Shown one piece after another: positions 1 through 64,000 of a stretch of 64,000 nt of DNA. Source of the DNA: Massilia frigida (GTDB lineage Bacteria; Pseudomonadota; Gammaproteobacteria; Burkholderiales; Burkholderiaceae_D); NCBI RefSeq assembly GCF_011682175.1, contig NZ_WHJG01000002.1, positions 248,001 to 312,000 of the forward strand, given 5' to 3'. A model generated the notes under the pieces. The model was not told the DNA's origin, ran no database searches, and saw only the letters and a list, made by a program, of their open reading frames with translations. Position numbers and translations under genes: made by a program. How positions within the stretch are numbered: position 1 is the stretch's first letter; every line of letters starts with the position of its first letter.

Positions 1-345
1 CGCCGCTTTTGGGAGCGCGGCCAGCATCCGGATGCGCTGCTGCCGGACTATAAGAACTCCGGCGCGCCGGGCAAGACGCGCGGCTCCAGCGCCAACGTCA
101 AACGTGGCCGGCCGCGCAAAGCGGGCAGCCATCCGGGCCTCAATGCCGACGACGGCATCCGCCGCACCTTTCACGCGGCCGTGGCGCGGTACAGCGCCAC
201 CCATGCCGAGTTCTCGCGGCGCGGCGCGTACCGGCAAATGATCCAGGACTTCTTCGAGGCCCGCGATGCCGAACTGCTGCCCACCTTCGGCCAGTTCAAT
301 TACTGGATCGGCAAGGACGTGCCCGCCGCCAGCACCTCGGCCTGA
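1..345 (+). pseudogene. TnsB/TniA-like transposase fragment (5' end outside window)
   Basis: Frame 1 is open from the window edge to a TGA at 343-345 (114 codons visible). The peptide begins RRFWERGQHPDALLPDYKNS and continues with a KRGRPRK basic patch, then ends near GQFNYWIGKD. This pattern (YW..GQ..NALLP.Y..SG..GK.R, then KRGRPR, then ..QF.YW..K) is what I remember from the N-terminal helix-turn-helix region of Tn7 TnsB/TniA-family DDE transposases. In that family several hundred residues of DDE catalytic core should follow, but here the frame stops and the next gene begins 90 bases later. I therefore infer a truncated remnant. The left part is not visible, so an intact upstream portion cannot be excluded. 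Confidence 0.55.
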
Positions 346-436
346 ACCATCGCCCCGGCGCACCGTGCCAGCTTGGTGCGGCGCATCGGGAACGCTCGCT
401 TGCAGCAACAAGGGCCGCCTTCGCCCAGCCCTTGTT

Positions 437-1312
437 CTATGCGGACAAGGCTTCTCCGCAGTCCTTGCAATACTTCGCTTCCGGCTCATGCCCTTCGCTC
501 AGGCACGAAGGGCAGGTCCGGTTGGTGGGCTTCCAGTTCATGCGCTGCGATGTCATTTCCGCCGTCACGATCCCGGTCGGCACCGCCAGCACGCCCCATC
601 CCAGCAGCATCATGAACGAGGCGATAAACCGGCCCAGGGTGGTCTGCGGGGTCAGGTCGCCATAGCCGACCGTGGTCATGGTCACGGTGGCCCAGTACAT
701 CGCCATCGGAATGCTGGTAAAGCCGTTCTTCGGGCCTTCGACCACGTACATCACGGTGCCCAGGATGAGCACAGCCATCATCACCACCGACAGGAAGATG
801 AGGATCTTGCGTCCGCTCGCGCGCAGGGCGCGCCCAAGCCGGAGGTATTCGTCGATGTACAGCGTAAGCTTGAAGATGCGGAAGATGCGCAGCAAACGCA
901 GGATGCGGATGTCGAGGAAGGCCGACGCTTCCGGCACCAGCAGCGCAAACCAGGTCGGCAGCACCGACACCAGGTCGATCACGCCGAAAAAGCTGCTCGC
1001 GTAGCGCCACGGATGGCGCACGCAGCACAGGCGCGCAATGTATTCGGCGGTGAACAGGAGCGTGAAGGTCCACTCGAGCACGTTGAGCGGCTTCTCGAGC
1101 CGGCCCACTACCGACGGCACGCTGTCGAGAATGACGACCGTGATACTGAGCAGGATGACGGCCACCAGCAGCACGTCGAAATGGCGGCCGGCGCTGGTAT
1201 CGGCTTCAAAGATAATCGTGTAGACGCGCCGGCGCAGGCCGCTGTCCGGCTTGCCGAAAGCGGGCGGCGTGTGCGGCGCAATGTCCGCCGCCGGCGTGGT
1301 TTGTTCTGTCAT
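437..1312 (-). CDS. Voltage-gated ion channel family protein (probable K+ channel)
   Basis: 291 residues with a six-transmembrane channel layout. S1 is around residue 45 (LLVAVILLSITVVILDSV), followed by S2 and S3. S4 is rich in regularly spaced arginines (RILRLLRIFRIFKL). S5 is followed by a pore loop carrying the potassium selectivity filter TVGYGDLTP, then S6. After S6 the C-terminus holds CPSC and CKDCG, a likely small zinc ribbon, instead of an RCK domain. It is an inner-membrane protein that probably conducts K+. It lies 12 bases downstream of the VOC gene, so the three leftward genes 2302 to 437 may be cotranscribed. The family is clear; gating and physiological role are not. Confidence 0.9.
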   Translation of the reverse strand: MTEQTTPAADIAPHTPPAFGKPDSGLRRRVYTIIFEADTSAGRHFDVLLVAVILLSITVVILDSVPSVVGRLEKPLNVLEWTFTLLFTAEYIARLCCVRHPWRYASSFFGVIDLVSVLPTWFALLVPEASAFLDIRILRLLRIFRIFKLTLYIDEYLRLGRALRASGRKILIFLSVVMMAVLILGTVMYVVEGPKNGFTSIPMAMYWATVTMTTVGYGDLTPQTTLGRFIASFMMLLGWGVLAVPTGIVTAEMTSQRMNWKPTNRTCPSCLSEGHEPEAKYCKDCGEALSA

Positions 1313-1324
1313 CGTCGTGTGCGA

Positions 1325-1735
1325 TCAGCCCGGCCAGGCCGGACCTTTCAGCTCGACCGTGTTGCCTTCGGGGTCGTCCAGGTAGATCGACGGCCCCTCT
1401 CCTTCGGCGCCGTAACGCGATTCGACCGCGCCGGGTGTGACGCCGCATGCAATCAGATGGGTGCGGATCGACCCGGCATCGAAGGGCTCCACCCGAAAAC
1501 ACAGATGGTCCATATTGCGCCCTTCGCGTCCGGGCGGCGCGCCGCCAGAGCGTCCCAGTTTACCGTCGACCGGCACCAGGTCGACCAGCGCAGCGCCAGC
1601 GCGCAGCTGCACCAGGCCTATGTCGTCCTGGCGCCGTTCGATCGTACAGCCAAGCACCTGGCAGTAGAACGTGGTCATGGCGCCGAGGTCCACCACCCGC
1701 AGGACCACATGGTCGATGTGACGTATGCGTATCAT
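1325..1735 (-). CDS. VOC (glyoxalase/bleomycin resistance fold) family protein
   Basis: 136 residues. It opens with the VOC signature HIDHVVLRVVDLGAMTTFYC and ends with YLDDPEGNTVELKGP, matching the paired beta-alpha-beta-beta-beta modules of glyoxalase I-like proteins. Potential metal ligands are the N-terminal His, the central His in NMDHLCFRV and the C-terminal Glu in VELKG. VOC proteins include dioxygenases, isomerases and resistance proteins, and nothing here identifies a substrate. It sits 15 bases after the FMN reductase gene and 12 bases before the channel gene, in the same direction. Confidence 0.88.
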   Translation of the reverse strand: MIRIRHIDHVVLRVVDLGAMTTFYCQVLGCTIERRQDDIGLVQLRAGAALVDLVPVDGKLGRSGGAPPGREGRNMDHLCFRVEPFDAGSIRTHLIACGVTPGAVESRYGAEGEGPSIYLDDPEGNTVELKGPAWPG

Positions 1736-1750
1736 GACCGCCTCCTTGCC

Positions 1751-2302
1751 TTAGTCGGCGTGACGTTCGACCCAGACCGCGAACGCGTCGACGAACTTCT
1801 TCAGGAAGGCTTTGGTGCTGTCGTTGGTGAGCGTGTCGCCGTCGTAATGGCTGCCGATATTGGCCAGGTAGGCTTCGGGCTGCTGCATGGCGGGCATGTT
1901 CAGGAACACCAGCGACTGGCGCAGGTGATGGTTGGCGCCGAATGCGCCGAGCGCGCCCGGCGTGACGCTGACCACGGCGCACGGCTTGCTGCCCCACGCG
2001 CTCTGGCCGTACGGACGCGAGCCGACGTCGATCGCATTTTTCAGCGCGGCGGGCACCGAGCGGTTGTATTCCGGGGTGCAGAACAGGACCCCGTCGAATT
2101 CCTTGAGCTTGTCGCGGAACTCGGTGTACACCGGCGGCGGCGCGGCGTCGTCGTCCTGGTTGTACAGGGGCAGCTGGCCGATCTCGACGATCTCCATGTC
2201 GAGCGTGGGCGGCGCCAGCAGCATCAGCGTCCTGGCGACCTTGCGGTTGAATGAATCCTTGCGCAAGCTGCCAATGATGACAGCGATTTTTCTAGAAGCC
2301 AT
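1751..2302 (-). CDS. NADPH-dependent FMN reductase family protein
   Basis: 183 residues from an ATG preceded by GAAAGGACC; a longer reading to 2362 adds only a proline-rich stretch with no ribosome binding site. The flavodoxin-like fold is shown by IGSLRKDSFNRKVARTL (FMN phosphate loop) near the N-terminus and by TPEYNRSVPAALKNAIDV, the hallmark of the NADPH-dependent FMN reductase / azoreductase / chromate reductase family (PF03358). It is expected to be a cytosolic FMN-dependent NAD(P)H oxidoreductase acting on quinones, azo compounds or chromate. First gene of a likely three-gene leftward unit with the VOC and channel genes. Confidence 0.9.
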   Translation of the reverse strand: MASRKIAVIIGSLRKDSFNRKVARTLMLLAPPTLDMEIVEIGQLPLYNQDDDAAPPPVYTEFRDKLKEFDGVLFCTPEYNRSVPAALKNAIDVGSRPYGQSAWGSKPCAVVSVTPGALGAFGANHHLRQSLVFLNMPAMQQPEAYLANIGSHYDGDTLTNDSTKAFLKKFVDAFAVWVERHAD

Positions 2303-2411
2303 GTTGGTCCTTTCGGGGGGTGGTCGTTCGGTCGGCGGTGGGTGAATTGTAAATCTTAACAATTTTCACAGCACCGCGCGCGCTTTCCTGAACACCCCTC
2401 GAACGGCAACC

Positions 2412-3050
2412 TTAGTAAGCCACAGTGAAACGCTGGCGGCTGTGCGCCGGCTTTTCCAGTTCATCGATCATGGCCACCGCATAGTCTTCCACCGAAATGG
2501 CGCTCTTGCCGTCGGCGTCAAGCAGCAGCGCGTTGCCACCCAGGCGGAATACCCCGCTGCGCTGGCCGGGAGAAATCATGGCGGCGGGACTGAGCATGGT
2601 CCAGTCGAGCGAGGCCTCGGCGCGCAGCAGCGCGAGCGACTGGCGCGCGCCTTCGGCACTGGCGCGGTACTGCTCCGGAAAGTCCGGCGAATCGAGCAGC
2701 TGCGCGCCGGGCGCCACTTCCAGCGAACCGGCACCGCCGACCATCAGCAGGCGCGGCACGCGCGCTTCCTTGACGGCGGCGATGATGTTGCGCGCGCCGC
2801 TCACGTAGTAAGCCTGCACATCGCCCTGGGCATGGCCGCTGAAGGCCGACAGCACGGCATCGGCGCCGGCCAGCTGCGCGGTCAGCGCGGCGACATCCAT
2901 CACGTCCACTGCGCGCGCCTGGAGCCGCTCGCGCGCGGCCAGCTTGTCCGGGCGGGTCGACAGCGCGCTGACCGCATGGCCGCGATTGAGGGCTTCATTA
3001 AGCAAGGCTGTGCCGATAAATCCGGTGGCGCCGATCAGTACGATGTTCAT
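2412..3050 (-). CDS. NAD(P)-binding oxidoreductase (atypical SDR, NmrA-like)
   Basis: 212 residues. The N-terminus MNIVLIGATGFIGTALLNEA is a Rossmann dinucleotide-binding loop (GATGFIG). There is no Tyr-x-x-x-Lys catalytic pair of classical SDRs, and the C-terminus (SVEDYAVAMIDELEKPAHSR) is typical of the NAD(P)H-binding PF13460 proteins. These act as redox sensors, quinone oxidoreductases or flavin reductase-like proteins. It is divergently transcribed from the LysR regulator gene starting at 3253, with 202 bases between them, so it is the most likely target of that regulator. Confidence 0.85.
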   Translation of the reverse strand: MNIVLIGATGFIGTALLNEALNRGHAVSALSTRPDKLAARERLQARAVDVMDVAALTAQLAGADAVLSAFSGHAQGDVQAYYVSGARNIIAAVKEARVPRLLMVGGAGSLEVAPGAQLLDSPDFPEQYRASAEGARQSLALLRAEASLDWTMLSPAAMISPGQRSGVFRLGGNALLLDADGKSAISVEDYAVAMIDELEKPAHSRQRFTVAY

Positions 3051-3223
3051 TGCGAGACTCCTGCTGTGGTTTGGATGAGATGCATGATGACAGCAAGAAT
3101 TGATTCGATAAATAGCAGTTGAAAAAATTCATTGTTACTGAATTCTAATCAATTAAGGAGTCATACGCACAACGGTGCACGCCGCCGATGGCGATTGATC
3201 GCCCAAGTCGCATGGTTGATAAT

Positions 3224-3250
3224 GGATTGATTTCAATGCCTTATCAATCC
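3224..3250. promoter_or_regulatory. Inverted repeat, candidate LysR operator
   Basis: GGATTGAT (3224-3231) and ATCAATCC (3243-3250) form a perfect 8-base inverted repeat with an 11-base spacer. That spacing fits the T-N11-A dyad class bound by LysR-type regulators. It ends two bases before the LysR start codon, so it fits autoregulation together with control of the divergent NAD-binding gene. Binding is inferred, not shown. Confidence 0.5.
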
Positions 3251-3252
3251 CG

Positions 3253-4167
3253 ATGACGCCTCTCGATCAGATCGACCTGAACAGCCTGACCATCTTCGAT
3301 GCCGTTGCCGAGGCGGGCAGTTTTACTGCCGCGGCGGACCGGCTGGGTGTAGCCAAGGCCAGGATCAGCGTGCAGATAGCGCGCCTGGAGCGCCAGCTGG
3401 GCGTGTCGCTGTTCACCCGCACCACGCGCCAGGTGGCGCCCACCGACGCCGGGCGCGCGCTGCACGCGCAATGCCAGCCGCTGCTGCGCGCCCTGTCCGA
3501 CGCGCTGGCGCAGGCCGGCAGCGACCAGGGCGAATTGTCCGGCATGCTGCGCATCTCCACCACGGCGCTGCAGGTGGCGCACGCCATCGGTCCGGCGCTG
3601 GTGCAGTTCATGGCGCTGCATCCGCGCATCACGGTCGACCTGCGCACCGCCGACAAAGTAGTCGACATGATCGCCGAAGGCATCGACCTGTCGTTTCGCA
3701 TGGGCTGGCTGCGCGACTCGACCCAGCGCGCCATCAAGCTCGGGGAATTCTCGCAGCATGTGGTGGCGGCGCCATCGTATTTGCGCCAGCGCGGTTATCC
3801 GGCCACGCCGCAGGACCTGGTGCGGCACGACTGGGTGGCGCTGTCGCTGATGCGCACCCCGCACACCTGGACGTTCACCGGAGCCGATGGCGCCGAGACC
3901 GTGGTGCAGACCAATTCGCGCATGCAGGTCGATTCGCCCGCCGCCTTGCTGGCGCTGATCGAGCAAGGCGCCGGGATCACGGTGCTGGAGGGGCAAACGC
4001 TGGCTGCGGGCCTGAAGGCCGGCGCCGTGGTCGAACTGCTGCCGCAATGGTCGCTGCCGCGCGGCGGCATGTATGCCGTGCTGCCGCCGGGACGCCAGGC
4101 GCCGGCGCGGGTGCGCGCCTTCATCGACTTTTACCGGGACTATCTGCTGCGCGCGGCGACGCCTTGA
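3253..4167 (+). CDS. LysR family transcriptional regulator
   Basis: 304 residues, standard for the family. A winged helix-turn-helix occupies roughly residues 8-65 (SLTIFDAVAEAGSFTAAADR, then ISVQIARLERQLGVSLFTRT), followed by a LysR substrate-binding domain from about residue 90. The start is the first ATG in frame and gives the usual N-terminus. The upstream gene is a divergent NAD-binding oxidoreductase, the classic LysR-target layout. The effector cannot be inferred. Confidence 0.92.
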   Translation: MTPLDQIDLNSLTIFDAVAEAGSFTAAADRLGVAKARISVQIARLERQLGVSLFTRTTRQVAPTDAGRALHAQCQPLLRALSDALAQAGSDQGELSGMLRISTTALQVAHAIGPALVQFMALHPRITVDLRTADKVVDMIAEGIDLSFRMGWLRDSTQRAIKLGEFSQHVVAAPSYLRQRGYPATPQDLVRHDWVALSLMRTPHTWTFTGADGAETVVQTNSRMQVDSPAALLALIEQGAGITVLEGQTLAAGLKAGAVVELLPQWSLPRGGMYAVLPPGRQAPARVRAFIDFYRDYLLRAATP

Positions 4168-4226
4168 CGATCGGGCAGCCCATCGTGCGGTATGATCTTC
4201 GAGGTGTTTACAGGGGGACAAGCGGC

Positions 4227-4679
4227 ATGACTAAAAAAGATGAAGTGGTGCGGGAAATGGCCGGCATGCTGCTGGAATTCATGGCCTTGACCAGGCTCGA
4301 TTGGGATGCCACCTATTTCCGCTTCGCCAGGCCTGGCGGAGGGACGACCAGCTCCGAATGGCTGTATCGAAAAGACAGGGAATTGAATTATTTCCAGGGC
4401 ATGGCACAGCTGGAAATGAGATATCAGACCACGCTGGAGAAGCTGGCGGAGGATTTATCCGACGCGATGGTCAGCGAGGGGCGGGAGCGGCCTGTCGTCA
4501 TCGTCGCCACGGTCGATAGCGGGAAAAATTACAATCTGAAGTTCGATTACAAAAACCCCTCCGCACTGGAGATTCGGCTGCTCAGTCTGGGAACGGCGAA
4601 TTCCTATTTTGGCGATGACATCGTCATCGATAAAACCGTCGGGGAATTTCAGGAGCACTTGAAAGGCCTGGCGCCGTAA
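4227..4679 (+). CDS. Hypothetical protein, weakly reminiscent of YezG/DUF600-type immunity proteins
   Basis: 150 residues from ATG 4227, with GGGG 8-11 bases upstream. Soluble, acidic, with no signal peptide. The second half (VVIVATVDSGKNYNLKFDY) and the spacing of aromatic residues remind me of the YezG-like DUF600 immunity/antitoxin fold, but I cannot confirm it. It is somewhat richer in AT codons (aaa, gaa, aat, att) than its neighbours, which may mean recent acquisition. It lies 59 bases after the LysR gene and has no toxin gene next to it. A GC-rich hairpin without a T-tract follows (4690-4718). Confidence 0.65.
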   Translation: MTKKDEVVREMAGMLLEFMALTRLDWDATYFRFARPGGGTTSSEWLYRKDRELNYFQGMAQLEMRYQTTLEKLAEDLSDAMVSEGRERPVVIVATVDSGKNYNLKFDYKNPSALEIRLLSLGTANSYFGDDIVIDKTVGEFQEHLKGLAP

Positions 4680-4720
4680 GACGGCAAAACCCCGGCGCCG
4701 GCATCGAATGAACCGGGGCC

Positions 4721-5041
4721 TTACAGCCAGCGGTTGACTGGGGCGTTGCGCAGGCACGCCGTCATGCGCGCTTCGTCGACGATGCCGCGGCCTGTCAGCT
4801 GCGCGCCAATCTCAAGGAAGATCGCTTGATCTTCGGCGCAGCCGGTGTTCGCGCACAGCAGGTCGAGCGCCTGTTCCAGCACCCGCGCCTGCGCCGCCTC
4901 GTGCGCCGCGACGATCAGGTCGCGCATGCGCAGCTTGAGGCGGCGGTTGGCGCGCTCGCCCTCGTCCTCGCTGCCGAAGTCAGTGCCGTAGTAGCGATCG
5001 ACATCGTCTGCCAGCGCCGCCAATTGTTCGAGCAAATCCAC
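4721..5041 (-). CDS. Hypothetical small helical protein
   Basis: 106 residues from a GTG at 5041, two bases after the stop of the preceding gene; this start is chosen for the coupling, and AGGA lies just upstream. Predicted almost entirely helical (LLEQLAALADDVDRYYGTDF, then an amphipathic stretch with RVLEQALDLL). No recognised domain. It is the last gene of a leftward unit MarR - MFS - hypothetical - hypothetical, so expression with the efflux pump is likely. Confidence 0.6.
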   Translation of the reverse strand: MDLLEQLAALADDVDRYYGTDFGSEDEGERANRRLKLRMRDLIVAAHEAAQARVLEQALDLLCANTGCAEDQAIFLEIGAQLTGRGIVDEARMTACLRNAPVNRWL

Positions 5042-5043
5042 CG

Positions 5044-5352
5044 CTAAATCCTGCCACGCCGGAACTCGGCCAGAAATTTCTTCGCCTGCGCGGCGCTCAG
5101 GACGACCACCGGATCGCCATGCCACGCATACAAAAACGGCGTGCCGCCCAGGCGATCGGTTAATTTGGCCGACAGCAGGAAGCGGGTGCCGGGCGGATGG
5201 AGCGCCGGGTCCACCAGCGCCCGCGCGCACTGCACGCGCAGGCTGGGGGCAAAGGCTTGCCCCGCCATCGGGCGGACGCGCAAGGCGCCGCTGCGCGCAT
5301 CGACGAACGATTCGACCGCCACGTCGCGGTAAGCCCAGGTATCGCGTGCCAT
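5044..5352 (-). CDS. Hypothetical protein downstream of MFS transporter
   Basis: 102 residues beginning MARDTWAYRDVAVESFVD. It begins two bases after the MFS stop codon, so it is translationally close-packed with the transporter. Mixed alpha/beta composition, containing GTRFLLSAKLTDRLGGTPFL and WHGDPVVVLS; no signal peptide or membrane segment. I do not recognise the family. The reading frame is supported by the tight spacing on both sides. Confidence 0.65.
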   Translation of the reverse strand: MARDTWAYRDVAVESFVDARSGALRVRPMAGQAFAPSLRVQCARALVDPALHPPGTRFLLSAKLTDRLGGTPFLYAWHGDPVVVLSAAQAKKFLAEFRRGRI

Positions 5353-5354
5353 GC

Positions 5355-6596
5355 TTATGCCTTCACTGCCAGCGCCGGTGCGCGAACGACATGCGCTTCG
5401 CGGATCGGCAGGTTGATGAGGGCCGCGGCCAGGGCGAGCACGATGTCGGCGTACCACATCCAGGTAAAGTCGCCATAGGCCACGAACGAGAGCCCGCCGA
5501 GCCACGCGCCGAAGAAGCCGCCCACCTGGTGCGACAGCAGCGTCAAGCCGAACAGCGTCGACAGGTAGCGCATGCCGAACAGTTTGCCGACCAGGCCCGC
5601 CGTGGGCGGCACCGTCGCCAGCCAGGTGAAACCGAGCGCGCCGGCGAACAGGTAGAAGGTCATGGCGGTCTTGGGCGCCAGCAGGAAGGCGATGACGATC
5701 ACGGCGCGGCTGGCGTACATCAGGGCCAGCAGGGACTTCATGCGGTAGCGGGTCGACAGCGCGCCGGCGGTCAGGCTGCCGGCGATGTTGAACAAGCCGA
5801 TCAGCGCAAGCGCATTGGCCGACACGCCCGCCGGCAGGCCGCACAGGCCCACCTCGCCCGGCAAGTGCGTGACCAGGAAGGCGATGTGAAAGCCGCAGGT
5901 GAAAAAGCCGGCGTGCAGGCACAGGTAGCTGCGGTCGCGCAGGGCGATCTTGATCTGCGCGCCCAGGCCGATGCCGGGTGCATCAAGCGGCTTGGGCGGC
6001 GCCGCGATAGCGGGATCGGGCTTGGCCAGCCCGGCGCCCTTGCGCAGCGGCCAGGCCAGGGGAATCGTGAGCAGAGTGGTGGCCGCCATGGTCAGCATCG
6101 CCGCGATCCAGCCGGCGCTGTTGATGATCGCCTGCATCAGCGGCGCGAACACGAACTGGCCGAACGAACCGCCGGCGTTGATGAAGCCCGCCGCGAACGG
6201 CCGACGCGCGGCCGGCAAGCGCTGCGCGGTGGCGCCGATCAGGATCGAAAAGCTGCCCGCGCCCGCCCCCGCCGCCGTCAACACGCCCATGGTCAGCATC
6301 AGGCCCCACTGCGAGGACACGAATGGCGTTAGCGCCATGCCCGCCGCGAGCATGACGGCGCCGAGGATGATGACCTTGGCCGAGCCCCATTTGTCCGCCA
6401 CCGCGCCGAACACCGGCTGCGCCGCGCCCCACACGAACTGGCCGATCGCCATGGCGAAGCTGATCGAGGCCACGCCCAGCCCGGTCGAGGTGTTAATCGG
6501 CGAGAGAAACAGGCCGGTGGTCAGGCGCGCGCCCATCGTGATCATCAGTATCGCCGAGGCGGCGAGGATCAGCAGCCACGCGGCGCGCGCCGTCAT
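5355..6596 (-). CDS. MFS transporter (probable drug or metabolite efflux)
   Basis: 413 residues from the ATG one base after the MarR stop; an upstream in-frame ATG (6614) would overlap marR by 17 bases. About 12 hydrophobic segments. It starts with WLLILAASAILMITMGARLT, resembling the oxalate/formate antiporter-like MFS subfamily (GxR.x.GLFL.P). The loop 2-3 region (FGAVADKWGSAKVIILG) has the MFS motif A shape. It lies directly downstream of and almost overlaps a MarR regulator, an arrangement typical of substrate-inducible efflux or uptake. Substrate unknown. Confidence 0.88.
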   Translation of the reverse strand: MTARAAWLLILAASAILMITMGARLTTGLFLSPINTSTGLGVASISFAMAIGQFVWGAAQPVFGAVADKWGSAKVIILGAVMLAAGMALTPFVSSQWGLMLTMGVLTAAGAGAGSFSILIGATAQRLPAARRPFAAGFINAGGSFGQFVFAPLMQAIINSAGWIAAMLTMAATTLLTIPLAWPLRKGAGLAKPDPAIAAPPKPLDAPGIGLGAQIKIALRDRSYLCLHAGFFTCGFHIAFLVTHLPGEVGLCGLPAGVSANALALIGLFNIAGSLTAGALSTRYRMKSLLALMYASRAVIVIAFLLAPKTAMTFYLFAGALGFTWLATVPPTAGLVGKLFGMRYLSTLFGLTLLSHQVGGFFGAWLGGLSFVAYGDFTWMWYADIVLALAAALINLPIREAHVVRAPALAVKA

Positions 6597-6597
6597 C

Positions 6598-7062
6598 TCA
6601 TTCTGGGTGGGCATGGGGCAGGTCCTCGATCAGTGGAGTGAGTTGGGTAAGCGTGCTTTCCAGCTGGGCGTGCAGGGCGCGCACGGCCTCGCGCCCGACC
6701 AGTTGTTCGAAAGCGTGCTGGGCGCCGCACCACACCGGGTAGGAGGCGGCGAGTTTTTGCTGCCCGGCCAAGGTGATGGTGACGATGCGCTGGCGGCTGT
6801 CGGCACCGGGGCGCGCGACGACCCAGCCGGCTTCCATCAGCGGCTTGAGGTTGCGCGTGAGCGTGGTGCGTTCCATGCCCAGGCGTTCGGCCAGCTCGGC
6901 CACCGGCAACGCCTCGCGCGCGACGTTGGCCAGCACGCTGTACTGGGTGGTCTTCAGGCCCACGGCGGCCATATGGTGGTCGTACACGCGCGACATGGCG
7001 CGCGTGAGCTTGCGCAGCTTGAAGCAGGTACAGCCCAGCGGTTTTTCAATCGGATCGGTCAT
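6598..7062 (-). CDS. MarR family transcriptional regulator
   Basis: 154 residues from the ATG at 7062 (MTDPIEKPLGCTCFKLRKLT); an alternative start lies 33 bases upstream. A winged helix-turn-helix spans about residues 45-105 (YSVLANVAREALPVAELAER, then MERTTLTRNLKPLMEAGWV and the wing DSRQRIVTITLAG). Two cysteines in LGCTCFKL near the N-terminus could make it redox-responsive, but that is speculation. It probably represses its own operon with the MFS gene 5355-6596. Confidence 0.9.
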   Translation of the reverse strand: MTDPIEKPLGCTCFKLRKLTRAMSRVYDHHMAAVGLKTTQYSVLANVAREALPVAELAERLGMERTTLTRNLKPLMEAGWVVARPGADSRQRIVTITLAGQQKLAASYPVWCGAQHAFEQLVGREAVRALHAQLESTLTQLTPLIEDLPHAHPE

Positions 7063-7174
7063 ATTGTGGCGCTGCGGAAATAGGTGCAGGTACACTGATT
7101 GTTTGAAGTATATTACAATTCACGAACCGTGTGCGCATCTCCCGGCTTTTTAACCATCAAGCAAAAGGATGATC

Positions 7175-7708
7175 ATGGAACAGCAAGACAAACGCCAGCA
7201 ATGGCTGGACGAGGCCGCTGCAATGCGCGCCAGACTGGCCGCGCCGGGCGTGGCGGACCGCGCCACCTTGCGTAGCAGCAGCGGCATGGAATTTTTGGAT
7301 GGCATCGGCAGCGGCGCCCTGCCCCCGGCGCCGATCGCGCACTTGATGGGGATCCTGCCGATGTCGGTGGAGCCCGGCCGCACGGTATTCCAGGGAACCC
7401 CGGAGCGGGCGCACTACAACCCGAGCGGCGTGGTGCACGGCGGCTACGCGGCGACCATGCTCGACACCGCGCTCGGCTGCGCGATCCACACGATGCTCCC
7501 GGCCGGCAAGGGATACACGACCCTGGAGCTGAAGGTGAACCATATCCGCGCGATGGCCGATACGACCGGGCCGGTGCGGGCCGAGGCGACGGTGGTCAGC
7601 GTGGGGGGCCAGGTCGGCGTTGCCGAGGCGCGCATCACCGATGCGAACGGCAAGCTGTACGCCTTTGCGACGACAACCTGCCTGGTATTCGATATCAGCG
7701 CTGGCTGA
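7175..7708 (+). CDS. PaaI-family hotdog-fold thioesterase
   Basis: 177 residues; the ATG at 7175 is chosen over the one at 7169 because AAAAGG lies 5 bases ahead. The diagnostic hotdog motif is YNPSGVVHGGYAATMLDTAL (HGG loop and active-site acid region), followed by GYTTLELKVNHIRAM, typical of PaaI/YbgC acyl-CoA thioesterases (PF03061). Probably hydrolyses aromatic or short acyl-CoA esters in the cytosol. Its 3' end overlaps the convergent curlin-repeat gene by 14 bases. Confidence 0.9.
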   Translation: MEQQDKRQQWLDEAAAMRARLAAPGVADRATLRSSSGMEFLDGIGSGALPPAPIAHLMGILPMSVEPGRTVFQGTPERAHYNPSGVVHGGYAATMLDTALGCAIHTMLPAGKGYTTLELKVNHIRAMADTTGPVRAEATVVSVGGQVGVAEARITDANGKLYAFATTTCLVFDISAG

Positions 7709-8645
7709 TGAGGGACAGGTTGCCGCTGCCGTCTTGCAGCACGCTGGCGCTGAAGGCGTTGCCGGTTTGCCTGATGCGCGAGAAGTTGCCTGTCGTCCAG
7801 GAGAGCGCGCCATGCTGCACCGCGCTGGCGCGGTTGTCGCTGCCGGTCTGGATGATCTCCGAGACGCTGCCGTTCAAGGTCGACGTCGCCGAGGCAAGGT
7901 TCTCGTTCCCGGTCTGGACGATGGTCGAGCCATTGACCTGCCCGCTTTCATCGGCACGGGCGACGTTGCGCTCGCCCCGTTGCACGATCGATTGGTCTAC
8001 CGTGAAGGTGGTGCCGTTCTGGCGCACCGAGGCGTCGTTCAGCGCGCCGGCCTGGTCGACCCGGACGAAGGAGTAGGCGGCATCGGACTGGTCGATGAGT
8101 ACCTTGTTGGCGATGCCGGCCTGCTTGATGTCCGGTCCGCCGTATCCCGAAAAGTAATGTTGCACCACGATCCGGTTAGCCGCACCGGTCTGGCCCGCGC
8201 GCACCGAGAAGGTGGGAATGTCCTTCTGGTTGATGGAAGTGACGTTGGCGCTGCCGCGCTGTTCGAGGGTCAGGCTTGAACTGTTCACATTTTCCTGCCT
8301 GAACACGGCCACATTACCCTGGCCGGCCTGGAACAGCTTGTTATCGCTGCGGTCCGTATGGTCCTGCAGGATGTTGGCGTGGTTCGCCCTGCCATCCTGA
8401 CGAACACTCACACGCGCCACAGTGGCGATCTGGACAATGCCACTGTCACCCATGGCCGGGTCGCCGATGACGTTGCCGGTGCCGATTTGCGTCACGTCCA
8501 CCTGGGCATAGTCGTTGCTCTCGCGCTGCTCGACCAAGCTCTTGTTGCCGCTTCCCTGCTGGGTGGTGTTGACGTATGCCTGCGGCAGCGCCGGGCCGCT
8601 GGCCAACGCCAGGGCGGCGGCGAGGGCCGATAATGCGGACTTCAT
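7695..8645 (-). CDS. Secreted curlin-repeat (CsgA/CsgB-like) amyloid-type protein
   Basis: 316 residues. Signal peptide MKSALSALAAALALASGPAL, then a chain of about 20-residue units with the curlin signature Q-x-G-x-x-N (for example QQGSGNKSLVEQ, QIGTGNVIGD, QAGQGNVAVFRQ, QTGSDNRASAVQ, QTGNAFSASVLQDGSGN). Curlin repeats stack into beta-helical amyloid in curli. The length is about twice that of CsgA and several units are degenerate. GGAGA lies ahead of the ATG. No csgB, csgD, csgE, csgF or csgG gene is next to it, so it is an orphan in this window and would depend on secretion genes elsewhere. Confidence 0.85.
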   Translation of the reverse strand: MKSALSALAAALALASGPALPQAYVNTTQQGSGNKSLVEQRESNDYAQVDVTQIGTGNVIGDPAMGDSGIVQIATVARVSVRQDGRANHANILQDHTDRSDNKLFQAGQGNVAVFRQENVNSSSLTLEQRGSANVTSINQKDIPTFSVRAGQTGAANRIVVQHYFSGYGGPDIKQAGIANKVLIDQSDAAYSFVRVDQAGALNDASVRQNGTTFTVDQSIVQRGERNVARADESGQVNGSTIVQTGNENLASATSTLNGSVSEIIQTGSDNRASAVQHGALSWTTGNFSRIRQTGNAFSASVLQDGSGNLSLISQR

Positions 8646-8767
8646 GATCTTTCTCCCCATGGTTGAACTTGTTGAATCAAGTTCAAGTGTAGGGACCGCG
8701 TTTTCAGGCCCGCATGACGGCGATCAAGGTTCCCGGTCGCCGGCCCGGCGGGCCTTGCCGCCGATGC

Positions 8768-9295
8768 TTACGCGGAGGCGGACTTGATCAGCAGGCAGAT
8801 CGCCTCGGCGGCCATGCCCTCTTCCCGTCCCAGGTAACCCAGTTTTTCGTTGGTCTTGGCCTTGATGTTGACCTGCTGGGGCGACACGCCGATGTCTTCG
8901 GCGATGCGGGAAATCATCTGCGCAATATGCGGCGCCATTTTCGGCGCCTGGGCGATGATGGTCGCATCGATGTTGCCGATGGTGTAGCCGGTGGCGACCA
9001 CGCGGTGCGCCACTTCGCGCAGCAGGGTGCGCGAATCGGCGCCGGCGAACATCGGATCGGTGTCAGGGAAATGCTTGCCGATGTCACCCAGGCCGGCCGC
9101 GCCGAGCATCGCATCGATGATCGCATGCAGCAGGACGTCGGCGTCCGAATGGCCCAACAGGCCCATGCGGTGCGGGATTGCAACCCCGCCGATAATCAGT
9201 TTGCGGCCCTCGACGAGGGCGTGGCAGTCGTAGCCGGTTCCGACACGGAACGGCGGGGTGGGATTGTAGGATGCCAGTGTCATGGTCTCACTCAT
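8768..9295 (-). CDS. ispF: 2-C-methyl-D-erythritol 2,4-cyclodiphosphate synthase
   Basis: 175 residues. Catalyses cyclisation of CDP-ME-2-phosphate to MEcPP in the non-mevalonate isoprenoid pathway. Family hallmarks: GTGYDCHAL (metal-binding Asp and His), [18 protein letters not shown], the HFPDTDP loop and [13 protein letters not shown] near the C-terminus. It follows ispD by 6 bases, the common proteobacterial ispD-ispF pair, and is the last gene of the leftward string that begins at nuoA. Confidence 0.97.
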
Positions 9296-9301
9296 TTCAG
9301 G

Positions 9302-10000
9302 TTAAGGCGCGGCCAGGTACATCTCGGCGATCCGGATGTCCGCCGGCAGCGTCACTTTTAAATTACGGGGATGTCCTTCGACCAGCTTGGGCGACCAGCC
9401 CAGGGCCTCGACCGCACTGGCGTCATCGGTAATGACGCTGGCGTCGGTGGCCGCCGCCAGTGCATCGCACAGCAGCTTGTAGCGAAACATTTGCGGGGTC
9501 TGCGCCAGCCACAGGCCGTCGCGCGCGACGGTGCTGACGTGGGCGCCGCCGCGCTTGACGGTGTCGACCACGGGCAAGGCCAGCAAGCCGCCGACCGGAT
9601 CGTCGCCGACCGCGTCGATCAGCCTGGCGATCAGGGCGGCGTCCAGTCCCGGCCGCGCCGCGTCGTGCACCAGCACCCAGTCATGCGCGTGCAGCTCGCC
9701 TTCCAGCGCCCGCAGGGCGTTGCGGACCGACTCCATGCGACTGGCGCCGCCGCAGCGCAGCACGGTGGCTGCGCCGGACGGCACGATGGCGTCGATATAC
9801 GCGTCGTGCGCGCTGACCACGACGTAGGTATGGGCGATCAGGGGGCTCGACACGAAGGCGTCGAGCGTGTGGCGCAGCATCGGCTTGGCGCCGATCGGCA
9901 GGTATTGCTTGGGACTGCTCGATGCCATGCGCGCGCCGACGCCGGCGGCGGGGATCAGGGCAATATAGCGCGGTGCGATCTGCTTCATGGCTGTCTTCAT
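9302..10000 (-). CDS. ispD: 2-C-methyl-D-erythritol 4-phosphate cytidylyltransferase
   Basis: 232 residues. Transfers CMP from CTP to MEP in the isoprenoid pathway. N-terminal nucleotidyl-transferase loop ALIPAAGVGARMASSSPKQY, then VLVHDAARPGL (catalytic Asp region) and VITDDASAVEALG. The ATG overlaps the TGA of the preceding HExxH gene by four bases (ATGA), indicating translational coupling. A second ATG four codons in is possible. ispF follows 6 bases later. Confidence 0.96.
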   Translation of the reverse strand: MKTAMKQIAPRYIALIPAAGVGARMASSSPKQYLPIGAKPMLRHTLDAFVSSPLIAHTYVVVSAHDAYIDAIVPSGAATVLRCGGASRMESVRNALRALEGELHAHDWVLVHDAARPGLDAALIARLIDAVGDDPVGGLLALPVVDTVKRGGAHVSTVARDGLWLAQTPQMFRYKLLCDALAAATDASVITDDASAVEALGWSPKLVEGHPRNLKVTLPADIRIAEMYLAAP

Positions 10001-10683
10001 CTGTCTCGGTTAGCCGGTCTCACAATGGACTGTACCTCACCTGCGCAAACTTTGCTCAGGCGCGCATACTCTTGCGGCGTGTCGATGGCGGCTTGTAGAG
10101 GGTCTACTTTGGCCATCTCTTTCTGTATATACGGTGCCCAGCCGGTATTGAGTTCTTGCCGTAACAAGGCCAGGGCCTGGCCGCGCGGCGCGTACAGGGG
10201 TTTGTCGTTGAAGCGCCGGGCCAGTGCCGCGCGCACCGTTACTTCCACTTTCGGCAAATGGTCGAGATAGGTCTTGAGGTGGCGCATCTCATGCGCAAGA
10301 ATCTCCTGATATGCACAAGAACCCGGGCGAAATTCGCGTCCGACATAGACCACTACCGGGCTGTACAGCAGCGAGACGGTGATCCGCACCGCCACGCACT
10401 CGTAACCGGTGACCGGGTCGACCAGCATCGGCGCGTCGAGCGAGATCGTGGAGCGCGACTCGGTCTTGGTCAGGCCCAGCACGAAGGTACCCGGCGCCCC
10501 CGGCTTCATGGCGCTCAGGCCATGGAAGGAGACCGTGTTGTTGATGGAGTAGCCGTTCGGTGTCGAGTGCAGGACCGAGATCGCCTTGGCCATCGTGTCC
10601 TCGCACTGCGCCTGGAAGGCGGAGCGCGCCGCCCAGCTGCTGTGCGAGCAGAGCAAGGCCAGCACGAGTGCCAGGATTTTCAT
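9997..10683 (-). CDS. Exported protein with HExxH motif, function unknown
   Basis: 228 residues with a short signal peptide (MKILALVLALLCSHSSWAA). Near residue 130 it carries ILAHEMRHLKTYLDHLPKVE, in which HEMRH fits the HExxH zinc-binding signature of metallopeptidases. A disulfide-capable cysteine pair may form in the mature part. I do not recognise the full-length family. It is inserted between a Nudix hydrolase gene (6 bases upstream) and ispD (4-base overlap), so it is probably constitutively co-expressed with isoprenoid genes. Peptidase activity is untested. Confidence 0.7.
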   Translation of the reverse strand: MKILALVLALLCSHSSWAARSAFQAQCEDTMAKAISVLHSTPNGYSINNTVSFHGLSAMKPGAPGTFVLGLTKTESRSTISLDAPMLVDPVTGYECVAVRITVSLLYSPVVVYVGREFRPGSCAYQEILAHEMRHLKTYLDHLPKVEVTVRAALARRFNDKPLYAPRGQALALLRQELNTGWAPYIQKEMAKVDPLQAAIDTPQEYARLSKVCAGEVQSIVRPANRDR

Positions 10684-10689
10684 GGCGGA

Positions 10690-11262
10690 TCAAGCCGGCG
10701 GCCAGCTTCCGCCGAGGAGTTTGTCGAGCCAGAAGGCGCCGATGATGGTCTTCACGTCCGTGATCTGGCCAGTGCGCACCATCTCGAGCATCTCGGGCAC
10801 GGTGGCGCTGAAGGTTTCCAGGAACTCGCCCTCGTCCAGGCGCGCCTCGCCGGCGGTGAGGCCGCGCGCGACGAATAGTTCAAGGTGCTCGTCCGAGTAG
10901 GCGATGGCGTTGTGGATGGTGCTGATGAATTGCCAGTCGGTTGCCGTGTAGCCGGTTTCTTCCTGCAGCTCGCGCTTGGCGCAGGCCAGCGGCTCTTCGC
11001 CGGCATCGATTTTCCCGGCCGGGAATTCGATGAAGACGCGCCCGAGCGGATAGCGGAACTGGCGTTCGAGCAGCACCCGGCCATCGCCCAGCAGCGGCAA
11101 AATCACCACGGCGCCTGGATGGCGGATGTATTCGCGGGTGGCGACGGCGCCGTTGGGCAGGCTGACCCGGTCGCGCGAGACCTTCAGGAAGCTGCCCTCG
11201 TAGGCCAGTTCGCCATCGATACGCCGCTCGGTCAGATGATCGTTGGTGAGGTGCGGCTGCAT
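10690..11262 (-). CDS. Nudix hydrolase, ADP-ribose pyrophosphatase-like
   Basis: 190 residues from an ATG with GGAG seven bases ahead; a TTG 12 bases further upstream is less likely. The Nudix box is intact: G-x5-E-x7-REUxEExGU read as GKIDAGEEPLACAKRELQEE followed by TGY. The surrounding sequence (YIRHPGAVVILPLL, LLERQFRYPLGRVFIEFPAG) is that of the ADP-ribose diphosphatase subgroup (NudF-like), which cleaves ADP-ribose to AMP and ribose 5-phosphate. It lies 16 bases after the DUF2818 gene at the tail of the nuo string. Confidence 0.92.
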   Translation of the reverse strand: MQPHLTNDHLTERRIDGELAYEGSFLKVSRDRVSLPNGAVATREYIRHPGAVVILPLLGDGRVLLERQFRYPLGRVFIEFPAGKIDAGEEPLACAKRELQEETGYTATDWQFISTIHNAIAYSDEHLELFVARGLTAGEARLDEGEFLETFSATVPEMLEMVRTGQITDVKTIIGAFWLDKLLGGSWPPA

Positions 11263-11278
11263 GCGCGGCTCCAATGAA

Positions 11279-11602
11279 TTAGTGATGGCGCTTGCGCAGG
11301 TAGCGCATGACGAAACCGGGGAACGCCAGCACCACGAACAGCGGCACGGTGATCATGTAGAACTCCTTGGCCTGGCCAAAGACGTTCCCGATGCGCGCTT
11401 CAAGCAGGTAGGCGATGCCGCCGACAACGAAGTACAGCACCACCAGTTCCAGCACGCGCCACCAGCCGGCCTTGACGGCCCCCCGGTCGGCGCTTGCCTG
11501 GCCCACCGGGATGAAGCCGAACAAGCGTTCATTCATGAACGGCAGGTTGGCCCCCGCCAGTGCCACGGCGATCGCCAGCCAGCTCGATAACGACACGTCC
11601 AT
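11279..11602 (-). CDS. DUF2818 family membrane protein
   Basis: 107 residues from the ATG that overlaps the nuoN stop codon by one base (TGATG); a longer in-frame reading to 11638 lies inside nuoN and is not used. Three likely membrane segments: SLSSWLAIAVALAGANLPFM, VLELVVLYFVVGGIAYLL and FYMITVPLFVVLAFPGFVMR. DUF2818 proteins are known as a betaproteobacterial family encoded after nuoN; a role in complex I assembly or accessory function is suggested only by that context. Confidence 0.88.
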   Translation of the reverse strand: MDVSLSSWLAIAVALAGANLPFMNERLFGFIPVGQASADRGAVKAGWWRVLELVVLYFVVGGIAYLLEARIGNVFGQAKEFYMITVPLFVVLAFPGFVMRYLRKRHH

Positions 11603-13119
11603 CAGGAACCGATAGTCTTCGTCATCGCGTTCAGGCAAGCGGCCAGCAGCGGACCGGCAAACACGCCCAGCAGCACGGCCGCGATCCCGTTCATCGAGAG
11701 CACGGCGCGCATGTCGAACGGCGCAACGATCGGGGTGGTATCAAGCGGTTCGTCAAAGTACATCACCTTGACCACGCGCAGGTAGTAGAACGCGCCGATC
11801 AGCGAGAACATCACCGCGACCACGGTCAGCCACACGGCACCGGTCGAGAGCACCGCTTCGAGCACCGCGAACTTGGCCGCGAAGCCCATCATCGGTGGCA
11901 CGCCGGCCAGCGAGAACAGCAGGATCGCCATGACCGCCGCGAACCATGGGCTGCGCTTGGCCAGGCCCTTGAAGTCGTTCAATTCCTCGGCTTCGAAGCC
12001 GGTACGCGCCAGCATCATGATCAGGCCGAAAGTACCGAGGGTCGTCAACACGTAGGTGATCGAGTAGTACATGGCGGCGCTGTAGGCGGAAGCGGCATTG
12101 CTGGCGTCCGGGATGGCGTTGGCGTCCAGCGGATTGGCGACCACGCCGGCCAGCAGGCCCAGCAGCACGAAGCCCATCTGCGCGATGGTCGAATAGGCCA
12201 GCATCCGTTTCAGGTTGGTCTGGGCAATCGCGGTCAGGTTACCGATCGCCAGCGACAGCACGGCCAGGACCATCAGCATCTGCTGCCAGTCGATCGCCAT
12301 CGGCAGCAAGCCTTCCACCAGCAGGCGGATGCAGATCGCGAACGCGGCCAGCTTCGGCGCGCCGCCCAGCAGCAGGGTCACCGCGGTTGGCGAACCCTGG
12401 TATACGTCAGGCACCCACATATGGAACGGGACGACGCCAAGCTTGAACGCCAGGCCGGCCACCAGGAACACCAGGCCGAACACCAGGATGTTCAGGTTGG
12501 CGGTGGACGCTGCCGCCGCCTTCGAGATTTCATTGATGTCGAGCGAACCGGTGGCGCCGTACAGCATCGAAATACCATACAGCAGGAAGCCGGACGCCAG
12601 CGCGCCGAGAATGAAGTACTTCATCGACGCTTCGGTCGAGACGGCGTGATCGCGGCGCAGCGCAACGAGGGCGTACAGCGACAGCGACATCAGTTCCAGG
12701 CCCAGGTAGATGATCAGCATGTTATTACCGGAGATCATGATCATCTGGCCGAGCATCGAGAACAGCGCGAGCACATAGAATTCGCCGCCCAGGTTACCGG
12801 ACAACATGCCGCGCTCGGTCGCATAGGTGCGCGAGTAGACCAGCGTGATGCCGATGGCCAGGTAGGTGAACAGCTTGAGCAGGTTCGCCATCGGGTCCGA
12901 CACGAACATATTGTGGAACGTGTAGACCGTGGTGCCGGCCGCATAGTCCGAGTAAGTCAGGGCGGCGCAGCCGACCAGTGCCGCCAGTGACAGCCAGTAG
13001 GTCAGGACGCGCTTGCCATCCTTGAGGAACATGTCGATCAGCAGGATCGCCGAGGCGGCGACCAGCAGGAAGATTTCGGCGTAAACCGGGATCAGGTTGG
13101 GATTCGTAGTCTGGATCAT
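11602..13119 (-). CDS. nuoN: NADH-quinone oxidoreductase subunit N
   Basis: 505 residues starting [20 protein letters not shown]; an in-frame extension to 13578 overlaps nuoM and is rejected. Antiporter-like proton-pumping subunit of complex I with about 14 transmembrane segments. The conserved core [19 protein letters not shown] contains the buried glutamate, and [19 protein letters not shown] carries the broken-helix lysine region. Eight bases separate it from nuoM and it overlaps the DUF2818 gene. Confidence 0.98.
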
Positions 13120-13127
13120 AGTCTTCT

Positions 13128-14633
13128 TTATTGCGGCAGTTTCGACACGGAGACATGCTGGAGCAGGTCCGCGACCGAGGTTTGCATCGTGTCGGTGAAC
13201 GGCGCCGGGTACAGGCCCATGGCGATCACGGCGATGGCCAGGATGCCGAGCATGACGAATTCGCGCGTGTTCAGGTCCGTCAGTTCGGCGACGTGCTTGT
13301 TGGCGACAGCGCCGAAGACAACGCGCTTGACCATCCACAGCGAGTAAGCCGCGCCGAAGATCAGGGCGGTCGCCGCCAGCATGCCGATCCAGAAATTGAA
13401 TTCGACGGCGCCCAGGATGACCATGAACTCGCCCACGAAACCGGAGGTCGCCGGCAGGCCGCAGTTCGCCATCGAGAACAGCACGATAAAGGCGGCGAAC
13501 TTGGGCATGCGGTTGACCACCCCTCCGTAGTCGGCGATCTGGCGCGAGTGCATGCGGTCGTACAGAACGCCGATACACAGGAACATGGCGCCCGAGATGA
13601 AGCCGTGCGAGATCATTTGCACGATGCCGCCCGAGACCGACATCTGGTTGAACATGAAAAAGCCCAGGGTCACGAAACCCATGTGCGCGATCGACGAATA
13701 GGCGACCAGTTTTTTCATGTCCTTCTGCACCAGCGCCACCAGGCCGATGTAGATCACGGCGATCAGCGACAGGGTGATGATGAAGCCACCCATGTAGTGC
13801 GATGCGTCAGGGGTAATCGGCAGCGAAAAACGCAGGAAGCCGTAGGCGCCCAGTTTCAGCATGATCGCGGCCAGCACGGCCGAACCGCCCGTTGGCGCTT
13901 CGACGTGGACGTCCGGCAGCCAGGTGTGGACCGGGAACATCGGCACCTTGACGGCAAACGCCATCAGGAAGGCCAGGAAGATGAAGATCTGCTCTTTCAT
14001 CGTCAGCGGCAGTTTGTGCCACGTCAGGATGTCGAAGCTGCCGCCCGACGCGTTGTACAGGTAGATGATCGCGACCAGCGTCAGCAGCGAACCGAGGAAG
14101 GTGTACAGGAAGAACTTGAACGACGCGTACACGCGATTCTCGCCACCGAACACGCCGATGATGATGAACATCGGGATCAGGGTCGCTTCGAAGAAGAAGT
14201 AGAACAGCAAGCCGTCCATGGCGCAGAACACGCCGATCATGAGGCCCGACAGGATCAGGAAGGAACCCATGTACTGGGCCACGCGCTTTTCGATCACTTC
14301 CCAGGCCGAGATCACGACGATCACGGTGATGAAGGCCGTCAGCGGCACGAACCACAGCGACAGGCCGTCGATCGCCAGCGAGTACATGATGTTGAAGCGG
14401 CCGATCCACGGCGTGCTTTCGACGAACTGCATGCCGTGCGCGGCGTTATCGAAGTGCTGGATCAGCGGCAGCGTCACCAGGAAGCTGGCGATGGAGGCGA
14501 TCAGCGCCATCCAGCGCGTCAGTCCCGGCTTGTCGTCGCGGCCTATCGCAAGAATGGCCGCGCCAAGGACGATCGGGAGCCAGATCGCCAGGCTCAGATA
14601 CGGAGGGAAGTTAGAAATCGTAGACTGCATCAT
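13128..14633 (-). CDS. nuoM: NADH-quinone oxidoreductase subunit M
   Basis: 501 residues, an antiporter-like membrane subunit with about 14 transmembrane helices. Family motifs include [19 protein letters not shown] (conserved Glu of TM5) and [20 protein letters not shown], the Mrp-antiporter signature with the TM7-8 lysine region, then [15 protein letters not shown]. Proton translocation in complex I. 24 bases after nuoL, 8 before nuoN. Confidence 0.98.
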
Positions 14634-14657
14634 GTTTTGTTGTCTTTGCGTGTCTGA

Positions 14658-16811
14658 TTAAGCGTGCCAGAACGGGAGGAAGTACATCAGTGCGCCAAGC
14701 ACGCCGATGATCATCACGAACGCGTAATGGTAGATATAGCCGGTCTGTCCGAGACGGACGATGGACGAGAACCAGCCAACCACTTTCGCGCTTCCGTTGA
14801 CGACCAGGCCATCGATCAGGCCCTTGTCGCCGATATTCCAGAGGCCGTTGCCAAGCAGGCGCGCGCCACCGGCGAACACCACGTCGTTGAACTTGTCCAT
14901 GTAGTACTTGTTGTCCAGCAGCGTATGAATGGCCGTGAACTTGGCATAGAACCAAGCCGGTACACGCGGATTGACCATGTAGCAGTAGTACGCCGCGCCC
15001 ACGCCGCCCAGGGCCAGCCAGAACGGCGCGGTCTGCAGGCCGTGGATGACCATGCCGACCGGGCCATGGAAGCCTTTGGCCAGTGCCTTCATGGCGCCGT
15101 GGCTGTCGCCGACGGTGATCACACCGTCGAAGAATTTACCGAACAGCATAGGCTCGATGGTCAGGAAACCGATGATCACCGATGGAATGGCCAGCAGGAT
15201 CAGCGGCAGGGTCACCACCAGCGGCGACTCGTGCGGCTTCTGGCCCGGGGCCAGGCCGTGATGCGCGTGGTCGTCGTGCGCCGCCTCTTCATGGTGCGCG
15301 TCGGCGTCGTGCGCGTGCGCATCGGCGTGCTTGGCGTCGTGCTTCGCAGCGTTCTTCTTGGCGTTCTTCTTGGCTTGCTTCGCATCGTGCTTCGTATCGT
15401 GCGCATGATGGTCATGCGCATGCGCCTTGCCGAAACGCTCTTCGCCGTGGAACACCAGGAAGTACATGCGGAAGGAGTAGAACGCCGTGACGAACACGCC
15501 GGCCAGCACTGCGAAGTTGGCAAAGCCAGCGCCCCAGATGTGGGTCGCGTGCACCGCTTCGATGATGCTGTCCTTCGAGTAGAAACCGGAGAAGAACGGG
15601 GTACCGATCAGCGCCAGGGAGCCGAGCAATGCGGTGATCCAGGTGATCGGCATGTACTTGCGCAGGCCGCCCATGTTGCGGATGTCCTGGTCGTGGTGCA
15701 TGCCGATGATGACCGAGCCGGCGCCGAGGAACAGCAGCGCTTTGAAGAATGCGTGGGTCATCAGGTGGAACACGGCGACCGAGTAGGCCGACGAACCGAG
15801 TGCGACGGTCATGTAGCCGAGCTGCGACAGGGTCGAGTAAGCGACCACGCGCTTGATGTCGTTCTGGATGATGCCCAAAAAGCCCATGAACAGCGCCGTG
15901 ATCGAACCGATCACCAGCACGAAGGACAGCGCGGTGTCGGACAGTTCGAACAGCGGCGACATGCGCGCCACCATGAAGATGCCGGCGGTAACCATGGTCG
16001 CGGCGTGGATCAGTGCCGAAATCGGGGTCGGGCCTTCCATCGAATCGGGCAGCCAGACGTGCAGCGGGAACTGGGCCGATTTGCCCATCGCGCCGATGAA
16101 CAGGCAGATGCAGGCAACCGTGAGCAGCATCCAGTCCGAACCCGGCAAGGTCATCAGGGCCAGCGCTTCTTTTTTGGCGAAGACTTCGGTGTAATTCATG
16201 GAACCTGCGTACGCCAGCAGCAGTCCAATACCCAGGATGAAGCCGAAATCGCCGACGCGGTTGACCAGGAACGCTTTCATGTTCGCAAAGATCGCGGTCG
16301 GACGGGTGTACCAGAAACCGATCAACAGATAGGAGACCAGGCCCACCGCTTCCCAGCCGAAGAACAGCTGCAGGAAGTTGTTGGCCATGACCAGCATCAG
16401 CATCGAGAACGTAAACAGCGAAATGTAGGCGAAGAAGCGGTTGTAGCCTTCATCTTCGGCCATGTAGCCAATGGTGTAGATGTGCACCATCAGCGACACG
16501 AAGGTGACCACGCACATCATCATCGCCGAGAGCGCATCGATCTGGAAGCCGACTTCCATTTTCAGGGTGCCGACGGTCATCCAGTTATAGATGGTGCCGT
16601 TGAAGCTGGCGCCGTCGAGCACGGCCATCAAGGTCTGCACCGACAGGACCAGCGCGATCAGCACGCCCAAAATCGTGACGGTATGCGACGTTTTACGGCC
16701 GACCAGGTTACCGAAGAATTTTGTTCCGAACAAGCCCGCAATCACCGCACCAGCCAGCGGCGCCAGTGGTACGGCAAGAAGGACGTTAGGGTTAAGAAGT
16801 TGCCCCGCCAT
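14658..16811 (-). CDS. nuoL: NADH-quinone oxidoreductase subunit L with His/Lys/Asp-rich insert
   Basis: 717 residues, longer than the roughly 610-680 usual for NuoL. Distal antiporter-like subunit of complex I with the long lateral helix. Core motifs: FFGWEAVGLVSYLLIGFWY (Glu of TM5) and FPLHVWLPDSMEGPTPISAL. At about residues 460-520 it has a low-complexity hydrophilic insert made mainly of His, Asp, Ala and Lys (for example HAHDHHAHDTKHDAK and AHHEEAAHDDHAHH), which explains the extra length. 56 bases after nuoK. Confidence 0.97.
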   Translation of the reverse strand: MAGQLLNPNVLLAVPLAPLAGAVIAGLFGTKFFGNLVGRKTSHTVTILGVLIALVLSVQTLMAVLDGASFNGTIYNWMTVGTLKMEVGFQIDALSAMMMCVVTFVSLMVHIYTIGYMAEDEGYNRFFAYISLFTFSMLMLVMANNFLQLFFGWEAVGLVSYLLIGFWYTRPTAIFANMKAFLVNRVGDFGFILGIGLLLAYAGSMNYTEVFAKKEALALMTLPGSDWMLLTVACICLFIGAMGKSAQFPLHVWLPDSMEGPTPISALIHAATMVTAGIFMVARMSPLFELSDTALSFVLVIGSITALFMGFLGIIQNDIKRVVAYSTLSQLGYMTVALGSSAYSVAVFHLMTHAFFKALLFLGAGSVIIGMHHDQDIRNMGGLRKYMPITWITALLGSLALIGTPFFSGFYSKDSIIEAVHATHIWGAGFANFAVLAGVFVTAFYSFRMYFLVFHGEERFGKAHAHDHHAHDTKHDAKQAKKNAKKNAAKHDAKHADAHAHDADAHHEEAAHDDHAHHGLAPGQKPHESPLVVTLPLILLAIPSVIIGFLTIEPMLFGKFFDGVITVGDSHGAMKALAKGFHGPVGMVIHGLQTAPFWLALGGVGAAYYCYMVNPRVPAWFYAKFTAIHTLLDNKYYMDKFNDVVFAGGARLLGNGLWNIGDKGLIDGLVVNGSAKVVGWFSSIVRLGQTGYIYHYAFVMIIGVLGALMYFLPFWHA

Positions 16812-16867
16812 GTTGAACCTTAATCGTTATGTATTCGAGTATGAATGTAAGCGCCAAACGGACCGGA

Positions 16868-17176
16868 TTAGCCTTTGAGGGTATCGAGGTCTTCCACATT
16901 GATCGTGTCCAGGTTACGGAACATGACCACCAGGATCGCGAGGCCGATTGCCGATTCGGCGGCGGCCACGGTCAGGATGAAGAAGACGAAGATTTGCCCC
17001 GCCGCGTCGCCCAGGTAGTGGGAAAACGCGATGAAGTTCAAATTCACGGCCAGCAGCATCAATTCAATCGCCATCAGCAGGACGATGACGTTTTTGCGGT
17101 TCAGGAAGATCCCGACGATCGAGATCGCGAACAGGATCGCGCCCAGGACCAGGTAGTGTGCGAGCGATAAGGTCAT
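16868..17176 (-). CDS. nuoK: NADH-quinone oxidoreductase subunit K
   Basis: 102 residues with three transmembrane helices, the typical size. Contains the conserved membrane glutamates in [20 protein letters not shown] and [19 protein letters not shown], which form part of the proton-transfer chain of complex I. Its ATG overlaps the nuoJ stop (ATGA), so the two are translationally coupled. Confidence 0.98.
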
Positions 17177-17868
17177 TTTGTCTCCTTGGGGGCGGCAGCG
17201 GCGTCAGGCGCCGTGGCGGCCTGGGCTTCGGCGGCGGCCAGCGCGGCCGCTTTCGATGCCGCGTCGATGGCGGGCTGGTCGACCGTGGCCATCTTCACGA
17301 TGCGCAGGCGGTCGTTACGCTTGACGCGCACGGCATCGCCCGGATTGAAGGCCTTGGTATCCTTGCGGCGGCGCAAGGTCAGCGCCACGGCGGCAACGAT
17401 GGCCACCAGCAGGATCGCCGCGGCGATCTCGAAGCCGAGGATGTACTTGGTGTAGATCAGCAAGCCCAATTCCTTGGTGCCGCCGATGTTCGCGCCGACC
17501 GTTTCGGCCTCCTGCTCGAACTTCATGAAACCGCGCCACAGCACCGCCGCCATTTCCAGCACGATGAGCGCGCCGATGCCGGTGGCCAGCGGCAGGTAGG
17601 ACCAGAAGCCCTCCCGCATGCGGTCCATATTAATATCGAGCATCATGACCACGAACAGGAACAGCACCATCACCGCGCCGACATACACGAGCACCAGCAC
17701 GATGGCCAGGAACTCGGCCTTGAGCAGCATCCAGATGCCGGCCGCATTGAAGAACGCCAGCACCAGGAACAGTGCCGCGTGGACCGGATTGCGGGCAGTG
17801 ATAACGCGGGTCGCGGCGAGGATCATAATCGCCGAGAACACGTAGAACAACACAGTTTTAAATTCCAT
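17173..17868 (-). CDS. nuoJ: NADH-quinone oxidoreductase subunit J
   Basis: 231 residues with five hydrophobic helices in the first 170 ([40 protein letters not shown] with the functional Tyr/Gly pi-bulge region). The C-terminal 40 residues are an Ala-rich, probably disordered cytoplasmic tail ([20 protein letters not shown]) absent from E. coli NuoJ. Membrane subunit at the interface of complex I core and arm. 54 bases after nuoI; overlaps nuoK by four bases. Confidence 0.97.
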
Positions 17869-17922
17869 AACTAACCCAGAGTTCTTGCAATTGAATTTGC
17901 TAAATACATCGTTGGCTAACGA

Positions 17923-18411
17923 CTAGCGGTAAGGAGCATCGGCCGCGCGCGCGGCGGCAATGTCATCCTCGTAGCGGTCACCGACAGCGAGCAACATCTC
18001 TTTCGTATAGTACAGATCGCCGCGTTTTTCGCCGTGGTATTCCAGCACGTGCGTCTCGACGATCGAGTCAACCGGGCAGGATTCTTCGCAGAAGCCGCAG
18101 AAAATGCACTTGGTCAGGTCGATATCGTAACGCGTCGTGCGGCGCGAACCGTCGTCGCGCTGTTCCGATTCGATCGTGATCGCCATGGCCGGGCACACCG
18201 CTTCGCACAGCTTGCAGGCGATGCAGCGCTCTTCCCCGTTGGGGTAGCGGCGCAGCGCATGCAGGCCACGGAAACGCGGCGACATCGGGGTTTTCTCTTC
18301 CGGATACTGCACGGTGATCTTGCGCGAGAACGCATAGCGTCCGGTCAGCGCCAATCCCTTGATCAGTTCGGTCAGCAGCATGCTGCTGAAAAAGTCTTTC
18401 ACTCGTTCCAT
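17923..18411 (-). CDS. nuoI: NADH-quinone oxidoreductase subunit I (2x [4Fe-4S])
   Basis: 162 residues. Two ferredoxin-type cluster motifs, [12 protein letters not shown] and [12 protein letters not shown], ligate clusters N6a and N6b, which pass electrons towards N2 in NuoB. An N-terminal amphipathic helix ([20 protein letters not shown]) anchors it to the membrane. 10 bases after nuoH. Confidence 0.98.
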
Positions 18412-18421
18412 TTTGTATTCC

Positions 18422-19513
18422 TTACTTCCAAATGTTCCAGGATGTCTGCATCCAGCCTGCGACCAGGACCAGCCATACCAGCGTCACCGGAATGAAAATC
18501 TTCCAGCCGAGGCGCATGATCTGGTCATAGCGATAGCGCGGGAAGGTGCCGCGAACCCAGATGAACAGCGAGACGATCACGAAGGCCTTGGCGAACAGCC
18601 AGAAGAAGCCGAGGAAGCCGCCCAGTACGCCGCCCACTTCCATGAAGGCGAACGGCGCGTGCCAGCCACCCAGGAACATGATCGATGCCAGGGTGCCGAT
18701 CAGAATCATGTTGGCGTATTCGGCCAGCATGAACATGGCGTAGGACATGCCCGAGTATTCGACCATGTGGCCGGCCACGATTTCCGACTCGCCTTCGACC
18801 ACGTCGAACGGAGAACGGTTGCATTCGGCCAGACCCGAGGTCAGGTAGACCACGAACAGCGGCAGCAGCGGCCACACGTTCCACGACAGGATGTTCAGGC
18901 CGTGCGACACGCCCCAGCCGAGGTTCTGGCCGCTGACGATGTCGGAGAAATTCAGGCTGCCCGATACCATCAGGATCACGACCAGCACGAAGCCGATCGG
19001 AATTTCGTAGGAAATCATCTGGGCCGAGGCGCGCATCGCGCCCATGAACGAGTATTTCGAGTTCGACGCCCAGCCGGCAATGATGATGCCGTACACCTCG
19101 ATCGAGGTGATCGCCATCAGCAGCAGCAGGCCGGCATTGACGTCGGCCAAAGCCACGCCAGGACCGAAGGGCACCACCACCCAGGCGGCCAGCGCCGGCA
19201 TGATGGTCATGATCGGACCGAGCACGAACAGGCCGCCCGATGCCTTGGCCGGCACCACGATCTCTTTGAAGAGCAGTTTGAGCGCATCGGCGATCGGCTG
19301 CAGCAGACCCATCGGGCCGACGCGGTTGGGACCGACGCGGATCTGGATCCAGCCGATCAGCTTGCGTTCCCACAGGGTCGCGTAGGCAACCAGGCCCATC
19401 AGCGGCAGCAAGACGCACAGGATCTTGATCATGGTCCAGACCACTGGCCAGATATAGCCGATATTGGTCGCGCCCCAGGCGTTGACGCCATCAATCATTT
19501 CAGGCAGAGCCAT
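18422..19513 (-). CDS. nuoH: NADH-quinone oxidoreductase subunit H
   Basis: 363 residues, eight or nine transmembrane helices. Forms the quinone-access chamber of complex I; conserved loops are [19 protein letters not shown] and [20 protein letters not shown] with the acidic funnel residues, then ELVAGH-like [13 protein letters not shown]. Start ATG overlaps the last base of nuoG, consistent with coupling. Confidence 0.98.
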
Positions 19514-21852
19514 CAGACCCCCTCCCCTGCTTTTTCAACTGTGATAGCACCGAACATCGCGCCCAGCGTGGCGGTCAGCGGGTGCGCCGAGGCGACACGC
19601 ACGGTGTTCGCCGGCAGGCGCGCATCGATGCCGGCCACCAGGATGGCCGAACCGGTACCTTGCGACACCTTGACTTTGCCACCAGCCTGCACTTTCAAGC
19701 TGTCGGCCAGGGCGGACGGCAAGGTGACCAGCGGCGCGTTGGCGTCGGCGGTGCGCAGCAGCGGCTCGGAACGGCGCGCGATGGCGTCGGCGAAGTAGAT
19801 CGGCACGTCGGTGACGCGCTCCAGGGCGCCGCTGGTGCCGAACGAAGCCGACTTCAGGGCGGCCTTGCCGGTGTTGTTCAGCTTGGCCGACAGGTCGGTC
19901 ACGCCTTTGCCGAACAGCTCGTCGCGGATCGCTTCGGAGGTGTCGTATTCGAAACCGGTCAGGCCCAGCAGGTTGCCCATCACGCGCAGCACTTTCCATG
20001 CCGGACGGGTATCGCCGAGCGGCTTGACGGTGCCGTTGAAGCTTTGCGCGCGGCCTTCGCAGTTCACGAAGGTGCCCGAGGTTTCGCTGAATGGCGAAAT
20101 CGGCAGCAGCACGTCGGCGTACTCGAAACCATGCTGGAAGGCCGACATGACGACGACCATGTCGGCGGCGTCGAGCGCGGCGCGGGCTTGCTGCGGATCG
20201 GCAGCATCGAGCTCAGGCTCGGCGTTGAGCAGCACGTAGGCTTTTTTCGGTACCGAGAAGGCCGCTGCGGCGTTCTTGGCGGTCGCGCCGACCAGGTAGC
20301 CACCAACCGTGTTTGCCGCTTCCGTCAGGTAGCCGAATTTGGCACCGGTCTGTTCAGCGATCCACTGCGCAGCCGCATGCAGCGCGGACGCTTGCGGATG
20401 GTGCGCGGCGGCGTTGCCCAGCAAGACCACGCCCGGCAGGTTCTCGTCGCCGGTGTTCAGGCTGGCGGCGATGGCCCTGGCGGCGTCGGTCGCTTCAATC
20501 CCCTCGAAACCGGCCGGTGCGGCCACGCCCTTGGCGGCGGCGACAGCGGCCACGATGCTTGATAAGGCAGCCAGCCAGTCGGACGGCGCGGCAATGATCT
20601 TGTTGGCGGTCGGGATCAAGAGCTCGTCATCCGAGGCGTGCACCAGCGACAGCTTGGCGCCGCCCTTGACCGCAGCGCGCAGGCGCGTGGCGACCAGCGG
20701 GTGATCCTTGCGGATGAACGAGCCGATGACGAGCGCGCGCTTAACCAGCGACAACTCGGCGATCGGCATGCCCAGCCATGGGGTGACCTGGCCGTCCAGC
20801 GCGAAGTCGCTCTGGCGCAGGCGGAAGTCGATGTTCTCGGAACCGATGCCACGCATGGCTTTGGCAAGCAGGTGCAGTTCTTCGACGGTCGAATGCGCGG
20901 TGGCGACGGCGGCAATGCTGTCGGCGCCATGCTCATGCTTGATATTGCGCAAGCCATGTGCCACGTATTCGAGCGCGGTCTGCCAGTCGGTCTCGGCCCA
21001 CTGGCCGCCCTGCTTGATCATCGGTTTGGTCAGACGCGACTGGTTATCCAGCGCTTCGTACGAGAAACGGTCTTTGTCCGAAATCCAGCATTCGTTGATC
21101 GCATCGTTTTCCAGCGGCAGGACGCGCATGACTTTGCCGCCCTTGACCTGGACGATCAGGTTGGTGCCGAGCGAATCGTGCGGGCTGACCGATTTGCGGC
21201 GCGACAGTTCCCAGGTACGGGCGCTGTAGCGGAACGGCTTCGAGGTCAGTGCGCCGACCGGGCACAGGTCGATCATATTGCCCGACACTTCAGAATCGAC
21301 GGTCTTGCCGACGAAGGAAGTGATTTCGGCGTGTTCGCCACGGCCCAGCATGCCCAGTTCCATCACGCCGGCCACTTCCTGGCCGAAACGCACGCAGCGG
21401 GTGCAGTGGATGCAACGGGTCATTTCCTGCATCGAGATCAGCGGGCCGGCATCTTTCGGCGGCACCACGCGTTTTTCTTCTTCGTAGCGCGAGTTCGATT
21501 TGCCGTAGCCGACCGCCAGGTCTTGCAACTGGCATTCGCCGCCCTGGTCGCAGATCGGGCAGTCGAGCGGGTGGTTGATCAGCAAGAATTCCATCACGGA
21601 TTTCTGTGCCTGTACCGCCTTCTCGCTGTTCGAGCGCACGATCATGCCCGCCGATACCGGCGTGGCGCAAGCCGGCAAAGGCTTCGGTGCCTTCTCGACT
21701 TCAACCAGGCACATGCGGCAGTTCGCTGCGATCGACAATTTCTTGTGATAGCAGAAGTGCGGAATGTAGGTGCCCAGCTTGTTGGCTGCGTCCATCACCA
21801 TGCTACCCGGTGGGACTTCTACCTTCTTACCGTCAATTTCAATTTCAACCAT
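19513..21852 (-). CDS. nuoG: NADH-quinone oxidoreductase subunit G
   Basis: 779 residues. The N-terminal 2Fe-2S ferredoxin domain (N1b) has [20 protein letters not shown]; next come the His/Cys cluster N5 region ([20 protein letters not shown]) and N4 ligands CIHCTRC with the matching later cysteine (DLCPVGAL). A molybdopterin-oxidoreductase-like domain without cofactor follows. Electron-transfer subunit of the peripheral arm, cytoplasmic side. 15 bases after nuoF. Confidence 0.98.
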
Positions 21853-21867
21853 GAGAGTTCTCTGGCC

Positions 21868-23163
21868 TTAGATATAAGCGGGCACCAGACAGTGCTTGTG
21901 CTCGATGTGATATTCAAATTCTTCGCGGAAGTTCTTCACGAAAGCGCGTACCGGCATCGCCGCCGCATCACCGAGGGCGCAAATGGTGCGGCCCTGGATG
22001 TTGTCGGCGATCGAGTTGAGCATGTCCAGGTCGTCGGGACGGCCCTGGCCGTGCTCGATGCGGTGGACCATGCGGTACATCCAGCCCGTGCCTTCGCGGC
22101 ACGGCGTGCACTGGCCGCAAGACTCTTCATAATAGAAATACGACAGGCGCAGCAGCGACTTGACCATGCAGCGCGTCTCGTCCATGACGATCACGGCGCC
22201 CGAACCGAGCATCGAGCCGGCCTTGGCGATCGAATCGTAGTCGAGATCGGTGTTCATCATGACGTCGCCGCGGATCACCGGGGCGGACGAACCGCCGGGA
22301 ATGACCGCCTTGATCTTTTTGTCGCCGCGCATGCCGCCAGCCAGTTCCAGCAGCTTGGCGAACGGCGTGCCGAGCGGCACTTCGTAATTGCCCGGCAGGT
22401 TGACGTCGCCCGAGATCGAGAAAATCTTGCTGCCGCCATTGTTCGGCTTGCCGATGGCGGCGTACTTCTCGCCACCCATGTTCAACAGGAACGGTACCGC
22501 AGCAAAGGTTTCGGTGTTGTTGATCGTGGTCGGCTTGCCGTACAGGCCGAACGAGGCCGGGAACGGCGGCTTGAAGCGCGGCTGGCCCTTCTTGCCTTCG
22601 AGCGATTCGAGCAGCGCGGTTTCTTCGCCGCAGATGTAGGCGCCGTAGCCGTGCGCGGCGTGCAGCTGGAAGTTGAACTCGCTGCCCATGATCTTGTCGC
22701 CCAGGAAGCCGGCGGCACGCGCCTCGTCCAGTGCGTCTTCAAAGCGCGCGTATTCGGCCCAGATTTCGCCGTGGATGTAGTTGTAGCCGACCGTGATGCC
22801 CATCGCGTAGGCGCCGATGGCCATGCCTTCGATCAGCGCGTGCGGATTGTAGCGGATGATGTCGCGGTCCTTGAACGTGCCCGGCTCGCCTTCGTCGGTG
22901 TTGCAGACGAGGTATTTCTGGCCCGGGAACTGGCGTGGCATGAAGCTCCACTTCAAACCCGTGGGGAAACCGGCGCCGCCACGGCCGCGCAGGGAACCGG
23001 CTTTCAGTTCGGCGATGATCGCTTCCGGCGTGATTTTTTCTTCCAGGATGCGGCGCAGCGCGGAGTAGCCGCCGCGGTTCACGTAATCCTGCAAATGCCA
23101 GTTCTGGCCGTCGAGGCCGGCCAGGATGACCGGGTCGATGTGACGTGAGTGGAGCGATGTCAT
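21868..23163 (-). CDS. nuoF: NADH-quinone oxidoreductase subunit F (NADH/FMN site)
   Basis: 431 residues. Binds NADH, FMN and cluster N3. Motifs: the glycine-rich NADH/FMN loop [15 protein letters not shown], the second glycine loop [15 protein letters not shown], and the N3 ligands in [15 protein letters not shown]. Its start overlaps the nuoE stop by four bases. Confidence 0.98.
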
Positions 23164-23639
23164 TTCTTGAGTTCCTCGACCAATGCGTCGATTTTGCTAT
23201 CCGACATCAGGCTGCACATGCGCTTGTTATTGACCAGCATCACCGGCGCATCGGCGCAAGCGCCCATGCACTCGCCTTCGACCAGCGTGAACTGGCCGTC
23301 GGCCGAGGTGGCGCGGTAGCCGATGCCGAGTTTTTCTTGCAGGTAGTGACCGGCGTGCTCGCCGCCCGACAGGGCGCACGGCAGGTTGGTGCACACGGAG
23401 ATCTTGTACTTGCCGACCGGCTTGACGTTATACATATTGTAGAACGTTGCCACTTCCTGCACGGCAATGGCGGGCATGCCGAGGTAATCGGCCACGTCCT
23501 GCATCACTTCCGGCGGGAGCCAGCCTTTTTCATCCTGCGCAATGGCGAGCGCCGCCATGACCGCGGACTCTTTATGGTCGGGCGGGTACTTGGCGACTTC
23601 ACGGTCGATTTTTTTGTATGACTGCTCTGATAACAACAT
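23160..23639 (-). CDS. nuoE: NADH-quinone oxidoreductase subunit E ([2Fe-2S] N1a)
   Basis: 159 residues, thioredoxin-like fold with the N1a cluster ligands in CTNLPC and [10 protein letters not shown] (C-x4-C ... C-x3-C). The N-terminal helical domain ([20 protein letters not shown]) matches the family. 25 bases after nuoD; ATGA overlap with nuoF. Confidence 0.97.
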
Positions 23640-23664
23640 GGTTGTGCCTCAATTGGTCGACAGC

Positions 23665-24918
23665 TTAGCGGTCGATACTGCCGAATACGATGTCCTGGGT
23701 GCCGATGATGGTGACGGCGTCGGCCAGCATGTGGCCGCGCGCCATTTCATCCAGGCTTTGCAAGTGCGCATAGTCGGGGGTACGGATCTTCAGGCGGTAC
23801 GGCTTGTTGGCGCCGTCCGACACGATGTAGATGCCGAACTCGCCCTTCGGATGCTCGACCGCGGCATACGCCTCGCCCGGCGGCACGTGGAAGCCTTCGG
23901 TAAACAGCTTGAAGTGGTGAATCAGCGATTCCATGTTCGACTTCATCTCGGTGCGCTTTGGCGGCGCGACCTTGTGGTTGTCGGTCATGACCGGGCCCGG
24001 ATTGGCGCGCAGCCAGCGCGACGCCTGCTGGATGATGCGGTTCGACTGGCGCATCTCTTCCACGCGCACCAGGTAACGGTCGTAGCAATCGCCATTGGTG
24101 CCGACCGGGACGTCGAAGTCCATCTTGTCGTACACGGCGTACGGCTGCTTCTTGCGCAGATCCCATTCCACGCCCGAACCGCGCAGCATGGCGCCGGTAA
24201 AGCCCATGGCTTTTGCCGCTTCAGGCGACACCACGCCGATGCCGACGGTACGCTGTTTCCAGATACGGTTGTCGGTCAGCAGGGTTTCGTATTCGTCGAC
24301 GTAGGTGACGAAACGCTTGCAGAAATCGTCGAGGAAGTCGAGCAGCGAGCCCTGGCGGTGTTCGTTCAGCTCGTCGATGGCCTTGGCGCTGCGGATGATC
24401 GAGGCTTTGTGCTTCGGCATCGCATCCGGCAGGTCGCGGTACACGCCACCCGGACGGTAGTAGGCCGCGTGCATGCGCGCGCCGGACACCGCTTCGTAGC
24501 AGTCGAACAAGTCTTCGCGGTCGCGGAAGGCGTACAGGAACGGACCCATGGCGCCGACGTCGAGCGCGTGCGTGCCGAGCCACATCAGGTGGTTCAGCAG
24601 GCGCGTGATTTCGTCGAACATGACGCGGATATACTGGGCGCGCACCGGCACCTCGATGCCGAGCAGCTTCTCGATCGCCATCACATAGCCGTGCTCATTG
24701 CTCATCATCGACACATAGTCGAGACGGTCCATGTACGGCACCGATTGCAGGTAAGTGCGGGTTTCGGCCAGCTTTTCGGTGGCGCGGTGCAACAGGCCGA
24801 TGTGGGGATCGGCGCGCTGGATCACTTCGCCGTCGAGCTCGAGCACTAGGCGCAGCACGCCGTGCGCGGCCGGGTGCTGCGGACCGAAGTTGAGGGTGTA
24901 GTTCTTAATTTCAGCCAA
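23665..24918 (-). CDS. nuoD: NADH-quinone oxidoreductase subunit D (49 kDa)
   Basis: 417 residues, the typical length for unfused NuoD. Quinone-binding subunit with [20 protein letters not shown] at the N-terminus, [18 protein letters not shown]-like helix (here [17 protein letters not shown]) and the C-terminal DPVFGSIDR-type end (DIVFGSIDR). Derived from [NiFe]-hydrogenase large subunits but without metal ligands. Overlaps the 3' end of nuoC by eight bases. Confidence 0.98.
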
Positions 24919-25525
24919 GGTTTTTGCTCCCAGGATTCATCCCGTAGGTTTCTTCGCGGATCACGCGCGGAATGATTTCACGCGGCTCGATCGTCACGGC
25001 TTGGTAGATCACGCGCTTCTGTTCGGGGTCGTAACGCATTTCGACGTAACCGGACATCGGGAAGTCCTTGCGGAACGGATGGCCGATGAAGCCGTAGTCG
25101 GTCAGGATGCGGCGCAGGTCGTTGTGGCCTTCGAACAGGATGCCGTACAGGTCGAACGCTTCGCGCTCGTACCAGTTGACGGAACGCCACAGTTCAACCA
25201 CCGATGGCAGCACCGGCGTATCGTCGTCTTCGGCGAACACGCGCACGCGCACGCGCCAGTTGTGTTCGATCGACAGCAGGTGCGAGACGGCGGCGAAACG
25301 CGCGCCATCCCAGCTGCCTTCGCCGTAGGTGGAATAATCGACGCCGCACAGGTCGAGCAGTTGTTCGAATTTGAGCGCGGGATGGTCGCGCAGGGTCTGC
25401 ATCGCGGCAATATAGCCGGCGGCCTTGACCACTACGGTCACTTCGCCCAGCGCCACGGTAATAGCGGCGCCCTCACCCAGTGCGGTGCGCAGGGCGAGTT
25501 CAAGGGCTTCGAGTTTTGTCGTCAT
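24911..25525 (-). CDS. nuoC: NADH-quinone oxidoreductase subunit C (30 kDa)
   Basis: 204 residues. The 30-kDa signature [20 protein letters not shown] followed by [19 protein letters not shown] is intact. Peripheral-arm scaffold subunit that packs against NuoD and NuoB. 15 bases after nuoB; overlaps nuoD. Confidence 0.98.
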
Positions 25526-25540
25526 GGTGGAAACCGCTTC

Positions 25541-26017
25541 TTAACGTGCGATGGTATTGGTGCGCTTGATCTTGTTCTGCAGTTGCAGAATCCCGTACAG
25601 CAGCGCTTCAGCGGTCGGCGGACAGCCCGGCACGTAGACATCGACCGGCACGATGCGGTCGCAACCACGCACCACCGAGTACGAATAGTGATAGTAGCCG
25701 CCGCCGTTGGCGCAGGAACCCATCGAGATGACCCAGCGCGGTTCCGGCATCTGGTCGTAGACCTTGCGCAGGGCGGGAGCCATCTTGTTGCACAGCGTGC
25801 CGGCAACGATCATCACGTCGGACTGGCGCGGCGAGGGACGGAACACGACGCCGAAGCGGTCCATGTCGTAGCGGGCCGCGCCCGTGTGCATCATTTCGAC
25901 GGCGCAGCAAGCCAGGCCGAACGTCATCGGGAACATCGACCCGGTACGCGCCCAGTTGATCAGCTTGTCTGCTGTCGTGGTGATGAAACCTTCGTTTAAT
26001 ACGCCTTCAATTGACAT
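25541..26017 (-). CDS. nuoB: NADH-quinone oxidoreductase subunit B ([4Fe-4S] N2)
   Basis: 158 residues. Carries the ligands of terminal cluster N2: the tandem cysteines in [12 protein letters not shown], the cysteine in [20 protein letters not shown] and [20 protein letters not shown]. Donates electrons to quinone at the NuoB/NuoD interface. Three bases after nuoA. Confidence 0.98.
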
Positions 26018-26020
26018 GGC

Positions 26021-26380
26021 TTATTCCCAATCAAGGGCACCTTTCTTCCAGATATACCAAAAACCGACCACAAACTCGGCGATGAACACCATCATCGTCA
26101 CGAAGCCGGACCAGCCCAGCTCACGCATGGAGACACCCCATGGGAAGAAGAATGCCGTTTCCAGATCAAACAAAATAAACAGGATTGCCACCAGATAGTA
26201 GCGGACGTCGAACTTCATGCGCGCGTCTTCAAACGCTTCAAAGCCGCACTCGTAAGGCGACAGTTTGGCGGAATCGGGCTTGTGGGGAGAGAGCAGATAT
26301 CCAAGTACCTGCGGGACGACACCGACACCGATGCCGACCAGGATGAACATCAGGACGGGGAAATAATTATCGAGGTTCAC
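26021..26380 (-). CDS. nuoA: NADH-quinone oxidoreductase subunit A
   Basis: 119 residues, three transmembrane helices. Conserved loop [20 protein letters not shown] between helices 1 and 2 contains the cysteine and acidic residues that cover the quinone site. First gene of the nuo operon; the promoter must lie between it and the tRNA hairpin (26381-26490), where I see no unambiguous -35/-10 pair. Confidence 0.97.
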
Positions 26381-26490
26381 TTGATGAGCCTATATTGAAC
26401 GATCGGTTAATGAAACACTGCATGTCGCAGCGCCCTACCGCACGAACCTGGCTTGAACCTTGCCACCAGGACCGAACGACTGATCCTCGC

Positions 26491-26544
26491 AAAAAAGCCA
26501 GCTTAGGCATAAACATATTCGCTTATGCAACCTTGCTGGCTTTT
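26491..26544 (-). terminator. Hairpin downstream of tRNA-Leu, likely Rho-independent terminator
   Basis: AAAAGCCAGC pairs with GCTGGCTTTTTT on the leftward transcript, and an inner pair (GCATAA / TTATGC) extends the stem; a run of T follows. It lies just after the tRNA 3' end and about 110 bases before nuoA, so it probably separates secG-tRNA transcription from the nuo operon, at least partly. Confidence 0.75.
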
Positions 26545-26551
26545 ATATTCT

Positions 26552-26638
26552 TGGTGCCGACGGCGAGACTCGAACTCGCACAGGCTTTCGCCCACTACCC
26601 CCTCAAGATAGCGTGTCTACCAATTTCACCACGTCGGC
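26552..26638 (-). tRNA. tRNA-Leu (anticodon GAG)
   Basis: 87-base class II tRNA. The acceptor stem GCCGACG pairs with CGTCGGC, the discriminator is A and the 3' CCA is encoded. The T-loop is GTTCGAGTC-like. The anticodon arm CTATC-TTGAGGG-GGTAG gives GAG, decoding CUC and CUU. The long variable arm (around GTGGGCGAAAGCC) is the leucine/serine type. Position between secG and nuoA is a conserved betaproteobacterial order. Confidence 0.95.
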
Positions 26639-26808
26639 ATTGAGTCCGCTATTCTAACATTGTTACATCACTGTATTCAATGCAAAATTGCGCGAAAACA
26701 AGGATAAAACAGAAAAACTTTACTTCTTTTTGATACTGATCAATATTCGATCATGCTGCCTGCGCTAACCAATACTCTGTGCGCGGGCAGTATTCTACCA
26801 GAACTCAA

Positions 26809-27279
26809 TTACTTTGGCACGGTATTCGCAGGTACTTCCGGCGCAGTGCTTGCCGGCGCCGCAGGGGCGACACGGGCGGCAGGAACCGCACCACCGGTCA
26901 CTGGCGCATTCGGTGCCGCCACGGGAGCTGCCGGCGCGTTCAGCGACGGTGCGGTGGACGGGATCGCGCCCGGACCAGTCACTGGCGCTGGCGCCGTGAT
27001 GGTGGCACGATCCATGACGCCGCCGCTGACCTGGCCCTTGTTTTTCGTGGCAAAGAACGCCAGGCCCAGGGTGGCACCGAAAAATACCGCAGCGGCCACG
27101 CCGGTCGACTTCGACATGAAGTTCGACGAGCCGGTGGCGCCGAACAGGCTGCCGGAAGCGCCGGAACCGAACGCCGCTCCCATATCGGCGCCCTTGCCAT
27201 GCTGCAGCAAGACCAGACCGATAATCGCCAGAGCGGAAATAACCTGTACAACTACAACCAGATTGAACAACGTGTTCAT
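26809..27279 (-). CDS. secG: Preprotein translocase subunit SecG
   Basis: 156 residues. The first 75 are typical SecG: helix 1 VVVVQVISALAIIGLVLLQHG, the loop KGADMGAAFGSGASGSLFGA and helix 2 AAAVFFGATLGLAFFATKN. The C-terminal half is an extended Ala/Pro/Val-rich tail (VAAPNAPVTGGAVPAARVAP), common in this bacterial order and absent from E. coli. Part of SecYEG at the inner membrane. 36 bases after tpiA. Confidence 0.95.
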   Translation of the reverse strand: MNTLFNLVVVVQVISALAIIGLVLLQHGKGADMGAAFGSGASGSLFGATGSSNFMSKSTGVAAAVFFGATLGLAFFATKNKGQVSGGVMDRATITAPAPVTGPGAIPSTAPSLNAPAAPVAAPNAPVTGGAVPAARVAPAAPASTAPEVPANTVPK

Positions 27280-27315
27280 TGCTTATTCCATTCCAAGTTT
27301 AACAACAATAATATT

Positions 27316-28062
27316 TCAATTGGCTGCATGAAGGATGGCAAGGAAATCTGCCGCCTTCAATGCTGCCCCGCCGATCAAGCCGCCGTCGATATCTGGCTGA
27401 GCCATCAATTCCAGGGCGTTATCGGGCTTCATGCTGCCGCCGTACAAAATCTGCACTGTCTCGGCCGCTACTGCATTCTTGGCCATCAGCTGCGCGCGCA
27501 GCTGGGCATGGACTTCCTGGGCCATGGCTGGGGTGGCGGTCTTGCCGGTACCGATCGCCCACACGGGTTCGTAGGCAACGACGATCTGCGCCACGCGCTC
27601 GCCCACCAGGTCGAGCACGGCGCCGAGCTGGCTCGATACCACGGCCACGGTCTGGCCGGCTTCGCGCTCGGCCAGCGTTTCGCCGACGCACACGATCGGG
27701 GTCATGCCCGCGTCGAGGACAGCGACGGTTTTCTTCGCCACCAGCTCGCTGCTTTCGCCATGGTAGGCACGCCGTTCGGAGTGGCCGACGATGACGTACT
27801 TGCAAGCAAAATCAGCCAGCATGGCCGCCGCGACTTCGCCGGTGAAGGCGCCGCCCGGCTGGGCCGAGACATCCTGGGCGCCCCAGGCGACCGGGCTGCC
27901 GCTCAAGGCATCCTGGCACTGGGTCAGATAAGGGGCCGGCGCGCACACGGCACAGGTGGCGCCGGATGCGTCCGCGCCCGCGACGATGCCCGCCAACAGA
28001 CTGGCATTCGCGGCACGGTTGCCGTTCATCTTCCAATTTCCTACGACGAGTTTGCGACGCAT
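27316..28062 (-). CDS. tpiA: Triose-phosphate isomerase
   Basis: 248 residues. Interconverts dihydroxyacetone phosphate and glyceraldehyde 3-phosphate. Substrate loop NWKMNG with the active-site Asn/Lys, catalytic His in VIVGHSERR, catalytic Glu in [17 protein letters not shown], and phosphate loop YGGSMKPDN. Leads the tpiA-secG-tRNA unit. Confidence 0.98.
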
Positions 28063-28145
28063 AGTAGCCCAGATTTAATTAACCCGCTATTTTAACCCCC
28101 GATCCGATGTCGGTCAAACAAAGGCCGGGAGCAGTTGCCAGCCGA

Positions 28146-29126
28146 TCACACCACCTGCAACATGATCTTCCCGATATGGGTCGAACTCTCCATCAGGGCG
28201 TGGGCCTGGGCGGCCCGTTCCAGGGGGAAGGTCTTGAAAATGACGGGACGGATCTTGCCCGCATCAAACAGCGGCCAGACGTGTTCGCGCAGGTTCGCCG
28301 CAATGGCACCCTTGAAGGCGACCGGGCGCGGGCGCAGGGTCGAGCCGGAAATCGTCAGGCGCCGGCGCAGCACCTGGCCAAGGTCGATATGCGCCTTGGC
28401 GCCGCCCAGCAGGGCGATCAGGGCGATGCGGCCATCGTCGGCCAGGCAATCGATTTCGCGCGGCAGGTAGTCGCCGCCGACCATGTCGAGGATGACGTCG
28501 ACGCCCTTGTTGTCGGTAAGCGACTTGACCACGGCGGCGAAGTCTTCGGTTTTGTAGTCGATGCCGCGTTCGGCACCGAGCGATTCGGTGGCGCGGCATT
28601 TGTCGGCGCTGCCAGCGGTGGCGAACACGCGCAGGCCGAAGGCGGCGGCGAGCTGGATGGCGGTCACGCCGATGCCGGAGGTGCCGCCCTGCACCAGCAG
28701 GGTTTCGCCGGCGGCCAGTTTGGCGCGGTCGAACACATTGCTCCACACCGTGAAGTAGTTTTCAGGCAGGGAGGCCGCTTCGAGCGGGGACAGGCCGGCG
28801 GGCACGGGCAGGCATTGCTGGAGCGGCGCGGCGCAGAATTCGGCGTAGCCGCCGCCCTGGACCAGGGCGCACACCATGTCGCCTTGCTGGAAGGTACTGC
28901 CGGCCAGGTCGCCGCCGACGATTTCACCGGCCACTTCGAGGCCAGGCAGGTCGGACGCGCCCGGCGGGACCGGGTAGTGGCCGAGGCGCTGCAGGACATC
29001 GGGACGGTTGATGCCGGCCGCGTGCACGCGGATCAGCACTTCGCCGGGTTTCAGTTCAGGGACGGGACGCTCGCACAGTTGCAGAACATCGGGAGGGCCG
29101 GGTTGCTTGATTTCGATGGCACGCAT
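28146..29126 (-). CDS. NAD(P)H quinone oxidoreductase, zinc-independent MDR family
   Basis: 326 residues from the ATG giving MRAIEIKQPGPPDVLQL; the frame stays open further upstream through repeat DNA but has no plausible start there. GroES-like N-domain (VHAAGINRPDVLQRLGHYP) and Rossmann domain (LVQGGTSGIGVTAIQLAAAF), with GIDYKTEDFAAVV-type NADPH selectivity region. No zinc ligands. Matches the PIG3/QOR branch of medium-chain dehydrogenases. 83 bases upstream of tpiA; may be the first gene of that unit. Confidence 0.9.
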   Translation of the reverse strand: MRAIEIKQPGPPDVLQLCERPVPELKPGEVLIRVHAAGINRPDVLQRLGHYPVPPGASDLPGLEVAGEIVGGDLAGSTFQQGDMVCALVQGGGYAEFCAAPLQQCLPVPAGLSPLEAASLPENYFTVWSNVFDRAKLAAGETLLVQGGTSGIGVTAIQLAAAFGLRVFATAGSADKCRATESLGAERGIDYKTEDFAAVVKSLTDNKGVDVILDMVGGDYLPREIDCLADDGRIALIALLGGAKAHIDLGQVLRRRLTISGSTLRPRPVAFKGAIAANLREHVWPLFDAGKIRPVIFKTFPLERAAQAHALMESSTHIGKIMLQVV

Positions 29127-29233
29127 GGGATGGGGCTCGCTGGAAGCAAAAGGCGATTGTACGGGAAGTGGGGTTGGGCCGTCGCTCCCGCCCGCCTCCC
29201 CCCCACCACTGTCGCCTCCCACTGTCGCCCCCT

Positions 29234-29360
29234 CCCCACCGTCGTTCCCGCGCAGGGCTAGGCGCCCCCACGGCAACCCAAGTTCGTGCTGTAGTCACTG
29301 GCTTATCTACGAACTTGGGTTCCCGCCGAGTGCCGCCTTGGCGCGGGAACGACGGTGGGG
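29234..29360. repeat. Nested inverted repeat (REP/MITE-like element)
   Basis: Outer arms CCCCACCGTCGTTCCCGCGC (29234-29253) and its exact reverse complement (29341-29360) enclose a second perfect inverted repeat, AACCCAAGTTCGT (29275-29287) and ACGAACTTGGGTT (29309-29321). 19 bases of the left arm region (CGTCGTTCCCGCGCAGGGC) recur at 62781-62799. The rest of the 29127-29389 gap is C-rich with further GTCGC/CCACC near-repeats and no gene. A dispersed non-coding palindromic element is the best reading. Confidence 0.8.
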
Positions 29361-29389
29361 TGGTGCGAACGACGGAAGTGGCATTACGC

Positions 29390-30004
29390 CTACCCCGCCC
29401 CTCCCCCGCTACGCGACTGCCTCGGCAATGGCGTCCCCGGACGCCATGCGCGCGACAGCGCCTGCGCCTCGTCGATCTGCTCCTGCGTCATGCGCTTGGC
29501 AATCGCCGCCCTCTGCTCGGTTGCATTCGCATTGCCGCCAGCCGCCGCCAGGTTCCACAACATATACGCCAGCACCTTATCCTGCGGCATGCCCGCCGCG
29601 TGATACCGGTACATCAGCCCCAGCGCATGCTGCGCCTCCGCGTGGCCCTGCTCGGCCGCCTTGCGGAACCACGCGATCGCTTCCTTGTGATCGAGCGGCA
29701 CCGCATTGCCGGTGTAGTACATCGCCCCCACCACATACTGCGCATCGGCCTTGCCCTGCGCGGCCGCCTTGCGGTGCCACAGCATGGCTTGCTTGTAGTC
29801 GCGCGCCACCCCGCGTCCCATGTAATACATGAGGCCGAGCAAATGCTGGGCCTCCATATGCCCCGCCCGCGCCAGCGGCGCGACTTCTTTCAGCGCGCGC
29901 GTGTAGTCGCGCGCATTGTAGGCGTTGGCGCCTTCGGTAAAGCCGGCCAGCGCGCTGCCGTGCAGGCCAAGTGCGACGATCATCGCAACGAATAATTTTT
30001 TCAT
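29390..30004 (-). CDS. Exported Sel1-like (TPR-type) repeat protein
   Basis: 204 residues; the ATG at 30004 is preferred because it starts a signal peptide (MKKLFVAMIVALGLHGSALA). Three Sel1-like repeats follow: AEAQHLLGLMYYMGRGVARD-type units (here MEAQHLLGLMYYMGRGVARD), ADAQYVVGAMYYTGNAVPLD and AEAQHALGLMYRYHAAGMPQ, then a basic tail. Sel1 repeats are protein-interaction scaffolds; in the periplasm the partner is unknown. Stand-alone gene beside the REP-like element. Confidence 0.88.
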   Translation of the reverse strand: MKKLFVAMIVALGLHGSALAGFTEGANAYNARDYTRALKEVAPLARAGHMEAQHLLGLMYYMGRGVARDYKQAMLWHRKAAAQGKADAQYVVGAMYYTGNAVPLDHKEAIAWFRKAAEQGHAEAQHALGLMYRYHAAGMPQDKVLAYMLWNLAAAGGNANATEQRAAIAKRMTQEQIDEAQALSRAWRPGTPLPRQSRSGGGAG

Positions 30005-30080
30005 GGTTCGCGTATCGCACCAAGAACGGCTTGCCCGTCCTGTTGATCCAGTCGTCCGTCTCATGTGAAAGCCATGACGG

Positions 30081-30833
30081 TTATTTCCAGCTGACTTTGC
30101 CAAGGCCGTCGACGCTGACGCTGCGGTTGGGCGGCTTGCCGTACACCGTCACCGAACCGAGCCCGCTCAGGCGCAAGGTCGCACTCTGGCGCGCCATCAC
30201 CGCCGCATTGCCCAGCCCGTTCAAGTCGAGAGTCACGCTGTCGACCTGGAAGTGCTGCGCGTCGAGGCCGCCGAGCCCGCCCAGATTGGCCTTGAGCCAC
30301 TTGGCGCCGCCGCTCAGGGTCGCATACCCCGCCCCGCGCAGCACCAGCTCCACGCCCTCGCTGGCAACGCCCTGCAGGTTCAGGCTGCCCACCCCGCCCA
30401 GGCTGGCGCTGACGAGGCGGTAATTGCAATTGACCTTCATCGAACCGGCCCCTTCCAGCGACAGCTCCAGCTCGTCGCCCGAAAAACCGCTGACATCGGT
30501 CCAGCCGATGCTTTCGGAGGCCACTTCACGCAAGCTCGGCAGGGTCAATTCGGCGCGCACGCTGCTGCCGCGCCCTTCGCTGCCGATGGACAGCGTGTCG
30601 CCGTCCTGCTCGGTGGTGATGGAGCGCACCAGGCGCTGGTCGCCGCTGATGACCAGGCTGGGCACGGCGCCCTGGCGCAGGCGCAGGTCGATGGCGCCGT
30701 CGAGCCTGACCCGCTGCGCCCTGGCGTCGACCATGCGCGTTTCGGTGACATTCCCGTCCGAGGCGGCGCTGGCCGGGGCAAACAGCGTGCACAAGGCTGC
30801 CGCCAGTGCTCCGGCGTGGAAAAACTGATTCAT
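30081..30833 (-). CDS. Exported DUF2807 (GIN domain) protein
   Basis: 250 residues from ATG 30833 with GGAGA ahead; signal peptide MNQFFHAGALAAALCTLFAP ending at ASA. The rest is a right-handed beta-helix-like series of short strands with G-x-G turns (SLEGAGSMKVNC, SLGGVGSLNLQG, NLGGLGGLDAQ, DLNGLGNAAVMA, RLSGLGSVTVYG), the hallmark of the GIN/DUF2807 family often labelled putative auto-transporter adhesin. Likely periplasmic or surface exposed; role unknown. Confidence 0.88.
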   Translation of the reverse strand: MNQFFHAGALAAALCTLFAPASAASDGNVTETRMVDARAQRVRLDGAIDLRLRQGAVPSLVISGDQRLVRSITTEQDGDTLSIGSEGRGSSVRAELTLPSLREVASESIGWTDVSGFSGDELELSLEGAGSMKVNCNYRLVSASLGGVGSLNLQGVASEGVELVLRGAGYATLSGGAKWLKANLGGLGGLDAQHFQVDSVTLDLNGLGNAAVMARQSATLRLSGLGSVTVYGKPPNRSVSVDGLGKVSWK

Positions 30834-30914
30834 TGCGCGTCTCCAGATCTTCTTATCGGTGCCGGTCCGGCCGGCCGGTACATACACTACCAGCAAGCAG
30901 GCCGGCCTTCCAGC

Positions 30915-31121
30915 TTATTGTGGCAACTGCGCCTTTTCAGCGGCGCTCAGGCGGCGCGCACTGACGACCACCACCGGCATCGCGGCGCCGCCGGCAGCGG
31001 CAACAGCGGCCACCTCCGGCGCGCTGCGCTGGGGCGCATCACCGGCCGTGGCGAAGGTGGTGGCGCCGATCACGGCGACAACGGCAAGAAAGATGGCTTC
31101 CATGTGTTTGGCGATGTTCAT
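30915..31121 (-). CDS. Small exported protein, unknown function
   Basis: 68 residues with AAGGAG 7 bases before the ATG, which makes translation likely. N-terminal hydrophobic segment (MEAIFLAVVAVIGATTFATA) serves as a signal peptide; the mature part is Ala/Val-rich and ends VVVVSARRLSAAEKAQLPQ. I know no function for it. It sits between the DUF2807 gene and the divergent GMC oxidoreductase gene. Confidence 0.7.
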   Translation of the reverse strand: MNIAKHMEAIFLAVVAVIGATTFATAGDAPQRSAPEVAAVAAAGGAAMPVVVVSARRLSAAEKAQLPQ

Positions 31122-31299
31122 GATGCGCTCCTTGGCTTGGGTTCGATGACGTGGCGGTATGGTGTAACTTTAACCACGCGCCGCGCGCGCTTCCAGCGGA
31201 TTGCGACGAACTGCATTTTTCGCCACCTGTTCGCACAAATCGGCGCGATGGAACGCATTGCGATTGACGCGCCCGCCACGGCGGCCGATACTCGGGCCC

Positions 31300-32608
31300 A
31301 TGTCCGACTCCCCCCCCCTCGTCCGCCGCGCGCGGCACGCCCTCGCACGACGCGATCGTCGTCGGCAGCGGCCCCGGCGGCGCCAGCGTGGCGCGCGAAC
31401 TGGCCAGCCGCGGCCTGCGCGTGCTGATCCTCGAACAAGGCAGCGCCGCCCCGCTCAGCGGCACGCTGGGCCAGATGGCGCGCATCGCCGCCATTCCGGG
31501 CAAGGGCGCCTTCATCCACCGCGACGGTTCGCTGCTGGTGCAGGGCATCAATGCCGGCGGCAGCTCCAGCATCAATTTCGCCACCGCCGCCGATCCGCCC
31601 CTGGCCCGCTTCGCCGCGCACGGCATCGACCTGGCGCCGGCCCTGCGCGCGCTGCGCGCCGAGCTGCCGATCGGGCCGCTTCCCGATGCGCTGGTCGGCC
31701 CGATGGCGACCCGCATCATGCAGGGCGCCCGCACGCTGGGCATGGATTGGCAAAAGCTCGACAAGATGATCCGCCCGCAGCTGTGCCGCAGCGCTTGCTG
31801 GCGCTGCGTCTATGGCTGCCCGTTCGGGGCCAAGTGGAGCGCGCGCGACTTCATCGACGAGGCTTGCCGCCACGGCGCCATCTTGATCGACGCGGCGCGC
31901 GCCACGCGCGTACTGCTGATGCACGGCGAGGCGGCGGGCGTGGAGTATGTACGCGGCGGAAAACTCCAGCAAGCGCTGGCGCCGCTGGTGATCCTGGCCG
32001 GCGGCGGGGTCGGCAGCCCGCGCCTGCTGCACCAGAGCGGCTTGCGGGCGCAAACCAGCAGCCTGTTCAGCGATCCGGTGATCGCCCTGATGGGTAGCGT
32101 GGACGGCCTCGATGGCGGTGCCGAGGTGCCGATGGCGGCCGGCATGCGCCTGGACGAGGCCGGCATTTCGCTGGCCGACATGACCTTGCCCAAGCCGATG
32201 TACCAGTGCTTCACGGCCCAGGCCGGGCGCTTCGACCGCCTGTTCGCGCATCGCCGCACGCTGTCGATCATGGTCAAGATCGGCGACCAGGCTGGCGGCG
32301 CGGTGGGGCCGCGCTGGGTCGACAAGACGCTGCACCCGGCCGAGCGCGCCAAATTCGGCCAGGGCGAAGCCATGGCGCGTGCGATCCTGGCCGCCTGCGG
32401 CGCCACCCACGTGTTCAAGAGCCGCCATTTTGCCGCGCATCCGGGCGGCAGCGTGCCCATCGGCGACGGCGTCGACGGCGAGCTGCAAGCCGGCGTACCC
32501 GGCCTGCATGTGTGCGACGCCTCGGTCATTCCGGGGCCGTGGGGCTTGCCGCCGACCTTGACCTTGCTGTGCCTGGGCAAGTGGCTGGGCCAGCGCCTGG
32601 CGCGCTGA
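31300..32608 (+). CDS. GMC family oxidoreductase, frame broken at a 9-C tract near the start
   Basis: The reading frame ending at 32608 encodes a GMC-type flavoprotein: FAD-binding DAIVVGSGPGGASVARELAS, a cysteine-rich CRSACWRCVYGCPFG segment, and the C-terminal GMC motif HPGGSVPIGDG...CDASVIPGPWG. That frame has no ATG, GTG or TTG between the stop at 31265 and the GTG at 31388, which lies inside the FAD loop. An ATG at 31300 (MSDS) is in another frame, and a run of nine C (31310-31318) lies between. Eight C would join MSDSPP to the FAD domain. So this is a sequencing error, a pseudogene or a slippage-controlled gene. Expected product about 435 residues, soluble or periplasmic alcohol/sugar oxidoreductase. 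Confidence 0.72.
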
Positions 32609-32626
32609 CGCCCTCCCCGCCCGGTC

Positions 32627-33313
32627 TCAGCTGGCCAGCGCGCCGTTCAGCGCCTGGTGCACCAGATCGTCGATTTCGCCGGTGATCAAGGTCATGCTGC
32701 TGGCCACCACGGAAAACTCCTTGCCGGCCTGGCCGGCGCGCGCGGCGACGATCTGGGCGTTGAAGGCGACCATGCGGGCCTGCTTGGCGATGGTCTGGAT
32801 ATCGCCCATCATTACCTGGAGCTGGCGCTTTTGCAATTGCGCGTGGCGCTTCGATTGTTCCTCATACACCAGGGTCAGGCCGTTGAGCACGCTCAGCAGG
32901 GACGTGGTGCTGCGCACCAGCTCGTCGAGCAGCGCGGGTGCGCCGCGGCCTTCGCCGACGATGGCGTCGAGGGTCGATTCGGCCAGGGCAATGAAATCGC
33001 GGATCACGCGGTCGCCCTGCAGCACGCCGAAATAGGCGTCGCGCAGCTGGGCGCAGAACACGCCCGGCAGGCCGCCCTTGCCTTCGACCAGGGTGAGATG
33101 GGCGTCGCGAAACAGCGCCAGCGTCGCGCGCGCGGTGGCGGCCGCGCCCTCGTGGCCCATCGAGGCCAGCACCGCGTACAGGACCACCCGCTGCGACGTG
33201 AAGCGGCGCCGGCCCGACAGATTGATCAGCGCGCCAAAAACGTCGCCCGACAGCTTGACGCCGTCAAAGCCATCGTCGCGCGGGCGTTCCGCGATGCTCG
33301 CATCTTCCAACAT
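32627..33313 (-). CDS. Soluble MCP-like signalling-domain protein
   Basis: 228 residues from the ATG at 33313, chosen for AAGGAGAG eight bases ahead over an ATG at 33331. No membrane segment. The C-terminal 60 residues (IQTIAKQARMVAFNAQIVAA, then RAGQAGKEFSVVASSMTLIT) match the signalling hairpin of methyl-accepting chemotaxis proteins. The N-terminal 150 residues are helical and could be a sensor domain. It is far shorter than a canonical MCP and has no HAMP domain. Possibly a cytoplasmic chemoreceptor fragment or regulator. Confidence 0.8.
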   Translation of the reverse strand: MLEDASIAERPRDDGFDGVKLSGDVFGALINLSGRRRFTSQRVVLYAVLASMGHEGAAATARATLALFRDAHLTLVEGKGGLPGVFCAQLRDAYFGVLQGDRVIRDFIALAESTLDAIVGEGRGAPALLDELVRSTTSLLSVLNGLTLVYEEQSKRHAQLQKRQLQVMMGDIQTIAKQARMVAFNAQIVAARAGQAGKEFSVVASSMTLITGEIDDLVHQALNGALAS

Positions 33314-33830
33314 GGTGCTCTCCTTCTTCATGCCGGCGGCGACTTCGCCATCCGGGCAAGAAAGCAGGTGCAGAATCCGTGCCAGCTGCGGGGGCCCATG
33401 TCGGCGGTCCGCCTCACCAAAGTAGCGCAATGCAGCACAGGCGCAGCACCAAGACGGCGAGTCGCACACCAGCATGATGCGAAACCTGGGTGTTAAGCCA
33501 CCTTAACAGTGCGGCAACTTAGGATTTACTTAAAGCCAACCTTCCTAAATTTCTCGCCTTCTTGTAGGAATAGGACTACAAACAGAAATGATATAAACAC
33601 CAATGGTGCTGTGCAGCAGACTTTAAGCGAGCTCTTCACTATGAAGATGGGTTTGTCATAGGGCATTCATATCAACTAAACGTTCTGTTTAGCAAATTGC
33701 AACGAAATGTAAAGAGGCGGCCTCATCCTTACTACTGTCACATGCCGATGTTAGATTGGGCCCTCGCGTCCACACACGCGATTCAAGCCCCAATCCGGCC
33801 TTAACAAAAGGCAACTTTAATAGGTGTTTT
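33314..33830. other. 517-base intergenic region between MCP-like and PEP-CTERM genes
   Basis: No convincing gene. The right-hand part is AT-richer than its surroundings. It contains an inverted repeat TTGTAG (33562-33567) / CTACAA (33576-33581) with an 8-base spacer, a possible operator. Divergent promoters must lie here for 33313 (left) and 33831 (right). I looked for the sigma-54 promoter that often precedes PEP-CTERM genes and found only a weak TTGCAA without a matching -24 box. Confidence 0.6.
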
Positions 33831-34388
33831 ATGATGAAAAAATCCAAAGTTTTCCTGTCGGCCATCGCGCTGGCATCCGCTGCACTCGTGTCGAGCCACG
33901 CATCCGCTGTCGAAATCGTCAATAACTCGACCCTGGAACTGGTAGACAACTTCGCTGAAGCCGATGGCTTCTTCACTGGTGGCAACAAAGGCAATACCTT
34001 TGTTGACAACTACAGCTTCACCCTGTCCCAGGCTGGCGAATTCGCCGCTGGCGTCCTGTCGATCACCGGCAACGCCAAGAATGGCCTGGACATCACCGGT
34101 TTCAACCTGATCGACAGCACTGGTACCCTGTTCGGCGGCACCCTGCTGTCGACCGGCGCGACCGACCAATGGTCGCTGTCGACCGCCAGCCTGAGCGCTG
34201 GCGCCTACACCATCCAGGTCAAAGGCAGCATCCTGTCGAACGCCGCTGGCCGCTACTCGGCAAACATCGCCCTGGCACCAGTACCTGAGCCAGAAACCTA
34301 TGCCATGATGCTGGCCGGCCTCGGCCTGCTGGGCTTCACCGCACGCCGCCGCAACAAGAAGGCAGCAGCAGCCGCACTGGCAGCGTAA
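33831..34388 (+). CDS. PEP-CTERM sorting-domain protein (FxDxF type)
   Basis: 185 residues; ATG 33831 (followed by a second ATG) is preceded by AGGTG. Signal peptide MMKKSKVFLSAIALASAALV, then a beta-rich body with an F-x-D-x-F-like element (VDNYSFTLS) characteristic of a betaproteobacterial PEP-CTERM group. The tripartite C-terminus is complete: VPEPETYAMMLAGLGLLGF (PEP motif and transmembrane helix) followed by the basic cluster ARRRNKKA. Substrate of exosortase, exported and probably part of the extracellular matrix. Confidence 0.93.
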   Translation: MMKKSKVFLSAIALASAALVSSHASAVEIVNNSTLELVDNFAEADGFFTGGNKGNTFVDNYSFTLSQAGEFAAGVLSITGNAKNGLDITGFNLIDSTGTLFGGTLLSTGATDQWSLSTASLSAGAYTIQVKGSILSNAAGRYSANIALAPVPEPETYAMMLAGLGLLGFTARRRNKKAAAAALAA

Positions 34389-34406
34389 GCACTCACGCGC
34401 CCTGCA

Positions 34407-34444
34407 TAAAACCGTCGTAGCTTCGCGCTACGACGGTTTTTTTT
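34407..34444 (+). terminator. Rho-independent terminator of the PEP-CTERM gene
   Basis: A 14-base stem, AAAACCGTCGTAGC / GCTACGACGGTTTT, with a 5-base loop TTCGC, followed by TTTT. It begins 19 bases after the stop codon and is the strongest terminator in the window. Confidence 0.93.
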
Positions 34445-34543
34445 CGCATGCATATGTTTGTTTAAAAACCAACGTACGTTAAGATACTTCGCCATGCAGC
34501 GGGTCCCGCCCCTGCGGCCAAGGTCGTTTCCCAGGTTTTTATC

Positions 34544-35947
34544 ATGAGGTCTTTCATGCGCATGCGCCAACTCCCCGTTCTCATCGCCGGACTTTCCCTG
34601 TCGCTGACCGCTTTTGCGGCCGCCAGCGACAGCTGGAACATCCCCGTCAACGTCAAGAAGCTCGATAACGGCCTGACCGTGATCGTCTCGCCCGACCATA
34701 CCTCGCCCACCGTCGGCGTGAGCGTGGTGTACCACGTGGGCATGCGGCTGGAACCGAAAAACCGCACCGGCTTCGCCCACCTGTTCGAGCACCTGATGTT
34801 CCAGGGTACGCCGAACGCGCCCAAGGGCGTGTTCGACAAGGCCATCACCGGCGGCGGCGGGCGCAACAACGGTTCGACCCGGCCCGACTTCACCAACTAT
34901 ATAGAGACGGCGCCGGTATCGTCGATCGAGTCGATCCTGTGGCTCGAAGCGGACCGCATGAAAACGCTCGACTTCAACGAAAAAACCCTCAAGAACCAGC
35001 AGGACGTGGTCAAGGAAGAAATCCGCGTCAACGTGAAGAACCAGCCGTACGGCGGCTTCATGTGGATCGACATCAACCAGCAGGCGTTCCAGAAATGGGA
35101 AAACAACCACGACGGCTACGGCAGCTTCCAGGACCTGGAAGGCGCCAGCCTGGACGACGTGCGCAATTTTCACCGCGATTACTACGGTCCCAACAATGCA
35201 GTGCTGGCGATCTCGGGCGACGTGACCCCGGCCCAGGGCTTCGCGCTGGCGCAAAAATACTTCGCCGCCATTCCGAAACGCCCAACGCCGCCAACGACCG
35301 ACTTCAGCGAACCGCTGGGCACGGCCGAAAAACGCATCGAGCAAAGCGACGCGCTGGCCCAGGTGCCGGCCATTGCCGCCGCCTGGAAGATGCCGGCGCG
35401 CGGTAGCCGCGACCTGGCGCCGATGGCGGTGCTGGGCGAACTGCTGGCCGGCGGCGACGCCTCGGTGCTGTACCAGGGCCTGGTCAAGGGGCGCGAAGTG
35501 GCGCTCAACGTCGACTCCCTGTACGGGCTGACCAGCCCGTGGGAATTCGACGGCCCGACCTTGTTTACCGTGTTCGCGCTGTACAAGCCAACCAGCAGCG
35601 CCGACGCCATGCTCAAGGGTATCGATGACGAAGTCGCGAAGATTGTGGCAGGCGGGGTCGATGCGGCCACGCTCAAGCGGGTCAAGACGCGCATGCTGGC
35701 CAACTGGTACAACACGCTGGAAAGCTTCATCGACCGCGCCGACACCCTGGCCAAGCTGCAAACCCTGTGGGGCGACGCCAACGTGGTCAACCAGATCCCG
35801 GGCTGGATCGACGGCGTGACCTCGGAAGACATCCAGCGCGTGGCCAAGACCTATCTGACGCAAGCGAACCGCACCGTCATCGACCGCAAGCCGGTCGTCA
35901 AGACCGCCGCCGCCGCGCCCGCCGCCCAACCCGCCGCCAAGAATTAA
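34544..35947 (+). CDS. M16 family zinc peptidase (catalytic subunit), exported
   Basis: 467 residues with signal peptide (LPVLIAGLSLSLTAFAAAS). The inverted zinc motif HxxEH is intact as HLFEH in GFAHLFEHLMFQGTPNAPKG, with the downstream glutamate in the SSIESILWLEADRM region. Followed by the inactive C-terminal M16 domain (NNAVLAISGDVTPAQGFALA). Periplasmic insulinase-type peptidase. Eleven bases before the second M16 gene, with which it probably forms a heterodimer. Confidence 0.93.
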   Translation: MRSFMRMRQLPVLIAGLSLSLTAFAAASDSWNIPVNVKKLDNGLTVIVSPDHTSPTVGVSVVYHVGMRLEPKNRTGFAHLFEHLMFQGTPNAPKGVFDKAITGGGGRNNGSTRPDFTNYIETAPVSSIESILWLEADRMKTLDFNEKTLKNQQDVVKEEIRVNVKNQPYGGFMWIDINQQAFQKWENNHDGYGSFQDLEGASLDDVRNFHRDYYGPNNAVLAISGDVTPAQGFALAQKYFAAIPKRPTPPTTDFSEPLGTAEKRIEQSDALAQVPAIAAAWKMPARGSRDLAPMAVLGELLAGGDASVLYQGLVKGREVALNVDSLYGLTSPWEFDGPTLFTVFALYKPTSSADAMLKGIDDEVAKIVAGGVDAATLKRVKTRMLANWYNTLESFIDRADTLAKLQTLWGDANVVNQIPGWIDGVTSEDIQRVAKTYLTQANRTVIDRKPVVKTAAAAPAAQPAAKN

Positions 35948-35958
35948 GGAGAGCCACC

Positions 35959-37377
35959 ATGAAAAGACTGATGCTGGCACTGAGTATTTCCCTGCTGTTC
36001 GCGCCGGCCGCCTTTGCCGCCGACAGCGCCAAGGCCGCCACTGCCAATACCCTGCCCCCGTACGGCAAGGACAAACCGATTCCGATTCCACAGATCTTCA
36101 AGCAAACCCTGGCCAATGGCTTGCAGGTATGGGTCGTGCCGCGCCAGGGCTTGCCGCGCGTGGACTACGTGCTGGCCGTGCGCGGTGCCGGCCTGGCCGC
36201 CGACGACAGCGCGCACCCCGGCTTCGCCAACCTGCTGGCGAGCCTGCTCAATGAAGGCAGTACCAGGCGCGACTCGCGCGCCATCGCCGAAGCGGCCCAG
36301 GGCCTGGGTGGCGAAGTCGGCGCCGGCGCCAGCCACGACGGCATCGTGGTCTCGGCCAATGCCCTGACCTCGAACGCCGGCCCGATGCTGCAACTGCTGG
36401 CCGAAGTGGCGCGCCTGCCGGCCTTCCCGCCGAAGGAAGTCGAACTGGGCAAGGGCAATGCGCTGGAGGGCTTGAAAGTGTCCGAAACCAGTCCGGGCTT
36501 TCGCGCCGACCGCGCCCTGAACAAGGTGGTGTTCGGCCCTCACCCGTATGGCAACACCAGCCCGACCGTGACATCGATCACCTCGGTCACGCCGGAATTG
36601 CTGCACGCCGAGCACGGCAAGCGCTTCCGCCCCGACCGCAGCCTGCTGGTGATCACCGGCCGCATCGGCAACGCCGAGGCGCTCAAGCTGGCCACGGCCG
36701 CCTTCGGCGACTGGAAGGCGGACGGCCCTGCCCTGCCCGACACTCCGGGCGCGAGCCTGGCCGCCAAGCCGGTGCGCCTGATCCTGCAGCGCGACGGCAG
36801 CGTGCAGTCGACCATGCGCCTGGGCAGCCCCGGCATGGCCGCCAGCGCCACCGACTACGTGCCGCTGCGCCTGACCAGCACCATCCTCGGTGGCGGTTTC
36901 AGCAGCCGGGTGAACCTCAACCTGCGCGAGGAAAAGGGCTACACCTATGGCGCCTCGGCCGGTGCGCGCATCTTCCGCAACGGCGGCAGCATCGTCGGCG
37001 GGGCCGATGTGCGCAATGAAGTGACCGGCGCGGCGCTCAAGGAATACCTGCACGAGTACACCCGCATCGGCAGCGAGCTGGTCCCGGACGCGGAATTGAG
37101 CATGAACAAGCGCTACGTGGCCGGCGGCTACCTGATCAGCAACCAGATGCAGCGCGCCGTGGCCGGCACCCTGGCCAACAACTGGCTGGTCGGCTTGCCG
37201 CCGGAATTCCTCGGCCAGTACGTGCCGCTGATCCAGAAAGTCACGGCCGCACAAGTGCGCGAGATGGGCAAGAAGTATTTTGCTCCAGAGCTGCAATCGG
37301 TGATCGTGGTCGGCGATAATGCCGCCGTGGCCGAACAATTGAAGCAATACGGGGAGTTCACCGTCCAGGAGAAGTAA
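35959..37377 (+). CDS. M16 family protein, non-catalytic partner, exported
   Basis: 472 residues, AAGGAGAG ahead of the ATG, signal peptide MKRLMLALSISLLFAPAAFA. At the position of HxxEH it has HPGFAN, so the zinc site is lost. The C-terminal half keeps the substrate-arginine region found in the non-catalytic M16 chains (LNLREEKGYTYGASAGARIF). Typical catalytic/non-catalytic M16 gene pair. Confidence 0.92.
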   Translation: MKRLMLALSISLLFAPAAFAADSAKAATANTLPPYGKDKPIPIPQIFKQTLANGLQVWVVPRQGLPRVDYVLAVRGAGLAADDSAHPGFANLLASLLNEGSTRRDSRAIAEAAQGLGGEVGAGASHDGIVVSANALTSNAGPMLQLLAEVARLPAFPPKEVELGKGNALEGLKVSETSPGFRADRALNKVVFGPHPYGNTSPTVTSITSVTPELLHAEHGKRFRPDRSLLVITGRIGNAEALKLATAAFGDWKADGPALPDTPGASLAAKPVRLILQRDGSVQSTMRLGSPGMAASATDYVPLRLTSTILGGGFSSRVNLNLREEKGYTYGASAGARIFRNGGSIVGGADVRNEVTGAALKEYLHEYTRIGSELVPDAELSMNKRYVAGGYLISNQMQRAVAGTLANNWLVGLPPEFLGQYVPLIQKVTAAQVREMGKKYFAPELQSVIVVGDNAAVAEQLKQYGEFTVQEK

Positions 37378-37514
37378 GCCGGGGACGGCAGGACAGCCCG
37401 CCAGGGCGCCTGCACCGGATCGATTCGCCCGCAAGCCGCCGCTGCGCAAGCACCGGCGGCTTGTTTTTGCCCGCTTTTCCAAACATTATCCGCCGGCCCA
37501 GCCGCCTATCTGAC

Positions 37515-38055
37515 ATGACCATCAAAACCTGTGCCCTGCCCGTCCTGCTGGCAGCCTTGACCGGCTGCGTTACCTACGCGCCGCCGCCCGACGGGCCGAC
37601 AGCGTCCCTGGGGGACGTACTTCGACACCGATTCAGACGGCCACATGCGTACCGGATTGGCAACAGTGTTTGCCAATCCGGCCTGCGACAGCATGCCGTC
37701 GGGCGGACGCATCGGTACCACCATGGGCATGGACGAGCGTCACGAATTTCCGACCCAGAAAATCGCCGCAGGCCAGGAATTCACCTTCGCCCTGGCGGTG
37801 GTCGAGGTACTGAACAAATCCAATGCAGGCTGCTCCGTGACCGCCACGTTCCTGCCCGAACCCGGCGCAACGTATGAAGCGCGCTTGTATATTCGCGGCA
37901 ATACGGCACGATGCGAGATGGTGATCGTCGACGGCCAGAACCTCGCTGTTCCATTCACAATGCCGAAATTTTCCTGCATGGGCGGCTTGAAAGGTAAAAC
38001 CAGAAACGGCGTGGGCTGGTTCGGCTCCCTCAATATTATTGGAGGAATCCGATAG
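37515..38055 (+). pseudogene. Lipoprotein gene with an apparent +1 frameshift
   Basis: Frame one starts at 37515 with a lipoprotein signal peptide MTIKTCALPVLLAALTGC (lipobox LTGC). The plausible continuation is in the next frame to 38055: TYFDTDSDGHMRTGLATVFA then many beta-type segments, with a D-x-D-x-D-G element. The shift falls near 37600-37610, around TCCCTGGGGGAC, where loss of one base would give an uninterrupted lipoprotein of about 180 residues. Real mutation and sequencing error cannot be separated here. Function unknown; likely outer-membrane anchored if repaired. Confidence 0.65.
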
Positions 38056-38169
38056 TGAGGCTAAAGATCCCTCTGAAATAATCGTCGTTCAAGACATCGT
38101 TTCAGGGAAATCCCCCAAGTTGCCCGCACGGCACGCGTGCGCAGCATGCAGGCGTGCGAAAAACCCAGG

Positions 38170-38196
38170 CCGCCTGCCTCCACAGCAGGCGGTTTT
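38170..38196 (+). terminator. Rho-independent terminator after the lipoprotein gene
   Basis: CCGCCTGC (38170-38177) pairs with GCAGGCGG (38185-38192) around the loop CTCCACA and is followed by TTTTA. Lies 114 bases after the lipoprotein stop. The remaining part of the 38056-38345 gap shows no gene. Confidence 0.8.
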
Positions 38197-38345
38197 ATTA
38201 TGCCGCTCACCATCTGTTAAGCAAACCGTGTATGCGATCTGCAAATCGGACAGCCAGGGCACCGAAAAGGAACAAGCCATCCCGCTCAAGTAAGTGCTCG
38301 GGCAAGTGCGCCTGCGGCGCTGCATCCGGCCATGCAGGGCCGGAT

Positions 38346-38684
38346 TCAGGCGTAGACGTCGATGATATTGCCGGAGGAAGTGGCAGACGGCGCGCCGGCG
38401 GTGGGAGTCGCGGCCGTGGCGGATGGCGCGCTGGGAACGGCCGCCGCCGGCGTGGCGGCACTGCCACTTTCCTGGTCGATGCGCTGCCGCACCTGGGTGA
38501 TGCGCGCAGAGATCGCCTGGATATCGGATTTGCCCTGCGGCGTGTCGGCGCTGGCGCAATTGACGCAGTCGGACAACTGCTGCTGATAGCGCTGCAATTG
38601 CGCTTGCAGGGTCACGGGCGACGGTTTCGCGGCGCCATAGGCATACGCGGCGCTGCTGGTACTGCTGGCGATGGCTTGCGTCAT
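38346..38684 (-). CDS. Hypothetical protein, Ala/Ser/Thr-rich, with CxxC
   Basis: 112 residues beginning MTQAIASSTSSAAYAYGAAK. A central helical part (LQAQLQRYQQQLSDCVNC) holds a C-x-x-C pair and TPQGKSDIQAISARITQVRQ; the C-terminal 45 residues are low-complexity Ala/Pro/Thr/Ser. No signal peptide is obvious. Similar small proteins are common in this bacterial family, but I know no function. 43 bases after the MXKDX gene. Confidence 0.65.
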   Translation of the reverse strand: MTQAIASSTSSAAYAYGAAKPSPVTLQAQLQRYQQQLSDCVNCASADTPQGKSDIQAISARITQVRQRIDQESGSAATPAAAVPSAPSATAATPTAGAPSATSSGNIIDVYA

Positions 38685-38727
38685 ACGGCCTCCTGGAAAC
38701 GCCCGGCGCTGCGGCCGGGCACCACGT

Positions 38728-38976
38728 TTACTTCTTCATCTCGTCCTTGGCCATCGCGTCTTTCTTCATTCCATCCTTGGCCATCGCATCCTTGCCCATG
38801 GCGTCTTTCTTCATGCCATCCTTAGCCATGTGATCCTTCTGCATGGCCGGCTTGTGCATGGCATCCTTGCTCATGCCATCCTTGGCCATCTCATCCTTCT
38901 TCATGGCATCCTGAGCATACACGGAAGAGGACAGCATCAGGCATGCGGCGATCAGGGCGGTGGTAACGTTTTTCAT
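38728..38976 (-). CDS. Pentapeptide MXKDX repeat protein, exported
   Basis: 82 residues: signal peptide MKNVTTALIAACLMLSSSVYA, then about 11 consecutive five-residue units of the form M-x-K-D/P-x (MKKDE MAKDG MSKDA MHKPA and so on). This is the family known as pentapeptide MXKDX repeat protein. The methionine density suggests metal binding (copper/silver) or scavenging of oxidants, but neither is established here. It follows the MsrP-like gene by 73 bases. Confidence 0.92.
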   Translation of the reverse strand: MKNVTTALIAACLMLSSSVYAQDAMKKDEMAKDGMSKDAMHKPAMQKDHMAKDGMKKDAMGKDAMAKDGMKKDAMAKDEMKK

Positions 38977-39049
38977 GGTATTTCCTTCAAAGTGAGTGAA
39001 CAGGATAAGTACTGCTTGCGGGTGGTGCGGGACAGCGATCGGAAACCGG

Positions 39050-39832
39050 TCAACTGCCGCCGAACCAGTTATACCCCTGGTTTTCCCAGTAGCCGCCAGG
39101 GTAGGTATTGGTCACGAAAATGGCCTGGATATGCTTCGGATTCTTGTAGCCGAGCTTGGTCGGCATGCGCAGCTTCATCGGAAAGCCGTAGCGCGGCGGC
39201 AAGGGCTGGTCGTCGTAGGTCAGCGCCATCAGGGTTTGCGGATGCAGCGCCGTAGCCATGTCGATGCTCGTGAAATAATCGTCGGCGCATTGAAAGCCCA
39301 CGTATTTGGCGCTCAGGTCGGCGCCCACATGGCGCAGGAAATGCCCGAACGACACCCCGCCCCATTTGCCGATCGCGCTCCAGCCTTCCACGCAGATATG
39401 GCGCGTGATCTGGTCCTGCTGCGGCAGCGCGCGCAGCCGGGCCAGGGTCCACGGCTTGCGGTCGGCCACCATGCCGCCCAGCTCCAGGCGCCAGGCCTCG
39501 CCATCGATCTCGCGCACCTCGTCCTCGCCATAAAAGGCATTGAAGGGAAACGGCCGCGTGATCATGCTGGCCGGATAAGTAGGCGCCAGACGCGCCGGAT
39601 CGAACAGCAAGCCCTGGACCCGGTCGTTGAAGCGCGAGATGCCCGTCAGCGCCTGCTCGATGCTGTCCTGGTCGCTGGTGGAGCAGCCGGTTAGCAAGCT
39701 CAGGCCGCCCAGGGTCAGGCTGCGCTCCAGGAAGGCCCGGCGCGATGGCTGGGCGATGCGCTTGACGGCATCGGCCAGCATGGCGGCACCCTCGGCGGGA
39801 ATGGCGATGTCGCGTGGTTTGAACAGTGTCAT
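39050..39832 (-). CDS. Molybdopterin-dependent oxidoreductase (MsrP/sulfite oxidase fold)
   Basis: 260 residues from the ATG at 39832. A twin-arginine-like SRRAFLERSLTLGG followed by LLTGC suggests Tat export, possibly with a lipid anchor. The Mo-pterin domain has the cysteine ligand in HICVEGWSAIGKWGGV and the conserved ALTYDDQPLPPRYGFPMKLR loop. MsrP reduces methionine sulfoxide in periplasmic proteins; this is a shorter relative. The adjacent upstream gene encodes its probable cytochrome b electron donor (27-base gap). Confidence 0.88.
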   Translation of the reverse strand: MTLFKPRDIAIPAEGAAMLADAVKRIAQPSRRAFLERSLTLGGLSLLTGCSTSDQDSIEQALTGISRFNDRVQGLLFDPARLAPTYPASMITRPFPFNAFYGEDEVREIDGEAWRLELGGMVADRKPWTLARLRALPQQDQITRHICVEGWSAIGKWGGVSFGHFLRHVGADLSAKYVGFQCADDYFTSIDMATALHPQTLMALTYDDQPLPPRYGFPMKLRMPTKLGYKNPKHIQAIFVTNTYPGGYWENQGYNWFGGS

Positions 39833-39858
39833 GATGGAGTTTTCCTGAACGGTGATTG

Positions 39859-40455
39859 TTAGCGGCCGCGCAGCATGGCCAGCAGGGTGCGCGGCACCAG
39901 GGCCACCATCGCCACGTGCACGACGATGAAGGCGCACAGGCCGCCCATCGCAAAAAAATGCACCAGGCGCGCGCCTTCATAGCCACCCATCAGCACGCGC
40001 AGCAGGGGAAACTGCACCGATTTCCACAGCACCAGCCCGGACAGCACCAGCACGATGCTGTCGAGCATGACGAACAGGTAAGCCAGGCGCTGCACGCTGT
40101 TGTAGCGGCGCGGATCGGCATGGGCCAGCTTGCCTTTCAGCGCAGCGCCCATGTCGAGCAGCAACTGGCGTGGCGAAATCGGGAAGAACTGGCGCCGCAA
40201 GCGTCCCGACACCAGATTGAGCAGCAAATACAGGATGCCGTTGGCCAGCAGCAGCCACATCGCGGCGAAGTGCCATTGCAGTGCACCGCCCAGCCAGCCG
40301 CCCAGGGTGATTCCAGGGGGAATGGCAAAGCCGAGAAAGGCGGTCGCGTTGTAGATGCGCCAGCCGCTGGCGACCAGCAGCACCACGGCGAGCGCATTGA
40401 GCCAGTGGGTCAGGCGCAGCCAGAGCGGATGGATGGTGCGCGCATCGCGCCTCAT
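39859..40455 (-). CDS. Cytochrome b/b6-type membrane protein, probable electron donor to the molybdoenzyme
   Basis: 198 residues from ATG 40455. Four or five transmembrane helices with candidate haem-ligating histidines in RLTHWLNALAVVLLVASGW, LQWHFAAMWLLL and RLVHFFAMGGLCAFIVVHVA. Matches the YdhU/cytochrome b561-type (PF01292) proteins paired with periplasmic molybdoenzymes. A short overlapping leader frame (40452-40565) precedes it. Confidence 0.85.
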   Translation of the reverse strand: MRRDARTIHPLWLRLTHWLNALAVVLLVASGWRIYNATAFLGFAIPPGITLGGWLGGALQWHFAAMWLLLANGILYLLLNLVSGRLRRQFFPISPRQLLLDMGAALKGKLAHADPRRYNSVQRLAYLFVMLDSIVLVLSGLVLWKSVQFPLLRVLMGGYEGARLVHFFAMGGLCAFIVVHVAMVALVPRTLLAMLRGR

Positions 40456-40601
40456 CGCGCGCCCCCGGCGGCCGCACCCTTTTTGACTTGGCGGCAAGAA
40501 GCGGCATATGATGCCGGCGCGGCGCCGGACCTTGTCAATACGGTGAAGGTGGGAAACGGTTTCATGGACTTTGCCTGTTTATGAATGACACTGACAGGTA
40601 G

Positions 40602-40627
40602 TTCGCAACGCGCCCGGGATTGGTTAC
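40602..40627 (-). promoter_or_regulatory. Candidate ECF sigma (SigF-type) promoter
   Basis: On the leftward strand GTAACC (40627-40622), 16 bases, then CGAA (40605-40602). This is exactly the GTAACC-N16-CGAA promoter I recall for Caulobacter crescentus SigF, whose anti-sigma is NrsF. It points at the cytochrome b / MsrP-like genes and lies 64 bases before the divergent sigma gene. Confidence 0.65.
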
Positions 40628-40654
40628 AGCCCAGGAAAAATATGTCGCAAAATA

Positions 40655-40667
40655 ATTTATATCGATC
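40655..40667. repeat. 13-base repeat ATTTATATCGATC, copy 1
   Basis: The 13-mer ATTTATATCGATC lies 24 bases before the sigma factor start. An identical copy is at 41994-42006, upstream of the sigma-54 activator. In GC-rich DNA such an AT-rich shared word is unlikely by chance and may be a promoter or operator element. Confidence 0.5.
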
Positions 40668-40690
40668 AAACGCTGTTACTAAAGGCCCCG

Positions 40691-41263
40691 ATGGAACGAA
40701 TACCTGAGGTAAGCAGCTTGCGCAGCACGGAATTGCGCTTGCACGCCCTGTTCTTGCAAGGACTCGACGGCGACGCCCAGGCCTACCGCGTCTTCTTGCA
40801 GGCGACGGCGTCGCATTTGCGGGCCTTCCTGCGGCGGCGCCTGAACCGCTGGCCGGACGAGGTCGAAGATCTGGTGCAGGAATCGCTGCTGGCGATCCAT
40901 AACCAGCGCCTGAGTTACGATACCGGCGTGCCGCTGACGGCGTGGATGGTGGCGATTGCCCGCTACAAGCTGGTCGACTGGATGCGCCGCCATGCGCGCC
41001 GCGACGCCCTGACCGAGCCGCTGCCCGACGAAGACGCTTTCTTTTCCAGCGCCGACGCCGATGCCGGCGAGGCGCGGCGCGACCTGGGCAAGCTGCTGGC
41101 CACCCTGCCGGTCAAGCAGCGCGAGGCGATCGTCTACACCAAGCTCGACGGCCTGTCGGTGCGCGAAGCGGCCGACGCCCTGCAAATGACCGAAGCGGCG
41201 GTCAAGGTGTCCGTCCACCGCGGCTTGAAAACCCTGGCAACCCTTTTGAAGGATGCGCTATGA
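40691..41263 (+). CDS. ECF-type RNA polymerase sigma factor (SigF/NrsF-associated)
   Basis: 190 residues. Region 2 contains DEVEDLVQESLLAIHNQRLS and WMVAIARYKLVDWMRRHARR; region 4 contains LPVKQREAIVYTKLDGLSVR and EAADALQMTEAAVKVSVHRG, the DNA-binding helix-turn-helix. Its stop overlaps the start of the NrsF-like anti-sigma gene (ATGA). Divergent MsrP-like genes carry a SigF-like promoter, so they are its likely targets, in line with a role in heavy-metal or oxidative stress. Confidence 0.93.
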   Translation: MERIPEVSSLRSTELRLHALFLQGLDGDAQAYRVFLQATASHLRAFLRRRLNRWPDEVEDLVQESLLAIHNQRLSYDTGVPLTAWMVAIARYKLVDWMRRHARRDALTEPLPDEDAFFSSADADAGEARRDLGKLLATLPVKQREAIVYTKLDGLSVREAADALQMTEAAVKVSVHRGLKTLATLLKDAL

Positions 41264-41901
41264 ACACAGATGACTTGATTGACATGCTCTCCAGCGGCCC
41301 GGACGTGCGCGTGCAGGCGGCCCCGGCCCGCACCGCCCTGCTGCCGCTGGCCGCCGGCTTGCTCGCCAGCACCTTCATCGTGCTGGCCGGGCTGGGCCTG
41401 CGCGCCGACCTGGCCCAGGCCGCCACCCTGGCGCCGTTCTGGACCAAGCTTGCCTTCTCGCTCGCCTTGGCAGCGGCCGGCGCGCTGGCGCTCAAACGCC
41501 TGGCCACGCCGGGCGCGCGCACCGCCATGCTAGCGCTGCTGCTGAGCGCGCCGGTCGTGCTGATCTGGTGTCTGGCGGCAATGATGCTGTGGCAAGCGGC
41601 GCCCGAGCTGCGCGCCGAGCTGTTCTGGGGCCGTACCTGGCGCAGCTGCCCGCTGCTGATCGCGCTGATCTCGCTGCCCCTGTTCGGCACCGCGCTGCAC
41701 GTCGTGCGCAACCTGGCGCCCACCCGCCTGCGACTGGCAGGCGCGGCCGCCGGATTCGGCGCCGGCGCGGCCGCCGCCGCCGTGTACTGCCTGCATTGCC
41801 CCGAGGCAAGCGCGGTATTCGTCGGCTTCTGGTACCTGCTCGGGATGCTGATCCCGGCGGCCGTCGGGGCCCTGATCGGCCCGCGCGTGCTTGCATGGTA
41901 G
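41260..41901 (+). CDS. NrsF-like (DUF1109) membrane anti-sigma factor
   Basis: 213 residues, coupled by ATGA to the sigma gene. Short cytoplasmic N-terminus MNTDDLIDMLSSGPDVRVQA, then about six transmembrane helices; the cysteine pair in AVYCLHCPEASAVFVGFWYL matches the two conserved cysteines reported as needed for NrsF signalling in Caulobacter. Expected to hold the sigma factor at the membrane until a metal or oxidant is sensed. Confidence 0.9.
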   Translation: MNTDDLIDMLSSGPDVRVQAAPARTALLPLAAGLLASTFIVLAGLGLRADLAQAATLAPFWTKLAFSLALAAAGALALKRLATPGARTAMLALLLSAPVVLIWCLAAMMLWQAAPELRAELFWGRTWRSCPLLIALISLPLFGTALHVVRNLAPTRLRLAGAAAGFGAGAAAAAVYCLHCPEASAVFVGFWYLLGMLIPAAVGALIGPRVLAW

Positions 41902-41993
41902 TTTGCATTTTCCATGCCATGTCGCGAACTCGTGCGCAACAAAATCAGTATTGAGCTAGATCAAAGTTTGTGCAGATAGGAGCACGTATAGTG

Positions 41994-42006
41994 ATTTATA
42001 TCGATC
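41994..42006. repeat. 13-base repeat ATTTATATCGATC, copy 2
   Basis: Identical to 40655-40667. It is followed at once by a 7-base hairpin GGCTCAA / TTGAGCC (42009-42029, loop of 7), which may act as an operator or weak terminator in the nrsF to activator gap. No other feature was seen in 41902-42074. Confidence 0.5.
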
Positions 42007-42074
42007 CGGGCTCAACGAACATTTGAGCCTTGTCAAACATTGTGCAACTTTCTTTGACCGGGAGAATGACGCGC

Positions 42075-43439
42075 ATGCTAGCCCGACTGGCCCTCCCACT
42101 CTGGATCCACGCGTTTGAACCGGTCAGTGCGGCAGTGCGCGCCAAGGTGGCGGCGGCGCTGGAACAGGCCGGGCTGGAGCCGCAAGCGGGCGGCGCCCTG
42201 ACGGCCGGCTTCGGCCTGGTCTTGATCGATGGCGTCGATAGCGCCGTGCTGGAGCGGGTGCGGCCCCTGGCCGCCGGCGCCAGCGTGCTCGCCATCGCCG
42301 TGGGTGCGCGCGCGCCGGCCACGGCCGACATGTGGGCCCTGCTGGACGCCGGCGTCTTCGATGTGCTCAGCTGGACCGATGCCAGCGGCGACGCCGCCCA
42401 GGTGCGGGCCCGCCTGGAGCGGCGCGACGCCCTGCAGCGCCTGGCCGACTCGCCCGCCGTGAGCAATTGCCTGGTCGGGGTCAGCCCGGCCTGGCGCGCG
42501 CTGGTGCACAGCGTGGTCGAAGTGGCCGCCTTCACCGAGTCGCCGGTGCTCATCACTGGCGAAACCGGCACCGGCAAGGACCAGATTGCGCAACTGATCC
42601 ACCGCCTCGGCGGGCGCGGCGAGCTTACCGTGCTCGACTGCACCACCCTCACGCCCGAGCTGGCCGGCAGCGAGCTGTTCGGCCACGAGCGCGGCGCCTT
42701 TACCGGGGCCGCCAACGCGCGCGACGGCGCCTTCGCGCTGGCCGACGGCGGCGTGCTGTTCCTCGACGAAGTGGGCGAACTGCCGCTGCCGCTGCAAGCG
42801 CAATTGCTGCGCGTGCTGCAAGAACACACCTATAAACGGGTGGGCAGCAATACCTGGCAGCATTCGCACTTCCGGCTGGTGTGCGCCACCAACCGCAGCC
42901 TGGAAGAGGAGGTGGCCAATGGGCGCTTCCGGGCCGACCTGTACCACCGCATCGCGGCCTGGCGCTGCCGCACCCCGCCCCTGCGCGAACGCAGCGACGA
43001 CGTGCTGCCGCTGGCGCGCCATTTCCTGGCGCTGCTGGCCGGGCCGGGCGTGCCGTGCGAATTCGACGACGCCGTGCGCGAATTCCTGCTGCTGCGCCAA
43101 TACCCCGGCAACGTGCGCGAGCTGCGCCAGACCGTCGCGCGCCTGTGGTACCGCCACAGCGGCCCGGGCCCGATCACCATCGGCGACCTCGCGCCCGACG
43201 AGCGGCCCGCGCGTGGCGGCATGGCGGCCTGCTGGCCCGATGTGCGCTTCGAGAGCGCGATCCGCGAGGCCATCGATTTGCGCATCGGCCTGGCGCGCAT
43301 CAGCCAAGCCGCGGCCGACATCGCGATCCAGCTGGTGCTGGAACAGGAAGGCGACAACAACCAGCGCGCCGCGCTGCGCCTGGGCGTGACCGACCGCGCG
43401 CTGCAAATCCGGCGCAAGGCGTGGGCCGATGCGCACTGA
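42075..43439 (+). CDS. Sigma-54-dependent transcriptional activator
   Basis: 454 residues from ATG 42075 with GGGAG about 10 bases ahead; ATG 42066 is possible. Residues 1-140 form a degenerate receiver-like domain (VLIDGVDS, MWALLDAGVFDVLSW). The AAA+ domain has Walker A GETGTGKD (162-169), the sigma-54-contacting loop GAFTGA (207-212), Walker B VLFLDEVGELPLP and an arginine finger region. The C-terminal Fis-like HTH reads LVLEQEGDNNQRAALRLGVT. No histidine kinase gene is adjacent. It converges on the eight-gene cluster 43453-51461, whose promoter is sigma-54-like, and is its probable activator. Confidence 0.93.
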   Translation: MLARLALPLWIHAFEPVSAAVRAKVAAALEQAGLEPQAGGALTAGFGLVLIDGVDSAVLERVRPLAAGASVLAIAVGARAPATADMWALLDAGVFDVLSWTDASGDAAQVRARLERRDALQRLADSPAVSNCLVGVSPAWRALVHSVVEVAAFTESPVLITGETGTGKDQIAQLIHRLGGRGELTVLDCTTLTPELAGSELFGHERGAFTGAANARDGAFALADGGVLFLDEVGELPLPLQAQLLRVLQEHTYKRVGSNTWQHSHFRLVCATNRSLEEEVANGRFRADLYHRIAAWRCRTPPLRERSDDVLPLARHFLALLAGPGVPCEFDDAVREFLLLRQYPGNVRELRQTVARLWYRHSGPGPITIGDLAPDERPARGGMAACWPDVRFESAIREAIDLRIGLARISQAAADIAIQLVLEQEGDNNQRAALRLGVTDRALQIRRKAWADAH

Positions 43440-43452
43440 CGCCGGACGCGCT

Positions 43453-44178
43453 TCAATGCCCGATCAGGCGCAGCAGGTTTTGGCCCAGCACCAGCGCCTC
43501 GTCGTCCCGCGCCAGGCCCAGCATGCCGATCTTGGCCAGCTCCACGCCCGGATGCAGCCACGGACCGTCGGAGCCGAACAGCAGCTTGTGCGCGCCGGCG
43601 CGCCGCACCGCCATCTCCAGCAGGTCGAAGCGGCGCACCCCGGCGCTGTCGGCGTAGATGTTGCGGTGGCGCGCCAGATGGTCGACCAGCGCCAGCTGCG
43701 CGCTCCAGTCGTCGGCAAAGCTGCCCAGGTGCGGCAGGATGAAGTTCACGTCGGGGAACTGGCTGGCCAGCAGTTCGGCCACCGCCACCTCGCCCGTCAC
43801 GTCGTACAGCACCGGCAGGCGGAAGAAGCGCGCGGTCTCGCACACCTCGCGCGAAATGCGCGCGTCGTGCCGGTGCAGCTTGATGCCCACGAAGCCGTAC
43901 TCCTCCACCGCCACCCGCACCATGGCGCGCACCCGCCCGCGGTCGCGCTGCGCATGCACGAAGGCGAAGCCGTAGAAGCGGCCCGGGTCGGCGGCCACGA
44001 TGCGCGCCACGCTGCGGTTGGCCTGCGCATAGTCGGAGTGAAACGCGGCCAAGAGCACCGTGCGCGCGATGCCGGCCTGGCGTGCCCGCGCCAGGTAGCG
44101 TTCGAGGCCGGCGTCGCTGTCCCACGGGCCGGAAAAGCCGTCGCCCTCGCCCGCATGGCAATGGCAGTCGATGATCAT
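43453..44178 (-). CDS. Amidohydrolase (PF04909 type), last gene of the sigma-54 cluster
   Basis: 241 residues starting MIIDCHCHAGEG, in which H-x-H is the usual metal-binding pair. Further motifs are GIKLHRHDARIS, FILPHLGSFADDW and LLFGSDGPWLHPG with the catalytic Asp, typical of the amidohydrolase_2 (ACMSD/TIM-barrel) family. An in-frame extension upstream is rejected because it runs through the neighbouring gene. The ATG overlaps the previous gene's stop (ATGA). Substrate unknown; the context suggests a modification or turnover step for a cluster product. Confidence 0.88.
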   Translation of the reverse strand: MIIDCHCHAGEGDGFSGPWDSDAGLERYLARARQAGIARTVLLAAFHSDYAQANRSVARIVAADPGRFYGFAFVHAQRDRGRVRAMVRVAVEEYGFVGIKLHRHDARISREVCETARFFRLPVLYDVTGEVAVAELLASQFPDVNFILPHLGSFADDWSAQLALVDHLARHRNIYADSAGVRRFDLLEMAVRRAGAHKLLFGSDGPWLHPGVELAKIGMLGLARDDEALVLGQNLLRLIGH

Positions 44179-44825
44179 AGATCGAGCACGATGCGGCGGC
44201 CGCCCTGGCGCCGCCATGTGCCGCTGCTGCCGCCACCGCTGCTTCTGCCCCGGAGGGCAGGCGAGGACTCGCGCAGTTGCGGCATGTGGCAGCGCAGCGC
44301 CGCATCGAGCGCCTGGCGCGCGGCGCGCTGCGGATCGGCACCCTGCCCCGCCAAGCCGGCCTGCTGCGCCGCCGTGCCGGCGATGCGCACGAAGCGGCGC
44401 GCCATTTCCAGCTCGCGCTCTTCGCCTTCCAGGCCGACCGTTTCCATCTCCAGCGCCTTGGCCAGGGCGCCGCCAAGCGCGCCGCCGATGGCCGTGCCCA
44501 CGCCAGGAATCGGAATGAAGGACCCGAGCGCGCTGCCCACGAACGGCAGCGCGGTCTTGGCCAGGCCCTTGAGCATGCCGCCGAGCGGCTTGGCGACCTT
44601 GCCGATGAAGGAGCCGACCTTTTTGACGCCCTTCCAGATCCCCTTGAACATATTGCCGAGGAACTGTTCGAGTTCTTCCTCGCTGGCGACCGACATCAGT
44701 TCCATCGCCAGCGCGATTTCTTCCTGCTCCCCGAAGGGACCGGGCACTTCGAATTCGAGCATTTCCAGTTCGCCCATCTCGGCCTGCTGGCGGCATTTGG
44801 CACAAGCACATCCTGACCCTTGCAT
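44175..44825 (-). CDS. Glycine-zipper protein, paralogue B
   Basis: 216 residues. N-terminal CxCxxC (GSGCACAKC), then the acidic leader GELEMLEFEVPGPF; helix EEELEQFLGNMFKGIWKGVK; a long hydrophobic glycine-zipper stretch (SALGSFIPIPGVGTAIGGAL, then GGALAKAL); a charged helix ERELEMARRFVRIAG; and the C-terminal signature TWRRQGGRRIVLDL. The same order of elements appears in 50072-50791 and 50850-51461. No signal peptide. The glycine zipper resembles pore-forming peptides, but activity is unknown. 36 bases after the GIY-YIG gene. Confidence 0.8.
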   Translation of the reverse strand: MQGSGCACAKCRQQAEMGELEMLEFEVPGPFGEQEEIALAMELMSVASEEELEQFLGNMFKGIWKGVKKVGSFIGKVAKPLGGMLKGLAKTALPFVGSALGSFIPIPGVGTAIGGALGGALAKALEMETVGLEGEERELEMARRFVRIAGTAAQQAGLAGQGADPQRAARQALDAALRCHMPQLRESSPALRGRSSGGGSSGTWRRQGGRRIVLDL

Positions 44826-44861
44826 GATATTCTCCTTCAGTTGATGAAGCGTTGGCGAACG

Positions 44862-45509
44862 TTAGCGCCAGGATTCGCCGAACAGCTCGGCCTCCAGCTC
44901 GGTGCGCGTGTTGGTCAGCGTCGGGTTTTTCGTGGCGTTCGGTCCCGACTTGACACCCATATTCTTGTGCAGATCCTTTTCCACGGCGCGGCGCTGGTCG
45001 TCCGTCAGGGCGGTTTTGGCGACGAAGACCGTATGCTTGGCCACGTCCAGTCCCAGCATGGTGGCGCACAGGAGATGCTGCTGGAGCCGGCGCTTCACGC
45101 TATCGCTCTGGCCGCTGTAGGCGCGCTTGCCTGTCGGACCATCGAACTCGATCAGGTAGAGGCCCGCCACATTGGCGTCCGGCGAGCGCACCGCATCGCG
45201 CAGCGAGCCAATGCGTTTGTACTGTGGCGCGCCGCCCCCCATCTTGTCGAGTGCCGGTTTGATGGTCTTGGGTGTTTCATCCTGCGGCTCGTCGGCGTCG
45301 GCGTCGGGCGCAGGGCCGTACCCATACGGTTCCGGCCAGGGAGCCAGCACCGGGTAACGCCAGCCGCCCCACGCCGGCCCGCGTGGCGCTGGCGGCCTGG
45401 CCGGCCAGGTGCGCCCCATCGGGGGCCGTGGCGCGCGCGCCGGCGCCCCACGGCGCGCGCCGCGCTCTTGTTCCATCCCGAATTCCAGCATTTCAAATTC
45501 CGTATTCAT
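44862..45509 (-). CDS. GIY-YIG domain protein with acidic EMLEF leader
   Basis: 215 residues; AAGGAGGG directly ahead of the ATG decides the start. The N-terminus MNTEFEMLEFGMEQE shares EMLEF with paralogue B. A Pro/Arg-rich linker (residues 20-90) follows, then a GIY-YIG-like domain: VAGLYLIEFDGPTGKRAYSG, then QSDSVKRRLQQH. The canonical second half (Y-I-G) is replaced by AYSG, and the usual C-terminal Glu/Asn residues are not obvious. A nuclease function is possible but unproven. Overlaps the 3' end of the PLP enzyme gene by 17 bases. Confidence 0.78.
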   Translation of the reverse strand: MNTEFEMLEFGMEQERGARRGAPARAPRPPMGRTWPARPPAPRGPAWGGWRYPVLAPWPEPYGYGPAPDADADEPQDETPKTIKPALDKMGGGAPQYKRIGSLRDAVRSPDANVAGLYLIEFDGPTGKRAYSGQSDSVKRRLQQHLLCATMLGLDVAKHTVFVAKTALTDDQRRAVEKDLHKNMGVKSGPNATKNPTLTNTRTELEAELFGESWR

Positions 45510-46566
45510 ACTCCCTCCTTGTGTGTTCGACTGAACCTGTCTGCGCGCGCAGGCAGGCCGCCAGCAGCGCCAGTGCGCGTTCGATGTCGCCCGGCGCATG
45601 GCGCGCCGTGACGATGAAACTGAGCGTGGCCTGCGTGCCCGCCCGCTGCAGAACCGCATCGACGCCGGCGCTGCGCAGGCAGGCGTGCAGCGCCACGCCG
45701 TCGGTGCGGCTATCGAGCGCCAGCGTCTGCACCGGAAAGGCGCTGGCGCGCAATGCGATGCCGTGCCTGGCCGCGCCGGCGCGCCACTGCGCCACGCGGC
45801 ACCACAAACGCCGCCGCAACTGGTCGCCGTGGACGCGGTTGATGCGCAGCGCCGCCAGCGCGGCCCGGATCGAGGCCACCGATGGCGGGCTGGAATGCAC
45901 GCGCGCCTGGCTCGATTGGCCGAAGCGCCGCACCAGGTCCGCGCTGGCGCACAGCACCGCCAGCGGCGCGCCGAAGGCCTTCGACAGCGAACTGCCGACC
46001 ACCACGTGCGGCCCGTTGACGCCGTGCCGGCGCAGCGAACCGCCACCGCCGCTGCCAAACAGTCCGATGACCTGGGTGTCGTCCAGCACCAGCCAGCCGC
46101 CCGCCTCGCGCGCCAGCGCCGCGTATGCGGCCAGCGGCGGCGCCTGGGCCGCGCCGGGCGAGTAGCCGTCGGCCAGGATCAGCGGACGCCTGCCCTGGCG
46201 CCGCGCCGCGGCGGCCAGTTGCCTCAGCGCGCCCAGGTCGGCATGGGCGAACACCGTGAGCGGCGTGCCCCTGGCCGCCGCGCGTTCGGCCCCGGCCCGC
46301 GCAATCGGGTAGCTGGCGCCGTCGACCAGGATCGCCACCCGGGCCTGCGCCATCAGCTCGAACAGATCGCAGAACAGGTGCAGGGTCGATGGCAGCAGGG
46401 TCGCCGCCTCGCAGCCGCACAGCAGCGCCAGCGCGGCCGCCAGCTGCGCCGCGCCCGGCGGCTCGCTGCTGGCCGCCGGCCGTCCCAGGGTCAGCGCATC
46501 CCACTCGCCCAGCGCCGTGCTGGGATGGCGCAGGCCCAGGTACAGGGCGTTGGCGAAGTCCAGCAT
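45493..46566 (-). CDS. PLP-dependent enzyme of the alpha-oxoamine synthase (AONS-like) family
   Basis: 357 residues. Fold type I aminotransferase with the AONS-family lysine motif VVVGSSLSKAFGAPL (Lys196 expected to bind PLP). The usual DEAHSxG loop reads LVLDDTQVIGLFG, so the conserved histidine is changed to Gln. The N-terminus is shorter than in AONS/KBL/serine palmitoyltransferase. It may condense an amino acid with an acyl donor, or have lost that activity. 13 bases after the 718-residue protein gene. Confidence 0.82.
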   Translation of the reverse strand: MLDFANALYLGLRHPSTALGEWDALTLGRPAASSEPPGAAQLAAALALLCGCEAATLLPSTLHLFCDLFELMAQARVAILVDGASYPIARAGAERAAARGTPLTVFAHADLGALRQLAAAARRQGRRPLILADGYSPGAAQAPPLAAYAALAREAGGWLVLDDTQVIGLFGSGGGGSLRRHGVNGPHVVVGSSLSKAFGAPLAVLCASADLVRRFGQSSQARVHSSPPSVASIRAALAALRINRVHGDQLRRRLWCRVAQWRAGAARHGIALRASAFPVQTLALDSRTDGVALHACLRSAGVDAVLQRAGTQATLSFIVTARHAPGDIERALALLAACLRAQTGSVEHTRREYEYGI

Positions 46567-46579
46567 GCCGCGCGCTTGC

Positions 46580-48736
46580 TCACGCCATCCGCGCCTGCTG
46601 GTCCAGGCGCTGGCGCAGCAGGATCGAGGGCAAGGTGCCTTCCGCCTTGGGATCGCGCGCGTCGACCGTCAGGTCGACCCCGGTGGCGGCGCGGTAGGCG
46701 TGGATGTAGCCCTGGATCTGCGGACGCCAGAAGCGCGCCCAGTTGAAGGCCTGGGTCGGTTCGTAGATATCGCTCCAGGCGCCGTAGCGCACCGACAGCA
46801 GCACCTGTTCGCCGAACATGGCCAGGCTGCGGAAGTGCATCACGCTGGTGTCCGACCATCCCTGCAGCTTCTTCATGGCGTCCACCCGGTCCATCCACGG
46901 TTCCGGATAGGCGACCATGATGCGGGTCGGGAGAAACTCGCGGAACTCGGGCCGCGCCAGCATCCACTGCTGCATCAGCATTTCGATGCGCGCCGTCGAC
47001 GGCAGGTCGCCGAACTGGTTGTGCGCGCCCTGCGACAGGATCAGGTGCACTTCCTTGAGGCCGTTCAAGACCGGGAAGGCGTCGGCCTTGACGGTGGTGT
47101 CGTCGTCCTGGCGGTAGAAGGAGGTGCACAGGCGCAGCAGGTAGTGGAAGGCTTCCAGGAATTTCGAGCGCGTGTCGGCCGGGCGGAAATGCTGGACCGC
47201 CTTGCCGTCGAGCCGCACGCCGTAATGATGGTCGTACTCGTAATTGCGGCGGACCACGGTGAGGCGATGTTGTTCGTCCTGCGTGTACCCCCAGATCAGG
47301 TTATTCAGTGGGCGCAGGGGATCGATTTCAAGGTTCGCCAGCGGGTCGGCGCGGCCCAGCGCGCGCACGTTCTGGAAGCGCTGGGTGATCGCATTCATGG
47401 TCTGCACCAGCATCCCCTCTTCGTGCCAGTAAGACCAGATCAGCTCCAGCAGGCACGGGTTGGCCAGTTTTTGCTGGACGATGCCGAAGCACATATCGGC
47501 CTCGCCCTCCTGCCCGCGCAGGAGGTGGATCGGCACGTCGGGCAGCTTGCGCCGGATGATCGCCAGGTAAGGCAGCACCTTGGTGCCGTCGACCGTCTCT
47601 TCGAGGTAGTCGGTATTGAAAGTCCGTTCCAGGTCGCGCGTGGCGGGAATGTCGCGCCGGTCCAGGTAAGCCTGGTCCTCGACCGGATTGAAATGCGTCG
47701 GCTGGCTGAGCACCCCGCAGTTGACCATCACGAACGCCTCGGTGGCGACCTTGAGCACGCGGTAGGCTTCCGAATCGTTGAAGGGCAGCGCGCGGCGCTG
47801 GCGCAGCTGCTCGAACAGCGCGCTCTTGGCCTCGAAACCGGGGCCGCGGTTGCCGGGGGTGCAGAACAGCGCATCCATGAAGTTCAGGTAGTTCGTAAAC
47901 GACATCGCGTCGGTGCTGTTGCGGATCAGGGTCCACAGCGGCAGGTCGTCGGTCGGCTCGGTCTCGGTGCGCGTCATCGACACGCCGATGTTGCCCGAGA
48001 TCGGGCTTGGGGTGCGTTCGTCGGCGACAAAACCCTGGCGGATGCCGATCAGGGCCGGCGGCGCCAGCGCCAGGTCCATTTCCGCTGCCGGTACGGCCAC
48101 CGCACCGGCAGCGGCGACTGCGGCGACCGCCCCGGGAGCGTGCATAGCGAGGGAGCGCCGCGCCAACCCCAGCACCGCCTCGAACTGCTGCGGGCCGGCG
48201 TAGTTCACCACGCGCGAGAATTCGTACGGGTCTTTCTCGCTCACGTTCCACCCGGACGAGGACACCACCCGCACGTACGGCTTGAGAGCCTTGTTTTCAT
48301 TGTTGCTGAAGCAGATCTTCGCCACCGCCCGGTCCGACACGCGCGCCGCGTTGCAAGGGGTGAAATGGCAGTCGACCGCCTCGAATCTGAGTTCGGCCTT
48401 CAGCTCCAGCGCCAGCTGGAAGCAGACCACGGCGCGGCAGCCGCCATCGACCTGCACCAGGCGCGGCGCGACCACCGGGTGGTGTTCGTACGCCACCACG
48501 TAGCTGCCTGGCGCCAGGTTGGCGACCGTGACCGCGCCGGCGCTGCCGGTGACGGCAAGCGCCTCCAGCTGGGGCGGCGACGTCGGCCAGTTGGACGCAT
48601 CGAAACCTTTTTCGCCGGGCGTAAATCGGTAAATGCCGACCGTCGCATTCGACACCGGCGCGCCGCTCTGGGCCTCGTGCACGGTCACCTCGAGCGACCC
48701 CGCGCGGGCTTCCTTCACATTGTTCTTGCTGCTCAT
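46580..48736 (-). CDS. Large protein of unknown function with N-terminal prealbumin-like domain
   Basis: 718 residues, the largest product of the cluster. Residues about 14-105 resemble a carboxypeptidase-regulatory/prealbumin-like beta-sandwich (GSLEVTVHEAQSGAPVSNAT, then VTVANLAPGSYVVAYEHHP). A segment with cysteines and GWNVSEKDPYEFSRVV follows. The remaining 500 residues are rich in Trp, Tyr, Phe and Arg (WTLIRNSTDAMSFTNYLNFM, LANPCLLELIWSYWHEEGML, ARFWRPQIQGYIHAYRAATG) and match nothing I recognise. No signal peptide. Ten bases after the HEVGH gene; clearly part of the same operon. Confidence 0.75.
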   Translation of the reverse strand: MSSKNNVKEARAGSLEVTVHEAQSGAPVSNATVGIYRFTPGEKGFDASNWPTSPPQLEALAVTGSAGAVTVANLAPGSYVVAYEHHPVVAPRLVQVDGGCRAVVCFQLALELKAELRFEAVDCHFTPCNAARVSDRAVAKICFSNNENKALKPYVRVVSSSGWNVSEKDPYEFSRVVNYAGPQQFEAVLGLARRSLAMHAPGAVAAVAAAGAVAVPAAEMDLALAPPALIGIRQGFVADERTPSPISGNIGVSMTRTETEPTDDLPLWTLIRNSTDAMSFTNYLNFMDALFCTPGNRGPGFEAKSALFEQLRQRRALPFNDSEAYRVLKVATEAFVMVNCGVLSQPTHFNPVEDQAYLDRRDIPATRDLERTFNTDYLEETVDGTKVLPYLAIIRRKLPDVPIHLLRGQEGEADMCFGIVQQKLANPCLLELIWSYWHEEGMLVQTMNAITQRFQNVRALGRADPLANLEIDPLRPLNNLIWGYTQDEQHRLTVVRRNYEYDHHYGVRLDGKAVQHFRPADTRSKFLEAFHYLLRLCTSFYRQDDDTTVKADAFPVLNGLKEVHLILSQGAHNQFGDLPSTARIEMLMQQWMLARPEFREFLPTRIMVAYPEPWMDRVDAMKKLQGWSDTSVMHFRSLAMFGEQVLLSVRYGAWSDIYEPTQAFNWARFWRPQIQGYIHAYRAATGVDLTVDARDPKAEGTLPSILLRQRLDQQARMA

Positions 48737-48746
48737 GTCAATCTCC

Positions 48747-50066
48747 TTAGTGGAAAGTCAAAGGTGCCCGGGGAAGCGCCGGCGCTCGCGCGTCCAGCGA
48801 GGCGCACAGGAAGCTGGTATCGAGTGTGCTGCGCAGCGCCCAGTGCGTCAGCAGTTTGGCCAGCAGGACGTTTTCGTCCTCCGGCCCGACCAGGCCATCG
48901 GCGCGCGCCTGGCCCAGCACCGCGAACACCAGCGACGGCGGGGCGCGGTACATCTGCGCGGGCGCGCCCTCCCAGCGCCGGTACAGGGCCGAGAGCGCGG
49001 CCGGCTGGCGCCGCGCCACATCGAGCACCTCGGGCAGGGTCTTGCCGCGCAGCGCGGCCGGCCGGTGCCGCACCAGGAGCGCGACAAAGTCGCGCATGCC
49101 GCGCCGCAGCCGTCCCAACAGGTCGACCGTTTCCGGCGCCAGGGTGGCGCTCGGGTAGTAGTCGTGCCACACATTGGCCAGGCGCTCCCACTGCGGATGC
49201 GGATACAGGGCCTGCCCCATCGCGCAACTGAGCATCACGCGGATCCACGGGATCGGATGGGGATCGTCGGGACTGAGGCGAAACACGAACACGCGCGGCA
49301 GGCTGACCACCCCGATCAGGCCCAGGGTCGAGACCACGCCGACCCGCGCCACCGACCAGAAATCGGCCACGATCTCGGAAATCCAGCGTTCCCACCACTG
49401 CCATACCTCGCGCTGGGCCGGGTCGCTTTGCTGCATCGCCTGCAGTTCGGGGCGCAGCGAATTGACCAGGTCGAGCAGGGCCGCGCCCTGGTGTCCGACC
49501 TCGTGGATCAGCGACGAGGCGATGCCGCTGCCGATCATGCGTTCGCGCGGCACCCGCACCACCGCCACCGGGTTCTCGCCGCCGCCCGGCAGGCGGGTGC
49601 GCGCGCGCCGGATCGCCGCGCCCGGCCCGCGGTCGAGATAACAGACCACCGGCGGCAGGCGGTAATAGTCGCCCGGCAGGGTCAGGGCGTCGGCCGCGAC
49701 CGCGTCCAGGCCGGACAGCCAGACCCCGTTTTCGTGCTCGCTGCGCTGGGTGATGACATCGTTGAACAGGTCGAACTGGGTCAGCGTGGCATTGAACTTG
49801 AGGCGCAAGAAGGTGAAGCGGCGCTGCGCCTCGGACGCGCTGGCGGTGTCGCGCGCGCCGGCCAGCCAGTGCTGGAAGGCCGCGACCAGCGCCTGCAGCT
49901 CGCGCCGCCCCGTGACCAGATAGCGCTCGAGCGCCGCCTGGGCCGACGGCAGCAGCGCGGCCGCCGGAACCATGGGCTCGATCAGGGCAAAGGGGCGGAC
50001 CCGCGCCAGCCTGGTTTGCAGGGAGCGCGCTTCCTGTTCGAGCAGCGACGAGGCATACGGGCTCAT
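48747..50066 (-). CDS. Gluzincin-like HEVGH protein, possible metalloprotease
   Basis: 439 residues. HEVGH at residues 188-192 is followed 38 residues later by EIVAD, a spacing and shape fitting the HExxH...ExxxD zinc site of gluzincins. Upstream is GGGENPVAVVRVPRERMIGS; helices around the site (SSLIHEVGHQGAALLDLV) are consistent with an active-site helix. The rest is helical, with ALYPHPQWERLANVWHDYYP. No signal peptide. It starts six bases after paralogue A stops. A processing peptidase for the paralogues is an attractive but untested idea. Confidence 0.75.
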   Translation of the reverse strand: MSPYASSLLEQEARSLQTRLARVRPFALIEPMVPAAALLPSAQAALERYLVTGRRELQALVAAFQHWLAGARDTASASEAQRRFTFLRLKFNATLTQFDLFNDVITQRSEHENGVWLSGLDAVAADALTLPGDYYRLPPVVCYLDRGPGAAIRRARTRLPGGGENPVAVVRVPRERMIGSGIASSLIHEVGHQGAALLDLVNSLRPELQAMQQSDPAQREVWQWWERWISEIVADFWSVARVGVVSTLGLIGVVSLPRVFVFRLSPDDPHPIPWIRVMLSCAMGQALYPHPQWERLANVWHDYYPSATLAPETVDLLGRLRRGMRDFVALLVRHRPAALRGKTLPEVLDVARRQPAALSALYRRWEGAPAQMYRAPPSLVFAVLGQARADGLVGPEDENVLLAKLLTHWALRSTLDTSFLCASLDARAPALPRAPLTFH

Positions 50067-50071
50067 GACAG

Positions 50072-50791
50072 TCAGGCGCCGTAGAGGACGATCTTGTTGC
50101 CCTGACGGCTCCAGCGGCCGCTGGCGCCACGTCCGCCGCCGCTGCCCATGCCGCCACCGGAGGACATGCTGGCGCCGCCCAGTCCCGCACCAGCGCCGCC
50201 ACAGCTCCCGCAGCCGCCGCCGGCCGCGCCGCGTCCGAGCAAACCTGGCGCATGCTGGCGCGCGGCGGCCGTTGCCGCATTCTGGGCGATGGAGCGCGGG
50301 TCGCCCGAGGCCGGCGCCTGCGATGCTTTCTGCACCGTGTCGGCGGCCAGGCGCACGAACTGGCGGGCGCCTTCGAACTCGCGGTCTTCGCCGCTCATTT
50401 CCCCTTCCAGCCCGAGCGCGCCGCCGGCGGCCGAGGCCAGGCCGCTGCCGATCTTGGCGCCCAGCGGGCCGCCGAAATAGCCGCCGATGGCGCCACCGGC
50501 GAGCGGCAGGGCTTTCTTGGCCACGCCTTTGAGCACGCCGCCGACGGCCTGCCCGATCGGCGAGCGGATCACGCGGCCGGCCGTGGCGCCGACCTTGCGA
50601 ATGAAGTCGCCCAGGAAGCGGTCAAGCTCCGCTTCGTTGTTCACGTTGAGCAGCTCTTGTGCGAATTCGGCTTCCTGCTGTTCGTTCAAGCCCGATTCGC
50701 CGCTCCACTCTCCCTGGCCGAATTCGAACTGTTCGCCCTCGTAGCTGGTTTCCTGGCCATATTCCATTGTCGTGCGGTCGATGTCATGCAT
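50072..50791 (-). CDS. Glycine-zipper protein, paralogue A
   Basis: 239 residues from ATG 50791 with GGGAG ahead. Acidic, aromatic-rich leader (MEYGQETSYEGEQFEFGQGE), helix EAELDRFLGDFIRKVG, glycine zipper (LPLAGGAIGGYFGGPLGAKI, then GSGLASAAGGALGL), GEDREFEGARQFVRLAADTV, AAARQHAPGLL, a Gly/Cys/Ser-rich linker (GGGCGSCGGAG) and the C-terminal signature RWSRQGNKIVLYGA. Acidic FEFEGE-type leaders with a C-terminal RW-x-R-x-G-x-x-I-x-L-x-G end are something I recall from uncharacterised proteins of several bacterial phyla. Not secreted by Sec. Confidence 0.8.
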   Translation of the reverse strand: MHDIDRTTMEYGQETSYEGEQFEFGQGEWSGESGLNEQQEAEFAQELLNVNNEAELDRFLGDFIRKVGATAGRVIRSPIGQAVGGVLKGVAKKALPLAGGAIGGYFGGPLGAKIGSGLASAAGGALGLEGEMSGEDREFEGARQFVRLAADTVQKASQAPASGDPRSIAQNAATAAARQHAPGLLGRGAAGGGCGSCGGAGAGLGGASMSSGGGMGSGGGRGASGRWSRQGNKIVLYGA

Positions 50792-50849
50792 GATGCGCTC
50801 CCAAAGAAGAGTGAAACAACAAAATGCCCGGATGGACGATCCGTCCGGA

Positions 50850-51461
50850 TCAGCAATCGTGAACAATCAGCTGGCCCGCCTGGCGGGTCCAGCGTCCGTG
50901 CGTGGCCGGCGGCAGCGCGATGCGCGGCAGCAGGCCAGGTGCGTGTTGACGCGCGGCGGCTTGCACGGCGGCGCGCGCGTTCTGCGGCGATGGATGACCA
51001 CCCTCGCCGGCCTTGCCGGCGTGGCGCGCGGCTTCGTCGGCAAGGCGTACCAGCTGGCGCGCCAGGATGAATTCCTTGTCCTCGGGGCTGAGGCCTTCGA
51101 GTTCGAGGCCGAGCATGCGTGCACCGAGGTTGATGCGCACGCTCTTGCCGTGCGCGCTTGCCAGGCCGGGGCGCAGCGGCGTCAGGATCGGCTGCAAGGC
51201 GCGCACAAGTTCGGCGACCAGCAGCGGTCCCATTGGCGAACGCGCCACGCGCGCACCGAGCACGCCGGCGCCGGCGATGGCGCGGCCCAGCACGCGCCGC
51301 AGGTCGGCCGGCTGGTCCGCTTCGAGCAGTTCGGCGGCCAGCGCCAGGTCGGCGCTGTCGTCGGAGAGCGGGCCGGCCTCGGATTCCTGCGCCTCGGCGC
51401 GCGGCGTGGCGTTGGTGAAGATGTCGAAGACCGGACTGTATTCAAGCAGGCGACGGTTCAC
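50850..51461 (-). CDS. Glycine-zipper protein, paralogue C, first gene of the cluster
   Basis: 203 residues from a GTG at 51461 with AGAGAGG seven bases ahead; the open frame continues upstream but that part would lie in the promoter. Core elements match paralogues A and B: ADLRRVLGRAIAGAGVLGAR, SPEDKEFILARQLVRLADEA, AAARQHAPGLL (11 residues shared with paralogue A) and the end HGRWTRQAGQLIVHDC. The hydrophobic centre is less glycine-rich. The sigma-54-like promoter lies 75 bases upstream. Confidence 0.78.
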   Translation of the reverse strand: MNRRLLEYSPVFDIFTNATPRAEAQESEAGPLSDDSADLALAAELLEADQPADLRRVLGRAIAGAGVLGARVARSPMGPLLVAELVRALQPILTPLRPGLASAHGKSVRINLGARMLGLELEGLSPEDKEFILARQLVRLADEAARHAGKAGEGGHPSPQNARAAVQAAARQHAPGLLPRIALPPATHGRWTRQAGQLIVHDC

Positions 51462-51535
51462 GGGCGACCTCTCTGTGTAGTGGCGGATGCGCGTGGAAGA
51501 AAGGTTGATGCTGCTGCGCGTCCTGATCCATCTAT

Positions 51536-51551
51536 TGCAAGGGCTGTGCCA
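51536..51551 (-). promoter_or_regulatory. Sigma-54 (-24/-12) promoter of the eight-gene cluster
   Basis: Leftward strand reads cTGGCACagcccTTGCAat: TGGCAC (51551-51546), five bases, TTGCA (51540-51536). This matches the TGGCAC-N5-TTGCW consensus with the invariant GG and GC at correct spacing. Transcription would start near 51525, giving a leader of about 64 bases before the GTG at 51461. Confidence 0.85.
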
Positions 51552-51593
51552 GCGCGCGCAAGGGGCAAACGGCCAGGCGGGCGGCAGTGGCGG

Positions 51594-51650
51594 CGAAATG
51601 CGTTTCGTACAAGCCGCCGTTAGGGGCCGGCGTGGCGAAAAGCGTTTCGC
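51594..51650. promoter_or_regulatory. Two CGAAA-N4-TTTCG dyads, candidate activator enhancer sites
   Basis: Copy 1 is CGAAATGCGTTTCG (51594-51607); copy 2 is GCGAAAAGCGTTTCGC (51635-51650). Their centres are 42 bases apart, four helical turns, and lie about 75 and 117 bases upstream of the expected sigma-54 start, the usual enhancer range. The rest of 51462-51780 shows no gene; 51781 has its own ribosome site on the other strand. Confidence 0.75.
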
Positions 51651-51780
51651 ATGCGCCGCATGCACCCATTCCTGCGAGGGGCCTGCCGGACGTATTTGCG
51701 TGGAACGGGTATAGTGATATCAATAGCGCAACAAGCGTTTGGTGATTGCGCCGGCCCGGTTTGACATCCACAAAGGAGAA

Positions 51781-52581
51781 ATGATGCAAGTCAGTAAAGA
51801 CATTCTGTTCCACGCACTGCACGCCGATGGCTTGCTGATGCTGCCCAATTGCGCTGACGCGGGCAGCGCGCGCATCGCCGCGGCGGCAGGCTCGAAGGCG
51901 CTGGCCACGAGCAGCGCAGCGGTCGCCTGGTCGCATGGCTTCGCCGATGGCAGCACCTTGCCGCGCGAGCTGCTGATGGCGTCCGTCAAGGCGATCCTGC
52001 GGGTCAGTTCCCTGCCGCTGACGGTCGATGCGGAGGATGGCTATAGCGCCGATCCCGCGCAGGTCGCCGGGCTGATTGGCGAGTTGATCGATGCTGGTGT
52101 GGTCGGCATCAATATTGAAGATGGCACCGGCGCGCCAGCGCTGCTGGCGGAAAAGATCAGGGCGATCCGGGCAGTTGCCGACGCGCGCGGCGTGAACCTG
52201 TTCATCAATGCCCGCACCGATGTCTATTTGCACGACCAGACCACCGAGCGCGTGCGTGAGACCATCCGGCGCGCCGCCATGTACCAGGAAGCCGGCGCCA
52301 GCGGCCTGTTCGTGCCCTGCATTACCACCGAGGATGACATCGCGGCCGTGGCCAAGGCAACGCCCCTGCCGCTCAATGTGATGGCGTGCGATGGCGTGCC
52401 GGCGCCGGCCCGCCTGGTGCAACTGGGCGCGCGGCGCCGGAGCGCCGGGTCGGCCCTCTCGGCGGCGATGTTCGGCTGCGTCGATACCCTGGCCCGCCCA
52501 GTCCTCGCCAGCGGCACGGTCGCTGTCGCGCCATATGCGCCGATGGACTATTCAGCGCTGAACCGGCTGATGACGCAGTAA
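51781..52581 (+). CDS. Isocitrate lyase / PEP mutase family protein
   Basis: 266 residues; AAAGGAG precedes the ATG, which is followed by a second ATG. TIM-barrel of the PEP mutase/isocitrate lyase superfamily: SLPLTVDAEDGYSADPAQVA (metal-binding D-x-E-D-G), GVVGINIEDGTG and FINARTDVYL. Members cleave or form C-C or C-P bonds, for example oxaloacetate decarboxylation or methylisocitrate cleavage. The usual KKCGH active-site loop is absent. Shares the intergenic region with the sigma-54 cluster, but its own promoter is not evident. Confidence 0.88.
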   Translation: MMQVSKDILFHALHADGLLMLPNCADAGSARIAAAAGSKALATSSAAVAWSHGFADGSTLPRELLMASVKAILRVSSLPLTVDAEDGYSADPAQVAGLIGELIDAGVVGINIEDGTGAPALLAEKIRAIRAVADARGVNLFINARTDVYLHDQTTERVRETIRRAAMYQEAGASGLFVPCITTEDDIAAVAKATPLPLNVMACDGVPAPARLVQLGARRRSAGSALSAAMFGCVDTLARPVLASGTVAVAPYAPMDYSALNRLMTQ

Positions 52582-52588
52582 GGCCAGC

Positions 52589-52984
52589 CTAGAACGCCGA
52601 CTTGCCGAAGCGCGCCACGCCCTGGTTCAGGCCGGGCGGGTCCAGGGTTTCCAGCTTGAGCGGCAGCGGTTCGCCGATCCAGTGCGCCAGGGTGGTGTGG
52701 TCGGCCAGGTCGTCGTCGGTCAGCGGGTGCACCAGGGCGCGCAGGCCGGACGCGTCGAGCAGCGCAATGACCGCCGGCAGTATGGCGGCGCTGTAGTGGA
52801 TCTCGTATTCGGGCAGCGGATGCGGGCCGGCCGCGTGGTCGCTTAGTTCGCCGACAAAAAACAGCTGGGCAATAGCGCCGGACTGTTTGGCGTCGAGCAA
52901 CCGCTGGCGCAAGGCCAGTGCCTGCGGGCGGCTTGCGGCGTCGTAGTAAATGTGGGCGTGGTAGGGGGCGTTGAGGTCATCCAT
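52589..52984 (-). CDS. DOPA 4,5-dioxygenase family protein
   Basis: 131 residues from ATG 52984 (AAAAGG about 11 bases ahead). Conserved PYHAHIYYDAASRPQA with the first metal His, VGPHP-like GPHPLPEYEIHYS, and ALVHPLTDDDLADHTTLAHW. These match the small DOPA 4,5-dioxygenase family (PF08883), non-haem iron extradiol-type proteins. Natural substrate unknown. Convergent with the PEP-mutase gene, seven bases apart. Confidence 0.88.
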   Translation of the reverse strand: MDDLNAPYHAHIYYDAASRPQALALRQRLLDAKQSGAIAQLFFVGELSDHAAGPHPLPEYEIHYSAAILPAVIALLDASGLRALVHPLTDDDLADHTTLAHWIGEPLPLKLETLDPPGLNQGVARFGKSAF

Positions 52985-53014
52985 GTGCTTCATCCTTTTT
53001 CATGTGGCAGCGTG

Positions 53015-53049
53015 AAAAAAACCGCCAGGGCTTGCGCGCTGGCGGTTTT
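53015..53049 (-). terminator. Rho-independent terminator of pnp
   Basis: Leftward strand: AAAACCGCCAG (53049-53039), loop, CTGGCGGTTTT (53028-53018), followed by a T-run. Begins 23 bases after the pnp stop. It could also act in the other direction. Confidence 0.88.
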
Positions 53050-53071
53050 CAAAGGCGTTACTTGACAACGA

Positions 53072-55189
53072 TTACTGAGCAGCCGCTTCCGCGCCTTCAG
53101 CAGCTTTCATCGACAGCTTGAGGCGGCCGCGGTCGTCGGTTTCGAGAACCTTGACGCGCACTTGCTGGCCTTCTTTCAGGTAGTCGGCAACCGCGTTCAC
53201 ACGCTCGTTGGCGATCTGCGAGATGTGCAGCAGGCCATCCTTGCCTGGCATGACCTGGACGATCGCGCCGAAGTCGAGCAGCTTGAGCACGACGCCGTCG
53301 TAGGTCTTGCCCACTTCGACCGAGGCGGTCAGTTCTTCGATGCGACGCTTGGCTTCCTGGCCGGCGGCGGCGTCCACCGACGCGATGGTGACGATACCTT
53401 CATCGCTGATGTCGATCTGGGTGCCGGTTTCTTCGGTCAGCGCGCGAATGACTGCACCGCCCTTGCCGATGACGTCACGGATTTTCTCAGGATTGATCTT
53501 GATGGTGATCAGGCGCGGTGCGAAATCCGACAGTTCGGTTTTCACGTGCGGCATGGCCTTCTGCATTTCGCCGAGGATGTGCTGGCGGCCTTCTTTGGCT
53601 TGCGCCAGTGCCACTTGCATGATTTCCTTGGTGATGCCCATGATCTTGATGTCCATCTGCAGCGCGGTAATGCCATTGGCGGTACCGGCTACCTTGAAGT
53701 CCATGTCGCCCAGGTGATCTTCGTCGCCCAGAATGTCGGACAGGACGGCGAACTTGCCGCCTTCCTTGATCAGGCCCATGGCGATACCGGCCACGTGCGC
53801 TTTCATCGGCACGCCCGCATCCATCAGCGCCAGGCAGCCGCCGCAGACGGAAGCCATCGACGAGGAACCGTTCGATTCGGTGATTTCCGATACCAGGCGC
53901 ACCGAGTAGCTGAAGTCTTCCGGGTTGGGCAAGGCGGCGATCAGCGCGCGCTTGGCCAGGCGGCCGTGGCCGATTTCGCGGCGCTTTGGCGTACCGACAC
54001 GGCCGGTTTCGCCGGTGGCGAACGGAGGCATGTTGTAGTGCATCATGAAGTCATCGGTGTACTCGCCCATCAGCGCATCGATCTTCTGGCTGTCGCGCGC
54101 GGTGCCGAGGGTGGCCACGACCAGCGCTTGCGTTTCGCCGCGGGTGAACAGGGCCGAACCGTGGGTGCGTGGCAGGATGCTGGTGCGGATCGCGATCGGA
54201 CGCACGGTGCGGGTGTCGCGGCCGTCGATGCGTGGCTCGCCGTTGAGGATCTGCGAACGCACGACCTTGGCTTCGATGTCGAACAGGACGTTGCCGACGT
54301 CGACATTGTCGGGCTGAGGTATGCCGGTGGCGGCAGCGTCAGCGGCCAGGGCGGCGTAGACTTCCTGGAACGAGGCTTTCAGCTTGGCGGTACGGGCAAC
54401 CTTGTCCTTGATCTGGTAGGTGTCGTTGATGTTCGTTTCAGCCAGTTCCTTGACGCGGGCGATCAGCGCTTCGTTCTTGGCCGGGGCGGTCCATTCCACT
54501 TCCGGCTTGCCGCCGTCGCGCACCAATTCGTGGATCGCATCGATCACGACTTTCATCTGGTCATGGCCGTAGACGACGGCGCCGAGCATGATTTCTTCGG
54601 ACAGTTGCTTGGCTTCCGATTCGACCATCAGCACGGCCGTTTCGGTACCGGCGACGACCAGGTCCATCTCGGATGTTTTCAGTTGTGTCGTGGTCGGGTT
54701 CAGGATGAACTGGCCGTTGGCGTAGCCGACGCGCGCGGCGCCGATCGGGCCGCTGAACGGGATGCCGGAGACGCACAGGGCAGCCGAAGCGCCGATCATG
54801 GCGGCGATGTCCGGATCGATCTCAGGATTAACCGACAGCACGTGGATGATGATCTGAACTTCGTTCAGGTAGCCTTCCGGGAACAGCGGGCGGATCGGAC
54901 GGTCGATCAGGCGGCTGGTCAGGGTTTCTTTTTCGGAAGGACGGCCTTCGCGCTTGAAGAAACCGCCTGGGATTTTACCGGCTGCGTACGTTTTCTCGAC
55001 GTAGTCGACCGTCAGCGGGAAGAAATCCTGGCCTGGCTTGGCGTCTTTGCGCGCAACCACGGTAGCCAGGACGACGGTGTCTTCGATCGACACCATGACG
55101 GCGCCGGAGGCTTGACGGGCGATTTCGCCGGTTTCCAGGGTAACTTGGTGTTGGCCGTACTGGAAGGTTTTCGTAACTTTATTAAACAT
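53072..55189 (-). CDS. pnp: Polyribonucleotide nucleotidyltransferase (PNPase)
   Basis: 705 residues from ATG 55189 ([20 protein letters not shown]); an upstream extension is rejected. Two RNase PH-like domains ([20 protein letters not shown], later [19 protein letters not shown] and the catalytic region [20 protein letters not shown]), then a KH domain with the GKGG loop ([20 protein letters not shown]) and a C-terminal S1 domain ([20 protein letters not shown]). Phosphorolytic 3'-5' RNA decay. Downstream of rpsO, the conserved rpsO-pnp order. Confidence 0.98.
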
Positions 55190-55293
55190 GGGTAATCCCT
55201 TTCTATTTGCCGACAGATTTTCAGGCGCTGTCGTCCACCTCACCACAGGCAACATTGCTTGTTGCCTTTACTACTTTTTCGGGACTAGAAATG

Positions 55294-55329
55294 CAAAATG
55301 CCCGCAACAGCAAGCTGTGCAGGCATTTC
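55294..55329 (-). terminator. Hairpin between rpsO and pnp
   Basis: On the leftward strand AAATGCCTGCACAG pairs with CTGTTGCGGGCATTTT around a CTTG loop. It is 25 bases after the rpsO stop and resembles the attenuating rpsO terminator of enterobacteria. The rest of 55190-55353 probably holds the pnp leader, which in E. coli is cut by RNase III. Confidence 0.75.
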
Positions 55330-55353
55330 TTGATCAACTTGAATCGGCAAAAA

Positions 55354-55623
55354 TTACTTGCGCAGGCCGAGTTTAGCGATCAGATCGCGATAACGGGTTG
55401 CGTCTTTGCTTTTCAGGTAGGACAGCAGGCTCTTACGACGGTTGACCATCATGATCAGACCACGGCGCGAGTGGTGATCTTTAGCGTGAGCTTTGAAGTG
55501 GCCGTTCAGTTCGTTGATGCGTGCGGTCAGCAGAGCGACCTGAACTTCAGGGGAGCCGGTGTCGTTTTGCGCACGGGCGTTGTCCGCGATGATCGCGGCT
55601 TTGTTGATGTTTTCTACGGTCAT
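55354..55623 (-). CDS. rpsO: 30S ribosomal protein S15
   Basis: 89 residues, standard length. [20 protein letters not shown], then [20 protein letters not shown] and [20 protein letters not shown], all S15 signatures. Binds the 16S rRNA central domain. A longer frame upstream is rejected. Confidence 0.98.
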
Positions 55624-55800
55624 GATGATACCTTTCACATGCGGTGCACGAGTCGCAACCCGACACACCGTGAACTTCGATTGATGAACCGGCCAAAACG
55701 GCCAGACCCGCAAGTATATGCGAAAACCCGGCGTGCTGCCAGTGATGCTTGCCTGCGACTGGTGCATGATGGCGTTTTGGTCCTTTCCATGGTGGTTTTT

Positions 55801-56304
55801 ATGCAAAAACTAGTCAAAGTAACAATCCTGAGCGCGCTGCTGGCCTTGGGCGGCTGCGCCGCGATGATGCGCACCCCGCCGCTGCCGGGCGACACGCTGG
55901 AGGTGGTGCGCGCCAAGTTCGGCGAGCCGACCGCGGTGCATCCGCTGCCAGCGGGCCAGGTGCTGGAATATGCGACCGGGCCGTTCGGCCAGTTCACCTG
56001 GATGGCGCGCATGGGGCCGGATGGCAAGTTGATCGCGTTGGAGCAGGTGCTGGGCGATGTGGGGTTCGGGCGCATCAAGATCGACAAGGCGAGCAAGGCC
56101 GATGTGATGGCGACCGTGGGCCGCCCGGCCGAGCGCTCCTACCTTTCGCTGTCGGACCTGGAAGTGTGGTCGTACCGCTATAAGGAGAGCGGCGTATGGA
56201 ATTCGATGATGCACGTGCATTTCGACCGCAGCGGCATCGTCAGGAAGATGATCAGCGGGCCAGACCCGATGTACGAAGAGAGGCGCGGGTTTTTCAGGGA
56301 TTGA
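55801..56304 (+). CDS. Lipoprotein with SmpA/OmlA-like repeats
   Basis: 167 residues. Signal peptide [19 protein letters not shown] ends in the lipobox LGGC. The mature part holds two related segments, [20 protein letters not shown] and [20 protein letters not shown], each shaped like the BamE/SmpA-OmlA fold (helix, then GxP). Likely outer-membrane lipoprotein, but not necessarily BamE itself. An ATG at 55789 is an alternative start. Divergent from rpsO. Confidence 0.85.
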
Positions 56305-56386
56305 GAACGGCGTAGCGAGGCGCTGGCAGCGCCGCTGCCCGGAATGCGGACGCCGGTCCGGAAAGCTTGCGGCCCGGCGCTGCGCC

Positions 56387-56638
56387 TCATGGCGTCAGGT
56401 GGAATTCAAACCGACGCATTCCCCCGACCGGGTCTTGCACCGAAAGAATTCCGGCAAGGTCCTTGCCGGTGGACATGCGCTCCCAATCCGGATCACGCTG
56501 CGCAACGCCCCAGTCGTGGTAATGCTCGACCCGCAAGATTGCGGACTCGGCGGACAAGTCGACGACCTTGTCGTAAGCATTCCTGTCCGCCCAGGCAGGC
56601 GGGCTTCCGAACGCCAGGAAAATAACAAGGGCAGCCAT
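56387..56638 (-). CDS. Small exported protein, unknown function
   Basis: 83 residues from ATG 56638: signal peptide MAALVIFLAFGSPPAWADRN, mature part with YDKVVDLSAESAILRVEHYH and WERMSTGKDLAGILSVQDPV. No cysteine. Unrecognised. Lies 121 bases after the substrate-binding protein gene on the same strand. Confidence 0.6.
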   Translation of the reverse strand: MAALVIFLAFGSPPAWADRNAYDKVVDLSAESAILRVEHYHDWGVAQRDPDWERMSTGKDLAGILSVQDPVGGMRRFEFHLTP

Positions 56639-56759
56639 GAGCTGCCTGCGATGGCCACGATATGTCGTCAACGATCCTCCCGTCAAGTCAGTTTCCCGCC
56701 GCGAATTTACATTGAACCCGGTCCTGGCCGCATCGCGGCGAGCACCGGCGGCCTCGCAC

Positions 56760-57539
56760 CTACTTGCCGGCCGTCGCCGGCGCGTGCTTGTCCGTCACAC
56801 GTGGATGCGGCACCAGCCAGGTCCGGTCGCGCCTTAGCGCTTCGAGCGCGCCCTGCAGGAAGCGGTACAACTCGGGTTTGTCGAGCGGCACCAGCATGCT
56901 GCGCTCGTACGATGCCGTCCTGGGCCGGCTGGCCACATGCAGCAGCGCCGCATCCATGAAGGGATCGTTCCTGAGCGCTTCCAGGGCGGAACGGTCGACA
57001 ATGGTAAAGTCCAGGCGCCGGTTCGAGACGAGCATGTGCAGCGCATTCTTGATCTGCGGCACATCGACGCGCGTGAGGCCGCCTGCGGCAATGAGCGGCT
57101 CCAGATCGGGAAAGCGATGGCCGCTCGGGGCGCCGAAGCGCTTGCCGCGCAGGGAGTCCGGCCCGTCGTACTCCAGCGGCGCCGCGCGTGACGACACCAC
57201 CAGCGACTCATCGTCCATCAGGGCGCCGGTCCAGAGATAGCGCGTGCGTCCGGGATCGTCGAAAAAGCGCGGATGCACCCACGGCACGACCAGCGTGACT
57301 TTTCCGTTCTGCAAAAGCACGTCGAGCCGCCGGCGCGGAATGTAGACCGATTCAAAACGGTAGCGCCCCCCGGCCAAGCTGTTGAGCTTGCTGGCCAGCC
57401 GCGCGTTGAGACCGGCTGAAGGCTGGCCCGGCACGAACCAGGGCACGTAGTCGTAGTAAGTGGCCAACTGCACGGTTTCGGCGCCCTGCGCGAAGCGCAG
57501 CACCAGCGCCGGCAACAGCAGCAGATATTTCAACCGCAT
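56760..57539 (-). CDS. Periplasmic substrate-binding-like protein (SBP family 3)
   Basis: 259 residues. Signal peptide RLKYLLLLPALVLRFAQGAE; then the family-3 pattern (VQLATYYDYVPWFVPGQPSA, GLNARLASKLNSLAGGRYRF, SLRGKRFGAPSGH, RLDFTIVDRSALEALR). No permease or ATPase gene is adjacent, as for many stand-alone proteins of this type in Oxalobacteraceae. Ligand unknown. Confidence 0.85.
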   Translation of the reverse strand: MRLKYLLLLPALVLRFAQGAETVQLATYYDYVPWFVPGQPSAGLNARLASKLNSLAGGRYRFESVYIPRRRLDVLLQNGKVTLVVPWVHPRFFDDPGRTRYLWTGALMDDESLVVSSRAAPLEYDGPDSLRGKRFGAPSGHRFPDLEPLIAAGGLTRVDVPQIKNALHMLVSNRRLDFTIVDRSALEALRNDPFMDAALLHVASRPRTASYERSMLVPLDKPELYRFLQGALEALRRDRTWLVPHPRVTDKHAPATAGK

Positions 57540-57816
57540 GAGCACGCCGTTATCGACATCGTCATCCGCTCGCCACTCCCCAAGCCGCGTTCAAGGGACA
57601 GAAATTCACCGCCCTATTTAACCACGGTTATGCGGCAAGCCGATTACCATCTTTTGCGTCCGAGTCATCCAGTGCTGTCGGCATGATGCAGCGCTCACCA
57701 CAGGGCAGTTCGCCAGGCGGCCCACTCGGTACCGCCAGACGCGTCTTTCGCGAAGAAATGAAAGCAGGAAAGCACAGTTCTATTGCTCCTGCAAAACCTT
57801 GTCTATACTTGCGGCC

Positions 57817-58539
57817 ATGGTCCTCGCCTTCCCGCCACCGCCAGACAAACGCCACTCCGGCGCATTCGCGCTGACCTTGCTCGTGCACGCTTTGCTGATC
57901 GTGGGCTGGCAATATGCGCGCCGCATTCCGCCTGCCGAGCACGGTCCGGTCCGCACCATCCAGTGGGTCACGATCGCGCCACCAGCGCGCAAGATCGACG
58001 CGCCGGCACCAGCGCCGCTGCCGCCGGAAATGAAAAAGACGGTCAGCGCGGCCGGCGCGGCGCCACGCCCGGCCCCGGCGGCGGCACCACAGCAAGCTCC
58101 AGCCCGCCCTGCGGCCGAACCGACGGCCGAGGTGGTGGCAGCGGACGCGCCATCCACGCCAACCCCGAGCGCGGCCGAGATCATGCGGCAGGCCAGAAGC
58201 AGCATCGGAAAAATCGATCAGGATTTACGCAAGGCCCATCCCGGCCAGCCCATCACTGCGCCCGTGAGTAACGGGGCAAGCCGGCTGGCCCAGGGTTTGC
58301 AGGCGGCGGCCGACGCCGCCCCCAAGCGCTGGTACGAGGCACCCAAGGTCACCGAGATCATCGATCCCGGCCCGTACAGCAGGCGGCGCTACCGCGTGGT
58401 CGGCGCCAACGGCACCTATTGCATCACGGTCGAATCGAACCACGCGCCCGATGGTCTGGACATCATGAAAAACGGCATCCAGCACAAGAAGACCAACTGC
58501 GAAAAAAGCGAACAGGCGGCCACCGAGCAAAAATGGTAA
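57817..58539 (+). CDS. Single-pass membrane protein with TonB-like layout
   Basis: 240 residues from ATG 57817. Short cytoplasmic N-terminus with SGAFALTLLVHALLIVGW as membrane anchor, then a Pro/Ala-rich periplasmic spacer (residues about 40-125) and a C-terminal part with PYSRRRYRVVGANGTYCITV and two cysteines. The layout is that of TonB/TolA-like energy transducers, but the C-terminal domain is not recognisably TonB. No ExbB/ExbD genes next to it. The preceding 57546-57816 gap shows no gene. Confidence 0.75.
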   Translation: MVLAFPPPPDKRHSGAFALTLLVHALLIVGWQYARRIPPAEHGPVRTIQWVTIAPPARKIDAPAPAPLPPEMKKTVSAAGAAPRPAPAAAPQQAPARPAAEPTAEVVAADAPSTPTPSAAEIMRQARSSIGKIDQDLRKAHPGQPITAPVSNGASRLAQGLQAAADAAPKRWYEAPKVTEIIDPGPYSRRRYRVVGANGTYCITVESNHAPDGLDIMKNGIQHKKTNCEKSEQAATEQKW

Positions 58540-58614
58540 CGCGCCTCAGTCCAGGTGCGCGAGCAGCGCCGTCCGCGCAGCCTGGCCCGTGCCGGCCAGC
58601 GTGCGCGTGCGAAG

Positions 58615-59295
58615 TCACGACGTCGGTTTGTAGCACATGGTCCAGGGCAGCTTGGTCAGGGACTGGCCTTCGATCGTGGTCCAGCCGGCGCCTGCGGCAA
58701 AGCTGACCCAGAGCCTGTTGGGTCCGGCGTACGCCATGCTGCCGTCGTCGCCGATGAAGAAAGCGCGCGCGCCTTGCGTCACTGCCTCGTCCAGGTCGAC
58801 CAGCTTCTCGGCGCGGCCGGCGCTGGCGCGGTACAAGGCGCTTGGGCGCACGGGCCAGGCTTGCGCATCGGCGCCGCCGATGAAGTACAGGGTGCCTTGT
58901 TGACCGCCTACCAGCACGGCGTTGTACGGGGCGGGAGTGCCGGCGTAATCGAGTTCGAGCGGTAACCAGGGCGCGCCCGCAGCGGCCTGGCGCACCAGAC
59001 GGCGGCGGTGATCGGTGCTGCGGGTGGCGTACTGCGCGCCGTCGCTGCCGGTGTACGCGAACGATTCACCGGCACCTGCGGGGGCCGTATCGCGGCGATC
59101 CGCAAGCGGGCCGGTCACGTCGCGCCATGTCTTTCCACGATCAAGGCTGCGCACGGTGCCGAAGCTCGCGCGCACCAGGATCTCGCCCGTGGCGCTGGTG
59201 CGGGCCCAGTGGATTTTCTGGAAGGTGCAGGAACTGGCCTGTACGCCGCCGGCGGCGGTGCACAAACCAGCGACCAACAGTGCGGACAAGCGCAT
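58615..59295 (-). CDS. Exported protein with Asp-box-like (BNR) motifs
   Basis: 226 residues from ATG 59295. Signal peptide MRLSALLVAGLCTAAGGVQA. A clear Asp-box S-x-D-x-G-x-T-W occurs as SLDRGKTW and a second degenerate one as SFAAGAGWTTI; the order of strands fits a partial beta-propeller. Function unknown; BNR repeats occur in sialidases and photosystem assembly factors. Six bases before leuA on the same strand, so possibly the end of that transcript. Confidence 0.75.
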   Translation of the reverse strand: MRLSALLVAGLCTAAGGVQASSCTFQKIHWARTSATGEILVRASFGTVRSLDRGKTWRDVTGPLADRRDTAPAGAGESFAYTGSDGAQYATRSTDHRRRLVRQAAAGAPWLPLELDYAGTPAPYNAVLVGGQQGTLYFIGGADAQAWPVRPSALYRASAGRAEKLVDLDEAVTQGARAFFIGDDGSMAYAGPNRLWVSFAAGAGWTTIEGQSLTKLPWTMCYKPTS

Positions 59296-59300
59296 GCCGG

Positions 59301-60845
59301 CTACTGCTGCGGGTTGACGCGCTCGATCTTCGAGTGCAGCTTGTTCAGCCCTGACAGATACGCCTTGGCCGAGGCGACGATGATGTCCGGATCGGAGCCC
59401 ACGCCGTTCACAATCCGCCCCGCGCGCGACAGGCGCATCGTGACCTCGCCCTGCGACTGGGTGCCGTTGCTGATCGCGTTGATCGAAAACAGCACCAGTT
59501 CGGCGCCGCTGGCCGCTTCCTTTTCGATGGCGTTGACGGTGGCGTCGACCGGGCCATCGCCCTCGCCTTCGCACGCGAACTCCTTGCCGCCGATGGCGAA
59601 CACCACTTTGGCGGTCGGGATTTCACCGGTTTCGGAGCGCTGCGCGAGCGACACGAAGCGGTAATGCTCGTCTTCCTGCGCGTGTTCCTCGTCCGAGACC
59701 AGGGCCATGATGTCTTCGTCGAAGATCTCGGACTTGCGGTCGGCCAGTTCCTTGAAACGGGCAAAGGCGGCATTGACTTCGGCTTCGGATTCGAGTTCGA
59801 TGCCCAGTTCGCGCAGGCGTTCCTTGAAGGCGTTGCGGCCCGACAGTTTGCCCAGCACGATCTTGTTGGCGGCCCAGCCCACGTCTTCGGCGCGCATGAT
59901 CTCGTAGGTTTCGCGCGCTTTCAGAATGCCGTCCTGATGGATGCCGGATGCGTGCGCAAACGCGTTGGCGCCCACCACGGCCTTATTCGGCTGCACGGCG
60001 AAGCCGGTGATCTGCGACACCATCTTCGAGGCCGCCACGATCTGGGTGGTGTCGATGCCGAGTTCCAGGCCGAAGTGGTCGCTGCGGGTGCGCAGCGCCA
60101 TCACGACTTCTTCGAGCGCGGTATTGCCGGCCCGTTCGCCCAGGCCGTTGATGGTGCATTCGATCTGGCGCGCGCCGCCGATCATCACGCCGGCCAGCGA
60201 GTTGGCGACCGCCAGCCCAAGGTCGTTGTGGCAGTGGACCGACCAGATGGCCTTGTCGGAGTTGGGGATGCGTTCGCGCAGGCGGCGGATGGTGGCGCCG
60301 AACACTTCGGGCACCGCATAGCCGACCGTGTCGGGGAAGTTGATGGTGGTGGCGCCTTCGGCGATCACCGCTTCGAGCACGCGGCACAGGAAGTCTTCGT
60401 CGGAGCGGCTGCCGTCTTCGGGCGAGAACTCGATATCGTCGGTGTACTGGCGCGCGCAGCGGATGGCGATTTTCGCCTGTTCGAGCACCTGCTCCGGCTC
60501 CATGCGCAGCTTCATCTGCATGTGCAGCGGTGAAGTGGCGATAAAGGTGTGGATGCGTTTGCGTTCGGCCGGCGCCAGCGCTTCGGCGGCGCGCGCGATG
60601 TCGCGGTCGTTGGCGCGCGAGAGCGAGCAGATGGTCGATTCGCGCACCGCGCTGGCGATGGCGCGGATGGCTTCGAAGTCGCCCGGCGAGGCGGCCGCGA
60701 AGCCGGCTTCGATGACGTCGACGCGCATGCGCTCGAGCTGACGCGCAATGCGGACCTTTTCATCCTTGGTCATCGAGGCGCCGGGCGATTGCTCGCCGTC
60801 GCGCAGGGTGGTGTCAAAAATGATCAGGCGATTCGAATTCGTCAT
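59301..60845 (-). CDS. leuA: 2-isopropylmalate synthase
   Basis: 514 residues, first committed step of leucine biosynthesis (acetyl-CoA + 2-oxoisovalerate). The catalytic TIM barrel has [20 protein letters not shown] and the metal-binding [34 protein letters not shown] is the linker signature. The C-terminal 120 residues are the leucine-feedback LeuA dimer domain. Confidence 0.98.
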
Positions 60846-60905
60846 GGCGGCTCCATTGGGCTAGTGTAAGGGCGTGCGCCGGCCGCCATCGAATCGCATC
60901 GATGG

Positions 60906-61772
60906 TCAGCGGCGTTCGCTCGGGTCGGCAGGGTCGTCGTCGGTCTGCACGATGCTCACGGGCTTGCCTTTGGCAAGGCGCCACGCGTACACGGCATAGC
61001 CGGACAAACCATAAATAACAAACAGTGGCATCAGTACTTTTGGCGGGTCGATCGAGACCAGCGCCAGCGCCAGCGCGATCAGGAACACCACGATGAACGG
61101 TACCGATTTGCGGAAGTTGACGTCCTTGAAGCTGTAGAACGGGACGTTGGTGACCATGGTCAGGCCGGCGAACAGCGCGATGCCCCACGAGATCCAGGGC
61201 AGCTCGGCGCCGGAAAATCCCAGGTCGGTCATCATCAGCACGAAGCCGGCCACCATGGCGGCGGCGGCCGGGCTGGGCAAGCCCTGGAAGAAACGCTTGT
61301 CGACCACTTCGATATTGGTGTTGAAGCGCGCCAGGCGCAGGGCGGCGCCGGCGCAATAGACGAAGGCGGCCAGCCAGCCGAATTTGCCGAGGCCGCGCAG
61401 CGACCATTCGTAGATCACCAGCGCCGGCGCTGCGCCGAAGGAGACCATGTCGGCCAGGCTGTCGTACTGGGCGCCGAATTCGGATTGGGTGTTGGTCAGG
61501 CGGGCGATGCGCCCGTCCAGGCCATCGAGGATCATGGCGATGAAAATGGCCCAGCCGGCGTGCTCGAAACGCTGGTTCATGGCCATGACGATGGCGTAAA
61601 AGCCGCAAAACAGGGCGGCGGTGGTGAAGGCATTCGGTAACAGGTAGATTCCACGGCGCCGCATCGGGTTGCCGTCGGCATCGACCCGGCGGCCAATCTT
61701 GCTGAAGCGGGACAGCTTGCCACCCTTCGCTTTCGGGACTGAGGGCTTTCTGCGGCGTGGGAATGTGGCCAT
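60906..61772 (-). CDS. pssA: CDP-diacylglycerol--serine O-phosphatidyltransferase
   Basis: 288 residues from ATG 61772 (MATFPRRRKPSVPKAKGGK); a TTG five codons upstream is less likely. The CDP-alcohol phosphotransferase motif is intact (DGLDGRIARLTNTQSEFGAQ followed by YDSLAD), with about eight membrane segments. Makes phosphatidylserine for phosphatidylethanolamine synthesis. Sixty bases ahead of leuA, same strand. Confidence 0.95.
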   Translation of the reverse strand: MATFPRRRKPSVPKAKGGKLSRFSKIGRRVDADGNPMRRRGIYLLPNAFTTAALFCGFYAIVMAMNQRFEHAGWAIFIAMILDGLDGRIARLTNTQSEFGAQYDSLADMVSFGAAPALVIYEWSLRGLGKFGWLAAFVYCAGAALRLARFNTNIEVVDKRFFQGLPSPAAAAMVAGFVLMMTDLGFSGAELPWISWGIALFAGLTMVTNVPFYSFKDVNFRKSVPFIVVFLIALALALVSIDPPKVLMPLFVIYGLSGYAVYAWRLAKGKPVSIVQTDDDPADPSERR

Positions 61773-61885
61773 ATGTTTCCGTTTCAAGTAATTGGATCGC
61801 TTCGTGCGGCCGCGTCCGAAAGTGGACGCGGCGGGTTTGCCACTTATTATAGTGGGAGCACCGTCAACTTAGCGATCAGATACTT

Positions 61886-62635
61886 TTACCTGAACTTCAC
61901 CTTTCCAACAAGACGCATTTGCAGCGTGGTTTCGCCAGGCTCGAAGCTCGGTTCGGCCACTTCGACCGATTCCGCCTTGGCGGCGCGCATGAACTGCGGC
62001 GCAGCATCTTGCTGGCCAGCATAGTTACCGGAACCTTCAAAGTCCACCGTATCGACCACCGCTTCGGCCAAGGTACGGCCCATGGCGCTGGCGATCGCGG
62101 CGACGCGTTCGTTCAGGTTCTTGTAGGTGGCAATGAGGCGCTGGGCGTCGAGCTTGCGGGTGGTGTCGGGCGAGAGGCCGAAATTGAGGCCGTTCAGGGC
62201 CAGGATCTTTTGCACGGCGGCCGTCATCTTCGGCAGGTTGGCCAGGTTGGTGGTTTTCACTTCCAGATACTGGCCCACGCGCCAGCCGGTCGGCACGAGC
62301 GGACGAGGCTGCGGTTGGCCATCCGGACGCGGCACCACTTCCGGATAGATCGGGTAGGTATAGTAGCCGACCGTTTTGAGGATCGCTTTCGGATCTTCGC
62401 GGCGCACGATCTCGGTGCCCTGCTTCATCTTCTGGTTCACGCGCGAGGCGGCGGCGGCCTTGTCCTTGTCCTGCTCTTCGATAAAGAAGGTGGCGACGAC
62501 CTGGTCGTTCGGATGGGTGACTTCACCGTAGGCGGGAACAATCACCATCGCGCCGGCGGTCGCAAGCTGCGTTTGGGCGTGCGCTTGGGTGGCGAGGGTC
62601 AGGGCGGCGATTAATGCAATTTTTTTGAGGGACAT
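61886..62635 (-). CDS. Exported SIMPL-domain (DUF541) protein
   Basis: 249 residues from ATG 62635 (GGAGA ahead). Signal peptide MSLKKIALIAALTLATQAHA; the SIMPL domain shows GYYTYPIYPEVV, WRVGQYLEVKTTNL and LNGLNFGLSPDTTRKLDAQR, then EPSFEPGETTLQMRLVGKVK. Family members include BP26/OMP28 of Brucella; they form periplasmic channel-like assemblies. Function here unknown. Confidence 0.88.
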   Translation of the reverse strand: MSLKKIALIAALTLATQAHAQTQLATAGAMVIVPAYGEVTHPNDQVVATFFIEEQDKDKAAAASRVNQKMKQGTEIVRREDPKAILKTVGYYTYPIYPEVVPRPDGQPQPRPLVPTGWRVGQYLEVKTTNLANLPKMTAAVQKILALNGLNFGLSPDTTRKLDAQRLIATYKNLNERVAAIASAMGRTLAEAVVDTVDFEGSGNYAGQQDAAPQFMRAAKAESVEVAEPSFEPGETTLQMRLVGKVKFR

Positions 62636-62780
62636 GATTTTCTCCAGGTGAATGACAAGCACATGAGGCATTTCTACCTCATCAGCTTGGTTAACCCGGA
62701 CGATACCCGGAATCGGACGGACCACGTACCGTTGTAATCAAAATTTGCAAATTTGAGAAGGTTGATTACATCTATTCATT

Positions 62781-62815
62781 CGTCGTTCCCGCGCAGGGCC
62801 ATGCGCGGGAAAGAC
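62781..62815. repeat. REP-like palindrome, second copy
   Basis: CGTCGTTCCCGCGCA and TGCGCGGGAAAGACG form a 15-base stem with one mismatch around GGGCCA. The first 19 bases (CGTCGTTCCCGCGCAGGGC) are identical to 29240-29258. It sits between ilvC and the SIMPL gene; the rest of 62636-62862 has no gene. Confidence 0.75.
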
Positions 62816-62862
62816 GGTCTGAAGTGTAACGGTACGATCCACGTGTACCGTTACGCCAACAA

Positions 62863-64000
<1,138 letters not shown>

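Follow-up and report, generated by a model that had tools for sequence, protein, structure and literature searches.

A conserved, unnamed gene system with a fixed core and interchangeable cargo enzymes beside a sigma-54 activator in Massilia frigida

Sequence comparison indicates that eight minus-strand genes contained in a 64-kb stretch of Massilia frigida DNA (the window) are a real cluster and represent one conserved system that has no name. The system is built from a fixed core and variable cargo slots around a protein denoted B, with cargo proteins that lack Sec-type starts and in many cases share an N-terminal tag. As an explanation that is quite possible, if short of probable, we propose an accessory system which, once induced by its sigma-54 activator, would package and deliver or release tagged antibacterial enzymes.

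All eight genes proved intact when the open reading frames were checked, and their coordinates, order and gap sizes reproduced the tight leftward packing described in an earlier note on this DNA. On the minus strand, they encode C (51461-50850, GTG start, 203 aa), A (50791-50072, 239 aa), the HEVGH protein (50066-48747, 439 aa), the 718-residue protein (48736-46580), an AONS-like PLP enzyme (46566-45493, 357 aa), the GIY-YIG cargo protein (45509-44862, 215 aa), B (44825-44175, 216 aa) and an amidohydrolase of the Amidohydro_2 family (44178-43453, 241 aa). The intergenic distances, from C to the amidohydrolase, are 58, 5, 10, 13, -17, 36 and -4 bases. The gene for a sigma-54 AAA+ activator (42030-43439, plus strand) converges on the cluster. 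Consistent with the same note, the eight genes include neither a transporter nor an immunity gene; the window's cluster likewise contains no injection apparatus or other exporter, and its widest gap (58 bases) is too small to house any of these, which counts against delivery.

The core consists of an A-type glycine-rich protein, the HEVGH and 718-residue proteins and, nearly always, the PLP enzyme and the amidohydrolase, followed by the opposed activator. This order is kept outside Massilia, a point that the earlier note had proposed to check: it was found in all 64 named loci that could be tested, and these range from Massilia through Nitrosomonas and Nitrospira to Acidobacteria and Rokubacteria. 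Because the same order recurs across phyla, the cluster is beyond chance. Homologues scattered singly would have spoken against one system; instead, A and the 718-residue protein adjoin HEVGH in 30/30 Oxalobacteraceae loci fetched (the window's own counted), the 718 gene follows 77 of the 77 HEVGH genes called in named loci, and relatives of A, B and C are confined to the cluster in 18/18 genomes. The spread is patchy (39 of 294 family genomes and 4 of 398 phylum genomes), and the hosts are soil and aquatic bacteria scattered over several phyla. When flanks alone were compared, loci outside Oxalobacteraceae had no flanking gene family in common.

A predicted sigma-54 (-24/-12) promoter, TGGCACAGCCCTTGCA, lies on the minus strand at 51551-51536, 74 bases upstream of the first start codon, and matches the consensus TGGCAC-N5-TTGCA. 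Across both strands of the whole 64 kb, the pattern TGGCA[CT]-N5-TTGC[AT] matches nowhere else. Counting as present those promoters that matched 10 or 11 of the 11 consensus positions, we found that one precedes the cluster's first gene in 48/74 loci, compared with 9/680 control regions, which argues for the earlier designation of the cluster as sigma-54-controlled. The activator carries the AAA+ sigma-54 interaction domain (Sigma54_activat, PF00158, 6.8e-55 in Pfam) behind a degenerate N-terminal sensor region, and in 64/64 named loci where it was found its gene sits past the downstream end of the cluster, on the other strand. A second, diverged version of the system with a different regulator also exists (loci L117 and L154).

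The GIY-YIG protein, partnered by B, is the only clear cargo in this window. It carries the N-terminal tag FEMLEF (residues 5-10) followed by an Arg/Pro-rich linker, and its Pfam GIY-YIG match is sub-threshold (E 0.044; 14.5 bits against a curated cut-off of 22.6). Residues Y118, R141, H145, E177 and N200, which we take to occupy the catalytic positions of GIY-YIG enzymes (Tyr, Arg, His/Tyr, Glu, Asn), are conserved in 36 sequences chosen by similarity to the window's copy. The protein resembles GIY-YIG nucleases in these residues and differs from them in that the domain is placed behind a tag and linker, with peptidoglycan-binding or amidase domains in some relatives. GIY-YIG domains are not invariably DNases, which counts against a delivery function. 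A weak PADLOC match linked the protein to the phage-defence-candidate model PDC-S14 (1.4e-4). It is also the least conserved product among four Massilia, with a median identity of 61% versus 84-98% for HEVGH, amidohydrolase, 718, PLP enzyme and activator.

In other loci, the corresponding slot is occupied by amidases, VanY-like enzymes, a muramidase, NlpC/P60 or trypsin-like proteins, often with peptidoglycan-binding domains; these proteins are largely peptidoglycan-related, and many cut cell walls. Pfam domains were found in 62 of 108 listed cargo candidates, the commonest being PG_binding_1 (20), followed by Amidase_2 (11), M20 (8), Trypsin_2 (6), VanY, OmpA and GIY-YIG (4 each), NLPC_P60 (2), Muramidase and HNH (1 each). 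Single-chain fusions join PG-binding, GIY-YIG-like, B and amidase parts.

The tag motif F[ED]xx[PEAGS]F, defined post hoc from reading the same sequences, is present at the N-terminus of 41/97 cargo proteins and of 0/559 flanking genes, and it is likewise absent from all 353 HEVGH, 718, PLP, amidohydrolase and activator genes. Residue shuffles yielded the motif 2.6 times on average and at most 8 times. Typical forms, FExxPF or FExxEF, are short and acidic-aromatic. Carriers of the motif include GIY-YIG, VanY, Amidase_2 and muramidase proteins, HExxH proteins and, at sub-threshold level, Extensin-like ones. Against the delivery reading, 56 of the 97 cargo proteins do not have the motif, and the M20 enzymes seem to be untagged. 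Moreover, when cargo proteins were grouped by similarity, which was possible for 92 of them, tagged members were limited to 4 of 13 groups, one of which has 57 members chained through shared domains. By a crude hydrophobicity rule, a signal-peptide-like start was called in none of the 97 cargo proteins versus 106 of the 559 flanking genes.

None of A, B, C, HEVGH and 718 reaches a curated family cut-off in Pfam or NCBIfam. In alignment, A shows an MHDIDRT start, an acidic-aromatic leader, a helical glycine-rich body and a C-terminal GRWxRxGxxIVL hairpin. Its AF2 model (mean pLDDT 70.5) has mostly confident predicted helices at 37-94 and 134-191 and a C-terminal hairpin at 226-237, with low confidence in the leader and the glycine-rich stretch. 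A fold search with this model returned no match below E=1 and no carrier-like fold, which weighs against delivery. B is a glycine-rich paralogue of A with an N-terminal CxCxxC; the motif is present in 32/62 of its relatives, most of those elsewhere being tagged or near-tagged, and some contain a PG_binding_1, GIY-YIG-like or Amidase_2 domain in the same chain. The window's own B carries just a near-tag, LEMLEF, a further point against delivery. C, often the first gene of the cluster, is also an A/B-family paralogue; it gave a sub-threshold Pfam match (DUF1400, 0.016) and none in NCBIfam, PHROGs or PADLOC. With GxxxG counts of 21, 9 and 0 for A, B and C, the proposed trio of glycine-zipper paralogues reduces to two, A and B. 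No typical membrane helix was detected in A, B or C (top 19-residue Kyte-Doolittle means of 1.09, 1.46 and 1.15, respectively). These values, all below membrane-helix hydrophobicity (maximum 1.46), the zipper-free C and the largely peptidoglycan-related slots elsewhere give no support to the earlier suggestion that the cluster makes, matures and deploys membrane-active proteins.

The HEVGH protein has an HExxH...E231...D235 arrangement, a sequence pattern of HExxH plus downstream Glu ligand that we take to be that of gluzincins. H188, E189, H192, E231 and D235 are invariant in 19/19 aligned rows, including one relative just 22% identical, and searches of Pfam, NCBIfam, PHROGs and PADLOC gave no family match. 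In the 718-residue protein, structural comparison points to N-terminal CnaB/prealbumin-like beta domains (SpaD pilin, E 2.3e-6; CnaB2 domain, TM(target) 0.73) and a helical, strongly conserved C-terminal part of no recognised fold; its Pfam matches are all sub-threshold (CarboxypepD_reg 0.0055, SpaA 0.082). The PLP enzyme, whose gene is missing from 4/65 loci, is a relative of alpha-oxoamine synthases such as BioF, KBL, CqsA and serine palmitoyltransferase (Aminotran_1_2 3.4e-8, BioF model 1e-22, PDB 1bs0 2e-15). Its residues 90-335 align with BioF, including Lys196 (PLP lysine) and Asp162 (pyridine-binding aspartate). Unlike those enzymes, it lacks the active-site His207 of BioF (DDAH motif), replaced by Gln165, which is conserved at the 97% level across 72 sequences, and it scores far below the NCBIfam cut-offs (80 against 426 bits for bioF). 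The amidohydrolase (Amidohydro_2, 3.3e-17) has site residues H6, H8, H150 and D204 conserved in 57 sequences and is almost invariant, with 98% median identity among four Massilia.

In the delivery reading, the core would recognise the tag as a sorting label, and A, B and C might form a scaffold or particle carrying the tagged enzymes. The HEVGH protein could trim or free these enzymes. The 718-residue protein, whose CnaB domains resemble those of pilins, may be a structural or docking part, and the PLP enzyme and amidohydrolase might install or take off a small modification. Once delivered or released, the loaded peptidoglycan hydrolases, proteases and GIY-YIG/HNH nuclease-like domains would attack the wall, proteins and DNA of competing bacteria. 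The more specific claim of a new sorting and delivery machine, in which A/B/C, HEVGH and 718 recognise the FExxPF-type tag on unrelated enzymes without signal peptides that are exported or packaged and used against other bacteria, is tentative and rather doubtful. If true, a short tag would take wall-cutting and nuclease-like enzymes to their targets by a non-Sec route. Because one activator gene should turn the system on, it is directly testable in Massilia or Janthinobacterium. Even should delivery prove mistaken, there remains a sigma-54 system that is conserved and has interchangeable peptidoglycan-related enzymes, present in environmental bacteria of several phyla and absent from the profile libraries searched.

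That the window's cluster has neither immunity nor export genes, and the cargo no signal-peptide-like starts, would also suit programmed self-lysis. Here, stress or infection would fire the activator, the glycine-rich A/B/C would breach the membrane, and the producer would be taken apart by its peptidoglycan hydrolases, proteases and nuclease, so that goods are set free or a phage is stopped. The cargo range (wall, protein, perhaps DNA) and the weak phage-defence-candidate match of the GIY-YIG protein (1.4e-4) fit as well. However, self-lysis requires neither many interchangeable cargo types nor a common tag, A/B/C have no transmembrane-grade segments, it leaves the PLP enzyme and amidohydrolase without an evident task, and the window's cluster includes no peptidoglycan hydrolase; we consider it unlikely. 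Remodelling of the producer's own envelope, with tagged enzymes acting on its peptidoglycan to build or reshape a surface or dormancy structure such as a coat, a cyst wall or an attachment organelle, is distinctly unlikely: PG_binding_1 tops the cargo domains (20/62), 718 carries CnaB/pilin-like domains and the amidohydrolase is near-invariant in Massilia, but the occurrence is patchy (39/294 and 4/398 genomes), the GIY-YIG cargo changes fast and the cargo includes nuclease-type and protease enzymes.

Two further explanations appear very improbable. A small-molecule or RiPP-like pathway would make A/B/C precursors with leaders, HEVGH the leader protease and the PLP enzyme and amidohydrolase modifying enzymes, in line with the acidic leader-like N-termini, the metalloprotease motif, the acyl-transferring family of the PLP enzyme and the conserved amidohydrolase site. 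Yet A/B/C are 203-239 residues long, A has conserved ends and a largely helical body, none of the eight proteins matches a RiPP enzyme family in Pfam or NCBIfam, the PLP gene is missing in 4/65 loci and the tag is common to cargo enzymes. The cluster might also be an accessory island of a known secretion or phage-tail-like system with its apparatus elsewhere in the genome. The cargo is effector-like, and three of the eight weak PHROGs matches of B are tape-measure proteins (best of the three, 0.0035). Against this, loci outside Oxalobacteraceae share no flanking gene family in a comparison limited to unannotated flanks, and a pattern-limited scan of viral contigs revealed no relative of 718.

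Within the libraries searched, the earlier statement that the cluster fits no known system type holds. In phage holin-endolysin lysis cassettes, as in the present system, peptidoglycan hydrolases that lack Sec-like starts are encoded next to small proteins rich in glycine; it differs in its many further enzymes, its sigma-54 control and the lack of a viral relative in the pattern-limited scan, and A/B/C, with the means given above (1.09, 1.46, 1.15), have no segments of the transmembrane grade expected of a holin. No RiPP enzyme family was recognised among the eight proteins in Pfam or NCBIfam. For an eCIS, T6SS or tailocin apparatus, PHROGs searches with seven cluster proteins (amidohydrolase left out) gave just eight weak matches, all to B, the best at 0.0013. 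Extracellular contractile injection systems (PMC11297309) likewise have diverse effector-like genes adjoining a conserved core, whereas the cluster's genes include no sheath, tube, baseplate or ATPase and its core stays below family cut-offs. In polymorphic toxin systems (Zhang et al. 2012, PMC3482391), interchangeable toxin-like enzyme domains follow an N-terminal region that is constant and serves trafficking. In the window, no immunity gene lies beside the cargo, where gaps are 58 bases or less. Peptidoglycan-binding and OmpA domains are found in both. A further likeness would be variable enzymes behind a constant start, here a motif with a putative trafficking role on 41/97 cargo proteins of several enzyme architectures; the difference is that the constant part here is a short linear tag and there a known trafficking domain.

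The eight genes of the cluster are all intact on the minus strand at 43453-51461 and are as tightly packed as the earlier note had described, with intergenic gaps of 58, 5, 10, 13, -17, 36 and -4 bases. They encode, in order, C, A, the HEVGH protein (439 residues, with an HExxH motif), a 718-residue protein (hereafter 718), an AONS-like PLP enzyme, a GIY-YIG protein, B and an amidohydrolase, where A, B and C are paralogues. The glycine zippers ascribed to all three paralogues were found in A and B, but C contains no GxxxG. Upstream, 74 bases before the first start codon, lies a consensus sigma-54 promoter, the sole match to TGGCA[CT]-N5-TTGC[AT] in the 64 kb. At the far end of the cluster, and convergent with it, is a gene for a sigma-54 AAA+ activator. 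Adjoining the activator, at 40691-41901, are, by sequence reading, an ECF sigma factor-like gene and then a gene for an anti-sigma-like membrane protein. The G+C content is 0.68-0.71 across 42001-52000, compared with 0.58-0.69 elsewhere in the window.

A pattern-based scan with 718, one genome per species, matched 208 stretches, 181 of which encode a relative; the best 80 of these 181 were kept, and genes were called in all 80 loci with a home-made codon-usage caller, which left some cargo starts wrong or cut. The loci span Massilia, Janthinobacterium, Variovorax, Nitrosomonas, methanotrophs, Nitrospira, Acidobacteria and Rokubacteria, with some metagenome bins possibly mis-assigned. All 64 loci with at least 4 of the 5 markers keep the order HEVGH, 718, PLP, amidohydrolase, activator, and gene order is thus conserved outside Massilia and in several phyla. 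In each of the 64 loci where an activator was found, it lies downstream and on the opposite strand; B follows HEVGH in 57 loci and precedes it in 3. A profile tally covered 84 loci (80 reached through 718 and four through HEVGH), and in the 65 that exceed 12 kb and were chosen for having the activator, A/B/C, HEVGH and 718 (the last by selection in the loci fetched through it) are each present in all 65, the PLP enzyme in 61, the amidohydrolase in 60 and a recognisable GIY-YIG domain in 47. Every one of the 77 HEVGH genes called in the 718-derived loci is followed by 718, a presence again due to selection, and 72 have an A/B/C gene before them.

An independent search with HEVGH found one copy each in 39 of 294 Oxalobacteraceae genomes, our own included, and A and 718 lie beside HEVGH in all 30 fetched Oxalobacteraceae loci. 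Elsewhere the HEVGH-type system is sparse: 4 of 398 genomes of the wider phylum (again including our own) and 3 of 149 in the phylum to which the Chloracidobacterium locus belongs (including that genome). A/B/C relatives are present in 18 of 18 whole system-bearing genomes, where every copy lies on the cluster's contig, within about 8 kb. Thus, the proposal that the genes form one system is borne out, in that HEVGH, A, 718 and the A/B/C family stay clustered and are not scattered singly. In the 400 bases that precede the first cluster gene, the best -24/-12 site agrees with 10 or 11 of 11 consensus positions in 48 of 74 loci. For other genes of these loci, 9 of 680 upstream regions score as high. 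Among the 26 loci without such a site, some are truncated by a contig end.

The HEVGH tree requires 6 label changes for 6 phyla, near the minimum of 5, and therefore makes no case for transfer between phyla. A plasmid search returned five records: four place a copy (52-64% identity) on a large replicon, in Ensifer, Rhizobium (2) and Paraburkholderia phymatum, and the fifth has a distant copy (25%) in Paraburkholderia sp. PGU19. A phage origin was considered and rejected: nine viral-contig stretches matched two short 718 peptide patterns, and none encodes a relative.

A diverged second version of the cluster is found on a Paraburkholderia plasmid (L117:5535-14952) and in a genome from the phylum of the Chloracidobacterium locus (L154:6525-18789). 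Besides two proteins with acidic leaders, it encodes a relative of HEVGH, an M20 peptidase, further conserved proteins and an amidohydrolase sharing about 60% identity with that of the window, and what reads as a LuxR-like regulator replaces the sigma-54 activator. Two small forms of the system (L116 and L157) lack the PLP gene, and the PLP enzyme is therefore not essential to the core. Plasmid clusters of Tolypothrix and Burkholderia pyrrocinia, reached via a 388-aa neighbour of the distant copy, were set aside, since the proteins listed for them show no acidic leader and resemble another system; in these (L118, L119), relatives of the 388-aa protein lie near S8 peptidases and uncharacterised genes. 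In another genome of the Chloracidobacterium-locus phylum (L155:6725-10250), a HEVGH relative (29% identity) follows a 756-aa protein whose start is acidic, and other core genes were not recognised.

In loci outside Massilia, different genes often take the position of the GIY-YIG gene and fill the interval between B and the amidohydrolase; we call the products of these slots cargo. From 108 slot candidates, 62, almost all from outside Oxalobacteraceae, were scanned with Pfam, yielding PG_binding_1 (20), Amidase_2 (11), M20 (8), PG_binding_3 (7), Trypsin_2 (6), VanY, OmpA and GIY-YIG (4 each), NLPC_P60 (2), and Muramidase, Beta-lactamase2, Extensin-like and HNH (one each). Three Nitrosomonas-group loci (L079, L083 and L095) encode a peptidoglycan-binding domain, a GIY-YIG-like part, assigned by reading the sequence or from weak BLAST matches with the window's copy, and B in a single chain, with an additional amidase in L095; these fusions tie B and the GIY-YIG protein together. 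Between the window and its four nearest named Massilia relatives, conservation is lowest for the GIY-YIG protein, with a median identity of 61%, compared with 98% for the amidohydrolase, 94% for HEVGH, 89% for the activator, 88% for A, 85% for 718, 84% for PLP, 81% for B and 76% for C. Three Massilia relatives (L031, L032 and L034), unlike the window and L033, carry an insert of three genes between the amidohydrolase and the activator. In L031 (16038-18235) it encodes a 172-aa protein and, by sequence reading, a SagB/nitroreductase-like protein and a GNAT-like acetyltransferase.

A short acidic-aromatic stretch opens many of the slot products. Within the first 60 residues, the mean number of EF/FE pairs is 2.30 for 97 cargo proteins, 4.93 for 83 A and 2.00 for 62 B proteins, against 0.41 for 559 flanking genes. 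A motif chosen post hoc from these very sequences, F[ED]xx[PEAGS]F within the first 40 residues, occurs in 41 of 97 slot products, 32 of 62 B, 4 of 83 A and 0 of 38 C proteins, and in none of the 559 flanking genes, 101 other genes, 77 HEVGH, 80 718, 72 PLP, 59 amidohydrolase or 65 activator genes. Shuffling residues within the N-termini gave a mean of 2.6 and a maximum of 8 tags in 1000 trials, and four downstream windows contained none. The 41 tagged products comprise 40 of 92 non-M20 proteins and one of the five M20 enzymes recognised by our pattern (Pfam finds eight among 62), the latter match probably being due to chance. Tagged architectures include GIY-YIG, VanY, Amidase_2, muramidase-plus-amidase, HExxH and a sub-threshold Extensin-like domain. 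When the 92 groupable slot products were sorted by similarity, however, just 4 of the 13 groups contained tagged members, because shared domains chain tagged proteins together. In the window, only the GIY-YIG protein is tagged (FEMLEF), B having LEMLEF. A scan of the genome for orphan tagged proteins with FExLPF, a pattern that misses the window's own FEMLEF, gave one match versus five for the reversed control. In many B proteins, including that of the window (44175-44825), a CxCxxC motif starts the protein, ahead of the tag, and is possibly a metal site.

By a crude hydrophobicity cut-off, signal-peptide-like starts are found in 0 of 97 slot products, 0 of 62 B and 0 of 83 A proteins versus 106 of 559 flanking genes. 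Enzymes with extracytoplasmic substrates, devoid of a Sec-like start and often sharing a label, need a dedicated carrier or else must be freed through lysis. What the sequences establish is conservation, co-occurrence, the promoter, variable cargo, the motif and the absence of signal-peptide-like starts. Beyond that we tentatively favour, at less than even odds, an induced system in which tagged enzymes are sorted onto a scaffold of A/B/C, together with HEVGH and 718, and then delivered to, or released against, other bacteria. The motif would serve as the sorting label, the HEVGH protein might process, A/B/C would carry, and the targets would be other bacteria. The strongest objections to delivery are that immunity genes and an exporter are missing and that about half of the cargo is untagged. 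Self-lysis is a possible alternative, as is work of the same enzymes on the cell's own envelope.

A description of the cluster was not found among the literature matches listed, in a search without bioRxiv preprints and most subscription papers. A and HEVGH have no matches in Pfam, NCBIfam, PHROGs or PADLOC, the last two queried with seven of the eight proteins, the amidohydrolase being left out. C and 718 have sub-threshold Pfam matches only (DUF1400, 0.016; and CarboxypepD_reg, 0.0055, Fn3_arc, 0.038, and SpaA, 0.082, respectively). Eight weak PHROGs matches of B (best 0.0013; three tape-measure, one endolysin and four of unknown function) were read as low-complexity helix resemblance. No credible match came from PDB profile searches with 718, HEVGH, A/B/C and GIY-YIG. 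The AF2 model of A has confident helices, a flexible glycine-rich stretch and a disordered leader, and its GRWxRxGxxIVL motif folds into a beta-hairpin at the C-terminus; the model matches no known fold (Foldseek best E 1.3, VIA-align best Z 4.7), an absence that proves nothing.

The N-terminus of 718 is predicted with high confidence to form CnaB/prealbumin-like domains matching pilins; its conserved helical remainder is of low confidence, and its fold is therefore left unnamed; one idea from reading the alignment is that its conserved Glu and His residues could form a di-iron site. In HEVGH, the HExxH motif, E231 and D235 are invariant down to 22% identity, the gluzincin pattern. The GIY-YIG protein retains its catalytic residues. 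The amidohydrolase, weakly related to gamma-resorcylate decarboxylase (0.0024), conserves H6, H8, H150 and D204, the expected metal-site residues. Finally, the PLP enzyme is a relative of the alpha-oxoamine synthases; the lysine and aspartate are retained, but Gln stands in place of BioF His207.
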